This document shows, one piece after another, positions 1-64,000 of a stretch of DNA of 64,000 nt. The position numbers and the translations under genes are program-made. How positions within the stretch are numbered: the first letter of the stretch is position 1; the number at the start of each line of letters is the position of its first letter. Origin of the DNA: Provencibacterium sp. (GTDB taxonomy: Bacteria > Bacillota > Clostridia > Oscillospirales > Ruminococcaceae); contig JAAWDS010000006.1 of assembly GCA_022793895.1 (NCBI GenBank), forward strand, positions 124,001 to 188,000, in the 5' to 3' direction. The notes below the pieces were generated by a model that had not been told where the DNA came from, searched no databases, and worked only from the letters and a program-made list of their open reading frames with translations.

Positions 1-65
1 ACGGTATAGGCGGCGGTACACAGCCACAGCAGCCTCTTTTTCGCTGCTTGAAGATCTTCCCGCAT
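1..65 (-). CDS. 5' end of a minus-strand CDS truncated by the window edge (MREDLQAAKKRLLWLCTAAYT...)
   Basis: Reverse complement shows a GGAGGGG ribosome-binding site then ATG and an open frame to the window edge. Confidence 0.5.
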   Translation of the reverse strand, partial: MREDLQAAKKRLLWLCTAAYT

Positions 66-79
66 CAAATTCCCCTCCT

Positions 80-3000
80 TTAATTTTCTGGCAGCAGCAC
101 GGGTATTTCCTGGGAAAGCGCCGTTGAATAGAGGCTGCACTCCTTCACCGGGATATGCAACGAATGTTGCAGGATCTCCCGATAGAGCAGCAGTTGGCTG
201 GAATAGCGCGCAAGCAGGACCGATCCGGAATCCACCCGGTCGGTTTTATAATCCACCAGCACCGCCTGTTCCCCTTCAAAGAACAGCAGATCGCAGATCC
301 CTTGGACCGTTACCCGCTCCTCCCCTATCTGCGGTAAACAGCCCGCTAGCCTATCCGCCCCCAACAGCGCCATAAACCGAAATTCCCGTTCGATTTTCTC
401 CGCGCGCGCTATCCGGCTCCAAAGCGGGCTCCTAAAAAAAGCGCGCAAAGCCTTGGAAGAGATGGCTTCGCCCTCATCCTCCGACAAAAAGCGCAGCCGG
501 ATAAGCCGCTCGGTCTCTCCCTGCGGATCGACGGCGGCATGTCTCAAATCAGCAAACAGCATGAACTTATGAAAAGCGTCGCCGCGATCGGCGGCCGTCA
601 TTTTCTGGCGGGTAATAAACTGCGGCTTCTTTTGGAAACGGTAGGACCTGGCTTCCTCCGAGCTGCGCACCATCGCCGTCACCGCCATTTTAGTGGGGAT
701 GACGGTCGCCGCTTCATAGGGATAACGGCTCGCAAGCCGGCGCTCTAACCGGGCAAGCAGCGGTGCGCTGACCTCTGCCGTTGGCCGCGCTACGGCTGGA
801 ACAGCCGTCTCCTCCTCCCGCTTGCCGCTGCACACCACCCGGCAGCGCAGCTCTCCCCGGCAGGGGATGCCTCCCGGCTGCGGCAGCCCGGCATATTCCC
901 GCAGCGGCGCGCCGCCGGGCAGGCAAAGGGCCGTCATGATAAGCCACTCCAGCCAGCTTTGCGATCGAGCGACGGCATGCTCCGGAAAGCGTCCGTCCTG
1001 CTGCGGACGGACAGCGAGGGCTTGCAGCTTTCTTTGCAGCGCGTCACATGCGCCGGTGACGATCAGCCGTTCCTTCGCGCGGGTCAGCGCCACATAGAGA
1101 ATGCGCATCTCCTCGCTGCTGCTTTCTCGCTCCAGGGCCAGCCGCACCGCTTCATAGGGCGCCGTGGCAAACTGGCTCATCGTCTCCTCATCCCTGCGCA
1201 CGCAGGCAAACCCCAGCGAGGCATGCAGCAGAACATTTTTGCGCAGATCTTCACGGTTAAAGCGCTTTTGAATCTCACAGAGAAAAACGATGGGAAATTC
1301 CAGGCCCTTCGAGCGGTGGACGCTCATAATCTGCACCGCATTCTCCCGCGCGGCCACCACCGCCGGAGGAAGATCCTCCCCGTTTTCCTCGATATCGTCA
1401 ATCAGCCGCAGGAACTGGGGCAGCGATCGGCAGCCTGATTTTTCATAACCCTTCGCGTAGGAGACCAGAAGGTTCAGATTGGCCCGGCGTTCCTCGGCCC
1501 CCTCCAGCGCCAGCGCCAAGCTGGGCAGCATCGTCCGTTCATAAAGAAACCGGATCAGCCGTTCCACGCTCATATCCGACGCGGCGGTACGCAGCGCGCG
1601 CAGCTCCTCCAGAAAACGGACCGAAGCCGCATCCCCCTGGCGTTCCCCCTCCAAGAGCGCCATATAAAACGGCTCCCCCCGGCGGAAGAGGCGGATGCGC
1701 GCAACCTCCCCGGCGCTGTAGGCATAGACCGGGGACATCATTGCCGCCACCAGAGGAATATCCAGAAGAGGATTGTTCACCGCTCGGAGGATAGAAAGGA
1801 CGGTGCTGATTTCCAGCGTCTGCAAAAAGCTGCTCTGTGCGCCCGAAACCGCCGGGATGCCCCGCTCCGCCAGCGCCTTCAAAAACAGCTCGGCCTTTCC
1901 CTTCATCGTCCGCAGCAGGATGCCGATATCGCCTGGACGCACCCGGCGAAGCTCCCCGTCCTCGTTTACCATGTCGCCGCTGGAAAGCAGGCCGGCAATG
2001 CGATCCGCCACATAGCGCGCCTCGCAGAGCGCCGCGGCCTCATCGGCTTCGGAAGTATCGATAAGCTCCAGCGAAAGGCCCGCTTCGGGATTTTGGGCGA
2101 AGCTCCCCAGCCCTACCAGCCGCTCCTCCTCCCCATAATCGACTTGACCGACCCGCCGGGACATACAGGCGGCAAAAAAATCGTTGACCGCCTCGCAGAC
2201 CGCCGGATGGGAACGGAAATTGGCGCCTAAGATAAGCCGCGCTGGATAATGCTCGCCGTCAAACGCATGGTAGCGGTCCTTCTTCTCCATGAAGATGCGC
2301 GGACTGGCCTGGCGGAAACCATAGATGCTCTGTTTCACGTCGCCCACCATAAAAAGGTTACAGCCGTCCGAGAGCGACCAGAAAATCATCTCCTGCGCTT
2401 CATTGGTGTCCTGGTACTCGTCCACCAAGATCATCGCATATTCCTTTCGCAGCGAGAGCGCCAGTCCGGCAGGCTCGACCGAGCCCTCCTCGCCGCGCCG
2501 GCAGAGCAGCCGCAGCGCATACTGCTCCAGATCGCTGAAATCAACCAACCGGCGCTCCTGCTTCGCCTGCGAATATTGTTCGGAGAACTCCCGAACCAGC
2601 GAGAACAGCAGCGCAATTTTCGGCTTCAGGTCGCGGACGTCGTCCGCCGCCTGTTCGATCGTCGCGCTAAAGGTGCGATCGCGCAGCCGTTCCACCAGCT
2701 CTTTGCAGGATTTACGCGTTTGATCGAGCGCCTTTTTCAGTTCTTCCCCCTCATAGCCACGCAGCGGGCGCTTTTTGAGAAAGGTAAAAGCGCGCAGGGC
2801 GCGCAGCGTCCCATCCCAATCGCCCGCCTCTGCCAAAGCGAGCGTCCGGTCCAATTGATCCAGATCGCTCTGATAGGCGGGCAGCCAAGCGGCGGATAAT
2901 TTTTCATCATCCTGCATGACGGCGGCGGCTCCCAGCATCTCCCCGCGCGCGAAGCGCAGCGCTCCCTGCGCATAGCTCAAAATCTCTTTTCCCCAGATCG

Positions 3001-3625
3001 TTTCAGAAATAGGGGTATCCGCTTGATAGAGGGCGAGCTTTTCCTCCAGCCATGCCTCTGGGAAAGGATGGGAGCGGGTAAAATCATAAAGACGCAACAC
3101 CGTTTTTAAAAGCAGATTATCGTTGCGGGCGGCGGAAAAGAGCTCAACCGTCCGCAGAAAGAGCGGATCCCCTTCCTCATAGCGTCCGGCCACCAGGTTG
3201 GTCAAAACCTCGCGGCGCAGCAGTTGCAGCTCCCGCTCATCCCCTACCCGCAGATCGGCCGGAAGATCCAAAAGCGGATAGTGCGCGCGGATCAACTGAA
3301 GACAAAAGGCATGGATAGTCCCGATCTGCGCGGACTGCAACGCCTGCTGCTGTTCGCGCAAAAACCGGCTGCCGGGGTTGGCCGCTACCCGCTCCTCCAG
3401 CTTCTTTTCAATCCGCTCCCGCATCTCGGCGGCTGCGGCGTTGGAAAAGGTGGCAATCAGCAGCTGCCCGGCCGGTAACGGATTCTCTTCATCGGCAAGG
3501 AGCCGCGCGACCCGTTCGCTGAGTACCGCCGTTTTCCCACTGCCCGCCGCCGCGCTGACCAGCAGCGTGCCGCCGCGCGCGGTGATAGCGGCCAGCTGAT
3601 CCTCAGTCCATTTCATCGTTGCCAC
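80..3625 (-). CDS. addA: ATP-dependent helicase/nuclease subunit A (AddA)
   Basis: UvrD-like helicase motifs (SAAAGSGKTAVLSERV, VDEYQDTNEAQ, GDVKQSIYGFRQA) and C-terminal nuclease VDYKTD; next to addB. Confidence 0.96.
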   Translation of the reverse strand: MATMKWTEDQLAAITARGGTLLVSAAAGSGKTAVLSERVARLLADEENPLPAGQLLIATFSNAAAAEMRERIEKKLEERVAANPGSRFLREQQQALQSAQIGTIHAFCLQLIRAHYPLLDLPADLRVGDERELQLLRREVLTNLVAGRYEEGDPLFLRTVELFSAARNDNLLLKTVLRLYDFTRSHPFPEAWLEEKLALYQADTPISETIWGKEILSYAQGALRFARGEMLGAAAVMQDDEKLSAAWLPAYQSDLDQLDRTLALAEAGDWDGTLRALRAFTFLKKRPLRGYEGEELKKALDQTRKSCKELVERLRDRTFSATIEQAADDVRDLKPKIALLFSLVREFSEQYSQAKQERRLVDFSDLEQYALRLLCRRGEEGSVEPAGLALSLRKEYAMILVDEYQDTNEAQEMIFWSLSDGCNLFMVGDVKQSIYGFRQASPRIFMEKKDRYHAFDGEHYPARLILGANFRSHPAVCEAVNDFFAACMSRRVGQVDYGEEERLVGLGSFAQNPEAGLSLELIDTSEADEAAALCEARYVADRIAGLLSSGDMVNEDGELRRVRPGDIGILLRTMKGKAELFLKALAERGIPAVSGAQSSFLQTLEISTVLSILRAVNNPLLDIPLVAAMMSPVYAYSAGEVARIRLFRRGEPFYMALLEGERQGDAASVRFLEELRALRTAASDMSVERLIRFLYERTMLPSLALALEGAEERRANLNLLVSYAKGYEKSGCRSLPQFLRLIDDIEENGEDLPPAVVAARENAVQIMSVHRSKGLEFPIVFLCEIQKRFNREDLRKNVLLHASLGFACVRRDEETMSQFATAPYEAVRLALERESSSEEMRILYVALTRAKERLIVTGACDALQRKLQALAVRPQQDGRFPEHAVARSQSWLEWLIMTALCLPGGAPLREYAGLPQPGGIPCRGELRCRVVCSGKREEETAVPAVARPTAEVSAPLLARLERRLASRYPYEAATVIPTKMAVTAMVRSSEEARSYRFQKKPQFITRQKMTAADRGDAFHKFMLFADLRHAAVDPQGETERLIRLRFLSEDEGEAISSKALRAFFRSPLWSRIARAEKIEREFRFMALLGADRLAGCLPQIGEERVTVQGICDLLFFEGEQAVLVDYKTDRVDSGSVLLARYSSQLLLYREILQHSLHIPVKECSLYSTALSQEIPVLLPEN

Positions 3626-6600
3626 CGGTTTCCTCCTTTTTCAGCCTGTCCATCATTTCCTCGCGTGTCAGCTTTTCGAGGATGCGGCGCGCATGCTTCT
3701 CCTCCACACGGCAAATCGGCCGGTAATCGCAGTAAACGCAGGGATCATGACCCTCCCCGCTGACCGGATGCGCCTCCACCTTTCCCAGCGAGAGGTTATC
3801 CGCCATTTCGCAGATGAGCTTCTCGATGTGCTTATGCAGCCTCCCAAACTCCTGTAGGCTCGCGACCGAGGAATGGCTGTCAAGCGTCCCATCCTTCTTG
3901 AGTTTAGCCGGGATAAAAACGCCGGAAAGCCCGTTTTCCATCCGGGTGAGAACCGAAAGGTTATCGATGAGCAATCCGTTCATCCGATAGCCCTCCGCCC
4001 GCAGGGCGGCAATCTCTTCGGGCGTAGTGTCCCGCGAAACGTTCAGCGCCTCCTCGCGCGCCGGCATATAAAGCACGCCTGCGGGAAACGCCCCGCGCAG
4101 CCGGGCATCCCCTCTTTGCGAGAGGGTGAACAGATAGATGAGCATCTGTAGGTTAAGACCATAATAGATATCAGTAAGGTTGAATTTTTTCGTCCCAGAT
4201 TTGTAGTCCACCACGCGCAGATAGCGCCCATCCGCGCTCTCCAACAGATCGACCCGGTCCACGATCCCCTGAATATAGACCTGGTTCCCGCCGGGCGTCG
4301 TGAGCACGACCGGCTGGTTGGCCTCCTCCAGCCGTATGGGGAGCTCAAACGCATAAGGAGCAAATTCCGATTGTGAAAGCTCCTCCTTTAAGCGGAGAAT
4401 CAACCGTGCCAGCATATTGCGCAGACGGATAAACTGGTAGCGAAAACGCTCCCCCACCGCCTGCACATCCTCTATCCTGCCCTGGAGATACTCCCCAATC
4501 TGACTGGCAACCTCTTCGCGCAACGCCGTCAAGGGGGGAAGCGCCGCCTCGTCCGCCCCATATTTCCGCAGCATAATTTCTAGCACATAGTGCACCAGGG
4601 ATCCCGATTCCAACGGGGAATATTCTACCCTCCGCCGCGGCCGCAGCCGCAGGCCGCCATCACAGAAATAGGCAAAGGGGCAGTTAAAATAGCGCTCCAG
4701 CCGCGAGGGGGAGAGCGCCTGCCGGGAACCGAACAGCTTTCGGGCAACCGACGGGTCGGCAATCGAAAACTGCTTATCTCCGGCAAAGTCAATTGTGCGC
4801 ACCATCCGCGCGCTTTCAGCCGTGCCCTCAAAATGGGCACGCAGACAGGCGGACAGGGTATCGCTACCGCCCCAGTGAGCACAGAGAAGCGAAAAGGCGC
4901 TTTCCTCGGTATAAATCCCTTCCAACGGATCCTCCGGCTGCAGCAGAGAATCTCCAAACAGCGCGCGCAGCTCCCGGACAAGGATCGACTCCCGTTTCCC
5001 TTCGCCTGCCAGGGTGCGGCGGGGATAGGAAACGGCCAGCCGTTCGCTGGGCAGCGTCAGCGCAAAATAGGTATAGAAGCGTTCAAGAGCGGCCAATTCA
5101 CCGGCCGAGGTGTTGAGAGAAACTCCGCTGTGCTGCATCAGCAGGCGTTCCCGCTCGCTCAACAGTCCTCCGGTATCCAAGCGCAGCGGAAAATCCCCCT
5201 CCGCCGCTCCCAAAATCAGAACGGCGCGGACGGCGCCCGGCCGGATACGGTCGGCAGCCCCGGCTAACACCTGGTCCAAGGTTTGCGGCAACTGGCCGAC
5301 ATCCCCGGATTGTACCGCCAAGCGGAAGAGCTCTATCAGACGGGAGGAGCCAAGTCTGCGATCCCCCAGAATCTGATCAAACCGATCCAAGATATCAATA
5401 ACGCTGTCGTACAGCGCCGACTGAATATCTATATACTCCTCTTCGGCGGAGACGGCGCAGAGCGCCTCCAACCGCTCGCGCGCCCCGGAATCGGTAAGAT
5501 ATTGCCAGACCGCCTGGGCAAACAGGCGGCCGGTTGTATCACGCAGCGCCTCGTGCAACGGAATAAGCGGCGCAATGAGCGCGCGGCGCGCCGCCTCAAT
5601 GCGCTGTAGCCGCTCGGATGCGGTCTCGTCCATCCTTCCGGCCAGCCCATCGGGATGGTTCTGGAAGGGAGAAAGCCACATTCTGCCCCGGATGTTCCAG
5701 ATAAAGCAGTAGTTCTCCAGCTCACAGGCGTCTTCCGGCGCAATCCCTGAGAGCGGGAGCTTGGAAAGGGTGATGAGCTGCGCGCTGTCATAACTGGTAC
5801 GGACGGCCAGCAGAGCCGAAAGAATCAGATTGATGAGCGCAAACGACTCGACGTTCTCCCGCCGGTCCAGATACAGCGGGATTTGATATCTCTTAAAGAC
5901 ATCGCAGAGCGCATCGCTGTAGCTCTCCATGCTGCGGGCCACAATGGCTATTTCCCGGTAGCGCAGCCCTTCCTCATGCACCCATTTGCTTATTACGCGC
6001 GCCGCTCTCTCCACCTCATCGATCGGGTCGGCTGCTTCCACCAGCCGTATGGAGGTTTGAGGCCCCTCATACCGTACCGAATCCTGGAGATAGCAGCGCT
6101 CCAAATGCCGCAGCGCTTCGCTCCGCATCCGCCGCTGCTCGGTCATAAACATGGGAGAACGCAGGGCAACCCCGCTGCGCCGCGCCGCGCCGGCCAGTCT
6201 GCGGATGGTTGCGCTGGGGGCGCTGAAAACGCCCAGCCCATTCTCCGCATCGGTAAGGAAAGGGGAGCACACGGCCGCCGTCACCTCGGCGCCCTCGGAA
6301 AGCATCTGCTCAATCAGCCGAAATTCCGGGGCCATAAAGGCGGTAAAGCCATCCAAATAGACCTTAGTCCCGGCAAAGAAGGCCCCGCCCTCGCAAAGCG
6401 CAAGCGCCCGGTTAATGTCATCCGCCGGGTCATAAAAGCTCTTTTCCAAAAGGGCCTGATAGGCCGCATAGAGGACGCCCAGCTCATGCAGCTTCTGGGA
6501 AAGCCGCTCATCCCCCAGTCCTTGTGCTGCAGTCAGAACCGCTTCCGCAGAAACGCCCGCATTCTTAAACTCGCTCACCATCTCCAGCACAATGGGGACA

Positions 6601-6944
6601 AAGGAGGCCCGCGCTGCCTGCGCCTGATAAATTTCCAACTGACCGGCCGTCTCCTCCAGCGCAAGGCTCATGAGCAGATAACGGGCGGTGGAATCCACAT
6701 AAGATCCCGCCACCTGTCCATAGCGGTAGAAGATCTTGTGGCACAGGCGGGTAAAGCTCAACACCTGCACCCGCAGCGCTGCCTTCTCCCCCAAAAGTGC
6801 GCAAAGCGTGCGTTCACTCTCAAAGGAGAACTGTTCGGGGACGATCAGGATGGACTCTCCCCCGTTTTGGATATCCGCGGCAATCCGCCGGTAGATTTCG
6901 GTGGTCTTGCCCGTTCCAGCCGGACCCAAGATCAATTGCAGCAA
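3603..6944 (-). CDS. addB: ATP-dependent helicase/nuclease subunit B (AddB)
   Basis: N-terminal LILGPAGTGKTTEIY, C-terminal VDYKSGTKKF nuclease motif, DPCVYCDYRPIC Cys cluster; overlaps addA. Confidence 0.95.
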   Translation of the reverse strand: MLQLILGPAGTGKTTEIYRRIAADIQNGGESILIVPEQFSFESERTLCALLGEKAALRVQVLSFTRLCHKIFYRYGQVAGSYVDSTARYLLMSLALEETAGQLEIYQAQAARASFVPIVLEMVSEFKNAGVSAEAVLTAAQGLGDERLSQKLHELGVLYAAYQALLEKSFYDPADDINRALALCEGGAFFAGTKVYLDGFTAFMAPEFRLIEQMLSEGAEVTAAVCSPFLTDAENGLGVFSAPSATIRRLAGAARRSGVALRSPMFMTEQRRMRSEALRHLERCYLQDSVRYEGPQTSIRLVEAADPIDEVERAARVISKWVHEEGLRYREIAIVARSMESYSDALCDVFKRYQIPLYLDRRENVESFALINLILSALLAVRTSYDSAQLITLSKLPLSGIAPEDACELENYCFIWNIRGRMWLSPFQNHPDGLAGRMDETASERLQRIEAARRALIAPLIPLHEALRDTTGRLFAQAVWQYLTDSGARERLEALCAVSAEEEYIDIQSALYDSVIDILDRFDQILGDRRLGSSRLIELFRLAVQSGDVGQLPQTLDQVLAGAADRIRPGAVRAVLILGAAEGDFPLRLDTGGLLSERERLLMQHSGVSLNTSAGELAALERFYTYFALTLPSERLAVSYPRRTLAGEGKRESILVRELRALFGDSLLQPEDPLEGIYTEESAFSLLCAHWGGSDTLSACLRAHFEGTAESARMVRTIDFAGDKQFSIADPSVARKLFGSRQALSPSRLERYFNCPFAYFCDGGLRLRPRRRVEYSPLESGSLVHYVLEIMLRKYGADEAALPPLTALREEVASQIGEYLQGRIEDVQAVGERFRYQFIRLRNMLARLILRLKEELSQSEFAPYAFELPIRLEEANQPVVLTTPGGNQVYIQGIVDRVDLLESADGRYLRVVDYKSGTKKFNLTDIYYGLNLQMLIYLFTLSQRGDARLRGAFPAGVLYMPAREEALNVSRDTTPEEIAALRAEGYRMNGLLIDNLSVLTRMENGLSGVFIPAKLKKDGTLDSHSSVASLQEFGRLHKHIEKLICEMADNLSLGKVEAHPVSGEGHDPCVYCDYRPICRVEEKHARRILEKLTREEMMDRLKKEETGGNDEMD

Positions 6945-7016
6945 CGACGTTTCCTCCCCACATAAAGCCGGTAATCATTGTATCATAAACGCACGGCCTT
7001 GGGAAGTGAGCACAGT

Positions 7017-7118
7017 ATAAGGGCGCGCTACAAAATGCAATTTTGTAGCGCGCCCTTATGAAAAAGCAGCTTTTGGGGCGAAGATTACGCCCCAAATTTC
7101 GCGCTGTCCAGCGCGAAA
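7017..7118 (-). repeat. Structured intergenic repeat copy A: three tandem hairpins ending in a 20-bp stem / 3-nt loop palindrome
   Basis: Stem arms 7017-7036/7040-7059, 7072-7080/7088-7096, 7097-7105/7110-7118; aligns on the minus strand with 14149-14259. Confidence 0.75.
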
Positions 7119-7369
7119 CCGCTGCCTTTTCCGGTTTCTGCAAGCCAGAGGAGCGGCCTGCACGATTTCTTTTACAGACCGGAGGCGTTTTTTGGCAGCC
7201 TGCTCTATTCTGCAACGCGCCCTCTGAAAAAAGACTTTTGGCTCCCGCAAACCGGAACAGCCTTTTGCAACCGCCCGTTATAAAAAACATTGTCCTCCGG
7301 AAAGGCTTACGGACGGCGTTATGGCTTCAATGACGATAAGTACTGTTTACGCTTGCTCGCTTAACGTTG

Positions 7370-8239
7370 CTATTTTTTCGACGCACCTGGGGTAATTTGC
7401 TTCTTTCTAAAAATTAAGATCCCGCAAATAAGTAGATATCCGACGATAGAAATTAAAGAGGCTTCTGGACCGAATCCCGCTCCTGTCAATAAGATATTAT
7501 CCGATGGTATTACAATTTGAACCAGCGGTTCGCCGTAAGCTCCCTGTGCTGTTGAGATATGCAGTACGCTTGTCACCATCACAAAATTCCACACGGAATG
7601 TATGAGAGCGTTATTGCTGATAGAGCCGCCTTGATAGGCAACCAAGGAAAACATGACTCCTACCAACGTACCGCTTACGGCTAAAAGCATGACGCCTCCG
7701 ACGGTGAAACTCTCCATGGAGGGAATGTGGGCTAGACTAAATAGAAACGACGGCAAGAGAATTGCAACCGTTTTCCCCCACCGGTTTTCAAGCAGCTTCA
7801 TGATGAAACCGCGGAACAACATTTCCTCTAATATACCAGCTTTTAAGGCAGTGAGCATAGATGCGACAACCACTAAAATACGGTCGCTGAAAACAAGCGG
7901 GTTTATCTCTGCTTTTCCAACGATCAAAAAAGCCATTACCACAAACGCGGGAAGCAAAACAGCTAAAACAATGCCCCAACTTTGAACGCCAAAAGTAATC
8001 CCAAAGTCCTCCATTTTCAAATGGAGACGTTTTATTGTGTAAACCCAGAACAAAAGCAGCGTAAGCAGCAGACAACCGAGCATTCTCAAAATAACATACC
8101 ATTCGCTGCCTGGGAGCGTTACAAAAGAAAAAATCAGATCAAAAGGCAAACTGCTCAACAAGTCGCCGGCTAAAAACAACAAAAAATAGACAGCCGCATT
8201 GACAAGCGTTTTCGTGGTTGAAAAATGAAATTTTTGCAT
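7370..8239 (-). CDS. CPBP family intramembrane metalloprotease (CAAX protease-like)
   Basis: Multi-TM protein with EEMLFRGF and SLAHIP motifs; start chosen at MQKFHFSTT, so the ORF-track extension into ftsH is unlikely. Confidence 0.85.
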   Translation of the reverse strand: MQKFHFSTTKTLVNAAVYFLLFLAGDLLSSLPFDLIFSFVTLPGSEWYVILRMLGCLLLTLLLFWVYTIKRLHLKMEDFGITFGVQSWGIVLAVLLPAFVVMAFLIVGKAEINPLVFSDRILVVVASMLTALKAGILEEMLFRGFIMKLLENRWGKTVAILLPSFLFSLAHIPSMESFTVGGVMLLAVSGTLVGVMFSLVAYQGGSISNNALIHSVWNFVMVTSVLHISTAQGAYGEPLVQIVIPSDNILLTGAGFGPEASLISIVGYLLICGILIFRKKQITPGASKK

Positions 8240-8286
8240 TTTCTCGATCCCTTTCCCATTCCAATCTGTTGCAAAAAAGCAACTAA

Positions 8287-8320
8287 CCGCCCATAAACAG
8301 AATCGTTTATGGGCGGTTGT
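8287..8320 (-). terminator. Rho-independent terminator downstream of ftsH
   Basis: aaccgcccataaac-agaatc-gtttatgggcggtt hairpin directly after the ftsH stop. Confidence 0.8.
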
Positions 8321-8321
8321 T

Positions 8322-10625
8322 TTACGCATCCCCGTCTTTATCAGACGGCGCTTCGTCTTTCTCATCCTTTCTCTTGGAATCGTCCGAATCCTTAATCGGC
8401 CCCGTTTGAACCGGCGGATAGAAATCTTCTACATCCGGCGGCTTGCTTGGATTAAAAGGACGCGGCGGCTCTTCATCCAAATAGGAATTTCCCGTCTGCA
8501 TACGCTGCTGGCGGCGGTATTCCTCTTGCGCCTTCTTCTTTTGCTCGCGCAGCCGATCCTCTTCCGCACGCTCACGCGCAATCCGTTTCTCTTCTTCCGC
8601 GCGCTCCTTCTGTTTGCGCTGATAATCCTCATAAACGGAATCGTCGCCCGTCATGAGCTTTTCAAAGCCCTCGGCATCCACCTTTTCATATTCAAACAGG
8701 AAATTCGCCACGCGCTCCAGCTGATCCATGTGTTGGGTGAGGATTTTCTCCACTCTCTCATAGCCGCTATCGACAATCCGGCGGATCTCTTCATCAATGG
8801 CGGCCGCCACATTCTCCGAATAATTCCGGGTGTGGTTAAAGTCCCGCCCAAGGAACACCTCGCCTTCATCCTGCCCATAGACAATCGGCCCCAGCTTTTC
8901 GCTAAACCCGTAGCGCGTCACCATTCCGCGCGCAATCTTGGTCGCTCGCTCGATATCATTGGAAGCGCCGGTTGAAATATCGTCGAGCACCAGCTTTTCC
9001 GCCATCCGGCCGCCCAAAAGGGTGACAATCTCCTCCTCCATCTCCCTCTTGGTGTGATAGTTACGATCCTCTTCGGGGAGAGATAGGGTATATCCGCCCG
9101 CCATTCCACGCGGAATGATTGACACCTCATGTACCTTGCTTTGCGTTTCACAATAATAGGTGGCGACCGCGTGCCCCGCTTCATGAAAAGCGGTCAGACG
9201 CTTATCCTTTTCGGTGACGACGTGAGACTTCTTCTCCGGCCCGGCCACAACCTTGATGGTGGCCGTTTGAATATCCGGCATCGTGATGGCCTTGCGGTTG
9301 GCGCGCGCCGCGAGCAGCGCCGCCTCGTTCATCAAATTCTCCAGATCCGCTCCGGTGAAGCCTACCGTCGTTTTTGCAATGGTGTGCAGATCCACATCAG
9401 GGCCTATCGGCTTGTTGCGCGAATGAACGCGCAAAATTTCCTCGCGCCCCTTCACATCGGGATAACCAACGGCAATCTGGCGATCGAACCGGCCGGGACG
9501 CAGCAAGGCCGGATCCAAAATATCCCGCCGGTTAGTCGCCGCCATAACGATAACGCCGGTGTTCGCGCCGAAGCCATCCATCTCTACCAGCAGCTGGTTG
9601 AGCGTCTGTTCGCGCTCGTCGTGTCCGCCGCCGAGACCCGCGCCGCGGTGGCGGCCCACCGCATCGATCTCATCGATAAAAATAATGCTTGGAGAGTTCT
9701 TCTTGGCGTTTTCAAAAAGATCCCGCACTCTGGAAGCGCCAACGCCTACAAACATCTCTACAAAATCGGAACCCGAAATCGAAAAGAAGGGAACGCCCGC
9801 CTCCCCTGCCACCGCGCGCGCCAGCAGCGTTTTACCGGTGCCGGGAGGCCCCATCAGGAGCACGCCCTTGGGAATACGCGCGCCTAGAGAATTAAACTTT
9901 CCAGGATTTTTTAGAAAATCCACAATCTCAACCAGCTCAGCCTTCTCCTCATCCGCCCCCGCAACATCGTTAAAGGTAACGCGGCGGCCGTCGTCAGGAG
10001 ATTTCACCTTCGCCTTGGAGAAGCTCATCATCTTCCCACCGCCGCCGCCGGCCTGCCGCATCATGATAAAATAGAAAAGCGCCATCGCGCCTATCAGCAG
10101 CAGATAAGGGAGCAGCATGGTAAAGATCGAGGCTTCCTTCGGCGGCTTCCAATTCCACTCCAGCGGGGCATCCGGATGGGCCGCATCATAGGCCGCTTGA
10201 TACTCCAGCGGATCGACATGTTCCAGGAATTTTACAATGCTGGGAAGGCGGTAGCTCAACTGGTAGCTCTGCACCGCGTCGGAGGAAATAACCGTTCCGC
10301 CGATATTCGCGTTCTCTCCGCCCAAAAGCCCCAACAAACCGGAGGACTGAGGCAGCGCGTTTCCTGTCAGCGTCTGCTGGGCGGAGGGGGCCGCTAGGTA
10401 TTCCTGAATCTCCGAGGGCTTCAGGCGTACCTCCAAGGCCATCTCGCCATTGGTAAAGTCAATGGTATATTTAGATACCTTCTGCTCATCGAAAAGCCGG
10501 AGCAGTTGGGGATATTGAATACTTACTGTGTTTCCCGCCGACGAAAACATGAACATCGCCAGCAGCATAAGAGCAACAAGCATGACGAGATAGATGCTAA
10601 TCCCCTTTGAACGCTTAATTGCCAA
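8322..10625 (-). CDS. ftsH: ATP-dependent zinc metalloprotease FtsH
   Basis: AAA Walker [14 protein letters not shown], second region of homology, HEAGHA zinc motif; two TM segments. Confidence 0.97.
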
Positions 10626-10705
10626 ACAGCTTCACTCCTGTCCTGTGGTTAAAAAATTCTGCCTTCCCTCTTCAGAAGGGACGAAGCACAAAACGGCGCC
10701 CCGCT

Positions 10706-11248
10706 TCAGTTCTCTGCATAAATCTCCGGCTTGAGAACGCCGATAAACGGCAGATTCCGGTATTTTTCCGCATAGTCCAGACCATAACCTACCACAAATT
10801 CATCCGGAACCACGAATCCTGAATAATCCGCCTTGATATTTACCTCGCGCCGGTCGGGCTTATTTAAGAGCGTCGCAATACGAATGCTTTTTGGATTGCG
10901 CTGGCGAAGGGTATCCATTAAGTAATCAAGGGTTTTTCCGCTGTCAAGGATGTCCTCCACCATCAGGATATCATAGCCTTCCAGCGGTAGATCCAAATCT
11001 TTGATTATTTTAACCACCCCGGTGGTTTTTACCCCTGCGCCATAACTGGAAACCGCCATAAAATCAACCCGTGCATGGATGGTAATAGCCCGCATGAGAT
11101 CCGCCATAAAAATGACCGATCCCTTTAAAACGCTGACGAGCAGTAGGTTCTTATCCTTGTAGTCCTCGCTGATCCGGCTGCCGATCTCATGAACCTTCTT
11201 TTGAAGCTCCTCCTCCGTAATCAGCACCCTCAGAATGTCTTCCTGCAT
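10706..11248 (-). CDS. hpt: Hypoxanthine phosphoribosyltransferase
   Basis: VEDILDSGKTLDYL PRPP-binding motif; adjacent to tilS and ftsH as in many Firmicutes. Confidence 0.95.
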   Translation of the reverse strand: MQEDILRVLITEEELQKKVHEIGSRISEDYKDKNLLLVSVLKGSVIFMADLMRAITIHARVDFMAVSSYGAGVKTTGVVKIIKDLDLPLEGYDILMVEDILDSGKTLDYLMDTLRQRNPKSIRIATLLNKPDRREVNIKADYSGFVVPDEFVVGYGLDYAEKYRNLPFIGVLKPEIYAEN

Positions 11249-12624
11249 CTCCCCGACTCCTCTACCCTTTTAATCTCCAAAAACCGCTTAGTTTCCCGGC
11301 CCGGCGAAACACGGGCGTCCGCGCCAAACCCTTCCACCCAAAAAACACCTTTGTCATCGGCGCACACCAAAATAGCCAATCTTTCCTCCGGCGGAATATG
11401 ATATTCATTGAACAGCTTTTTTAGCGGCTTCGTCCAACGCCTTTCCGGATGGGAAAAACAATCTCCTGCACGGCGTGTACGCACTACTACATTGTCACCT
11501 ATCTTATCATAATCTACCAGATTTTTTAATAGGCTTTTTGGAATGTTTTCAATATTTTTAAAATGTTCATATCCATCACACAAAAAACGGATGGTTTTAT
11601 TTTGAATCTGTACAATATTCCCTTCTATTGGAAACGGAACCGGAACGAATCCTCCATTCTCCGGCCGTTCTGAAGCTAGCTCATGCCGCTCCTGCATGGA
11701 AAGCAATTGACCTTTACACACAAAAAACAGACCGCGCCGCAGCTCGATACAGCACCGACCGTCCGCTATCCCAGCTAACATCCGTTCCACCCGGACAAAC
11801 TCTGGTTCTACCCGGTATTCCCGCAGAAGCCGCACCAGAACCGCACGCCGCAAAGCCATGGGGAGCGTTTCCCATTCCGCAAACCAGAATGCCTCCCCCT
11901 CCTGAGCGTTCTCCAACCGCCGCCCCGCCTCGCTGTCCAGATAGTCCTCCGTTTCCCGAAGCAGCGTTTGTAGCCTTACTGCGGCCGCATCTGCATGCGG
12001 GTTCAACTGATAAAGCTCCGGAATCAGCCGGTGACGAATACGGTTGCGGGTATAGGCATCGGTCAAGTTGGAGGAATCGGTCCGATAATCCAGCCCACGC
12101 TCCGCCAGATAGCTTTCAACCTCCTGCCGGGTCATGCCGATGAGCGGCCGTATGATTCGCCCGCGCACCGGCGGTATCCCGCTGAGTCCCCGAAGCCCAG
12201 TCCCCCGCGCAAGGTGGTAGAGCATCGTCTCCATGCTGTCGGAAAGCGTATGCGCGGTCGCTATCTTTGCATCCAGTCTGCCAGCTAGCTCCTCAAAACG
12301 CTGGTAGCGGATTTCACGTGCCGCAAGCTCGATCGACTGCCCTTTTTCCACCGCTTGAGCTGCGATCTCTTCTGTAAAGCTAAATAGCTTTACAGAATAC
12401 CGGCGGCACAACTGCCGGACGAATGCTTCGTCCCCATCCGATTCATCTCCGCGCAGCCGGTGGTTGATGTGGCAAACGAAGACGCGCAGCCCCCACTCCG
12501 GCAGTCCCCGGCACAAAAAATCGAGCAGGGCGGTGGAATCTGCGCCGCCCGATACGCCGACAACTACCGCCTCGCCCTGCTTCAGCATTTGATGCCGCTC
12601 GACAGCCTCGATGATTTTATTCAT
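11230..12624 (-). CDS. tilS: tRNA(Ile)-lysidine synthase TilS
   Basis: PP-loop VGVSGGADSTALLDFL; TilS C-terminal domain. Confidence 0.95.
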   Translation of the reverse strand: MNKIIEAVERHQMLKQGEAVVVGVSGGADSTALLDFLCRGLPEWGLRVFVCHINHRLRGDESDGDEAFVRQLCRRYSVKLFSFTEEIAAQAVEKGQSIELAAREIRYQRFEELAGRLDAKIATAHTLSDSMETMLYHLARGTGLRGLSGIPPVRGRIIRPLIGMTRQEVESYLAERGLDYRTDSSNLTDAYTRNRIRHRLIPELYQLNPHADAAAVRLQTLLRETEDYLDSEAGRRLENAQEGEAFWFAEWETLPMALRRAVLVRLLREYRVEPEFVRVERMLAGIADGRCCIELRRGLFFVCKGQLLSMQERHELASERPENGGFVPVPFPIEGNIVQIQNKTIRFLCDGYEHFKNIENIPKSLLKNLVDYDKIGDNVVVRTRRAGDCFSHPERRWTKPLKKLFNEYHIPPEERLAILVCADDKGVFWVEGFGADARVSPGRETKRFLEIKRVEESGRCRKTF

Positions 12625-13981
12625 TGCGAAACCTCTCCAGCGTGGTAAAACGGGTAAACTGTCCTTCCCATCCTAAACCAACCGTATCGGTTTCGCCATG
12701 GCGGTTTTTGGCAACGATACACTCGGCAATATTCTGATCCGCCGAATCCCGGTTATAGTAAGCGTCGCGATAGAGGAACATGACAATATCGGCATCCTGC
12801 TCAATCGAACCGGATTCGCGCAGATCGGAAAGCATCGGCCGGTGATCGCTGCGTGAATCCGGACCGCGGGAGAGCTGGGAAAGAGTAATAATGGGAACGT
12901 TGAGCTCTTTCGCCATAATCTTCAAGGAACGTGTGATCTCCGAAACCTCCTGAACGCGGTTTTCAATCCGCCGTCCGGAAGACATCAGCTGTAGGTAATC
13001 AATCACTACCAACCCCAGATCCCGTACCCGCCGCAGCTTCGCCTTCATTTCTGCAACGGTAATGCCCGGCGTATCGTCGATATAAATCGGGGAAGAAGAG
13101 AGCATCTGCGCCGAAAGCGCCAAGCGCTCCCAATCCCCTCCTGAGAGCGTTCCAGTCCGCAGCTGCTGGGATTGAATGCTGGCCTCGCTGGAAAGCACCC
13201 GCAAAACGAGCTGTTCGCGGCTCATTTCCAGCGAAAAAATCGCAACCGGCCGTTTGGCCTTGGTGGCGACATTGGAGGCAATATTGAGCGCAAAGGCGGT
13301 TTTCCCCATAGCCGGCCGCGCCGCCAGCAGAATCAAATCGGATTTATTAAGCCCTGTGGTGATCTGATCCAACTGGGAAAAACCGCTGGGGATGCCGGTA
13401 TACTCCGCCCGTTCATCCCCCGAAAGGCGCTGAAGCTGATCATAGGTAGACAGGATGATCTCTTCGATCGGGACCAGCCCTCCCGCCTCTCTCCCCTGCC
13501 GGATGCTGAAAATACGGTGCTCCGCGTTGTCTAAAAGCGTCTTTGCGTCTATCTGCGGATCGTGCGACATCTCTACAATATCCTTCGCCGCATAGACTAG
13601 GCTGCGGATATAGTGCTTCTCCTGCACAATCAAGGCATAGGACTCAATATTGGCGACCGAAGGGACGATCTGCGCGAGCTGGGTCAGGTAGACCTTCGCA
13701 TCCTCATCCGAAGCAAAGATCCTTTGCGCCTTCGCCTCCTCTAAAACGGTAATCAGATCGATATTGGCGCCCACAGTGAACATTTGCAGCAGGATACCGA
13801 ATAGCTGCTTATGCTGTGGGCGGTAAAAGCAATCCGGCGATGAAACGTACTGCAAAACGCTGGGAATACAGGCTGGTTCAATGAGCATTGCCCCCAGTAC
13901 CGACTGCTCGGCTTCTGCTGAAAACGGAAGCTCCTGTGTCATCGCATCCGGATCCAGAAAGTCCGCCATCTGTTTGTCCAC
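12617..13981 (-). CDS. dnaB: Replicative DNA helicase DnaB
   Basis: LPFSAEAEQSVLGAML N-terminus, ARPAMGKTAFALNIA Walker A, VIDYLQLM. Confidence 0.97.
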   Translation of the reverse strand: MDKQMADFLDPDAMTQELPFSAEAEQSVLGAMLIEPACIPSVLQYVSSPDCFYRPQHKQLFGILLQMFTVGANIDLITVLEEAKAQRIFASDEDAKVYLTQLAQIVPSVANIESYALIVQEKHYIRSLVYAAKDIVEMSHDPQIDAKTLLDNAEHRIFSIRQGREAGGLVPIEEIILSTYDQLQRLSGDERAEYTGIPSGFSQLDQITTGLNKSDLILLAARPAMGKTAFALNIASNVATKAKRPVAIFSLEMSREQLVLRVLSSEASIQSQQLRTGTLSGGDWERLALSAQMLSSSPIYIDDTPGITVAEMKAKLRRVRDLGLVVIDYLQLMSSGRRIENRVQEVSEITRSLKIMAKELNVPIITLSQLSRGPDSRSDHRPMLSDLRESGSIEQDADIVMFLYRDAYYNRDSADQNIAECIVAKNRHGETDTVGLGWEGQFTRFTTLERFRNE

Positions 13982-14148
13982 CTCCTCGTTTCTTCATATT
14001 CGGACCTAGCGGAAAAGCAAACTGCTTCGCTGGGCTTCCGCCTCTTTAAGCAGACGGCTTTTATCCGCCGCCCATACCCCAATTTTGGATATGCAAATGG
14101 TCTTTTAACGGAGTTGTAAAAAACGCGCTTCCGGTTTGTAGATACTAG

Positions 14149-14259
14149 AAAAAGCTGCGGTTTCGCGCTTATAGCGCGAAATTCGGGCCTTCATTTTGGC
14201 CCGAAAACGCTTTTTCAAGGGGCTGTAAAAAAACGCGTTGCGTTTTTTTACAGCCCCTT
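14149..14259 (+). repeat. Structured intergenic repeat copy B: three tandem hairpins ending in a 20-bp stem / 3-nt loop palindrome
   Basis: Stem arms 14161-14169/14173-14181, 14182-14189/14198-14205, 14217-14236/14240-14259; matches copy A in opposite orientation. Confidence 0.75.
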
Positions 14260-14278
14260 TGCAGCTCCAGGTATGGGC

Positions 14279-14728
14279 TTATTCTTCTTCGCTGACAACT
14301 ACATAAACCTTCGCAGAAACGCCGGGATGCAGCTTGATCTCCGCGGTAAAGGTACCGAAGCCCTTGATATCGCTCTCCAGCGAGATCTTCTTCTTGTCGA
14401 CGCTTTCTCCCAACATCTTTTCGATTCCCGCTGCAATCTCTTTAGAGGTAATCGAGCCAAAGAGTTTCCCGTTCTGTCCTGCCTTTGCAGCGAGCTTGAT
14501 CGTTTTTTCATTCAGATTTTTGGCCGTGTTTTCTGCACGCTCGCGCAGCTCCTGCGCATGGTGTTCCTGCGCCAGCTTCACGTTTTTAATATCGTTGAGC
14601 GCTTGGGCGCTCGCCTCTACAGCCAACCCGCGAACAATTAAAAAGTTACGCGCATAGCCGTCCGCAACGTTGACGATATCCCCCTTTTTTCCTGTACCGC
14701 GTACATCCTGTTTTAAGACAACCTTCAT
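14279..14728 (-). CDS. rplI: 50S ribosomal protein L9
   Basis: MKVVLKQDVRGTGKKGDIVNVADGYARNFLI signature. Confidence 0.97.
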   Translation of the reverse strand: MKVVLKQDVRGTGKKGDIVNVADGYARNFLIVRGLAVEASAQALNDIKNVKLAQEHHAQELRERAENTAKNLNEKTIKLAAKAGQNGKLFGSITSKEIAAGIEKMLGESVDKKKISLESDIKGFGTFTAEIKLHPGVSAKVYVVVSEEE

Positions 14729-14865
14729 TGTATACTCCGTTTCTCCGCTTCAACTACATTTGCGGCAGCCGCATTTTGATAATGGCGAGCGGCGCGCCAG
14801 AATGATTATAGCCATGAAATGCCGATCCCCCAAAAAAGGACCCGCTCCCCTGAGTTTAAAGCGCA

Positions 14866-16845
14866 CTATTTCTGATTCAGCGTTTCGTAATACTCATCAA
14901 TCGCGCCTAATAGCTGCTGATGCACATCGTCTATCTCAGCGCCCGGAAATTGTGCGGCTGCCATGTTCAGGTGCCCGCCGCCGCCCAGCTTTTCCATGAT
15001 GAGCTGAACATTGAGCGCGCCCATCGATCTTGCAGAAACCTCCACCTGGGAGCCGTTTTCAAACACGACAAAAGAGGCGTCCACCTCCGAAATGGATAAC
15101 AGCTCGTCAGCAGCCTGCGGAGCGATGAGCTTGATATCCTCCACCGCGCCTTGAGAGAAGGCAATGGCACAGCGGCGGTAAGCTGTCGCGGAGGACACGA
15201 GCTTTGCCTTTTTCTGATAGGATTCCATCGGTGAAGCAAAGAGCTTGCGCACCTCTACCGTATCCGCACCCAGCCGTTTTAGGTAGGCGGCCGCCTCAAA
15301 GGTACGCACGCCCGCTTTGACGACAAAGTTCTTGGTATCCAGCATTATGCCCGCAAGCAGCGCCTCCGCCTCCGGACGGCCCAGGTTTTTCTGTAGGCCG
15401 AGATAAGGGATCAATTCCGCTACCATCTCCGAAGCGGACGAAGCATAAGGCTCATGATAGAAAATGACGGTGTTATCGATATAATCCACCATTTTGCGGT
15501 GGTGATCGATCACCACTACCGAACGGCAGCGGCGGTAGAGCTCTTCACTCTCGATAAAATGCTTGGCATGTACATCCACAATAATGAGCAGCGTATCCTT
15601 ATCGATATGCTCCAACAGCTCTTCCGGTTCATGAAAAGCATCCCCATAATTTTCCGCTTGGAGCTTATCGATCAGCGGCTTTGCCAGATTCTTCTGCTTG
15701 TTAATGGCGATCGCTGCATTCCGCCCCAGCAGCCGGGCCGCCCGGTAGACGCCCAGCGCTGCGCCGACACAATCCAGATCGGCAAAGCGATGGCCCATGA
15801 TGATCACATTGCTGGCGGAAGAAATGAGCTCTGCGAGCGCGGTGGCAATAATACGCGATTTTACCTTGGTCCGCTTTTCAATCCCTTTAGAGACGCCGCC
15901 ATAAAACTCATAACCGGCCGAGGTTTTAATCGCCGCTTGATCCCCGCCGCGTCCAAGCGACATATCCAGCGCCTGGCGCGCCATTTCCTCCGCCTCCGCC
16001 AACGAATTTGCATGCCTCCCCACACCGATCGAGAGAGTGGCCGGAATTCGCTGCGCAACTTCAATTTTCCGCACATTGTCTAGGAGAGAAAAACGGCCGG
16101 AGATGATCTGCTGCATGGCGCTTTCTTCCACAACAGCATAATATTTATTCTGTTCGATTTTGCAGAGCAGCGCGCCATATTCCTTCAGATAGCTGGTTAT
16201 CGCATAGTCCACTTCTGGAAGCGCTTGGGCCCGGCCGCTCTCCCGCGCATTCTGAAGAAGCTCCTCATAATTATCGATGGTGATGATCAGGACTGTCGCG
16301 CGGGTGCGCAGATAGCGCTCCTTGTACTCCTTGAGTTCGGTATCGTCCACCAGATAGATAATGTGAACCGCCGTTTCATTCTGTACCGTCCGAACGGCAA
16401 AAGCGGTATAGCGGTTCTTTTTATAGCTCAACTGCATTTCCTGCTGCGGCTGCCCGCTCTGGAAAACCAGGCCGGTGAAAACCTCTGAGATGTTCATCCC
16501 GTGCAGATCGTCGCTCTGCAAAACCGTTTGGCGGCACCGATCGTTGTACCACAAAATTTCCCCATTGTCCAATACAATGATCACCGGCATAGGGAAATGA
16601 ACAAGGGCCTCGGTCTGGGTGGAAGAAAGAAGGCCGCTCAAATCAATCGAAAAGCGGCGCAGCCGGCGCTGGAAAACCACCGTATAAACCACAGAAAAAA
16701 GCACGCTGGCGCCAAGCAGCACGCCGCCCGCCATATAAAACAGCCGCCCCGGCAGAAGGATGGATAGCGCATACAACAGGCCGAGCGCCAAGAGCAGTGA
16801 AACGATATACGGCCGGAACATTTTGGCGTATGTTTTCATGGGCAT
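14866..16845 (-). CDS. gdpP: DHH family phosphoesterase, GdpP-like cyclic-di-AMP phosphodiesterase
   Basis: Two TM segments, PAS/degenerate GGDEF-like region, DHH motif VVIDHHRK, DHHA1 GGGGHLNMAAAQ; next to rplI/dnaB. Confidence 0.92.
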   Translation of the reverse strand: MPMKTYAKMFRPYIVSLLLALGLLYALSILLPGRLFYMAGGVLLGASVLFSVVYTVVFQRRLRRFSIDLSGLLSSTQTEALVHFPMPVIIVLDNGEILWYNDRCRQTVLQSDDLHGMNISEVFTGLVFQSGQPQQEMQLSYKKNRYTAFAVRTVQNETAVHIIYLVDDTELKEYKERYLRTRATVLIITIDNYEELLQNARESGRAQALPEVDYAITSYLKEYGALLCKIEQNKYYAVVEESAMQQIISGRFSLLDNVRKIEVAQRIPATLSIGVGRHANSLAEAEEMARQALDMSLGRGGDQAAIKTSAGYEFYGGVSKGIEKRTKVKSRIIATALAELISSASNVIIMGHRFADLDCVGAALGVYRAARLLGRNAAIAINKQKNLAKPLIDKLQAENYGDAFHEPEELLEHIDKDTLLIIVDVHAKHFIESEELYRRCRSVVVIDHHRKMVDYIDNTVIFYHEPYASSASEMVAELIPYLGLQKNLGRPEAEALLAGIMLDTKNFVVKAGVRTFEAAAYLKRLGADTVEVRKLFASPMESYQKKAKLVSSATAYRRCAIAFSQGAVEDIKLIAPQAADELLSISEVDASFVVFENGSQVEVSARSMGALNVQLIMEKLGGGGHLNMAAAQFPGAEIDDVHQQLLGAIDEYYETLNQK

Positions 16846-17029
16846 CCTCCTCTTATGGAATCATCGGCGGCAGCGGCTAGGCGCTCTGCGGCTAAACTGC
16901 CCGGAAGGCTTTCCTACCCTTAACACTACCGCTTTGGTTCATATTGTAACATATTTTTCCCTTTAAGAGAAGCCCCCGCTGAAATTTTAGCGTTCATGAC
17001 GAAAGGGCCGGCGCAAATAACACGGAAGC

Positions 17030-17065
17030 CTGCTGTAACAGATAAAACTGTTTACAGCAGGCCCC
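17030..17065 (-). terminator. Terminator hairpin downstream of RNase J
   Basis: gcctgctgtaacag-ataaaa-ctgtttacagcaggc just after the stop of the minus-strand CDS. Confidence 0.6.
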
Positions 17066-17086
17066 GCTTATGGATGAAACGATCCG

Positions 17087-19123
17087 CTATACTTCCTGAA
17101 TAATGGGCAGGATCATCGGACTGCGCTTAGTCTTGTTATATAAGAAGCGGCTCAGGTCGTCCCGAATCATCTGCTTGATGTTTCCCCACTCCCGAATGCC
17201 GCCGTTGGTGCAGTTCTCCAGTGTGCGGCGCACTACCTCGTTCGCCTCGTTCATCAGGTTCTCCGCCTCCCGGACATAGACGAAACCGCGGGAAACAATG
17301 TCTGGGCCCGCCATTACCCGGCCGGTAGCAGCGTCGATAGTTGTCACCACCACTATCAGCCCATCCTCCGAAAGATGCCGCCGGTCGCGCAGGACGATGC
17401 TGCCAACATCGCCCACGCCCAAGCCGTCCACCATAACCGCACCGGCCGGAACAGAGCCGACGACCTTCAGCTCCACCCCATCGCACTCCACGACCTTTCC
17501 AATATCGGTCAGCAGGATATTTTTGCGGTCCATCCCCATCTCGGCGGCCAGGTCGGCATGCTTGGAGAGGTGCTTATATTCGCCATGGACGGGCATAAAG
17601 AACCGGGGCCGCGTCAGGCTGTGGATGAGGCGCAGCTCGTCCTGACAGGCATGGCCGGAAACATGCACCTCATACATTTTTTCATAAATCACGTGTGCGC
17701 CGAGCTTCATCAGCTCGTTGACCACTCCGCCCACCAATTTTTCATTGCCGGGAATGGGATTCGCCGAAATGATAATAAAGTCGTTCGGCGTAACGGTCAC
17801 TTTGCGGTGATCGCTCATGGCCATGCGCGTCAGAGCCGACATAGGCTCCCCCTGGGAACCGGTAGTGATGATAACGATTTCCTCGTCCGGATAGGAGCGC
17901 AGGTTATCGATATCCACCAAAATTCCGGATGGGACGGTTAAATACCCCAATTCAATCGCTTTGGTGACAACATTGATCATGCTGCGTCCCGAAACCGCCA
18001 CCTTTTTTCCATATTTCTTCGCCGCATCTACAATCTGCTGGACGCGATGGACATTGGAGGAAAAGGTAGCGATGATGATCCGCCGGTTTCCCGCCTGGGC
18101 AAACAGAACATCGAACGATGCGCCAACATGCCGCTCGCTTTTGGTTATGCCGGGACGTTCGGCATTGGTGGAATCGGCCATCAGCAGCAAAACGCCACGG
18201 TTACCCAACTCGCCCAGGCGCGGCAGGTCGATGACCTCGCTTTCAATCGGCGTGAAATCAACCTTAAAATCGCCGGTATGGATGATAACGCCCGCAGGCG
18301 TATGGATAGCTAAACCGCAGGCATCGGGAATCGAGTGGTTCACATGGATAAATTCTACCGACATGCAGCCCATCTTGACCATCTGCCGGGGTTTTACCAC
18401 ATTGAGCTGCACTTTCCCTAGAAGATTGTGCTCCTTGAGCTTTCCCTCCACTAGACCCAGCGTCAGGCGGGTGCCGTAAAGCGGGGTTTTGAACTGACTG
18501 AGGAAATAAGGAAGCGCGCCAATGTGATCCTCGTGTCCATGGGTTAATACAACGCCGCGCAGCCGGCTCAGGTTGCGCTCAATATAGCTGAAATCCGGGA
18601 TGACGATGTCCACGCCGAGCATATCGTCATCTGGGAAAGCCAGCCCGCAATCGATAATAAACATATCGTTGGCGCACTCGATCACGGTCATATTTTTGCC
18701 GATTTCACCAAGGCCGCCTAAGGGAATGATGCGCACCGGCGTTTTACGGACCGGTTCGCGGGAGCGTTGGTTTTTTTGTGCCTTTTGCTGCTTTTGGCGC
18801 AGCCGCTCGGTGTTCTCCTGCGCAATAAGCAACTCGCTTTTGGGCGCTTTTGACCGGCGGCGCGGCGCCTTTTCTCCCTCGGGTGAGGCTTTTGTCTTTG
18901 CCGCCGCTTCTTGTGCCGGCTGCGTTTTCGAGCCTGCGCGGCTGCGCGCGCCCTTCGAAGGCCGGTTTTTCGTGCCAGCTACGGACGGATCCGCCTGTCC
19001 CGCAGACGCTGCCGGACGGGAGCTGCGCACTTTTGAATCCTGTGCGCCTGCTGCGGCGCGGTTTTGTTTGCGGGGAGCGCGAGGCTGCTTTTTTACCTCG
19101 CCTTGCTTTTCGTTTTCTGCCAC
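17087..19123 (-). CDS. rnj: Ribonuclease J
   Basis: Metallo-beta-lactamase/beta-CASP fold: IIPLGGLGEIGKNMTVIE, LTHGHEDHIGALPY, VSGHACQDELRLI; long basic N-terminal extension. Confidence 0.95.
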   Translation of the reverse strand: MAENEKQGEVKKQPRAPRKQNRAAAGAQDSKVRSSRPAASAGQADPSVAGTKNRPSKGARSRAGSKTQPAQEAAAKTKASPEGEKAPRRRSKAPKSELLIAQENTERLRQKQQKAQKNQRSREPVRKTPVRIIPLGGLGEIGKNMTVIECANDMFIIDCGLAFPDDDMLGVDIVIPDFSYIERNLSRLRGVVLTHGHEDHIGALPYFLSQFKTPLYGTRLTLGLVEGKLKEHNLLGKVQLNVVKPRQMVKMGCMSVEFIHVNHSIPDACGLAIHTPAGVIIHTGDFKVDFTPIESEVIDLPRLGELGNRGVLLLMADSTNAERPGITKSERHVGASFDVLFAQAGNRRIIIATFSSNVHRVQQIVDAAKKYGKKVAVSGRSMINVVTKAIELGYLTVPSGILVDIDNLRSYPDEEIVIITTGSQGEPMSALTRMAMSDHRKVTVTPNDFIIISANPIPGNEKLVGGVVNELMKLGAHVIYEKMYEVHVSGHACQDELRLIHSLTRPRFFMPVHGEYKHLSKHADLAAEMGMDRKNILLTDIGKVVECDGVELKVVGSVPAGAVMVDGLGVGDVGSIVLRDRRHLSEDGLIVVVTTIDAATGRVMAGPDIVSRGFVYVREAENLMNEANEVVRRTLENCTNGGIREWGNIKQMIRDDLSRFLYNKTKRSPMILPIIQEV

Positions 19124-19246
19124 TCTATGTTACCTCCAATGGTTATTCCAACACACAACAGAAACCCGCCCTATGCCTAAAAGATCGGATAGGGTGAGCC
19201 AACGGGGGTCGGAAAAATGATTCAAGTTGTTTGCCGTACCCGTAAC

Positions 19247-19502
19247 CAAAAGAAGCCCGCAGCAGTTGGAAAGAATGAAAAATGAAGCGGCTGCGGGCCG
19301 GTAAAATTACAGGAAGCCCTGTTTTCTCTGAGAACTGGCTGCCGCGCAGCTGGGAGCAACCCGTTCCGATCCCCACAATAGGAACCGGAATGCGCAGACA
19401 ACCGTTCTGTGAGCGCTCTAAAAGCAACCGCGTCTTCCATGTATGAGAATATTAAGACGGTTGTTTTTAAAGCAGGATAGAACTGCCGAACAAAACAAAT
19501 CT
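19247..19502 (-). ncRNA. Candidate structured RNA or long structured leader upstream of RNase J (family not assigned)
   Basis: Strong minus-strand promoter, then a long imperfect rod (plus coordinates 19331-19408) and a 9-bp GC stem (19255-19263/19290-19298). Confidence 0.4.
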
Positions 19503-19509
19503 TAGGTTA

Positions 19510-19538
19510 ATACTACCGCCATTTTTAAACATTGTCAA
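19510..19538 (-). promoter_or_regulatory. SigA-type promoter: TTGACA-17 bp-TAGTAT
   Basis: Reverse complement TTGACA (19533-19538), 17-bp spacer, TAGTAT (19510-19515). Confidence 0.7.
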
Positions 19539-19619
19539 GCCCTTCCATGTCGAAGGGCCGGACCGCGCTATAAAGAAAAGCCGGTGTTTTCCCGGACTCT
19601 ATAAAGCCGGACGGCTGGT

Positions 19620-21935
19620 TCAGGACATCCCCTTATCCAGCTTGTCCAGATAGGCCAGCACATCGGCGCACAGCTCTTCCGCGATCTCGGCGGATCGGCT
19701 TTCCGCAAAAACCCGGATGCGATCTCCGCGCTTGTTCGGACGTATCCGGGCTACGCCCAGCTTGTGCTGCAAAAGTAAGCCCTCCCCAACGGCCTTTCCC
19801 CTCTCTGCGAGCTTATCCATCAACACCGCCGGGGCCTGTATGCCCGCCAACTCTCCTTGACGGGTCCCGTAATCGGGAACCGCTTGAGAAAGAGCCGATA
19901 GGGACATACCCGATACCTTACAGAAAGAGAGCAGCCGCACCGTCATCATCAGCGCATCCCGAAAATATCCCTGCCGTGCCGCAAGCGAACGCGCTCTGGC
20001 GTCCGTCTCCCCGGCCGGACAATCCAAGTACCGGTAGACCTTCCTGCCGTGTTCGTCCGCCAAGCGATCGATGAGCTGCGGCGCTGTGTGGCTGACAGCC
20101 ACATCCCGCTTCTGAAGAAACTCGGAAAGCGCCAGCATACACTGCAACCGGCCAAACAGGAGTTCCCCTGCATCGGAATCTGTTACCGCTACCTGCATAC
20201 CGTCCGGATCGATGCGGAAAAGAGGACCGCCTTCCGTTTCGCACCCCAGCCCCTGCAACGTATCGCACATCAACGCAGCAATCGATCGATTGGCGCTCTG
20301 CACCCGCGCCTGCATGCCATTCAGCCCATAAGGAGCCTGTCGGAGAAGGTGGGAAGCATAGAGCGCCTGCATGCCGTCCATGCAGATCCGTTCTCCAAAA
20401 TGAGCGGCATCGGCCCTGGCAAATTCTCCGCGGGAAAGAAAGCCTTCTATTTTGCGTTCTACTTCGCGCGCGCAGCCCAGGGCGTACCGTCCAAGCAAAG
20501 TTACGGCCCCCTCTGACGGCCCGCTCCCAATATAAATGCCCAGCTCCCCTCCGGTATAGGTCAAACTCCACTGAAAGAGCGAGCGATAGACGGGTCCGAA
20601 ATCCATCACCTGTGCGCCGCTGGATTGGATCCCAGCCGACAGCGCTTGAAGCAGCGCCCGCGCCGGACGCGTATCGCAGCAGGCAATGGCGACCGGCTGC
20701 CGCTGATCGATCGATCCAACGGCACAGCCCAACCGTGCAAAGAGCTCAGGGGTCAGCTCAACGCCGATCTCTCCGACTATTCCCTCATCGTCAAACAGGC
20801 CCTCGCGTCCGCTTTGGGTGATCAGGTGGCGCGAAACCACCGCGCCATCCGGCGTATGGCGGTAAGGCCAGATCTTCACACCCGGCTCCACCTTCGCCGA
20901 ATTGCCTACAACGGCGTGCGCCCCGGCAACGCTGCCTTGGTGCATGGTCGCCCCCCATTTTACCGAAGCGCCTTTGCAAACCAACGCATGATAGAGCCTG
21001 GCGGATTCGCCGATAAACGCCCCTTCCAGCAGCACGCCTCCCTCAATTTGCGCGTTCGCCCCCACCGAGACCTCATCCTCCAGTACGCAGGGCCCATAAA
21101 TCTGCGCGCCATGGCCGATCCGGACGTTCTTTCCAATATAAACCGGCCCATGCAAGCGGTAATCCCCGGCGGGTCTGTCGCCGGTAAAGAGGTTCCCATC
21201 GGCGTCAACCGGTCCGGATAAACCGCCTATCCGCCCCTGAAGCAGATCATATTGGCATTGTAAATAGCTTTGCAGCTCCCCAATATCACACCAATAGCCT
21301 GCCGTCCGGTAGGTGGACAGACGTTTATGCTGCGCCAGCATACGGGGGAAAAGATCCCCTGCAAAATCGTATTTTTCACCCGGCGGGATCAGTTCCAGCG
21401 TTTCCGGACTGAGGATATAGATGCCGGTATTAGCCAGGTTCGTAGTCGCTTGTGAAAGGGGCGGTTTTTCGATAAACCCGGTGACAAGCCCTTCCTCGGA
21501 CGTCAGGATCAACCCATATTCACGCGGATCCTCTACCTGTTTGACAACCAGGGTAGCGGCTGCGCCGCTGTCGCGGTGTCTTTTCAGTGCGGCGGACAAA
21601 TCGATGTCACAAAGCGCATCCCCGCTCATCACCAAAATTTCCTCGTTGGCCAGTCCTACCGCGTTTTTAACGCCGCCCGCCGTCCCCAGAGGATGTTCTT
21701 CCCCTGCCAAACGGATCGAAAGGCCATCCGGCTGGCGAGCCTCCAAATAGGCGAGCAGCTCGTTCTGTAAATATCCGGCCGACAACACACAGTCCGTAAC
21801 CCCATGTCTTTTTAAAAGCGCCAGGATATATTCAATCACTGGTTTCCCGCAGAGCCGTGTCATCGGCTTAGGCGTGTCGAGCGTCAGCGGCCGGAGGCGG
21901 CTGCCTTCTCCCCCCGCCATAATCACTGCTTTCAT
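19620..21935 (-). CDS. Mannose-1-phosphate guanylyltransferase-like nucleotidyltransferase fused to left-handed beta-helix and phosphomutase-like domains
   Basis: MKAVIMAGGEGSRLRPLTLDTPKPM nucleotidyltransferase motif, hexapeptide repeats, PGM/PMM-like C-terminal region with altered catalytic motif; start set at MKAVIMAGG. Confidence 0.85.
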   Translation of the reverse strand: MKAVIMAGGEGSRLRPLTLDTPKPMTRLCGKPVIEYILALLKRHGVTDCVLSAGYLQNELLAYLEARQPDGLSIRLAGEEHPLGTAGGVKNAVGLANEEILVMSGDALCDIDLSAALKRHRDSGAAATLVVKQVEDPREYGLILTSEEGLVTGFIEKPPLSQATTNLANTGIYILSPETLELIPPGEKYDFAGDLFPRMLAQHKRLSTYRTAGYWCDIGELQSYLQCQYDLLQGRIGGLSGPVDADGNLFTGDRPAGDYRLHGPVYIGKNVRIGHGAQIYGPCVLEDEVSVGANAQIEGGVLLEGAFIGESARLYHALVCKGASVKWGATMHQGSVAGAHAVVGNSAKVEPGVKIWPYRHTPDGAVVSRHLITQSGREGLFDDEGIVGEIGVELTPELFARLGCAVGSIDQRQPVAIACCDTRPARALLQALSAGIQSSGAQVMDFGPVYRSLFQWSLTYTGGELGIYIGSGPSEGAVTLLGRYALGCAREVERKIEGFLSRGEFARADAAHFGERICMDGMQALYASHLLRQAPYGLNGMQARVQSANRSIAALMCDTLQGLGCETEGGPLFRIDPDGMQVAVTDSDAGELLFGRLQCMLALSEFLQKRDVAVSHTAPQLIDRLADEHGRKVYRYLDCPAGETDARARSLAARQGYFRDALMMTVRLLSFCKVSGMSLSALSQAVPDYGTRQGELAGIQAPAVLMDKLAERGKAVGEGLLLQHKLGVARIRPNKRGDRIRVFAESRSAEIAEELCADVLAYLDKLDKGMS

Positions 21936-22208
21936 GGAAAAAATCCGTCCTTTTTTCGTTGATACCTTATTATGGCTCAACATGAGACCCTTTAAGCAGG
22001 GATCCCGTTTTCTTTCCCCCTCTAAAAAATAACGGACGGAAACCGGCTGTTAAAAAGCTCCCGGCTGCTCCGGAAACTCCATTTTTATAGGGCCCCATCC
22101 CCATTCTAATCAGGAATAGGGCGCCTTCATTTTATGATGGGTTGAATCTCATCTCCCCTTTTTCCGCTCCGGAACAGCAGGAGAAAATCTAGCTTTTTCG
22201 ACATAAAT

Positions 22209-22361
22209 GTAGAGGTTTTTGCTACAAATTTTGTGCCACACTCTTAGTTCACTATTTTATCACATTTAATAGAAATGTAAATATAAAACTGAAAAAATAA
22301 TCAAAAAATGTTTAACAAATACCATTTATCGTTAAAAAGTATTTGTAGCAAAAACCTCTAC
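22209..22361. repeat. Perfect 21-bp inverted repeats (22209-22229 and 22341-22361) flanking a 111-bp AT-rich segment; candidate invertible promoter or paired operator
   Basis: GTAGAGGTTTTTGCTACAAAT ... ATTTGTAGCAAAAACCTCTAC, exact reverse complements, between divergent genes. Confidence 0.8.
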
Positions 22362-22477
22362 GTTTCTGCTACATAACGGAGCCAACGAGTCATTTATGAC
22401 GGCTTATCCTGGAACGCGTTGAAACATTCCTTTTCTCCGGCCATGAACGAAACACAACAATGAAGGAGGAACCTCCC

Positions 22478-23146
22478 ATGAGAAAAATTTTGTCGGGCGT
22501 GATGGCTGCAGCCCTCTGCCTGAGCTTCTCTGTTTCCGCTTTTGCTGCATCGGGCTACAGCTCCACGAGCAGCACGCCCAGCGTTGCGCAGGTTGAAACG
22601 CAAGCAGAGACGGCTATCAACGATGCCATTTCCGCCGGCGCTGCCGCTGCGGTCGTTTCTTTTCGGAACGTCACCCGCCTGAGCGCGGAAGCGATCCAAT
22701 CGGTTGCCGATAAAGCGGCGGCGGCTGACGTTGCCTCGACCATCCATGTGGACAAGGTAGTAGGCGGAGCGGTTGTCAACCGTTGGTACATCGATCCGGC
22801 GAAGGCCGGCAACCTGACCGGTACCCTCAACCTGGATGTTAAGGTTGACTCGAAGTCGGTCGCTTCGACCGTGAACCTGTTCGATCGGTATTTCACCAAT
22901 GAGATCTCGGTTGTCAGCCTTGGCCAGCAGGGATCGTTTGGCATGGATATGAGCCTGGCTGTTAAGGTAGATCTCCAGAATCTGGATACCAGCAAGCTGG
23001 TCTTCTATTCCTATGACAAGGCGACCAACACCTTCATGCAGATTCCGGCGGCGGCATATTTCATCGACGTAAACGGCTACCTGCATTTCACCACCGCAGT
23101 CGGCGGCGATATCCTGATCACCGACTCGGTCTTGACCAAAAAGTAA
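22478..23146 (+). CDS. Small secreted protein of unknown function
   Basis: Signal peptide MRKILSGVMAAALCLSFSVSAFAA; good RBS (aaggagg); no recognisable domain. Confidence 0.75.
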   Translation: MRKILSGVMAAALCLSFSVSAFAASGYSSTSSTPSVAQVETQAETAINDAISAGAAAAVVSFRNVTRLSAEAIQSVADKAAAADVASTIHVDKVVGGAVVNRWYIDPAKAGNLTGTLNLDVKVDSKSVASTVNLFDRYFTNEISVVSLGQQGSFGMDMSLAVKVDLQNLDTSKLVFYSYDKATNTFMQIPAAAYFIDVNGYLHFTTAVGGDILITDSVLTKK

Positions 23147-23268
23147 TCTTGACCTAACTCTTCGATCATGGATAAGGCAAATCTCCGGGGATTTGTCAGG
23201 CAGAAAAGGAATGTTTCAGCGCGTTCCCGCAAATAGCAAGGACTATCCGTTACACAGGGGGCAAGGTT

Positions 23269-24513
23269 TTGGCAGTTTATTATGGAGTACTCACCGTCTT
23301 AGCGCTTGGCGCAGGCATATTGTGTTGGAGCGGCCTTTCCCGATGGAAGAGCATTCTGTTCGGCTTCGCCGCTTTACTGTTGTTGGGAGGGCTCGCGGCA
23401 TTCCGTTATGCCGTAGGCTATGATTATACCCATATCTATGTCCCGCTCTATTTTCAGACCCTCCGGGATGATCTTTCGATCTTGGGAAGCGTTCATGAAC
23501 CGGGTTTCATGCTGTTAGAGAAGCTCCTCCTGTTTTTTACGCCCAACTACCAAGCGCTCTTTATCGCCACCTCTTTTCTCATATACGGCCTAACCTTTTA
23601 TTACTATTGGAAGTTTTCTCCCAATATCTGCTTAAGCATTCTAATCTTTCTCCTCTTAGGCCAGTATTATAGTTCAATGAACTTTGTGCGCCAGTCCATG
23701 GCTGTAGCGATCACATTGTTTGCCGTTCCTTTCCTCCAAAAACGAAGGCTGGCTGCCTATCTTCTCATCATTCTGCTGGCGGCGCTTTTCCACAAATCTG
23801 CCCTGATTATGATTCCTTTCTATTTTATCAATCTTATCCCAGTCAGCTGGTACACCCTCCCCGTCTATACGCTTGTAACCGCTGTCGCCTATCTCCTGAG
23901 CGGCAAGGTGGTTGCTTTCGTTACCCGGTTTTGGTATTCCGGCTATGGGGAACCGGACGGAGAGGTTATTTCTGCCTTTCCCTTTCCGTTTACCATTTCA
24001 ATGGCAATCGCCTTTGCGCTGCTTTTTGGCGGTTATAAGCGGCTTCGGAGCCTAAACCGCAGTTACTACATATATGTCAATTACGCGTTCTTCGCCCTGT
24101 TTTTCGTCTTGATGGGAACGCGTATAGCGATTCTCGATCGCTTCTCTTCTTATTTTGACGCCATTCTTCCAGTCGCTCTGCCTCTGCTGATTCAAGAGCC
24201 GGAAGATTCAAAGGCGGCAGAGGATGCTTCCCCCGCTCTCCTGCCGCACACAAGGCTCTCTCTGCGCTCCTCCATTCTATTGGGCGGTATTTTGATTTGG
24301 GGGGCCGCCTTTCATCAGTATGTGTTAATGAAAGACAACCATGCCGTAGTGCCCTACCGCTGCATTTTCAATCAGCCGGTTTATCAGGAATATACCGAGG
24401 GCCTGAAGGACGATCCTATCGGAGCTTGGGAAAAGCTGTTGATTCATTGGGCGGCCGGAGAAATCGATATACTGCCCGAACAGCTCTTGGCGGTTCCGGA
24501 GGATCCAGCCTAA
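23269..24513 (+). CDS. EpsG family membrane protein (putative polysaccharide polymerase)
   Basis: Multi-TM protein; EpsG-like features (RYAVGYDYTHIYVPLY, FVRQSMAVAITLFA); TTG start after AGGGGG. Confidence 0.8.
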   Translation: MAVYYGVLTVLALGAGILCWSGLSRWKSILFGFAALLLLGGLAAFRYAVGYDYTHIYVPLYFQTLRDDLSILGSVHEPGFMLLEKLLLFFTPNYQALFIATSFLIYGLTFYYYWKFSPNICLSILIFLLLGQYYSSMNFVRQSMAVAITLFAVPFLQKRRLAAYLLIILLAALFHKSALIMIPFYFINLIPVSWYTLPVYTLVTAVAYLLSGKVVAFVTRFWYSGYGEPDGEVISAFPFPFTISMAIAFALLFGGYKRLRSLNRSYYIYVNYAFFALFFVLMGTRIAILDRFSSYFDAILPVALPLLIQEPEDSKAAEDASPALLPHTRLSLRSSILLGGILIWGAAFHQYVLMKDNHAVVPYRCIFNQPVYQEYTEGLKDDPIGAWEKLLIHWAAGEIDILPEQLLAVPEDPA

Positions 24514-24537
24514 ATCATAAGCGGAGGAAGCCGGCGG

Positions 24538-25926
24538 ATGATCAAGGAAAACCAGAGAGCTCTGAACACACTGCTGCTGATTGCCGACGGGGGCTGCATA
24601 TTGGGTTCTCTGCCCGCAGCCTACTGGATCCGCTTCTCGCTATTTTCCTCGCATCCCGATCACCTCCCCTTTCAGTCCTATCTCTGGTTATTGCCGTTCG
24701 TTTTGTGCGCCCACATATTCTTTGGGTACTTATTGGGCTTATACCGTTCGAAAAGAAGCAATCCGTTCCGGTGGGAAGTCCGTCTCCTACTGCGGATCGA
24801 TCTGGCGCTCCTCCTCCTGGTTTTAATGGCGCTCTATCTTCTGCATCAGGAATATTATTCGCGCCTATGCCTATTTTTCTGGTTTGTATTGATTCCGGCG
24901 TCAATGTGCGCAGAACGTTCGGCTGTCCGCCTTACGCTGCGCGCTCTGCGGAAAAAAGGATACAACCTAAAATACATCCTTCTGATTGGGAACGGCGAGC
25001 TCGCCGCGTCGTTTGCTGCAAAGGTAAAACGAAATCCCCAGTTCGGTTTCCGCTTTGGAGGCTGTCTGTGCAACGGGATCCAAGATGCCTCCTCCTTTCA
25101 AGGAATCCCCATTTTAGGAGATTATGGAGCTCTGTCCGGGTTGCTCGACCAGGGCGGGATCGATGAGGTCGTCGCTGCGCTGGAGCTGAATGAATACCCA
25201 AGCCTTCAGCAGATTATCTGCCTGTGTGAAAAGCACGGCGCTAAAATCAACATTGTTCCCGCTTATTTTAAATATCTTCCCGCCCGCCCCTATTGGGATG
25301 AATTTGACGGGCTTCCAGTGATGACCCTGCGGAAGATTCCGCTCTCCAATCCCTGGAATGCGGCGGTAAAGCGCCTATTCGATATTGCGGTCTCCCTTCT
25401 GGCGCTGGGCCTCTCCTCCCCCGTTATGGCTGCCGTCGCTCTGGTGATCCGTCTCAGCATGCGGGAACCGCCCATCTACCGCCAGGAACGGATAGGCTTC
25501 AATTGCAAGCCCTTTGTTATGTATAAATTCCGTTCCATGCGAACGGCAGATACCGTAAATCCCGGCTGGACAGGGAAACACGATCCGCGCCGCACACCCT
25601 TCGGCGCATGGATCCGCAGGTTCAGCATTGACGAACTCCCGCAGTTTTATAACGTGCTGAAAGGGGATATGAGCGTGGTCGGCCCCCGTCCGGAAATCCG
25701 CTGCTATGTCGAGCAATTCCGCGAGAGCATCCCGCGCTACATGGTCAAGCACCAGGTAAAGCCTGGGATTACCGGCTTGGCGCAAATCCGGGGCTTGCGG
25801 GGGGATACCTCCATCGAAGAGCGTGTACGGCAGGATCTTTACTATATCGAAAACTGGTCGGTATGGATGGATATTTATATTGTGCTAAAGACCGTTACCA
25901 AAGCATTTTACAACCAAAACGAATAA
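24538..25926 (+). CDS. Undecaprenyl-phosphate sugar phosphotransferase (polyprenyl glycosylphosphotransferase)
   Basis: C-terminal bacterial sugar transferase domain: KRLFDIAVSLLAL, YKFRSMR, SIDELPQFYNVLKGDMSVVGPRPE, VKPGITGLAQI. Confidence 0.93.
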   Translation: MIKENQRALNTLLLIADGGCILGSLPAAYWIRFSLFSSHPDHLPFQSYLWLLPFVLCAHIFFGYLLGLYRSKRSNPFRWEVRLLLRIDLALLLLVLMALYLLHQEYYSRLCLFFWFVLIPASMCAERSAVRLTLRALRKKGYNLKYILLIGNGELAASFAAKVKRNPQFGFRFGGCLCNGIQDASSFQGIPILGDYGALSGLLDQGGIDEVVAALELNEYPSLQQIICLCEKHGAKINIVPAYFKYLPARPYWDEFDGLPVMTLRKIPLSNPWNAAVKRLFDIAVSLLALGLSSPVMAAVALVIRLSMREPPIYRQERIGFNCKPFVMYKFRSMRTADTVNPGWTGKHDPRRTPFGAWIRRFSIDELPQFYNVLKGDMSVVGPRPEIRCYVEQFRESIPRYMVKHQVKPGITGLAQIRGLRGDTSIEERVRQDLYYIENWSVWMDIYIVLKTVTKAFYNQNE

Positions 25927-25929
25927 GCG

Positions 25930-27231
25930 ATGGGGGCAGACATGATAGCTGAATTCATTGGGCTGGGAAGCGGCTGGATCTTTGAGGAAGCTGCCTACCA
26001 GGGGTTAAACGCTTTTGAGCGTGAGCTCGGACTCCTTCAAATAAAGGTGAGCGGGAAGAGCAAAGTAGAAAACTGCTGCCGCGAGCTTTTTTATATCCTG
26101 CGCAGCGCCATCCAGCGCAGCGATATCATCTTTATCTTAGGCGGACTGGGAACCGGCGATCAGCGGGTGACGCAGCATGTTCTGACCACCGGGCTCTCCA
26201 TTCCTCTGGTCCGGAATCAGGACGCCTACCAGAATGCGTCTTCCTACTTTACACGTCAGGAAAAGGACCAGCCTTTTTTGGAGGAATATGCCGGGATGCC
26301 GGAGGGGAGCATCGTTTTCCCAAACCCAAACGGCCCCTTTACTGGGAGCGTTTTGGCCCGGAAAGAACAGTGCATCTTCTCGCTGCCGGAGCGGCCGGAG
26401 GAGCTGTTTCCTCTCCTGCTGGACCATGTGCTCCCCTTTCTTTCAGATTATGTCCAGGTTCCGCTCCGTACCCAGTCGTTCAGCGTTTGGGGGGCTGAAC
26501 CGGCGGCGCTGGAAGCGCTGTTCCCCTCCCCCGCGGAGGAACGCCTGATAACAGCCTGCTATCTTACCCGCCAGCATCCGGCACGGGCGCTCATCCGCTT
26601 GACGGCCTTCCAGGATGGAGCTACGACGCTGGAGGCCCAGGCGAAGGAGCTGCGCTCCTATTTGGAGCAGTCTTTCCCCGGCTGTATATTTGAAGCGGAG
26701 GAGGGCCTCTCGATGGAGGCGATCGCCGCTCTCTGCCGGAAAAAAGGACTCCGCATTACCGGCGCGGAATATGGGACAGACGGCCGGTTGGATAAGGCGC
26801 TGCACCAAACGCAAAAATGGTTAAGCTGCTACGCCTATGATCTGGATTCGGTAAGCTCAAAGGTTCTTACAAAGGTATTTGAGCTGCCGGCCTCCTTTCA
26901 GTCTATGGAGACGGCACGGCTGGCGGCTCATATTGCTTGCAGCGCCAGAGCGATAGAAGGAAGCGGATTGGGGATCGCCCTGTGCGCCGGCGGGGAACGC
27001 GCAGCCGGATACACGATGGCGGCGACGGATGGGACGATGCTTCTCTATGAAGAGAAATTAGCGCCCGCACAGATCCCCATGGCCGCAGCCCTGCTGCTGC
27101 TCCGATTTACGAGTATGTCTCCCTCCATTTTGAGTGGCGCGGTATCCTGCGAAGCCTTCTTCAAAAAAGGCGCGCAGGATACCGCGCCGGGTAGATGGAA
27201 AGGGATTTGGAAAAAAATTCTGGAGGGCTGA
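25930..27231 (+). CDS. CinA-like protein (divergent competence/damage-inducible protein A family)
   Basis: MoCF-biosynthesis-like N-terminal motif IIFILGGLGTGDQRVTQHVL and CinA-like organisation; motif divergent. Confidence 0.65.
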   Translation: MGADMIAEFIGLGSGWIFEEAAYQGLNAFERELGLLQIKVSGKSKVENCCRELFYILRSAIQRSDIIFILGGLGTGDQRVTQHVLTTGLSIPLVRNQDAYQNASSYFTRQEKDQPFLEEYAGMPEGSIVFPNPNGPFTGSVLARKEQCIFSLPERPEELFPLLLDHVLPFLSDYVQVPLRTQSFSVWGAEPAALEALFPSPAEERLITACYLTRQHPARALIRLTAFQDGATTLEAQAKELRSYLEQSFPGCIFEAEEGLSMEAIAALCRKKGLRITGAEYGTDGRLDKALHQTQKWLSCYAYDLDSVSSKVLTKVFELPASFQSMETARLAAHIACSARAIEGSGLGIALCAGGERAAGYTMAATDGTMLLYEEKLAPAQIPMAAALLLLRFTSMSPSILSGAVSCEAFFKKGAQDTAPGRWKGIWKKILEG

Positions 27232-27260
27232 ACACAGCCCTCTAAAAGAGGGAGGTTTCT

Positions 27261-28082
27261 ATGGCTTCTCCTGCAATCGATGTCCTTATGGGCGTATACC
27301 GGCCGGACCGGCCGATGCTGCGCCGCGCCATCCGTTCCATTTTGGATCAGACCTGGAAGAGCCTGCGCCTTATTATCTGCGACGATGGATCGCCGGACGA
27401 TACCTATTCATGGCTGGAGCATTACGCCGCGGCCTCCGGCCGTATCCTGCTGCTGCGCCACGAACAGAACCGCGGGCTTGCCGCGGCGCTCAACACCTGT
27501 CTGCGCTATGCCTCGGCGGACTATGTCGCCCGTCAGGATGCGGATGACTATTCGCTGCCCGACCGGCTGGAAAAACAGGTGCAGTTTCTGCAAGAGCATC
27601 CGGCTTTCTCCTTTGCCGGGAGCTTCTTATATCTTTTCGATGAACAAGGGGTCTGGGGGCGGAAGCGCTATCCCCTTTACCCTCAAAAGAAGGACTTTCT
27701 CTTTTCCATTCCCTATATGCACGGCGCACTGATTTTCCGGCGCGCCGCCCTCCTTTCCTGCGGCGGCTACCAGGTAAGCCGGATCACGCGCAGGGCGGAG
27801 GATTATGAGCTGCTCATGCGCATGTATGCCCAGGGGCACCGGGGAGCGAACCTGCCGCTTGCGCTCTATGCGTTCCGGGAGGACGACTCGGCCCGGCTGC
27901 GGCGCAAATACCGCTACCGCATCGATGAAGCGCAGGTGCGTTGGGAGGGATTCCGGCGCATGGGCATCGGGACGGAGGGGCTGCCCTATATTGTGAAGCC
28001 GCTGATAGTCGGGCTTATACCGTCCGGCCTTTTGAAGAGGCTCAAGGAACGCCGTTATCATTTGCAATTCGAACGGAGGTGA
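27261..28082 (+). CDS. Glycosyltransferase family 2
   Basis: DVLMGVYRPDRPMLRRAIRSILDQTW, DDGSPDDT, ARQDADDYSLPDRLEKQ. Confidence 0.92.
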   Translation: MASPAIDVLMGVYRPDRPMLRRAIRSILDQTWKSLRLIICDDGSPDDTYSWLEHYAAASGRILLLRHEQNRGLAAALNTCLRYASADYVARQDADDYSLPDRLEKQVQFLQEHPAFSFAGSFLYLFDEQGVWGRKRYPLYPQKKDFLFSIPYMHGALIFRRAALLSCGGYQVSRITRRAEDYELLMRMYAQGHRGANLPLALYAFREDDSARLRRKYRYRIDEAQVRWEGFRRMGIGTEGLPYIVKPLIVGLIPSGLLKRLKERRYHLQFERR

Positions 28083-28090
28083 GGCCGGTT

Positions 28091-28867
28091 TTGCGTTCTA
28101 TTCTGGAGGATTTCAAAAAATACGGATACTTTTTCGCCGAGCTTGTCTCACGCGATTTCAAAAGCAAATACTATAAATCCTTTCTTGGGATTTTATGGAC
28201 CATTCTGCATCCGCTGCTGCGGATGTGCATCATGACCATCGTGTTTTCCACGCTATTCCGGCGTAATATTCGGAACTTTCCGATTTACTATCTGACCGGG
28301 TTCTTGGTTTTTCACCTGTGTACCGACGCCTCCACCCAATCGCTGCACGCGGTAACGGGAAATTCCGGGCTGATCCTAAAAATCCACATTCCCAGCTATT
28401 TTTTTGCCTTGTCCAAGGTAGCGCTGGTGCTTATCAACACCTTGTTTTCCATGATTTCGCTGGTGCTTATCATGCTGATCACACGCGCCCCCATCCATTG
28501 GACTTTTCTTCTCTTCCCCCTTCCGCTTTTTTTGACGCTGCTCTTTGCCGCGGGACTCTCGATGGCCCTCTCAGCGATGGCGGTCTATTTTCGGGATCTT
28601 TTCCACCTCTATAGCCTGGTGACGCTGGTATGGACCTATCTGACCCCGCTTTTCTATCCCATCTCGATTATTCCGGAGCAATGGCTTTTCCTGATAAAGC
28701 TCAACCCCATGTACCACTACGTAAGTCTGTTTCGAGCTTTGGTTTATGAAGGGGTTCTCCCCTCCGGCGAAATGTGGCTCATCACCTCCCTCATAAGCGT
28801 GGCGGTGCTGGTGGGGGGAGGTTATATCTTCCACCGGCTGAAGAGCAATTTTTTCCTGCATCTATAG
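28091..28867 (+). CDS. Polysaccharide ABC transporter permease (Wzm/TagG-like)
   Basis: ABC-2 type permease: FFAELVSRDFKSKYYKSFLGILWTILHPLLRM; paired with downstream ATPase. TTG start inferred, alternative GTG at 28079. Confidence 0.88.
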   Translation: MRSILEDFKKYGYFFAELVSRDFKSKYYKSFLGILWTILHPLLRMCIMTIVFSTLFRRNIRNFPIYYLTGFLVFHLCTDASTQSLHAVTGNSGLILKIHIPSYFFALSKVALVLINTLFSMISLVLIMLITRAPIHWTFLLFPLPLFLTLLFAAGLSMALSAMAVYFRDLFHLYSLVTLVWTYLTPLFYPISIIPEQWLFLIKLNPMYHYVSLFRALVYEGVLPSGEMWLITSLISVAVLVGGGYIFHRLKSNFFLHL

Positions 28868-28917
28868 CGCCGGAAAACGGTCCCCGGCCAAATAACAGAG
28901 AAAGGAGGGCGGAATTT

Positions 28918-29661
28918 ATGGAAGAGGTCATCCGGGTAGAGGATGTTTGGATGCTCTTTAACCTAAGCCGGAAAAGAGAGGAACGGGTGAAAGAATATGT
29001 CATCGATATGCTCAAAGGGCAGCTCTTTTTTGATAAATTCTGGGCGCTAAAGGGAGTGGGCTTCCGTTTGGAGCAAGGCGATTCGATGGGGATTGTCGGG
29101 CTCAACGGCTCCGGGAAATCCACCCTCTTAAAGCTGATTGCCGGAATCATGGAGCCCACCGTTGGAAGGGTTTACACGAAAGGGCTGATTGCGCCGCTGC
29201 TGGAGCTAGGAGGCGGCTTCTCCGGAAATATGACGGCGCGGGAAAACGTCTTTCTTTCCGGATCGATGCACGGCCTATCCAGACGGCATCTATTGGACAA
29301 ATATGAAGAGATCGTCGAGTTTTCCGAGCTGGGACCCTTTATGGATGTGCCGGTGCGCAACTTCTCCTCCGGCATGCGATCCCGGTTGGGCTTCGCCCTC
29401 GCCACCACTATCCACCCGAATATCCTGATTTTGGACGAAGTGCTTGCCGTAGGCGACGCGAAGTTCCGTTCCAAAGCGATGGCGCGTATGCAAGGGATCA
29501 TCAATAGCGGAGCAACGCTGCTGTTCGTCTCCCACAGCATCGATCAGGTCGCCAAGCTATGCAACAAGGCTCTGTGGCTGGATCATGGGCACGTCCGAAT
29601 GCTTGGAAGCGCAAAGGACGTCTGTGCAAAATACAAAGCCTTCTGCGCGCAGAAAACCTAG
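28918..29661 (+). CDS. Polysaccharide ABC transporter ATP-binding protein (Wzt/TagH-like)
   Basis: Walker A GLNGSGKSTLLKLIAG, signature FSSGMRSRLGFALA, ILDEVLAVGDAKF. Confidence 0.94.
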   Translation: MEEVIRVEDVWMLFNLSRKREERVKEYVIDMLKGQLFFDKFWALKGVGFRLEQGDSMGIVGLNGSGKSTLLKLIAGIMEPTVGRVYTKGLIAPLLELGGGFSGNMTARENVFLSGSMHGLSRRHLLDKYEEIVEFSELGPFMDVPVRNFSSGMRSRLGFALATTIHPNILILDEVLAVGDAKFRSKAMARMQGIINSGATLLFVSHSIDQVAKLCNKALWLDHGHVRMLGSAKDVCAKYKAFCAQKT

Positions 29662-29676
29662 CGGGAGGGGGATGGA

Positions 29677-30828
29677 ATGAGAAAAAAAGTCTTGGTCTGC
29701 GCCTCCACGGCGGAGCACTTGGAGCGTTTTCATCTGCCCTATCTGGCGTATTTCCGGCAGGAGGGGTGGGAGGTTCACACCGCCAGCAAGGGGATCCCGC
29801 TCTCTTCGGATATAGAAAAGGCTTGGGATATCCCCTTTCAAAAGGAGCTGCTCTCCCTCGGAAATTTAAAGCAGCTGTTCCGTCTTTTAGGGATTTTTAA
29901 AAGGGAGCAATATGACTTACTGCTGATACATACCAGTTTAGCCGCAGCCTGGTGCCGCCTTGCTTTTTTCCGTCTTCTCTGTCCCCGCACCCGGTTGGTC
30001 TATGTGTGCCACGGCTATTTTATGGAAGCTACTTCCGAAGGCATTCTCAAGAAAAATCCCCGGAGTCTATTTTATTTGACGTGCGAACGGCTGTTGGCGG
30101 GACGGACCGATCTACTAATGCTGATGAACCGCACCGATTGGGAAATTGCGCGGCGCTACAAACTTTGCCGGCGCCCCGTCTTTATTAACGGCATGGGACT
30201 GGATGCGCGGCGCTACCATGCAGCCGGGCCGGAAACGGCCGCCCGGCTGCGGAAAAGCTGGAGAGCGGCGGAGCATACGCTGGTGTTCCTGTGCGTGGGC
30301 GAATTTTCCCCGCGCAAGAACCAGCTGGAGCTGCTCCGCGCCTTTTCGCGTCTGGCGGGCCAAGCAGAAGACGTCCGCCTAATTCTGGCCGGCAGCGGCG
30401 CGCTGGAGCCGGTCTGCCGCGCCTTTGTTCAAGAAAACCGCTTAGAGAAACGCGTGCATTTTGCCGGACAAATCTCAGATATTTCCCCTTACTTCTGTGC
30501 GGCGGACGCCTTAGTTTCTTCCAGCCGGTCCGAGGGGCTCCCCTTCAATATCATGGAGGCGCTCTATTTTCATCTCCCCGTCATCGCCAGCCGAGTTAAG
30601 GGGCACACCGATCTCATCCGGCACCGGGAGAACGGTCTCATCTATGATCCGGGAAATCCGGAAGCACTGTCCGCAGCGCTTCAGAGCTTTATCCGGCAGC
30701 CGGAGCTGCGAGCCTCCCTTCAAGAGAGGGCAAAGCTAGATCCGAAGTATCTTTACCCCAACGCGGGCGCCCTAATTTTTCAGGCGCTTTCTAGGGAAGA
30801 AACGGAAAGGATGAAAGAACATGTATGA
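29677..30828 (+). CDS. Glycosyltransferase family 1/4 (EpsD-like)
   Basis: N-terminal HLERFHLPYLAYFRQEGWEVHTAS, C-terminal SSSRSEGLPFNIMEAL. Confidence 0.9.
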   Translation: MRKKVLVCASTAEHLERFHLPYLAYFRQEGWEVHTASKGIPLSSDIEKAWDIPFQKELLSLGNLKQLFRLLGIFKREQYDLLLIHTSLAAAWCRLAFFRLLCPRTRLVYVCHGYFMEATSEGILKKNPRSLFYLTCERLLAGRTDLLMLMNRTDWEIARRYKLCRRPVFINGMGLDARRYHAAGPETAARLRKSWRAAEHTLVFLCVGEFSPRKNQLELLRAFSRLAGQAEDVRLILAGSGALEPVCRAFVQENRLEKRVHFAGQISDISPYFCAADALVSSSRSEGLPFNIMEALYFHLPVIASRVKGHTDLIRHRENGLIYDPGNPEALSAALQSFIRQPELRASLQERAKLDPKYLYPNAGALIFQALSREETERMKEHV

Positions 30829-31942
30829 TTATTTGATTGTAGGCGCCGGTCTTTTCGGTTCCGTGTTCGCCCACGAGGCGGCGCTCTACGGAAAAAGCTG
30901 CCTAGTCATTGATAGGCGTCCCCACATTGGCGGCAACGTTTACACCGAGCCGATGCACGGCATCCCTGTCCATCAGTATGGGGCGCATATCTTTCACACC
31001 TCCAATCCGCAGATATGGGAGTATGTCCAGCGGCTGGGGGAATTTCATCCTTACATCAACTCCCCTATCGCCGTCTATCGCGGGGAGCTCTACAACCTTC
31101 CATTTAATATGAACACCTTCAGCCGCATGTGGGGGATCCGTCGGCCGCACGAAGCCAAACGGATCATCGCCGAGCAGGCGCAAAAGGAGAACATTGCCAA
31201 CCCGCAGAATTTGGAGGAGCATGTCCTCTCGATGGTAGGACGCGACATCTATGAAAAGCTGGTCAAGGAATACACCGAGAAGCAATGGGGCCGCCCCTGC
31301 TCGGAGCTTCCCCCTTTTATCATCAAGCGCCTCCCCATCCGGTTCACCTATGACAACAACTATTTCAACGACCGCTATCAGGGGATCCCGGCCGGCGGAT
31401 ATACCCTTCTCATTGAAAAGCTGCTGGAAAAAGCGGAGGTCCAAACCTCAACCGATTTTTTTGAGCTGCGCCGGCAAGGCGGTAAGCCCGCGAAAAAAAT
31501 TCTCTATACCGGCATGCTGGACGCCTACTTTGATTACCGGTTAGGGCCGCTGGAATACCGCTCCCTCCGCTTTGAAACCAGCTATCTGCCGGAAGAGAAC
31601 TATCAGGGAAACGCCGTCGTCAACTATACCTCGGCAGAGGCGCCCTATACGCGGATCATCGAACACAAGCACTTCTATTCCAGTACCCAGCCCGGCACGG
31701 TGATCACCAAGGAATACCCTTGCGAATGGACGCCGGGCGCGGAACCCTACTACCCGATCAACGACGCCCGCAACAATGCTCTGGCCGAACAATACCGCCA
31801 GCTTGCCGCCAAGGAGCCGGATGTCCTGTTCGGCGGGCGGCTGGCCGATTACCAATATTACGACATGGACAAAACCATCGAAGCGGCGCTCCGTTTGGCC
31901 GGACGGGAATTCGGGGAAGATGGAAAGGGGCTAAAGGCGTGA
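30821..31942 (+). CDS. glf: UDP-galactopyranose mutase
   Basis: YDYLIVGAGLFGSVFAHEA FAD motif, IGGNVYTE, YGAHIFHT, FNMNTF, EKQWGRP. Confidence 0.97.
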   Translation: MYDYLIVGAGLFGSVFAHEAALYGKSCLVIDRRPHIGGNVYTEPMHGIPVHQYGAHIFHTSNPQIWEYVQRLGEFHPYINSPIAVYRGELYNLPFNMNTFSRMWGIRRPHEAKRIIAEQAQKENIANPQNLEEHVLSMVGRDIYEKLVKEYTEKQWGRPCSELPPFIIKRLPIRFTYDNNYFNDRYQGIPAGGYTLLIEKLLEKAEVQTSTDFFELRRQGGKPAKKILYTGMLDAYFDYRLGPLEYRSLRFETSYLPEENYQGNAVVNYTSAEAPYTRIIEHKHFYSSTQPGTVITKEYPCEWTPGAEPYYPINDARNNALAEQYRQLAAKEPDVLFGGRLADYQYYDMDKTIEAALRLAGREFGEDGKGLKA

Positions 31943-33768
31943 AGCTACAGAACATCCTCTTCCCCCGCCTGGAGATATGCCGTGAAGAAGAGCTGTATTT
32001 CCGGCGGGATGCGGCGGAGGAGATTCTCTGTAAAGAAGGAGAGGTCCGGTTCCCTGTGGGAGGCGTTCTCCGCTTTGACACCTACTTTAACGCCCTTTCA
32101 ATTGGAAAATGGCAGGAATATGCGGCTGTATCCGAGATACAGCTCCATCTGGAGTTCTGCGGCGGGTTCCGCATCTCCCTTTTCAATGAAGAGGAGTGGG
32201 AAGAGGAGGTAAGGCGGGCCGACTTGGGAGAACATACCTTCCGATCACCGGAAAGACGCATGCAAACGGTTGCCTTTCCGCCTTTACCCGCCCATAGTTG
32301 CGGGCTACTGGGCTTTTCGTTGACGGCTACCGATCCGGACAGCCGCTTCTACGGCGGATATTACAGCGGAACTCCGGCTACCCCTATCCGTCCGGTGAAG
32401 ATAGGGGTAGTCATCTGTACCTTCCGCCGGGAGGCATTTGTTCAGAAAAACCTTCTCTCCCTGCGTGACGCCTTCTTTAATGGGAACTGCCCGGAAATGG
32501 AGGATAAGTTGGAATTTTTCATCGTTGATAACGCCCAAACGTTTACCCTCCCCTTTTCAGATCCCCGGCTGCACCTCTTCCCAAACCAAAACACAGGCGG
32601 TTCAGGCGGCTTCACGCGGGGCCTCTTGGAGCTGCTACAGGCGGATCCCTCCGCGGGGTTCACCCACGCGCTTCTCATGGATGACGACATTGTTTTGGAG
32701 CCGGAAGCCGTCTACCGCACCTACTGCCTGCTGGCCCTGCAAAAGGAAGCCTATACCGCTTCCTTTGTCGGAGGGGCGATGCTGCGTTTGGACCGTCCGG
32801 CCATGCAAGCCGAATCCGGAGCCCGGTGGAACGCGGGCGCGCTCATCTCCTTAAAAGCAGGGCTGGATCTGCGAAGGCTGGAGGACTGCCTTCAGAACGA
32901 GCGGACGGATCCGGCGGATCGCGCGGATTACAACGCCTGGTGGTATTGCTGCTTCCCGCTGGAAACCGTCCGCACACGCGGACTGCCCCTTCCGCTCTTT
33001 ATCCGCGGAGATGATGTGGAGTTCGGCTTACGCCACATGCAGAGGCTGATTCAAATGAACGGAATCTGTGTTTGGCATGAGCCCTTTGAAAACAAGCTCT
33101 CCTCCAGTCTCTATTATTACATCTATCGAAACCGGCTGATTGACAATGCGGCGCGGGGGATTTCCTATGGAAAGCGGGAGGCGTGGAGAGACCTTGCGCG
33201 CCCGTTTCTCCGGGAGCTTCTGTGTTACCGGTTTTTGAACGCCCGGCTGCTCCTGCGCGCCGCCGCGGATTTCCTACTCGGAACCCGTTGGCTGGAGGCG
33301 CAGGATGGCGAACGGCTGCATCAGGAGATCCTAAACAGCGGCTACCGGCTTCTTCCCCTTTCGGATTTAAAGCGGGAATGGCCCGATCCAGTTCCTGTTC
33401 CAGATAAAGCGCTCTCGAACTACCGGGAGAGCCGTTTCCAGCGTTGCTTCCGGCTGTTGACCCTGAACGGCAATCTCCTACCCGCCAGCCGGGCAGCGGC
33501 TGCGCCCGCTTTTGAAGCCTCCCCAATCTATTTTTACCGTGTGAAAAAGGCGCTCCATCTCGATGCGCAGGGAGAGAAGGGATTTGTCACCGGAAGGAGC
33601 CTCAAGGAAGCGTTCGCCTGCCTGTCCGCCTTTTTTCGCATAACCTTCCGGATCCTCCTTTTTTATGACCATGCGGTAGACGATTACCTCCGAAACGCCG
33701 GACGGTTGACCACCCCGGCCTTTTGGAACCGCTATCTTGGACGGCAAAATCATGAGGTGTCGCCATGA
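31939..33768 (+). CDS. GlfT2-like galactofuranosyltransferase, paralog 1
   Basis: N-terminal beta domain (FDTYFNALSIGKWQEY), GT2 motifs NTGGSGGFTRG, LLMDDDIVLEP, RGDDVEFGLR, WHEPFE; GTG start overlaps glf stop. Confidence 0.88.
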   Translation: MKLQNILFPRLEICREEELYFRRDAAEEILCKEGEVRFPVGGVLRFDTYFNALSIGKWQEYAAVSEIQLHLEFCGGFRISLFNEEEWEEEVRRADLGEHTFRSPERRMQTVAFPPLPAHSCGLLGFSLTATDPDSRFYGGYYSGTPATPIRPVKIGVVICTFRREAFVQKNLLSLRDAFFNGNCPEMEDKLEFFIVDNAQTFTLPFSDPRLHLFPNQNTGGSGGFTRGLLELLQADPSAGFTHALLMDDDIVLEPEAVYRTYCLLALQKEAYTASFVGGAMLRLDRPAMQAESGARWNAGALISLKAGLDLRRLEDCLQNERTDPADRADYNAWWYCCFPLETVRTRGLPLPLFIRGDDVEFGLRHMQRLIQMNGICVWHEPFENKLSSSLYYYIYRNRLIDNAARGISYGKREAWRDLARPFLRELLCYRFLNARLLLRAAADFLLGTRWLEAQDGERLHQEILNSGYRLLPLSDLKREWPDPVPVPDKALSNYRESRFQRCFRLLTLNGNLLPASRAAAAPAFEASPIYFYRVKKALHLDAQGEKGFVTGRSLKEAFACLSAFFRITFRILLFYDHAVDDYLRNAGRLTTPAFWNRYLGRQNHEVSP

Positions 33769-35549
33769 CCCTATTTGAAATTACCCTCCCCGGCTATCCG
33801 GCGGCCGCTACAACGGAACTGTATTACCGTGCAGTACCGGACAGCGTCCGGATAGAGAACGGCGCTCTGCGCCTAAAAGCCGGTTCCACGGTTACCTTCG
33901 ACACCTATTTTAATCTTTTCCCCTATCGCGCCTATCGCCGTTACGCTTCATTGGAGAGAGTTGGACTCTGCCTGCGGGCTGAGGGATGCCTCCGCATCCG
34001 AATCCGTCATTGTCACGGCGCGCAGCGCTGCGAGGAGGACGCTGTCCTACTGGAAGAAGAGATGAAGGAGGGCGGCAGCCAGACTTTCCCTTTTTCACTT
34101 TCCTCTCTCGAAACGAAAGAACCAGGCTTCCTTTATCTGGAGGTGGAGGCAGTGTCCAGCGCCGTTTTCAGCGGAGGCTCCTTCTGTGCGCTTCACATTC
34201 GCCGCCTTCCGGAATTCCGGCTGGCTGCCGTTATCTGCACCTACCGGCGCGAGCCCTATTTAACTCAGAATCTTGCGCAAATTTCGGAATACCTCTCCCT
34301 GCCGGAGCACCGGTGGCTGCGTGAAAAGCTCGATATCTGGGTGGTAGATAACGGGCGTACCGTTCGTGCGGATCAGATACCGGCGGGGGTGACGCTCCTC
34401 TCTTCCGGCCGCAACCTGGGAGGCAGCGGAGGATTTGCGCGGGGGATGTGGGAGATAGGGCATAGCGCGCGGGGATATACGCACTTCTGTCTCATGGACG
34501 ACGATATCGTTTTAGATCCGGGAATTCTCCTGCGCACGGCGGCTTTTCTGGAGCTGTCGGGAACGCGCTACCCTGATCTCGCCCTCGGCGCGGCCATGAT
34601 CTCATTAGACCGGCCCTGGGAGCAATATGAGATGGGGGGCGGGTGGGATGGGTACCGCTGTTCCAGCTTCGGCCAGGGGGCCGACCTTCGCCGGAGAGAA
34701 ACCCTTCTCCAAAATGAGCAGGCTGCCTCTCCCCTCTTCGGCGCCTGGTGGTATTTGTGCATGCCCTGTTCTTTCATCCGCCGGTTCGGCCTGCCCTTTC
34801 CCTTCTTTGTCAAGGGCGATGATATCGATTATGGCCTACGAACCGCCTATCCCCTTCTTTTAATGAATGGAATGGGTATTTGGCACGAAGATTTTTCAGG
34901 GAAAGATTTCGGCATTAGCGAATACTATGTGAAGCGCAACGAGCTGATCCTCTGTGCGCTTCACACCCGGCGGCCCAGCCTGCTGAAAAACTATCAAAAG
35001 CTGGTTTTCGCGGCCGGGAAGCAGCTCCTTCTGCGGCGGTACGCCGTTGTCCGTCTGCTGCTGCGGGCCTACAAGGACTTTTTGCTGGGAGGCGAAGCCT
35101 TTTTGGAGCTTGATCAGGAGCAGCAGCGCCGGGAGCTGGGGGCCGGCATGCCAGAGCTGCTGGGGGAAAAGGAATTGGTTCAGACCTTTGGAATCTCGTT
35201 GGGAGCCTTTCCAGTAAAGGATTGTTCCGGCAAGCTGGACTGGCGTATCCGAATAAAAGCGATCGCCGCCTATCTGCTGCCGGGATCACAGAAACGGCCG
35301 CTGCGGTGTATTGAGGTGTCCTCCTGTTCCCCTGAAGATTTTCTCTACTCCGGACCGGTTTTGCAGTACAGCCGAAAGCTACGCGCCGGATTTCTCTCTC
35401 CTCTGCGCAAAAGAGAACTGTGGACAACGGCCGCCGCGCTGGTTGATATGCTTTGGCAGATGCTTCTGCATTATCAAAGCGCCTGCCGGTCGTTCCGTCG
35501 GATCTATTCGAAGGCGGCTTCTGAGGAGTACTGGAGAGGGAAGTTTTAG
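33765..35549 (+). CDS. GlfT2-like galactofuranosyltransferase, paralog 2
   Basis: Same architecture: FDTYFNLFPYRAYRRY, NLGGSGGFARG, CLMDDDIVLDP, KGDDIDYGLR, WHEDF; overlaps previous CDS. Confidence 0.87.
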   Translation: MTLFEITLPGYPAAATTELYYRAVPDSVRIENGALRLKAGSTVTFDTYFNLFPYRAYRRYASLERVGLCLRAEGCLRIRIRHCHGAQRCEEDAVLLEEEMKEGGSQTFPFSLSSLETKEPGFLYLEVEAVSSAVFSGGSFCALHIRRLPEFRLAAVICTYRREPYLTQNLAQISEYLSLPEHRWLREKLDIWVVDNGRTVRADQIPAGVTLLSSGRNLGGSGGFARGMWEIGHSARGYTHFCLMDDDIVLDPGILLRTAAFLELSGTRYPDLALGAAMISLDRPWEQYEMGGGWDGYRCSSFGQGADLRRRETLLQNEQAASPLFGAWWYLCMPCSFIRRFGLPFPFFVKGDDIDYGLRTAYPLLLMNGMGIWHEDFSGKDFGISEYYVKRNELILCALHTRRPSLLKNYQKLVFAAGKQLLLRRYAVVRLLLRAYKDFLLGGEAFLELDQEQQRRELGAGMPELLGEKELVQTFGISLGAFPVKDCSGKLDWRIRIKAIAAYLLPGSQKRPLRCIEVSSCSPEDFLYSGPVLQYSRKLRAGFLSPLRKRELWTTAAALVDMLWQMLLHYQSACRSFRRIYSKAASEEYWRGKF

Positions 35550-35619
35550 AAAGCAAATGGAATTTCGCGGTAAAGCCCATTTTTAAGCAAAATAATCATG
35601 ACGGTTAGAGGTGTGGAAG

Positions 35620-38600
35620 ATGCTTGGAAACAACAAGGTAAGAACAGCTGAAGGGACTGCTCCAGCGCAGACGGAGAAAAGGAACATAGGAATAGCAGGC
35701 CCTTGGTTTGAAGGGGACATGCAGTCCACGCTGTCCTGCTACGCTCTATATACGGTTTTACAGAAAATGGGGCATAGCCCGATTTTGCTGGAAAGGCCAC
35801 TGGATCTTTGGCAAAAACAACAAAAGTCGGAAAACTGGATTACAAAGCGGTGCCAGATCTCTTCCGTCTGCCAATCGCCGGAGGATTACTTAGCCCTGAA
35901 TCGCTCGCTGGACACCTTTTTAACAGGCGTGGGGCCTGTCTGGAACTATCAACAGTATGGCCGAAGCGGACACTATTTCTTTTTGGATTTTGCTGCTAAG
36001 AATAAACGGAAAATTGCTTATGCAGCTTCCTTCGGCATGGACAGTTGTACGCCTAAAGAGGATGGACAGCGCTCGGCAGAATACCTCCGGCAATTTGACG
36101 CTATAGCGGTAGATACCGCGAAAGATGCCGGAATTTGCAAGGCCATGCTGGGGAAAAATTCGAATGTGCAGCCAACTGCCAAACTGGATCCCCTCCTTCT
36201 GTGCGATCCGGAGGATTTCTATTCCATCGCCCAAGATATCCCCTGCTCCTGGGAACGTCCCTTTCTCTTCTGTTCACTGGCTAACCTTAACCCGGATTTA
36301 GAGCCCTTTTTAATGCGCGCAGCCGGATTATTACAGCTCGATGTTCTGAGCGCAGCGCCCGCCCCCTCCCGTTCAGAAAAAACGGCGGATGCCTCCCAGC
36401 ACAAAGCCGCCTTTATCCAAAACGGGGATTCGCTGGGCGCCGGCGGACTGCATTGGAACACCTTTTCTTCTCTGCCGGCGGATCAATTTCTTGCTTACCT
36501 GAACCGCAGCGGTTTTGTTGTTGCAACCAACTATTTGGAAACCGTCCTGTGCGTCCTATTCCACAAGCCGTTTCTATTTTGGCCGGATGCAGCCCCTCTG
36601 GAATATAAACGAACCGAGAAGCTGCTCAAAGAATTGGGATTAGCTTCCCGCATCTTTCACTCCCAAGAACAGCTTCAGGATAACGACTATCTCTTTATCG
36701 ATTTTATCGACTATGAAAAAGCGGAAAAGAAGCTGCGGTCACAGCGTAAGCTGGCCAAAGAATGGCTTCAAAAGGCGTTGTCTATCAAAAAGTCTCCTAC
36801 TTCTTATGAAGGCGACGCCGCTTACCTTCAAAAGCTGCCGCAGCACCTGCGTCCCAGATCGCTGCAACGTCCCATCAACATGGTATTGCAGAATATCGTT
36901 TTCCCGGACAGGCCGCATCTGGACCAGCATTGGTGGATGCTTTACCGCGGCGATCGTTTCATCCGCCGCCCAAGCCAAGGCTGCTATGCGCTCCGGGATA
37001 AAGAGCATGTTGAGCTTTTCACCTACTTCAACGCCTTTTCGATCCGCAAATGGAAGCAATATACGAATGTCCGGGATGTCAGCCTGCATCTTCGTGTCCG
37101 CGGGAAATTCAAGCTCCAATTTACCGGCCATTTCTTCCGTGAGGAGGAAATACAGACCGAGGCCTTCCCCGTACAGTCTTTTGTATGTCCGGAAATAACC
37201 GAGCTGGTGCTGCCGCTGCCGGAGGCGGAAAGCCCTCTTATCAGCTTTGCCATTCACGCTCTGGAAAATTTTGAAATCTATTCCGGCTTTTATGGCGTCA
37301 AGGTTCAACCGGAGCTTCTCAACCCGGTAGATATCTCGTTGGTGACGACCACCTTCCAAAAAGAAGAATATATCACGGCCAACTTAGATTTGATTCAGCG
37401 GGAACTGCTGGATTCTGGAGAGGAGGCCGGACAGCATCTGTCCATCAACGTGATTGATAACGGCCGGACGCTTGACGCGCAGAAGTTCAGCGGCAAACGG
37501 CTGCATATTTTCCCGAACCCGAATGTCGGAGGCGCGGGCGGTTTCACACGCGGAATGCTTGAATCGCTCCAAGCCGATGTAAAACCTACCCACATCCTGC
37601 TTATGGATGACGATGTGATCCTTCTTCCGGAAAGCATCCGGCGTACCTATAGCCTGCTGCGCCTGCTGAAAAAAGAGTATCAAAAGAATTTTATCAGCGG
37701 GGCTATGCTCTATATGGAGCGGATGAATGTCCAACACGAGGATGTAGGTTTCGTTTCTACCCAAAACGGCGGATACGGCCCCTGCAAACCGGAGATGGAG
37801 ATGCACACCATCGAAGCGGTGCTGCACAATGAAGAGTCTTGCCTTTTGCAAGAATATCCCTATGCCGGCTGGTGGTACTGCTGTATACCAACCAGCGTTA
37901 TCGAAGAGTCCGGCCTGCCGCTGCCCATGTTTATCCGAGGGGACGATGTGGAATACAGCCTGCGCAGCCATGCCCGCTTTATTACTCTGGGGGGCCTATG
38001 TATTTGGCATATGGGATTTACTACGAAATATAATCCTGCGCTAGAGCTGTATCAGGTTCACCGCAACAGCCTAATGATTCAGGCGCTCAGCGGGATTTGT
38101 GAAAAGGTCGATTTCATGAAACGGATCCAGGATCTGTTTTGGAAAGAACTGCGGCGCTACAACTATTCGAGCGCCGATCTGCTTTTAGATGCCGTAGAGG
38201 ACTACCTGAAAGGCCCGGAGTTATTGGAAACCCCGCAGGGCGAGCAGATTTTAAAGCAAAAAAGAGAAAAAAACGAAAGCCTCATCTCCATTGCCGAAGA
38301 ATATCCGCTTCTTACCATAGACTATGGGAGCGTTTACCAGCATGAGGAAGAATTGAGCGCCTGGCAGCGTTTTATCTACAAAAAAACGTTTAACGGCCAT
38401 TTGCTGCCTAAATTTATGTGGAAGAATAGAACGGCCGTCATTGCCTACGACTGGTTTGACGCACCAGAAAAGCAGTATCTGGCGCGGACGGTTTTGGCCG
38501 TGAACCCACATGATCACACTGGAGTAATGCGTTGGCCCCGCCGGAAAGACTTTCTAAAGCTCGTCCTGCGCTATCATAAACTTATGAAGCGCTATCAACG

Positions 38601-38709
38601 GGAGAACAGCAAGCTGATCAAACGCTATCAGGCAAGCAGGAAGGAAATGATATCTGTTGACTTCTGGAAACGCTATTTAGAGGCTGAATCATCGGTAAAT
38701 GCGAACTAG
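35620..38709 (+). CDS. Fusion: N-terminal polysaccharide-pyruvyl-transferase-like domain plus C-terminal GlfT2-like galactofuranosyltransferase (paralog 3)
   Basis: N-terminus IGIAGPWFEGDMQSTLSCYALYTVL..FLTGVGPVWNYQQY; from ~36870 GlfT2-like (FTYFNAFSIRKWKQY, NVGGAGGFTRG, LLMDDDVILLP, RGDDVEYSLR). Confidence 0.82.
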   Translation: MLGNNKVRTAEGTAPAQTEKRNIGIAGPWFEGDMQSTLSCYALYTVLQKMGHSPILLERPLDLWQKQQKSENWITKRCQISSVCQSPEDYLALNRSLDTFLTGVGPVWNYQQYGRSGHYFFLDFAAKNKRKIAYAASFGMDSCTPKEDGQRSAEYLRQFDAIAVDTAKDAGICKAMLGKNSNVQPTAKLDPLLLCDPEDFYSIAQDIPCSWERPFLFCSLANLNPDLEPFLMRAAGLLQLDVLSAAPAPSRSEKTADASQHKAAFIQNGDSLGAGGLHWNTFSSLPADQFLAYLNRSGFVVATNYLETVLCVLFHKPFLFWPDAAPLEYKRTEKLLKELGLASRIFHSQEQLQDNDYLFIDFIDYEKAEKKLRSQRKLAKEWLQKALSIKKSPTSYEGDAAYLQKLPQHLRPRSLQRPINMVLQNIVFPDRPHLDQHWWMLYRGDRFIRRPSQGCYALRDKEHVELFTYFNAFSIRKWKQYTNVRDVSLHLRVRGKFKLQFTGHFFREEEIQTEAFPVQSFVCPEITELVLPLPEAESPLISFAIHALENFEIYSGFYGVKVQPELLNPVDISLVTTTFQKEEYITANLDLIQRELLDSGEEAGQHLSINVIDNGRTLDAQKFSGKRLHIFPNPNVGGAGGFTRGMLESLQADVKPTHILLMDDDVILLPESIRRTYSLLRLLKKEYQKNFISGAMLYMERMNVQHEDVGFVSTQNGGYGPCKPEMEMHTIEAVLHNEESCLLQEYPYAGWWYCCIPTSVIEESGLPLPMFIRGDDVEYSLRSHARFITLGGLCIWHMGFTTKYNPALELYQVHRNSLMIQALSGICEKVDFMKRIQDLFWKELRRYNYSSADLLLDAVEDYLKGPELLETPQGEQILKQKREKNESLISIAEEYPLLTIDYGSVYQHEEELSAWQRFIYKKTFNGHLLPKFMWKNRTAVIAYDWFDAPEKQYLARTVLAVNPHDHTGVMRWPRRKDFLKLVLRYHKLMKRYQRENSKLIKRYQASRKEMISVDFWKRYLEAESSVNAN

Positions 38710-38736
38710 GGGTCAAACCATTTGGGGGTAAATACA

Positions 38737-46039: not shown

Positions 46040-48550
46040 TTAAAAGCCGAAATGAAGGCAAAGGGATGTAACGGGAGACTGGATGACGCCGCTCCCATAT
46101 TCGCTGAACAGATAGCGGTTTCCGATAAGGGGAAATGGCTTTTCCAGCAGCGGTTTCCCGTCAGCCAGGCATGGGGAATCCCAAGAGAGAAATACATGGC
46201 CTACGGAAGGCGAGTCATAAGTTAATCCTCTCTTTTCGCAGACAATCCGGGCCGCCAGGATGTGTCCCATAAACTCTGCAAAGCTCCCGCTCTCCTCCGC
46301 GCTTCCAGCTTCCAGCAGCCAAACGTTCTCCTTCTCCATGCACAGAAGCTCACGGCCGCGGTAATCCCCTTCCCGTACCATTTGGGCAGGTTTCTCAGAA
46401 TAAACGGCCGCATAGGCGCCGCCCTTGCGGCCAAACCACCAGCCGTTTTCGCAGGCCGTTTCATCAAAGGATGCCTCCGGGAAATAGCAATGCGTATAAC
46501 CGGCTACCGTTTCGATTTTATAAATAAGGCCCAGGAAGTTTTTATATGCAGCCGTTTTGGGCATGACATATTGCCCGCCCCAGTAAGAAGGACGCGTGGT
46601 TGCCGACTTGTTGTCAAAGCAGGTAACAAAGACTGGAACACATCCTTCTAAGAGTATCTGCCCCGCATTCACCTGGCCGCCATGCTCACCCGCCCTCGAT
46701 TCTACCAGTCCGGAAACCATATAGCGGTTCGTGCGGTAGGTAGAGCAGTTCACGCCATCGCCGCCGCGCTCTTGGAACATACCCATGCGCGTTTTGGTCC
46801 AGAGCGGGACAGCCGCCAGCTTTTCCAGATTTTCCGGGGGACGGTAGCCGCTCCCGCAGAGTGCGGTAGCGCCGATAGAAAAATGTTCGCAAAGCCTCTT
46901 CGGTTCGCCAAGAAGCAGCCAGTTTAAGTTAGCGACTGCCTCCGTTTCCGGATACATAAGCGACTGCTCATAGCATCGGCCATGGGTAGTCGCCATTACG
47001 CCATGGTGCTGGTGGCAGACAATCAGTACTGCCGTAAAATCCAGCAAGTTTTTAGCAAGGCGGCGGAATGGAGCATTTTCTTCGCCGAAGTCATAGATGC
47101 TCAACAGTGCGAGCATATCCTCTTCATAGTAAGTGTTGGAGAGCCACTCGGTATATCCCCAGCGCCCCTTTTCCCGAATCCAGCGTTCGCTGAGCATCTG
47201 TCCCTTGAGCGAATGGAACAGGCCGGTTTGCCCGCTGTTTGGAAAGATCTCATTCGGAAACAGTTGGCCAGCTACATATTCGGCGCTGTGAAAAAGCATT
47301 TCATGGTTCTCACTGCGGGTGAACATCATCGATTTGCCTGGTTCATCCACCCAATATTTGAAATTTAGAATACATTGCCTAAGCGCCTCTACCAGTTTTG
47401 CCGTGAGGATCCCACTTTTTGAATACTGTGCATATAGACGCAGAACACCGTGCAGAGCAAAATCTGAGCAGTCATAGCGCGCATTGATATAGCGGAGGGT
47501 GCGCAATACGTTTTCTTCAGAGAACTGCTCTGTTTTTCCGCTTAACAGTTTAGCAAGTTCGCTGAAAACAGCAGTGCGTGCCTGCTTCTGCCCAGACGCT
47601 GTCTGTGCCAGACAGGTAATCAGGTAATCGCGCCTTTGCAGGTAATCTGCGTTCTCCGGCGCTTTAGGGAAAAAACGGACGGCCTGAAAAGAGAGGAACG
47701 GCCCAGGAATCGAAGCGCCGGAGGGAAGCCGGCAGCGCGGCCTTAACAGATAGCTCCCAGGCGCATATTCTTTTGGCAGGCTCTCCGCCGCCCAGCGGCC
47801 ATCTTTGAAGCACAACCGGCCTTCGGCGCACAGCGGATGGGCGGCCACATCCTTATTCTCATCGCCCACAAGCTCCCAACAAAGCTCCCCAGGAAACGCC
47901 GCCGCATGATCGGTGCAAAGCTGCGGGCCTTCTCCGGGGTAGATCAGCGTCTTTTCCAGATAAAAGGAGGAAAGCTGTTCTTCCAGCGCTTCGCGGTCTG
48001 GTATTCCGGGAAGCAGCGGCGGTGAAATATTTAGCTGTGCGTCTGCCAGCAGCGAGAAAGAATCCGTGCAGTGCAGGTGCACATTGAAAAGAAGAATTTC
48101 GCAGTCATTTTCCCCCGCCTCCAGCAAAGTGCTAAAGGAAACCTCGCGGCTGCATCGCCCAACTTCAGTATGGCAGAAAACCTCCCGCCCATTGATGCGC
48201 ACGGCGGCGCTCCCTGTAAACCAGAAGGAAAAATCAGAATTTGTTGTATTTTTTACTATGATTTTTGTGTGAAGGATGACGGCCATCAGCCGCGCATAGA
48301 CGCCGAAACCAGCAAAGGTAATCTTCTTTTCCGCCTCGCCCACCCGGACATATTTCCAGCTGCTATCCTGCCCAAAAAGGGAGAGCGGCTCCCCCTCGCG
48401 GGCCGCTTCCAGCCCGCAGAGAAGGCGCCGCGCCTCATCCCAGTAGTCCGCATAATCTGCTGCGGATACAATATAATTATCCTGATAGCGGTCGGAAACA
48501 TCCAGAGTGAAAGGGCCGGCATAGATCCACTTTAAAATTGGCTCCTTCAT
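46040..48550 (-). CDS. Large uncharacterised protein, possible polysaccharide-degrading enzyme (heparinase-like alpha/alpha-toroid suspected)
   Basis: In an Lpl/YesMN-type ABC sugar locus with a sulfatase; aromatic/His-rich central region. Start at MKEPILKW. Family assignment inferred. Confidence 0.5.
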   Translation of the reverse strand: MKEPILKWIYAGPFTLDVSDRYQDNYIVSAADYADYWDEARRLLCGLEAAREGEPLSLFGQDSSWKYVRVGEAEKKITFAGFGVYARLMAVILHTKIIVKNTTNSDFSFWFTGSAAVRINGREVFCHTEVGRCSREVSFSTLLEAGENDCEILLFNVHLHCTDSFSLLADAQLNISPPLLPGIPDREALEEQLSSFYLEKTLIYPGEGPQLCTDHAAAFPGELCWELVGDENKDVAAHPLCAEGRLCFKDGRWAAESLPKEYAPGSYLLRPRCRLPSGASIPGPFLSFQAVRFFPKAPENADYLQRRDYLITCLAQTASGQKQARTAVFSELAKLLSGKTEQFSEENVLRTLRYINARYDCSDFALHGVLRLYAQYSKSGILTAKLVEALRQCILNFKYWVDEPGKSMMFTRSENHEMLFHSAEYVAGQLFPNEIFPNSGQTGLFHSLKGQMLSERWIREKGRWGYTEWLSNTYYEEDMLALLSIYDFGEENAPFRRLAKNLLDFTAVLIVCHQHHGVMATTHGRCYEQSLMYPETEAVANLNWLLLGEPKRLCEHFSIGATALCGSGYRPPENLEKLAAVPLWTKTRMGMFQERGGDGVNCSTYRTNRYMVSGLVESRAGEHGGQVNAGQILLEGCVPVFVTCFDNKSATTRPSYWGGQYVMPKTAAYKNFLGLIYKIETVAGYTHCYFPEASFDETACENGWWFGRKGGAYAAVYSEKPAQMVREGDYRGRELLCMEKENVWLLEAGSAEESGSFAEFMGHILAARIVCEKRGLTYDSPSVGHVFLSWDSPCLADGKPLLEKPFPLIGNRYLFSEYGSGVIQSPVTSLCLHFGF

Positions 48551-48615
48551 CTCTCGACTCTCTCCTTTAGCTTTTGTGCCGGAGGAGCAAAGCCTCCGGC
48601 ACAAAAATAATTTTT

Positions 48616-50325
48616 TTATTGGACCTTTTGATCCTCTGCCGCCAGCTGGCCGACATAGTTCTGATCAACCATCAGGGCAATGGCATCCTTGGCAGAAAAA
48701 GCATTTGCACTTTCATTTTCTAACCAGTTCTGATACCACTGGAGAACCTGATCTCCGCCGCCCTTTTCCCAGGCTGCCTTTGCATCGCTGATCGCCTGCT
48801 CAACGGTGTATTCGTTGCCGCTGACAACCGCCTTGTCATAGAAATCGGACAGGCTGATGTTACTGCGGATATCCTGAACATCCTTCGGGAGCTGCGGCAT
48901 ATGTTCGGAGATGGTAAAGTCGGCATAAACCCCGTTGGGATCCAGATAGGTATTCATCGCCTGCTTATAAAGCTCCCAACCCTCCTTTTCGAAGGGATCA
49001 TCGAGCTTGAAACCGGCAAAGGCGGGCTGAAGATCCAGCCAGTCGGCATCATAAGTAAGCATCTGAAAATCAATGTTATAGGCAACCTCGTTGTTGTACT
49101 GATCCTGGTTGATCGTAACGGCCTTTCCATCCACTAGATTGTAGTGCTCACCTTCAAAGCCATATTTCAGCGTTTGGGCAAACTCTTTGCTGCTTACAAA
49201 ATCGACATATTTCATAACCGATTCAGGATCCTTGCAGGCCGCGTTGACGACAGCCGTCATCTGGACAGGGTTTTGCAGGGTAGGGATATAGGTAACGCCC
49301 CACGGCGTTTCCGGATAGGGGATAAACATAATTTCCGCCTCCGGAACGTTTTCCTTCAACGTTTTATACTCCGTTTTAAGGAACTGCTCAAAGGTCACCA
49401 GCCAGGGGTAGATACCGGTCTTGCCGGTAACAAAGTCCTGTGTGGCGCGGGCGCCGTTTTTATCGGTCATAAACTCTTTATCGATGATGTTCTCATCATA
49501 GAGCTTCTTTTTGAATTCGAGACGAGTCTGAAGGCGATCCCAGGTGTATTGCCACTGTCCATCCTCTGTGTAACCGATTTCCCAGCCGGGGATCATCTGA
49601 TCAAACGTTTCGCTCGCGCGGTAGCTGATAGCCATGCCATAAGTATCGTCCTGCCCGTTTCCATCCGGATCCTGCGTGACGAACGCCTTCATAACGTTGT
49701 AGTAGTCATCCAGCGTTTTGGGAGCTTCGAGGTTCAGCTTTTCGAGCCAGTCCTTGCGGATAGCGACGCACCTTTTCGGGATAATGCGCTGAATGCGTCC
49801 AAACTGGTAGAGCTGTCCATCGTCCATCGTCCCAGCTTTTTCCAGATCGGGATATTTCTCCATTAACGCCTTATACGTGGTGCTGTAATTTTCGATCATG
49901 TCCTTAATCGGCATGAGCTGTTTTTGCTGGTAAAGCGGCGTTTTAACGGTCGGAGCATATTCGAAGATCAGATCTGGGGCATCGCCGGAGGCAAAGAGAA
50001 CATTGAGCTTATCACCGGATCCAGTGCGGGGGATGGCGACAAATTCCACATCAACCGGGCCGTTTTCATTGATCCACTTGGTCCAACGGTTATTTTCAAT
50101 GGTACCCTCCGAGGTAGGAACGTTGCCGCGGTCATAAACGGTCACGCTGATTTTCCCCCGTTTGCCGCTGGAAGCAGGGGCTTCACTGGAGGCGGCAGCT
50201 CCGGCGTTCCCGCCGGAGCTGGCGGCTGGCTGGGAGGAGGGGGAGTCAGAGCCAGATGAGCAGGCGCACACCGAAACCGCAAGCAGGCCGGCCAACAGCG
50301 CGGCCAATGTCTTTTTTGCTTTCAT
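48616..50325 (-). CDS. Extracellular solute-binding lipoprotein (LplA-like, carbohydrate ABC transporter)
   Basis: Lipobox LLAVSVCACSSGSDS; large sugar-binding-protein features; upstream of two permeases. Confidence 0.9.
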   Translation of the reverse strand: MKAKKTLAALLAGLLAVSVCACSSGSDSPSSQPAASSGGNAGAAASSEAPASSGKRGKISVTVYDRGNVPTSEGTIENNRWTKWINENGPVDVEFVAIPRTGSGDKLNVLFASGDAPDLIFEYAPTVKTPLYQQKQLMPIKDMIENYSTTYKALMEKYPDLEKAGTMDDGQLYQFGRIQRIIPKRCVAIRKDWLEKLNLEAPKTLDDYYNVMKAFVTQDPDGNGQDDTYGMAISYRASETFDQMIPGWEIGYTEDGQWQYTWDRLQTRLEFKKKLYDENIIDKEFMTDKNGARATQDFVTGKTGIYPWLVTFEQFLKTEYKTLKENVPEAEIMFIPYPETPWGVTYIPTLQNPVQMTAVVNAACKDPESVMKYVDFVSSKEFAQTLKYGFEGEHYNLVDGKAVTINQDQYNNEVAYNIDFQMLTYDADWLDLQPAFAGFKLDDPFEKEGWELYKQAMNTYLDPNGVYADFTISEHMPQLPKDVQDIRSNISLSDFYDKAVVSGNEYTVEQAISDAKAAWEKGGGDQVLQWYQNWLENESANAFSAKDAIALMVDQNYVGQLAAEDQKVQ

Positions 50326-50379
50326 TTTGTTCTCTCCTTACTTTTTAATATAGTCAAAATAATTGTGCTGGAAGTATGC

Positions 50380-51252
50380 TCAGCCCTTAACAGAACCGAT
50401 CATGACGCCCTTCACAAAGTATTTTTGCAAAAACGGGTAAACGAGGATAATGGGGAGCACCATTACAATAACGCCGGCAGTCTGTATCCCCTGCGGGGTG
50501 ACCTGCGAGATATCCTCCGCCTGCATGAAGTTGGGATCGAGAAGCGTTTGATTCTGAATCATGTTGTTGACCATTACAGCGAGGTTATACTTTGCAGTAG
50601 AGTTTATGTAGATGAGTACATTACGGAACATATTCCAATAGCTGACCGCGTAAAAAAGAGAAAGGGTTGCGATACAAGGAAGGGAAAGCGGCAGGAAAAT
50701 CTGCACAATCAACCGCAGTTCGCCGCACCCATCCATGCGCGCAGCTTCCTCCAGCTCCCGTGGGATGTTGGTGAAGAAGGTACGCAGAACGATCATATTA
50801 TAGGTGCTTACCAGCCCAGGAAGCCAAAGCGACCAATAGGAATTGATGAGTCCCAGCGATTTGACCACCAAATAGGAAGGAATGAGCCCGCCGCCGAAGA
50901 GCATGGTAAACACCATCAGCATCGTGAAGGCCTTGCGCGCATAGAGGTAATCTTTAGAGAGCGGATAGGCCGCCAAAATAGTAAAGACCATGCTTAACAG
51001 TACGCCCACCAGCGTAAGAGTGAGGCTGTTTAAAAGCCCGCGCAGAATCGGCGTCCCGCGGAAGATCAAATCATAGGATTCCAGCGTAAATTGCACCGGC
51101 CAGAGATATACCTTACCTGACATGACCGCGCTGCTGCTGCTCAACGAGGTTGCGATAATATAGAGCAGGGGCAGCAGACAGGTTAAGCTCACCAGTCCCA
51201 GAAACAGGTGGTTGACAAAGTAAAATATTTTTTCGCCCCTTGTACTTTTCAT
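50380..51252 (-). CDS. Carbohydrate ABC transporter permease (LplC/YtcP-like)
   Basis: Six TM segments, EELEEAARMDGCGELRLIVQIFLPLSLP EAA loop. Confidence 0.93.
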   Translation of the reverse strand: MKSTRGEKIFYFVNHLFLGLVSLTCLLPLLYIIATSLSSSSAVMSGKVYLWPVQFTLESYDLIFRGTPILRGLLNSLTLTLVGVLLSMVFTILAAYPLSKDYLYARKAFTMLMVFTMLFGGGLIPSYLVVKSLGLINSYWSLWLPGLVSTYNMIVLRTFFTNIPRELEEAARMDGCGELRLIVQIFLPLSLPCIATLSLFYAVSYWNMFRNVLIYINSTAKYNLAVMVNNMIQNQTLLDPNFMQAEDISQVTPQGIQTAGVIVMVLPIILVYPFLQKYFVKGVMIGSVKG

Positions 51253-51267
51253 AATTGCATTCCCTCC

Positions 51268-52209
51268 TTACCAAAGATTTTCGCCAAAGGATTTTGCTAT
51301 CCGATTGGTAACCACCACCAGAATGAACCCGACCAGCGAATCAAATAGGCCCATAGCGGTTGCACGGCTGAACTGGGCGCCCTGTAGGCCAGTGCGGTAG
51401 ACATAGGTACTGATGACATCCGCTACCTCGTTGACCGCGCCATTTTGCAGAACAAAGACCTGATCAAACCCGACGTCCATGATATTACCGGTAGCGAGGA
51501 TAAACATCGTTAAAATGGTGGAACGGATGCTCGGAAGAGTAATATGCCAGACCTGCTTCCATTTGTTCGCCCCATCAAGCACGGCCGACTCATACAGCGC
51601 AGGGTCTACCCCCGTGAGCGCTGCTAGATAGATGATAGAGCCATACCCCATCCCCTTCCAGATATCCGAACCGATAAAAATAGCTATCCAGCTTGAGGGC
51701 TTATACATGAAAGCGACCGCCTCCCCACCGAACATCTGGATAAGCTGGTTGATAACCCCGTCCTGTGCAAAAATGGTGCTGATAATGCCGCCCATAATGA
51801 CCCAGGAAAAGAAGTGCGGCATGTACATTACGGTCTGTAGCGATCGGCGATACCAGTTTCTCTGTACCTCATTGAGAAGGATGGCTAAGATAACCGGCGC
51901 GGGGAACCCGCAGATAAGACGCAGCAGACTGAGAACAAAGGTATTCCGGATGATCCCAAGCGTATTGGTGCCGGTGAAAAGAAGGGAAAAGTTTTTCATT
52001 CCTACCCAAGGACTCCCGAAAATACCGTCGGCAAAGTTGTAATCCTTAAAGGCGATGACCAGCCCGCCCATCGGCAGGTACTTAAAGATGATGTAAAAGG
52101 CCAGCACCGGCAGCAGCATAAGCAGAAGCGGAATATTTTGCCGCAGCCGCCGACGGCTTTGCAGTTTTTTCCTCTTCTCTGAAAGCACGGGTATAGAGTG
52201 GGCAGTCAT
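51268..52209 (-). CDS. Carbohydrate ABC transporter permease (LplB/YteP-like)
   Basis: ALYESAVLDGANKWKQVWHITLPSI EAA loop; multi-TM. Confidence 0.93.
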   Translation of the reverse strand: MTAHSIPVLSEKRKKLQSRRRLRQNIPLLLMLLPVLAFYIIFKYLPMGGLVIAFKDYNFADGIFGSPWVGMKNFSLLFTGTNTLGIIRNTFVLSLLRLICGFPAPVILAILLNEVQRNWYRRSLQTVMYMPHFFSWVIMGGIISTIFAQDGVINQLIQMFGGEAVAFMYKPSSWIAIFIGSDIWKGMGYGSIIYLAALTGVDPALYESAVLDGANKWKQVWHITLPSIRSTILTMFILATGNIMDVGFDQVFVLQNGAVNEVADVISTYVYRTGLQGAQFSRATAMGLFDSLVGFILVVVTNRIAKSFGENLW

Positions 52210-52381
52210 TGTTTATTACCCCCAAAATAAATTTACTAATTTCGCTATTTATTGTATCAGCAGTCGCCTCTTAATAAAATGGAAATACATTTGATTTTTT
52301 TGTCTTTATTTTGGAGTTTTTGATTTACTGTAGTCATCAATCAAGGGAACTGCCACGGGTATTTCAGAATGTGCAAAACGC

Positions 52382-52423
52382 AAAACACCGCTACAGGCCA
52401 TGAAAGGCATGTAGCGGTGTTTT
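52382..52423 (-). terminator. Terminator downstream of the yesM-like gene
   Basis: aaaacaccgctac (52382-52394) / gtagcggtgtttt (52411-52423). Confidence 0.8.
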
Positions 52424-52425
52424 CC

Positions 52426-54174
52426 TTATGTGCAAGGAAGACGAATGCGGACGGTTGTTCCCCTGTTTTCCTCGCTGCTAATGGTCAAACCATATTCAGT
52501 CCCGTACAGTAGCTGTATTCTGGAATGGATATTGCGCAGGCCAATGCTCTTTCTACTCACCTCTTCATTATCCGATACCTGTTCGAGTCCCGCCTGCAAC
52601 TGCGCGAGCGCCGCGGGCGGCATCCCCTTCCCGTCATCCTGCACGGTGAAGAGAATAGCGTTTTCCTCCGTCCGTCCGCTGATCGCCAGCAAGGATTTTC
52701 CTCGCTTTAGCTCAATGCCGTGATAAAGCGCATTCTCAACGATAGGCTGTAGCAGCATTTTGGGAATCTCCATCTCCAAGATGTCCGGATCCACCATAAT
52801 GGTATAGGAAAATTTTTCCTGATATCGGATGTCCATAATTTTAAGATAATCTTCTACGCATGCGACCTCCTGACGCACCTCAACCAGATCCGCCCCCTTG
52901 ATGCAGTAACGGAAAATCTTCGACATGGCCGACGCTATGGTTACAATCTCTGGAACCTGGTAGGCCAGACCAATGCCCGCCATACAATTGAGGGTATTAT
53001 AAAGAAAATGTGGATTAATCTGGCTCTGAAGCATCGATAGCTCCATCTGCTTCTGACGGATCTCGGCGGTATAGAGCTTAGACTGCGTTTCCAGAATCTC
53101 ATGGGTCATGCAGTCGAGCTGGTCAAGCATTTTATCCACATTATTCGCAATTAGCCCAATCTCATTTTTGCTCTGGAGGTTTACCCGCTGGTGGATTTCC
53201 CCCATCGATTTCATCGAGCGAAGAAAATCCAGCAGCTTATTGACATTTTTCATGATGGCAGACATGAAAAGGCTGTTGGCAATCAACAGCAGAAGAACGG
53301 ATAGGACGCTGATAAGCAGGCCGTTCCGCAGAGTGGGAATCATGTCGTTCGTCAGATCATCAGCAGAGACATAGCTATAAATCGAGAGGTCGGTATTTTC
53401 TATGTGCTTTTCCTGCATCATTTTGCGTCCACTGGGCACTGCGGGAAAGGAGGACTGGTAAAACTTGCCGATATCCGACTCGGTGTTGCTGGCGATGATA
53501 CGGTCATTGGAGTCAGTGATGAAAAAATGCGAATTAGGCGCCAGAGAAATATCCAGCACGAGCTTGTTCATGATATCCGTTCTGGAAACGACGATGCAGT
53601 AGCCGATTTGGCTGAAGAAATAACCGCCCTCCCGTGCCGAAATGATTGGCATCAGATAAGCCTGGTACCACCCGCCCTGGTTTTCAATGGCGGCGGTGAA
53701 AAAGGGCGTTTGAATGTTCCCCGCTGAAAAATCATAGGTCTTCTGCAGATCCTGTAGAAATTGAATCTCGACCGGCATGACGGAAGTGACGATGCTTCCG
53801 TTTTTATCAAGCAGGATGATATCCTGAATATGCTGGTTAAACGAGGTTACATACTCCAGATAATCCTGCACAAAGGGGCTGAGCTCAATAAATTTCCGCT
53901 CCATATCAGAGGTCGTTAAAAATTCCTGGATGTGCTGGTTAAACGCAATTTTCTCCGCGCCATTCATGATATTATGCACATAAAGATCAAGCTGGCCGGA
54001 AACCTGGTTGAGAATGTCATCCGCATAGCTCTGAGTCCTCGTCTCAGTCAGGTGGGAAAACTGGGCGTAATAAAAGACCTGCACCATTAAAATGGCTAAC
54101 AGCGAGAGGGCAATCAGGATCTGCATAAATCGCCGCAGCGGAATATTCTGTAGCTTCTCCCGAAAAACCTTCAT
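52426..54174 (-). CDS. YesM-like sensor histidine kinase
   Basis: HAMP region, LQSQINPHFLYNTLNCMAGI His_kinase motif, DDGKGMPP ATPase motif. Confidence 0.94.
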   Translation of the reverse strand: MKVFREKLQNIPLRRFMQILIALSLLAILMVQVFYYAQFSHLTETRTQSYADDILNQVSGQLDLYVHNIMNGAEKIAFNQHIQEFLTTSDMERKFIELSPFVQDYLEYVTSFNQHIQDIILLDKNGSIVTSVMPVEIQFLQDLQKTYDFSAGNIQTPFFTAAIENQGGWYQAYLMPIISAREGGYFFSQIGYCIVVSRTDIMNKLVLDISLAPNSHFFITDSNDRIIASNTESDIGKFYQSSFPAVPSGRKMMQEKHIENTDLSIYSYVSADDLTNDMIPTLRNGLLISVLSVLLLLIANSLFMSAIMKNVNKLLDFLRSMKSMGEIHQRVNLQSKNEIGLIANNVDKMLDQLDCMTHEILETQSKLYTAEIRQKQMELSMLQSQINPHFLYNTLNCMAGIGLAYQVPEIVTIASAMSKIFRYCIKGADLVEVRQEVACVEDYLKIMDIRYQEKFSYTIMVDPDILEMEIPKMLLQPIVENALYHGIELKRGKSLLAISGRTEENAILFTVQDDGKGMPPAALAQLQAGLEQVSDNEEVSRKSIGLRNIHSRIQLLYGTEYGLTISSEENRGTTVRIRLPCT

Positions 54175-54929
54175 GCTTCCCCACCGCCAAGGGCCTGCCT
54201 GCGGTACTGTGCCGGGGTCAGGCCGGAATACTTCTTGAACACTTTGTTGAAATAGTAATAGTCTCGAAATCCGGTCGTTTTTCCTATCTCCTCCACCGAT
54301 TTTGCGGTGGTCTCCAGCAGCTGCTGGGCCTTGCGGATACGCAGATCGTTGATATAATCGGAAAAATTTTTGCCGGTGTGCTTTTTAAATAGGACGCTGC
54401 AATAGGTCTCGTTCAGATAAAAACGGTCCGCAAGATCGCGCAGATAGATTTCGTCCGAAAAATTTTTCGCGACATATTCCAGCAGCTTTTGAAAATTCTC
54501 ATTGCCGCAGGCTGGGAAGGAAGGGGCCTGCATCTGCCGGAGATATTCCTTCTGCTTCTGGAAGCGCTTTAAAAGCGAAGAGAGAATCTCGTCCCCTTCT
54601 TCCGGTTGCAGGGGCTTCAGCCGGTAGTCAAACGCCCCGTGCTGTAGCGCCTCCTGCGCATAGATGAATTCCCCATAGCCGCTGATGATGATGAATGCCG
54701 ACTCAATGTCCCTCCTACGAGACTCCCTGAGCAAATCGATCCCCGAAAGCTCAGGCATGCGGATGTCGGTGAATACCACATCCGGCTTTTGCTCGCAGAT
54801 TTGTTCGAGCGCTTCCTCAGGATCCATAAATTCCCCAATGATATGAAACCCATATGCCTCCCAGGGAAGCGACCTGCGCAATGCCACCAGCGCCCAATAC
54901 TCGTCATCCACCAAGACCGCTGTATACAT
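54171..54929 (-). CDS. YesN-like response regulator with AraC-type DNA-binding domain
   Basis: YTAVLVDDEYWALVAL receiver, VVFTDIRMPELSG, C-terminal AraC HTH (VEEIGKTTGFRDYYYFNKVFKKYSGLTPAQYR); start trimmed to MYTAVLV. Confidence 0.94.
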   Translation of the reverse strand: MYTAVLVDDEYWALVALRRSLPWEAYGFHIIGEFMDPEEALEQICEQKPDVVFTDIRMPELSGIDLLRESRRRDIESAFIIISGYGEFIYAQEALQHGAFDYRLKPLQPEEGDEILSSLLKRFQKQKEYLRQMQAPSFPACGNENFQKLLEYVAKNFSDEIYLRDLADRFYLNETYCSVLFKKHTGKNFSDYINDLRIRKAQQLLETTAKSVEEIGKTTGFRDYYYFNKVFKKYSGLTPAQYRRQALGGGEA

Positions 54930-55150
54930 TGTTCTCAGCCCCTCCTTCGCCGCGATATGCCGCTTCTTTAAAAAGTATAACAGTATTTTTCCATTCTGTC
55001 CATCTTGCTGCAAAAAAACAAAAGGAAAATATAAAGAAAAGACAAAGGATACAGAAATATATCCATTGTCCGGAAAACCGCGCCCTGCTATAATGAAAGC
55101 AAACACTGGGCAGGCAGAAGCCGCCGCCAAACAACAAAGGAGAGTATGCT

Positions 55151-56602
55151 GTGAAAACTATTTTTCTTTTAATGGATTCTCTTAACCGCCATTATCTGGA
55201 AGCCTACGGCGGCCAGGTGAAAACCCCGAACCTCGACCGGCTGATTGCCCGCAGCCTGCGGTTCGACAACCACTGGTGCGGCTCAATGCCCTGTATGCCT
55301 GCCCGCCGCGAGCTGATGACAGGAAGGCTCAATTTTCTCGAAGCGCCTTGGGGAGCGATTGAACCATGGGATGACTGCCTGCCGGTTGAGCTGCGCAGGC
55401 AGAAAAGGGTGTACAGCCATTTAATTACCGATCACTACCACTATTTCCATGGCGGCGGGGAAGGCTACCACACGCTGTTTGACAGTTGGGAGTTTGAGCG
55501 CGGGCAGGAGGGGGATGTCTGGCACCCGCTGGTGAAGGAGCCGGAAATCCCGGTTTTTCGTGGTAAAAACCGGCGTGCCTACTGGGTCAACCGTACCTTC
55601 ATCGACCCGGAGCAGGATGAGAGCTACCCGACCCCGCGCTGCTTCATGCGTGCCATGGAGTTTTTGGAGAATAACCATAGTGCCGATAACTGGCACCTGC
55701 ATCTGGAGGTGTTCGACCCGCATGAACCGTTTGTCTGCCCGAAAAAATACCGGGATCTGTATCAGGATGACTGGAAGGGCCCCTACCATTTCGACTGGCC
55801 GCCCTATGCCGCCGTTACCGAAGGGCCGGAAGCAGTACAACATATCCGCCGCAGCTATGCCGGCGTTTTAAGCATGGCGGATGTCTGGCTCGGAAAGCTG
55901 CTGGATAAGATGGATGAGCTGGATATGTGGAAGGATACCGTTCTCATCCTGACGACCGATCACGGGCACCTGCTGGGCGAGCACGGCTACTGGGCGAAAA
56001 ACTACATGTTTGACTATCGCGAGCTGGCGCAGCTGCCGCTCTTTATCTGCGCGCCCTCCGTTTCCCCAGGCAGGCGTCAGGCGTTGACCGCCTCCATGGA
56101 TATCATGCCCACCCTGATGCAGCTGCATGGTGCGCGGCTGCCCGATGGAGTACATGGGCGCTCGCTCTGCCATCTGCTGCATCAAGAAGAATCACACCAT
56201 GACGCTGTTCTTTATGGCTACTTTGGAAAGGATATTAACCTGTTCAACGGGCGCTATACCTACTGCCGCCAGCCCTTAAACGGTTCGGTGGTACACCGCC
56301 ATACGCTGATGCCGACCTCCACTGCCGGCTTTATAGACCGGGAACAGCTGCAAAGAGCGGAAATGGGCATTTTCCTTCGCTATTGTCATGATATCCCGCA
56401 GCTGCGAATTGCCGTCCCCTCCCACCGGCATGCAGACGCCCCGGATTTTAATCCCATCTATGATCTCGACTCCGATCCATGGCAGGAACACCCTCTCCGT
56501 TCTCCCGGACTGGAAAAGAACCTGGAGGAAACGATGGGACGGCTCCTCGACCGCTTTGACGCCCCAGATTGCCAATATGTACGGACAGGGCTGAGAAGAT
56601 AA
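55151..56602 (+). CDS. Sulfatase family protein
   Basis: CMPARRELMTGR (C-x-P-x-R formylglycine motif), LTTDHGHLLGEHGYWAKN. Confidence 0.93.
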   Translation: MKTIFLLMDSLNRHYLEAYGGQVKTPNLDRLIARSLRFDNHWCGSMPCMPARRELMTGRLNFLEAPWGAIEPWDDCLPVELRRQKRVYSHLITDHYHYFHGGGEGYHTLFDSWEFERGQEGDVWHPLVKEPEIPVFRGKNRRAYWVNRTFIDPEQDESYPTPRCFMRAMEFLENNHSADNWHLHLEVFDPHEPFVCPKKYRDLYQDDWKGPYHFDWPPYAAVTEGPEAVQHIRRSYAGVLSMADVWLGKLLDKMDELDMWKDTVLILTTDHGHLLGEHGYWAKNYMFDYRELAQLPLFICAPSVSPGRRQALTASMDIMPTLMQLHGARLPDGVHGRSLCHLLHQEESHHDAVLYGYFGKDINLFNGRYTYCRQPLNGSVVHRHTLMPTSTAGFIDREQLQRAEMGIFLRYCHDIPQLRIAVPSHRHADAPDFNPIYDLDSDPWQEHPLRSPGLEKNLEETMGRLLDRFDAPDCQYVRTGLRR

Positions 56603-56774
56603 AAAATGATATGAAGCCTTTATAAAGCGAATCGATCCCATCTTTTACCTTCGGCTATTCCGCACCAAAAGCTGCTGCATCTCCAGAACGGCAATATTTC
56701 CGGATAGGATATCAGAAAGCAACATGTCTGCTGTGAATGATTCACATGATATCGCTCCGCACCTTGTCCCGCCC

Positions 56775-64000: not shown

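Follow-up and report, generated by a model that had tools for sequence, protein, structure and literature searches.

The stretch of Provencibacterium sp. DNA analysed here, hereafter the window, comprises 64,000 nt of contig JAAWDS010000006.1 (positions 124,001-188,000); coordinates without a locus name refer to it. A short AT-rich intergenic region lies between a minus-strand gene on its left (19620-21983, start probably at 21935), whose product carries NTP_transferase, hexapeptide and phosphoglucomutase/phosphomannomutase domains, and a plus-strand gene on its right (22478-23146) encoding a secreted protein with no Pfam match, homologues of which occur in 27 of 299 family genomes. The latter is the first gene of the right-hand cluster and is followed on the same strand by polysaccharide genes (23269-35549) for an EpsG family protein, a Bac_transf sugar transferase, glycosyltransferases, an ABC-2 exporter with its ATPase and UDP-galactopyranose mutase, ending with two long glycosyltransferase-like ORFs that were judged from sequence only. 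Within the intergenic region, GTAGAGGTTTTTGCTACAAAT occurs exactly at 22209-22229 on the plus strand and at 22341-22361 on the minus strand; the perfect 21-bp inverted repeats around 111 bp that an earlier note on this DNA had described are thus correct to the nucleotide. The pair can be extended to 22202-22229 and 22341-22368 (28 nt, 93% identity, 111 nt between the arms), and its identity runs on inward (AAAT) and breaks off outward. Both repeats are likely recombination sites, and the interior (22230-22340, 111 bp, 22% GC) is the presumed invertible segment.

As expected of an inverton, these inverted repeats surround a short segment and exceed what chance produces. Local Markov resampling of the AT-rich 280 bp, repeated 2000 times, gave inverted-repeat scores of at most 14, compared with 22 observed; since resampled scores never came near the observed value, the repeat pair is not due to chance. 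No further copy of GTAGAGGTTTTTGCTACAAAT with three or fewer mismatches was found within the window, and none in 100 shuffles. The 21-mer is present as one pair only in the 3.07-Mb genome; it is absent from the 40 relatives examined, neither the scan of other species genomes nor that of viral contigs turned it up, and the plasmid and phage collections gave no match. Likewise, no second genome with the window locus was found among the 40 relatives or in the species and viral collections; in a same-genus genome, the ortholog of the left gene has another right neighbour, without such repeats.

We then scored promoter-like sites across the region. The best of them, TTTACA-N16-TAAAAT with a TG before the -10 element (22254-22281, minus strand), is of the sigma-70 type by consensus, lies inside the segment and points outward, to the left as assembled, which bears out the leftward promoter read in the earlier note. 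The rightward ATCACA-N17-TATAAA proposed alongside it did not hold up, being weak and absent from the scan list. A weaker site known by consensus match only, TTAACA-N16-TATTTT (22026-22053, minus strand), precedes the left gene and falls outside the segment. The scan returned no plus-strand site at 21850-23350, which is weak evidence given a shuffled expectation of 1.3 sites. The segment core also aligns with DNA ahead of ordinary genes in other members of the family, so that TTTACA-N16-TAAAAT looks like the common promoter type of the clade. Weak core matches in other family genomes were set aside, as they look like ordinary promoters, for instance upstream of a MinD-like gene.

The repeats have an internal symmetry of their own. 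The GTAG-N9-CTAC dyad reported earlier in each of them is real, and the copy in the right repeat sits within a longer, near-perfect 30-bp dyad (TGTAGCAAAAAC-CTCTAC-GTTTCTGCTACA, 22344-22373), in which 12-bp arms flank a 6-bp centre and 11 of 12 arm positions pair; the left repeat retains one good arm only. These dyads, together with the lack of a recombinase adjoining the segment, favour the main rival to an invertible promoter, namely that a fixed promoter stands between two opposed operators (GTAG-N9-CTAC or the longer TGTAGCA dyad) and that binding or looping by a regulator controls both gene sets with no inversion. However, an operator pair needs shared half-sites only, whereas the two repeats agree at 21 of 21 positions, through an asymmetric centre that includes the spacer AGGTTTTTG, and the long dyad is incomplete on the left. 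Moreover, no other copy of the dyad, such as a regulon would have at further genes, scored above chance anywhere in the genome, although a regulator may be dedicated to this single locus. Weakened in this way, the paired-operator explanation appears unlikely, while deserving more weight than any of the other rivals.

On the minus strand, the 30-bp dyad is in addition scored as a terminator-like hairpin, with 12 pairs and a T-rich tail, and folding of the whole segment is far better than that of shuffled sequences (z -6.2), as is, to a lesser degree, that of the paralogous segment described below (z -3.4). Such values would suit an inverted repeat serving as a hairpin or terminator, that is as RNA structure or insulator, rather than as a recombination site. 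Good folding is nevertheless expected of any perfect inverted repeat, and the best promoter lies inside the loop, so that a transcript would include one arm only. Rfam returned a chance match and no family, and a known structured RNA was accordingly rejected. Taken together, we consider a purely structural role very improbable.

In the species collection, the same dyad was found in 49 stretches, mostly palindromes of Poribacteria and Caldilineales, none of which has a convincing inverted partner at inverton spacing; viral contigs contained none. The Candidatus Poribacteria and Caldilineales genomes concerned (L177-L223) are rich in palindromes such as TGTAGCACAAACTTTCCAGTTTGTGCTACA, which look like a dispersed repeat, and in another genome (G108, L130 1434-1727) several TGTAGCAAAAAA dyads with differing loops are crowded into one intergenic region before rimO.

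Recombinase searches of the genome gave seven tyrosine matches, one of them a fragment, and nine serine matches, none of which adjoins the window segment. Of these, two lie nearest: a large serine recombinase (566 aa; Resolvase, Recombinase and zinc-ribbon domains) encoded at 58833-60533, 36 kb from the segment and still within the window, beside which no inverted repeats were found, and an Xer-like tyrosine recombinase encoded on the same contig at a distance of about 86 kb. With no recombinase abutting the segment, flipping it would require an enzyme working in trans, in the manner of RecV and Mpi.

The genome holds a sister of the segment. Window positions 22246-22313 align to C26 19100-19167 (genome G000) with 85% identity over 68 bp (E about 1e-15), part of which may reflect a shared promoter consensus. 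The corresponding segment at C26 (19064-19225; L008 9565-9726) has the same core and the same promoter between 26-nt arms that lie 110 nt apart, match each other at 81% and are unlike the window arms. It is situated between a large serine recombinase gene, whose stop codon is 34 bp away, and a gene for an AraC-type regulator with a sugar ABC-transporter operon, toward which its promoter points. In the two loci the interior has thus been kept while the arms have changed together within each locus, a pattern that fits recombination sites whose centres need match only their partner and that does not fit a transposon. A MITE or other mobile element was also rejected, since the two paralogous segments do not end in the same repeats and the repeat ends show no sign of a target-site duplication. 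Taken alone, the C26 repeat is only moderately significant, with 19 of 2000 resamplings scoring as high, and its arms are imperfect, so that C26 may be no inverton at all or one that has decayed. The large serine recombinase next to it was rejected as the cognate enzyme, because its relatives (35-47% identical) lack comparable inverted repeats near their 3' ends; the adjacency seen at C26 is therefore not a family trait.

A clearer case of recombinase and repeats side by side was found elsewhere in the same genome. At C33 (L039 1041-1443), a perfect pair of 22-bp repeats lies beside a glycosyltransferase gene and directly adjoins the stop codon of a gene for a tyrosine recombinase (286 aa); the repeats enclose a strong TTGCAT-N17-TATAAT promoter pointing away from the glycosyltransferase gene, and C33 is a better-supported inverton than the window segment. 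At C21, a paralogous recombinase lies beside a polysaccharide-export operon with a weak repeat pair only, which scores just as high as the best of 300 shuffles, and C21 was thus excluded from the inverton count. Relatives of the C33 recombinase (E<=1e-30) are present in 70 of 249 family genomes and 47 of 126 genera, and inverted-repeat pairs at inverton spacing lie beside the gene at 20 of the 30 loci examined, most of these pairs containing the core ACAWAA-N6-TTWTGT. The interiors often hold extended -10 promoters, and the neighbouring genes, judged by their translations, include ones for surface proteins, signal peptidases, glycosyltransferases and ABC exporters. In many of the repeat pairs the inner flanks are shared and the outer ones are not, and homologous interiors with differing centres, the pattern of the window and C26 pair, recur in this class. 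Across the family it amounts to a tyrosine-recombinase lineage with linked promoter invertons in many genera (L062-L080) and a site consensus of TACAACATAA-N6-palindrome. The interior of L068 aligns only in reverse with those of L065 (91 vs 18) and L067 (73 vs 20), while L062, L065, L066 and L067 are mutually forward-aligned; homologous segments therefore occur both ways round, relative to the recombinase gene, in different species. This comparison of alignments shows inversion for the linked class, not for the window locus. The linked class in addition offers a site consensus and cognate enzymes that are open to direct testing.

The window segment resembles this class in having perfect inverted repeats (about 15-28 nt in the class) with identity that tends inward rather than outward, surrounding AT-rich intergenic DNA that holds an extended -10 promoter near surface genes. 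In contrast, its interior is shorter (111 bp vs 200-360 bp), no recombinase gene abuts it, and its repeats lack the ACAWAA-N6-TTWTGT core that most repeat pairs of the class carry. Its half-sites do resemble the class half-site, with scores of 16.7 and 12.8 compared with a random 99th percentile of 9.0 (spacings 5-10), but they stand 10 bp apart, whereas class members with sites have a 6-bp spacing. Judged by these features, the window segment falls outside the C33-type class.

Among described systems, the switches of C. difficile have 21-bp inverted repeats around segments of 154 and 195 bp, and the cwpV and flagellar switches are inverted by RecV, a tyrosine recombinase acting in trans on repeats that vary by locus (PMC5903667, PMC2784873, PMC5386303). 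The window segment is like the cwpV and flagellar switches in its 21-bp repeats, in its size and in its short intergenic position upstream of surface genes. The analogy to cwpV drawn in the earlier note is nevertheless inexact, because the invertible segment of cwpV (195 bp) contains no promoter and works through an orientation-dependent terminator (PMC2784873), whereas the window segment holds a promoter-like site. The parallel with Bacteroides drawn in the same note is closer in logic: according to two reports, invertible promoters lie ahead of the capsular polysaccharide loci of Bacteroides fragilis and are served by one enzyme in trans, the serine invertase Mpi (PMC5386303, PMC5903667), and the layout predicted here is likewise an invertible promoter before polysaccharide genes. 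Unlike the window repeat, which is unique in its genome, several of the Bacteroides fragilis loci share a repeat core consensus.

We conclude that the segment at 22209-22361 is probably an invertible promoter served by a recombinase acting in trans; as a candidate, it adds another case to an already known kind of DNA switch. The earlier proposal of an invertible switch draws strength from the perfect repeats with their matching asymmetric centre, from the position of the sole good promoter inside them, from a paralogue with arms of its own and from recombinase-linked invertons in the genome and family, and is weakened by the missing adjacent recombinase. Recombination at the window locus, the enzyme and the effect on transcription are what we infer from this pattern. 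A recombinase presumably encoded elsewhere in the genome would exchange strands at the identical repeat centres and so turn the 111 bp around. As assembled, the promoter would fire left into the nucleotidyltransferase gene, leaving the polysaccharide cluster with no promoter-like site near its start; after inversion about the centre at 22285, it would drive transcription rightward, into the secreted-protein gene and on through EpsG and the polysaccharide cluster, and the predicted outcome is on/off variation of a surface glycan.

Another possibility is that the segment is a former inverton now locked, its recombinase lost or blind to the repeats and its promoter fixed on the left gene. This would account for the absence of an adjacent recombinase and for repeats whose site type is not that of the recombinases found next to invertons in this lineage. 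The 21-bp repeats are nevertheless still perfect, which argues for recent use or continued constraint, and we consider a locked state improbable. Also improbable is a broader proposal, in which the window segment and C26 would form a distinct promoter-inverton subfamily with its own site architecture, flipped in trans, possibly by the C26 large serine recombinase, and in which the neighbouring repeat-bracketed secreted-protein gene would be a second unit capable of inversion at this polysaccharide locus. Phase variation of surface glycans is well documented for Bacteroidota and, to our knowledge, much less so for uncultured clostridial families. If the window segment flips, as we consider probable, it would provide a further case of polysaccharide switching in such families.

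As a separate observation, the secreted-protein gene itself lies between inverted repeats (22411-22436 and 23202-23227, 25 of 26 positions matching, 765 nt apart). In another genus, a homologue with 52% identity, again next to EpsG, lies between imperfect repeats of 45 nt that are 789 nt apart (L137 1432-1476 and 2266-2310), and the arms around both genes have a TRAAAYATTCYTTTTC-like motif in common.
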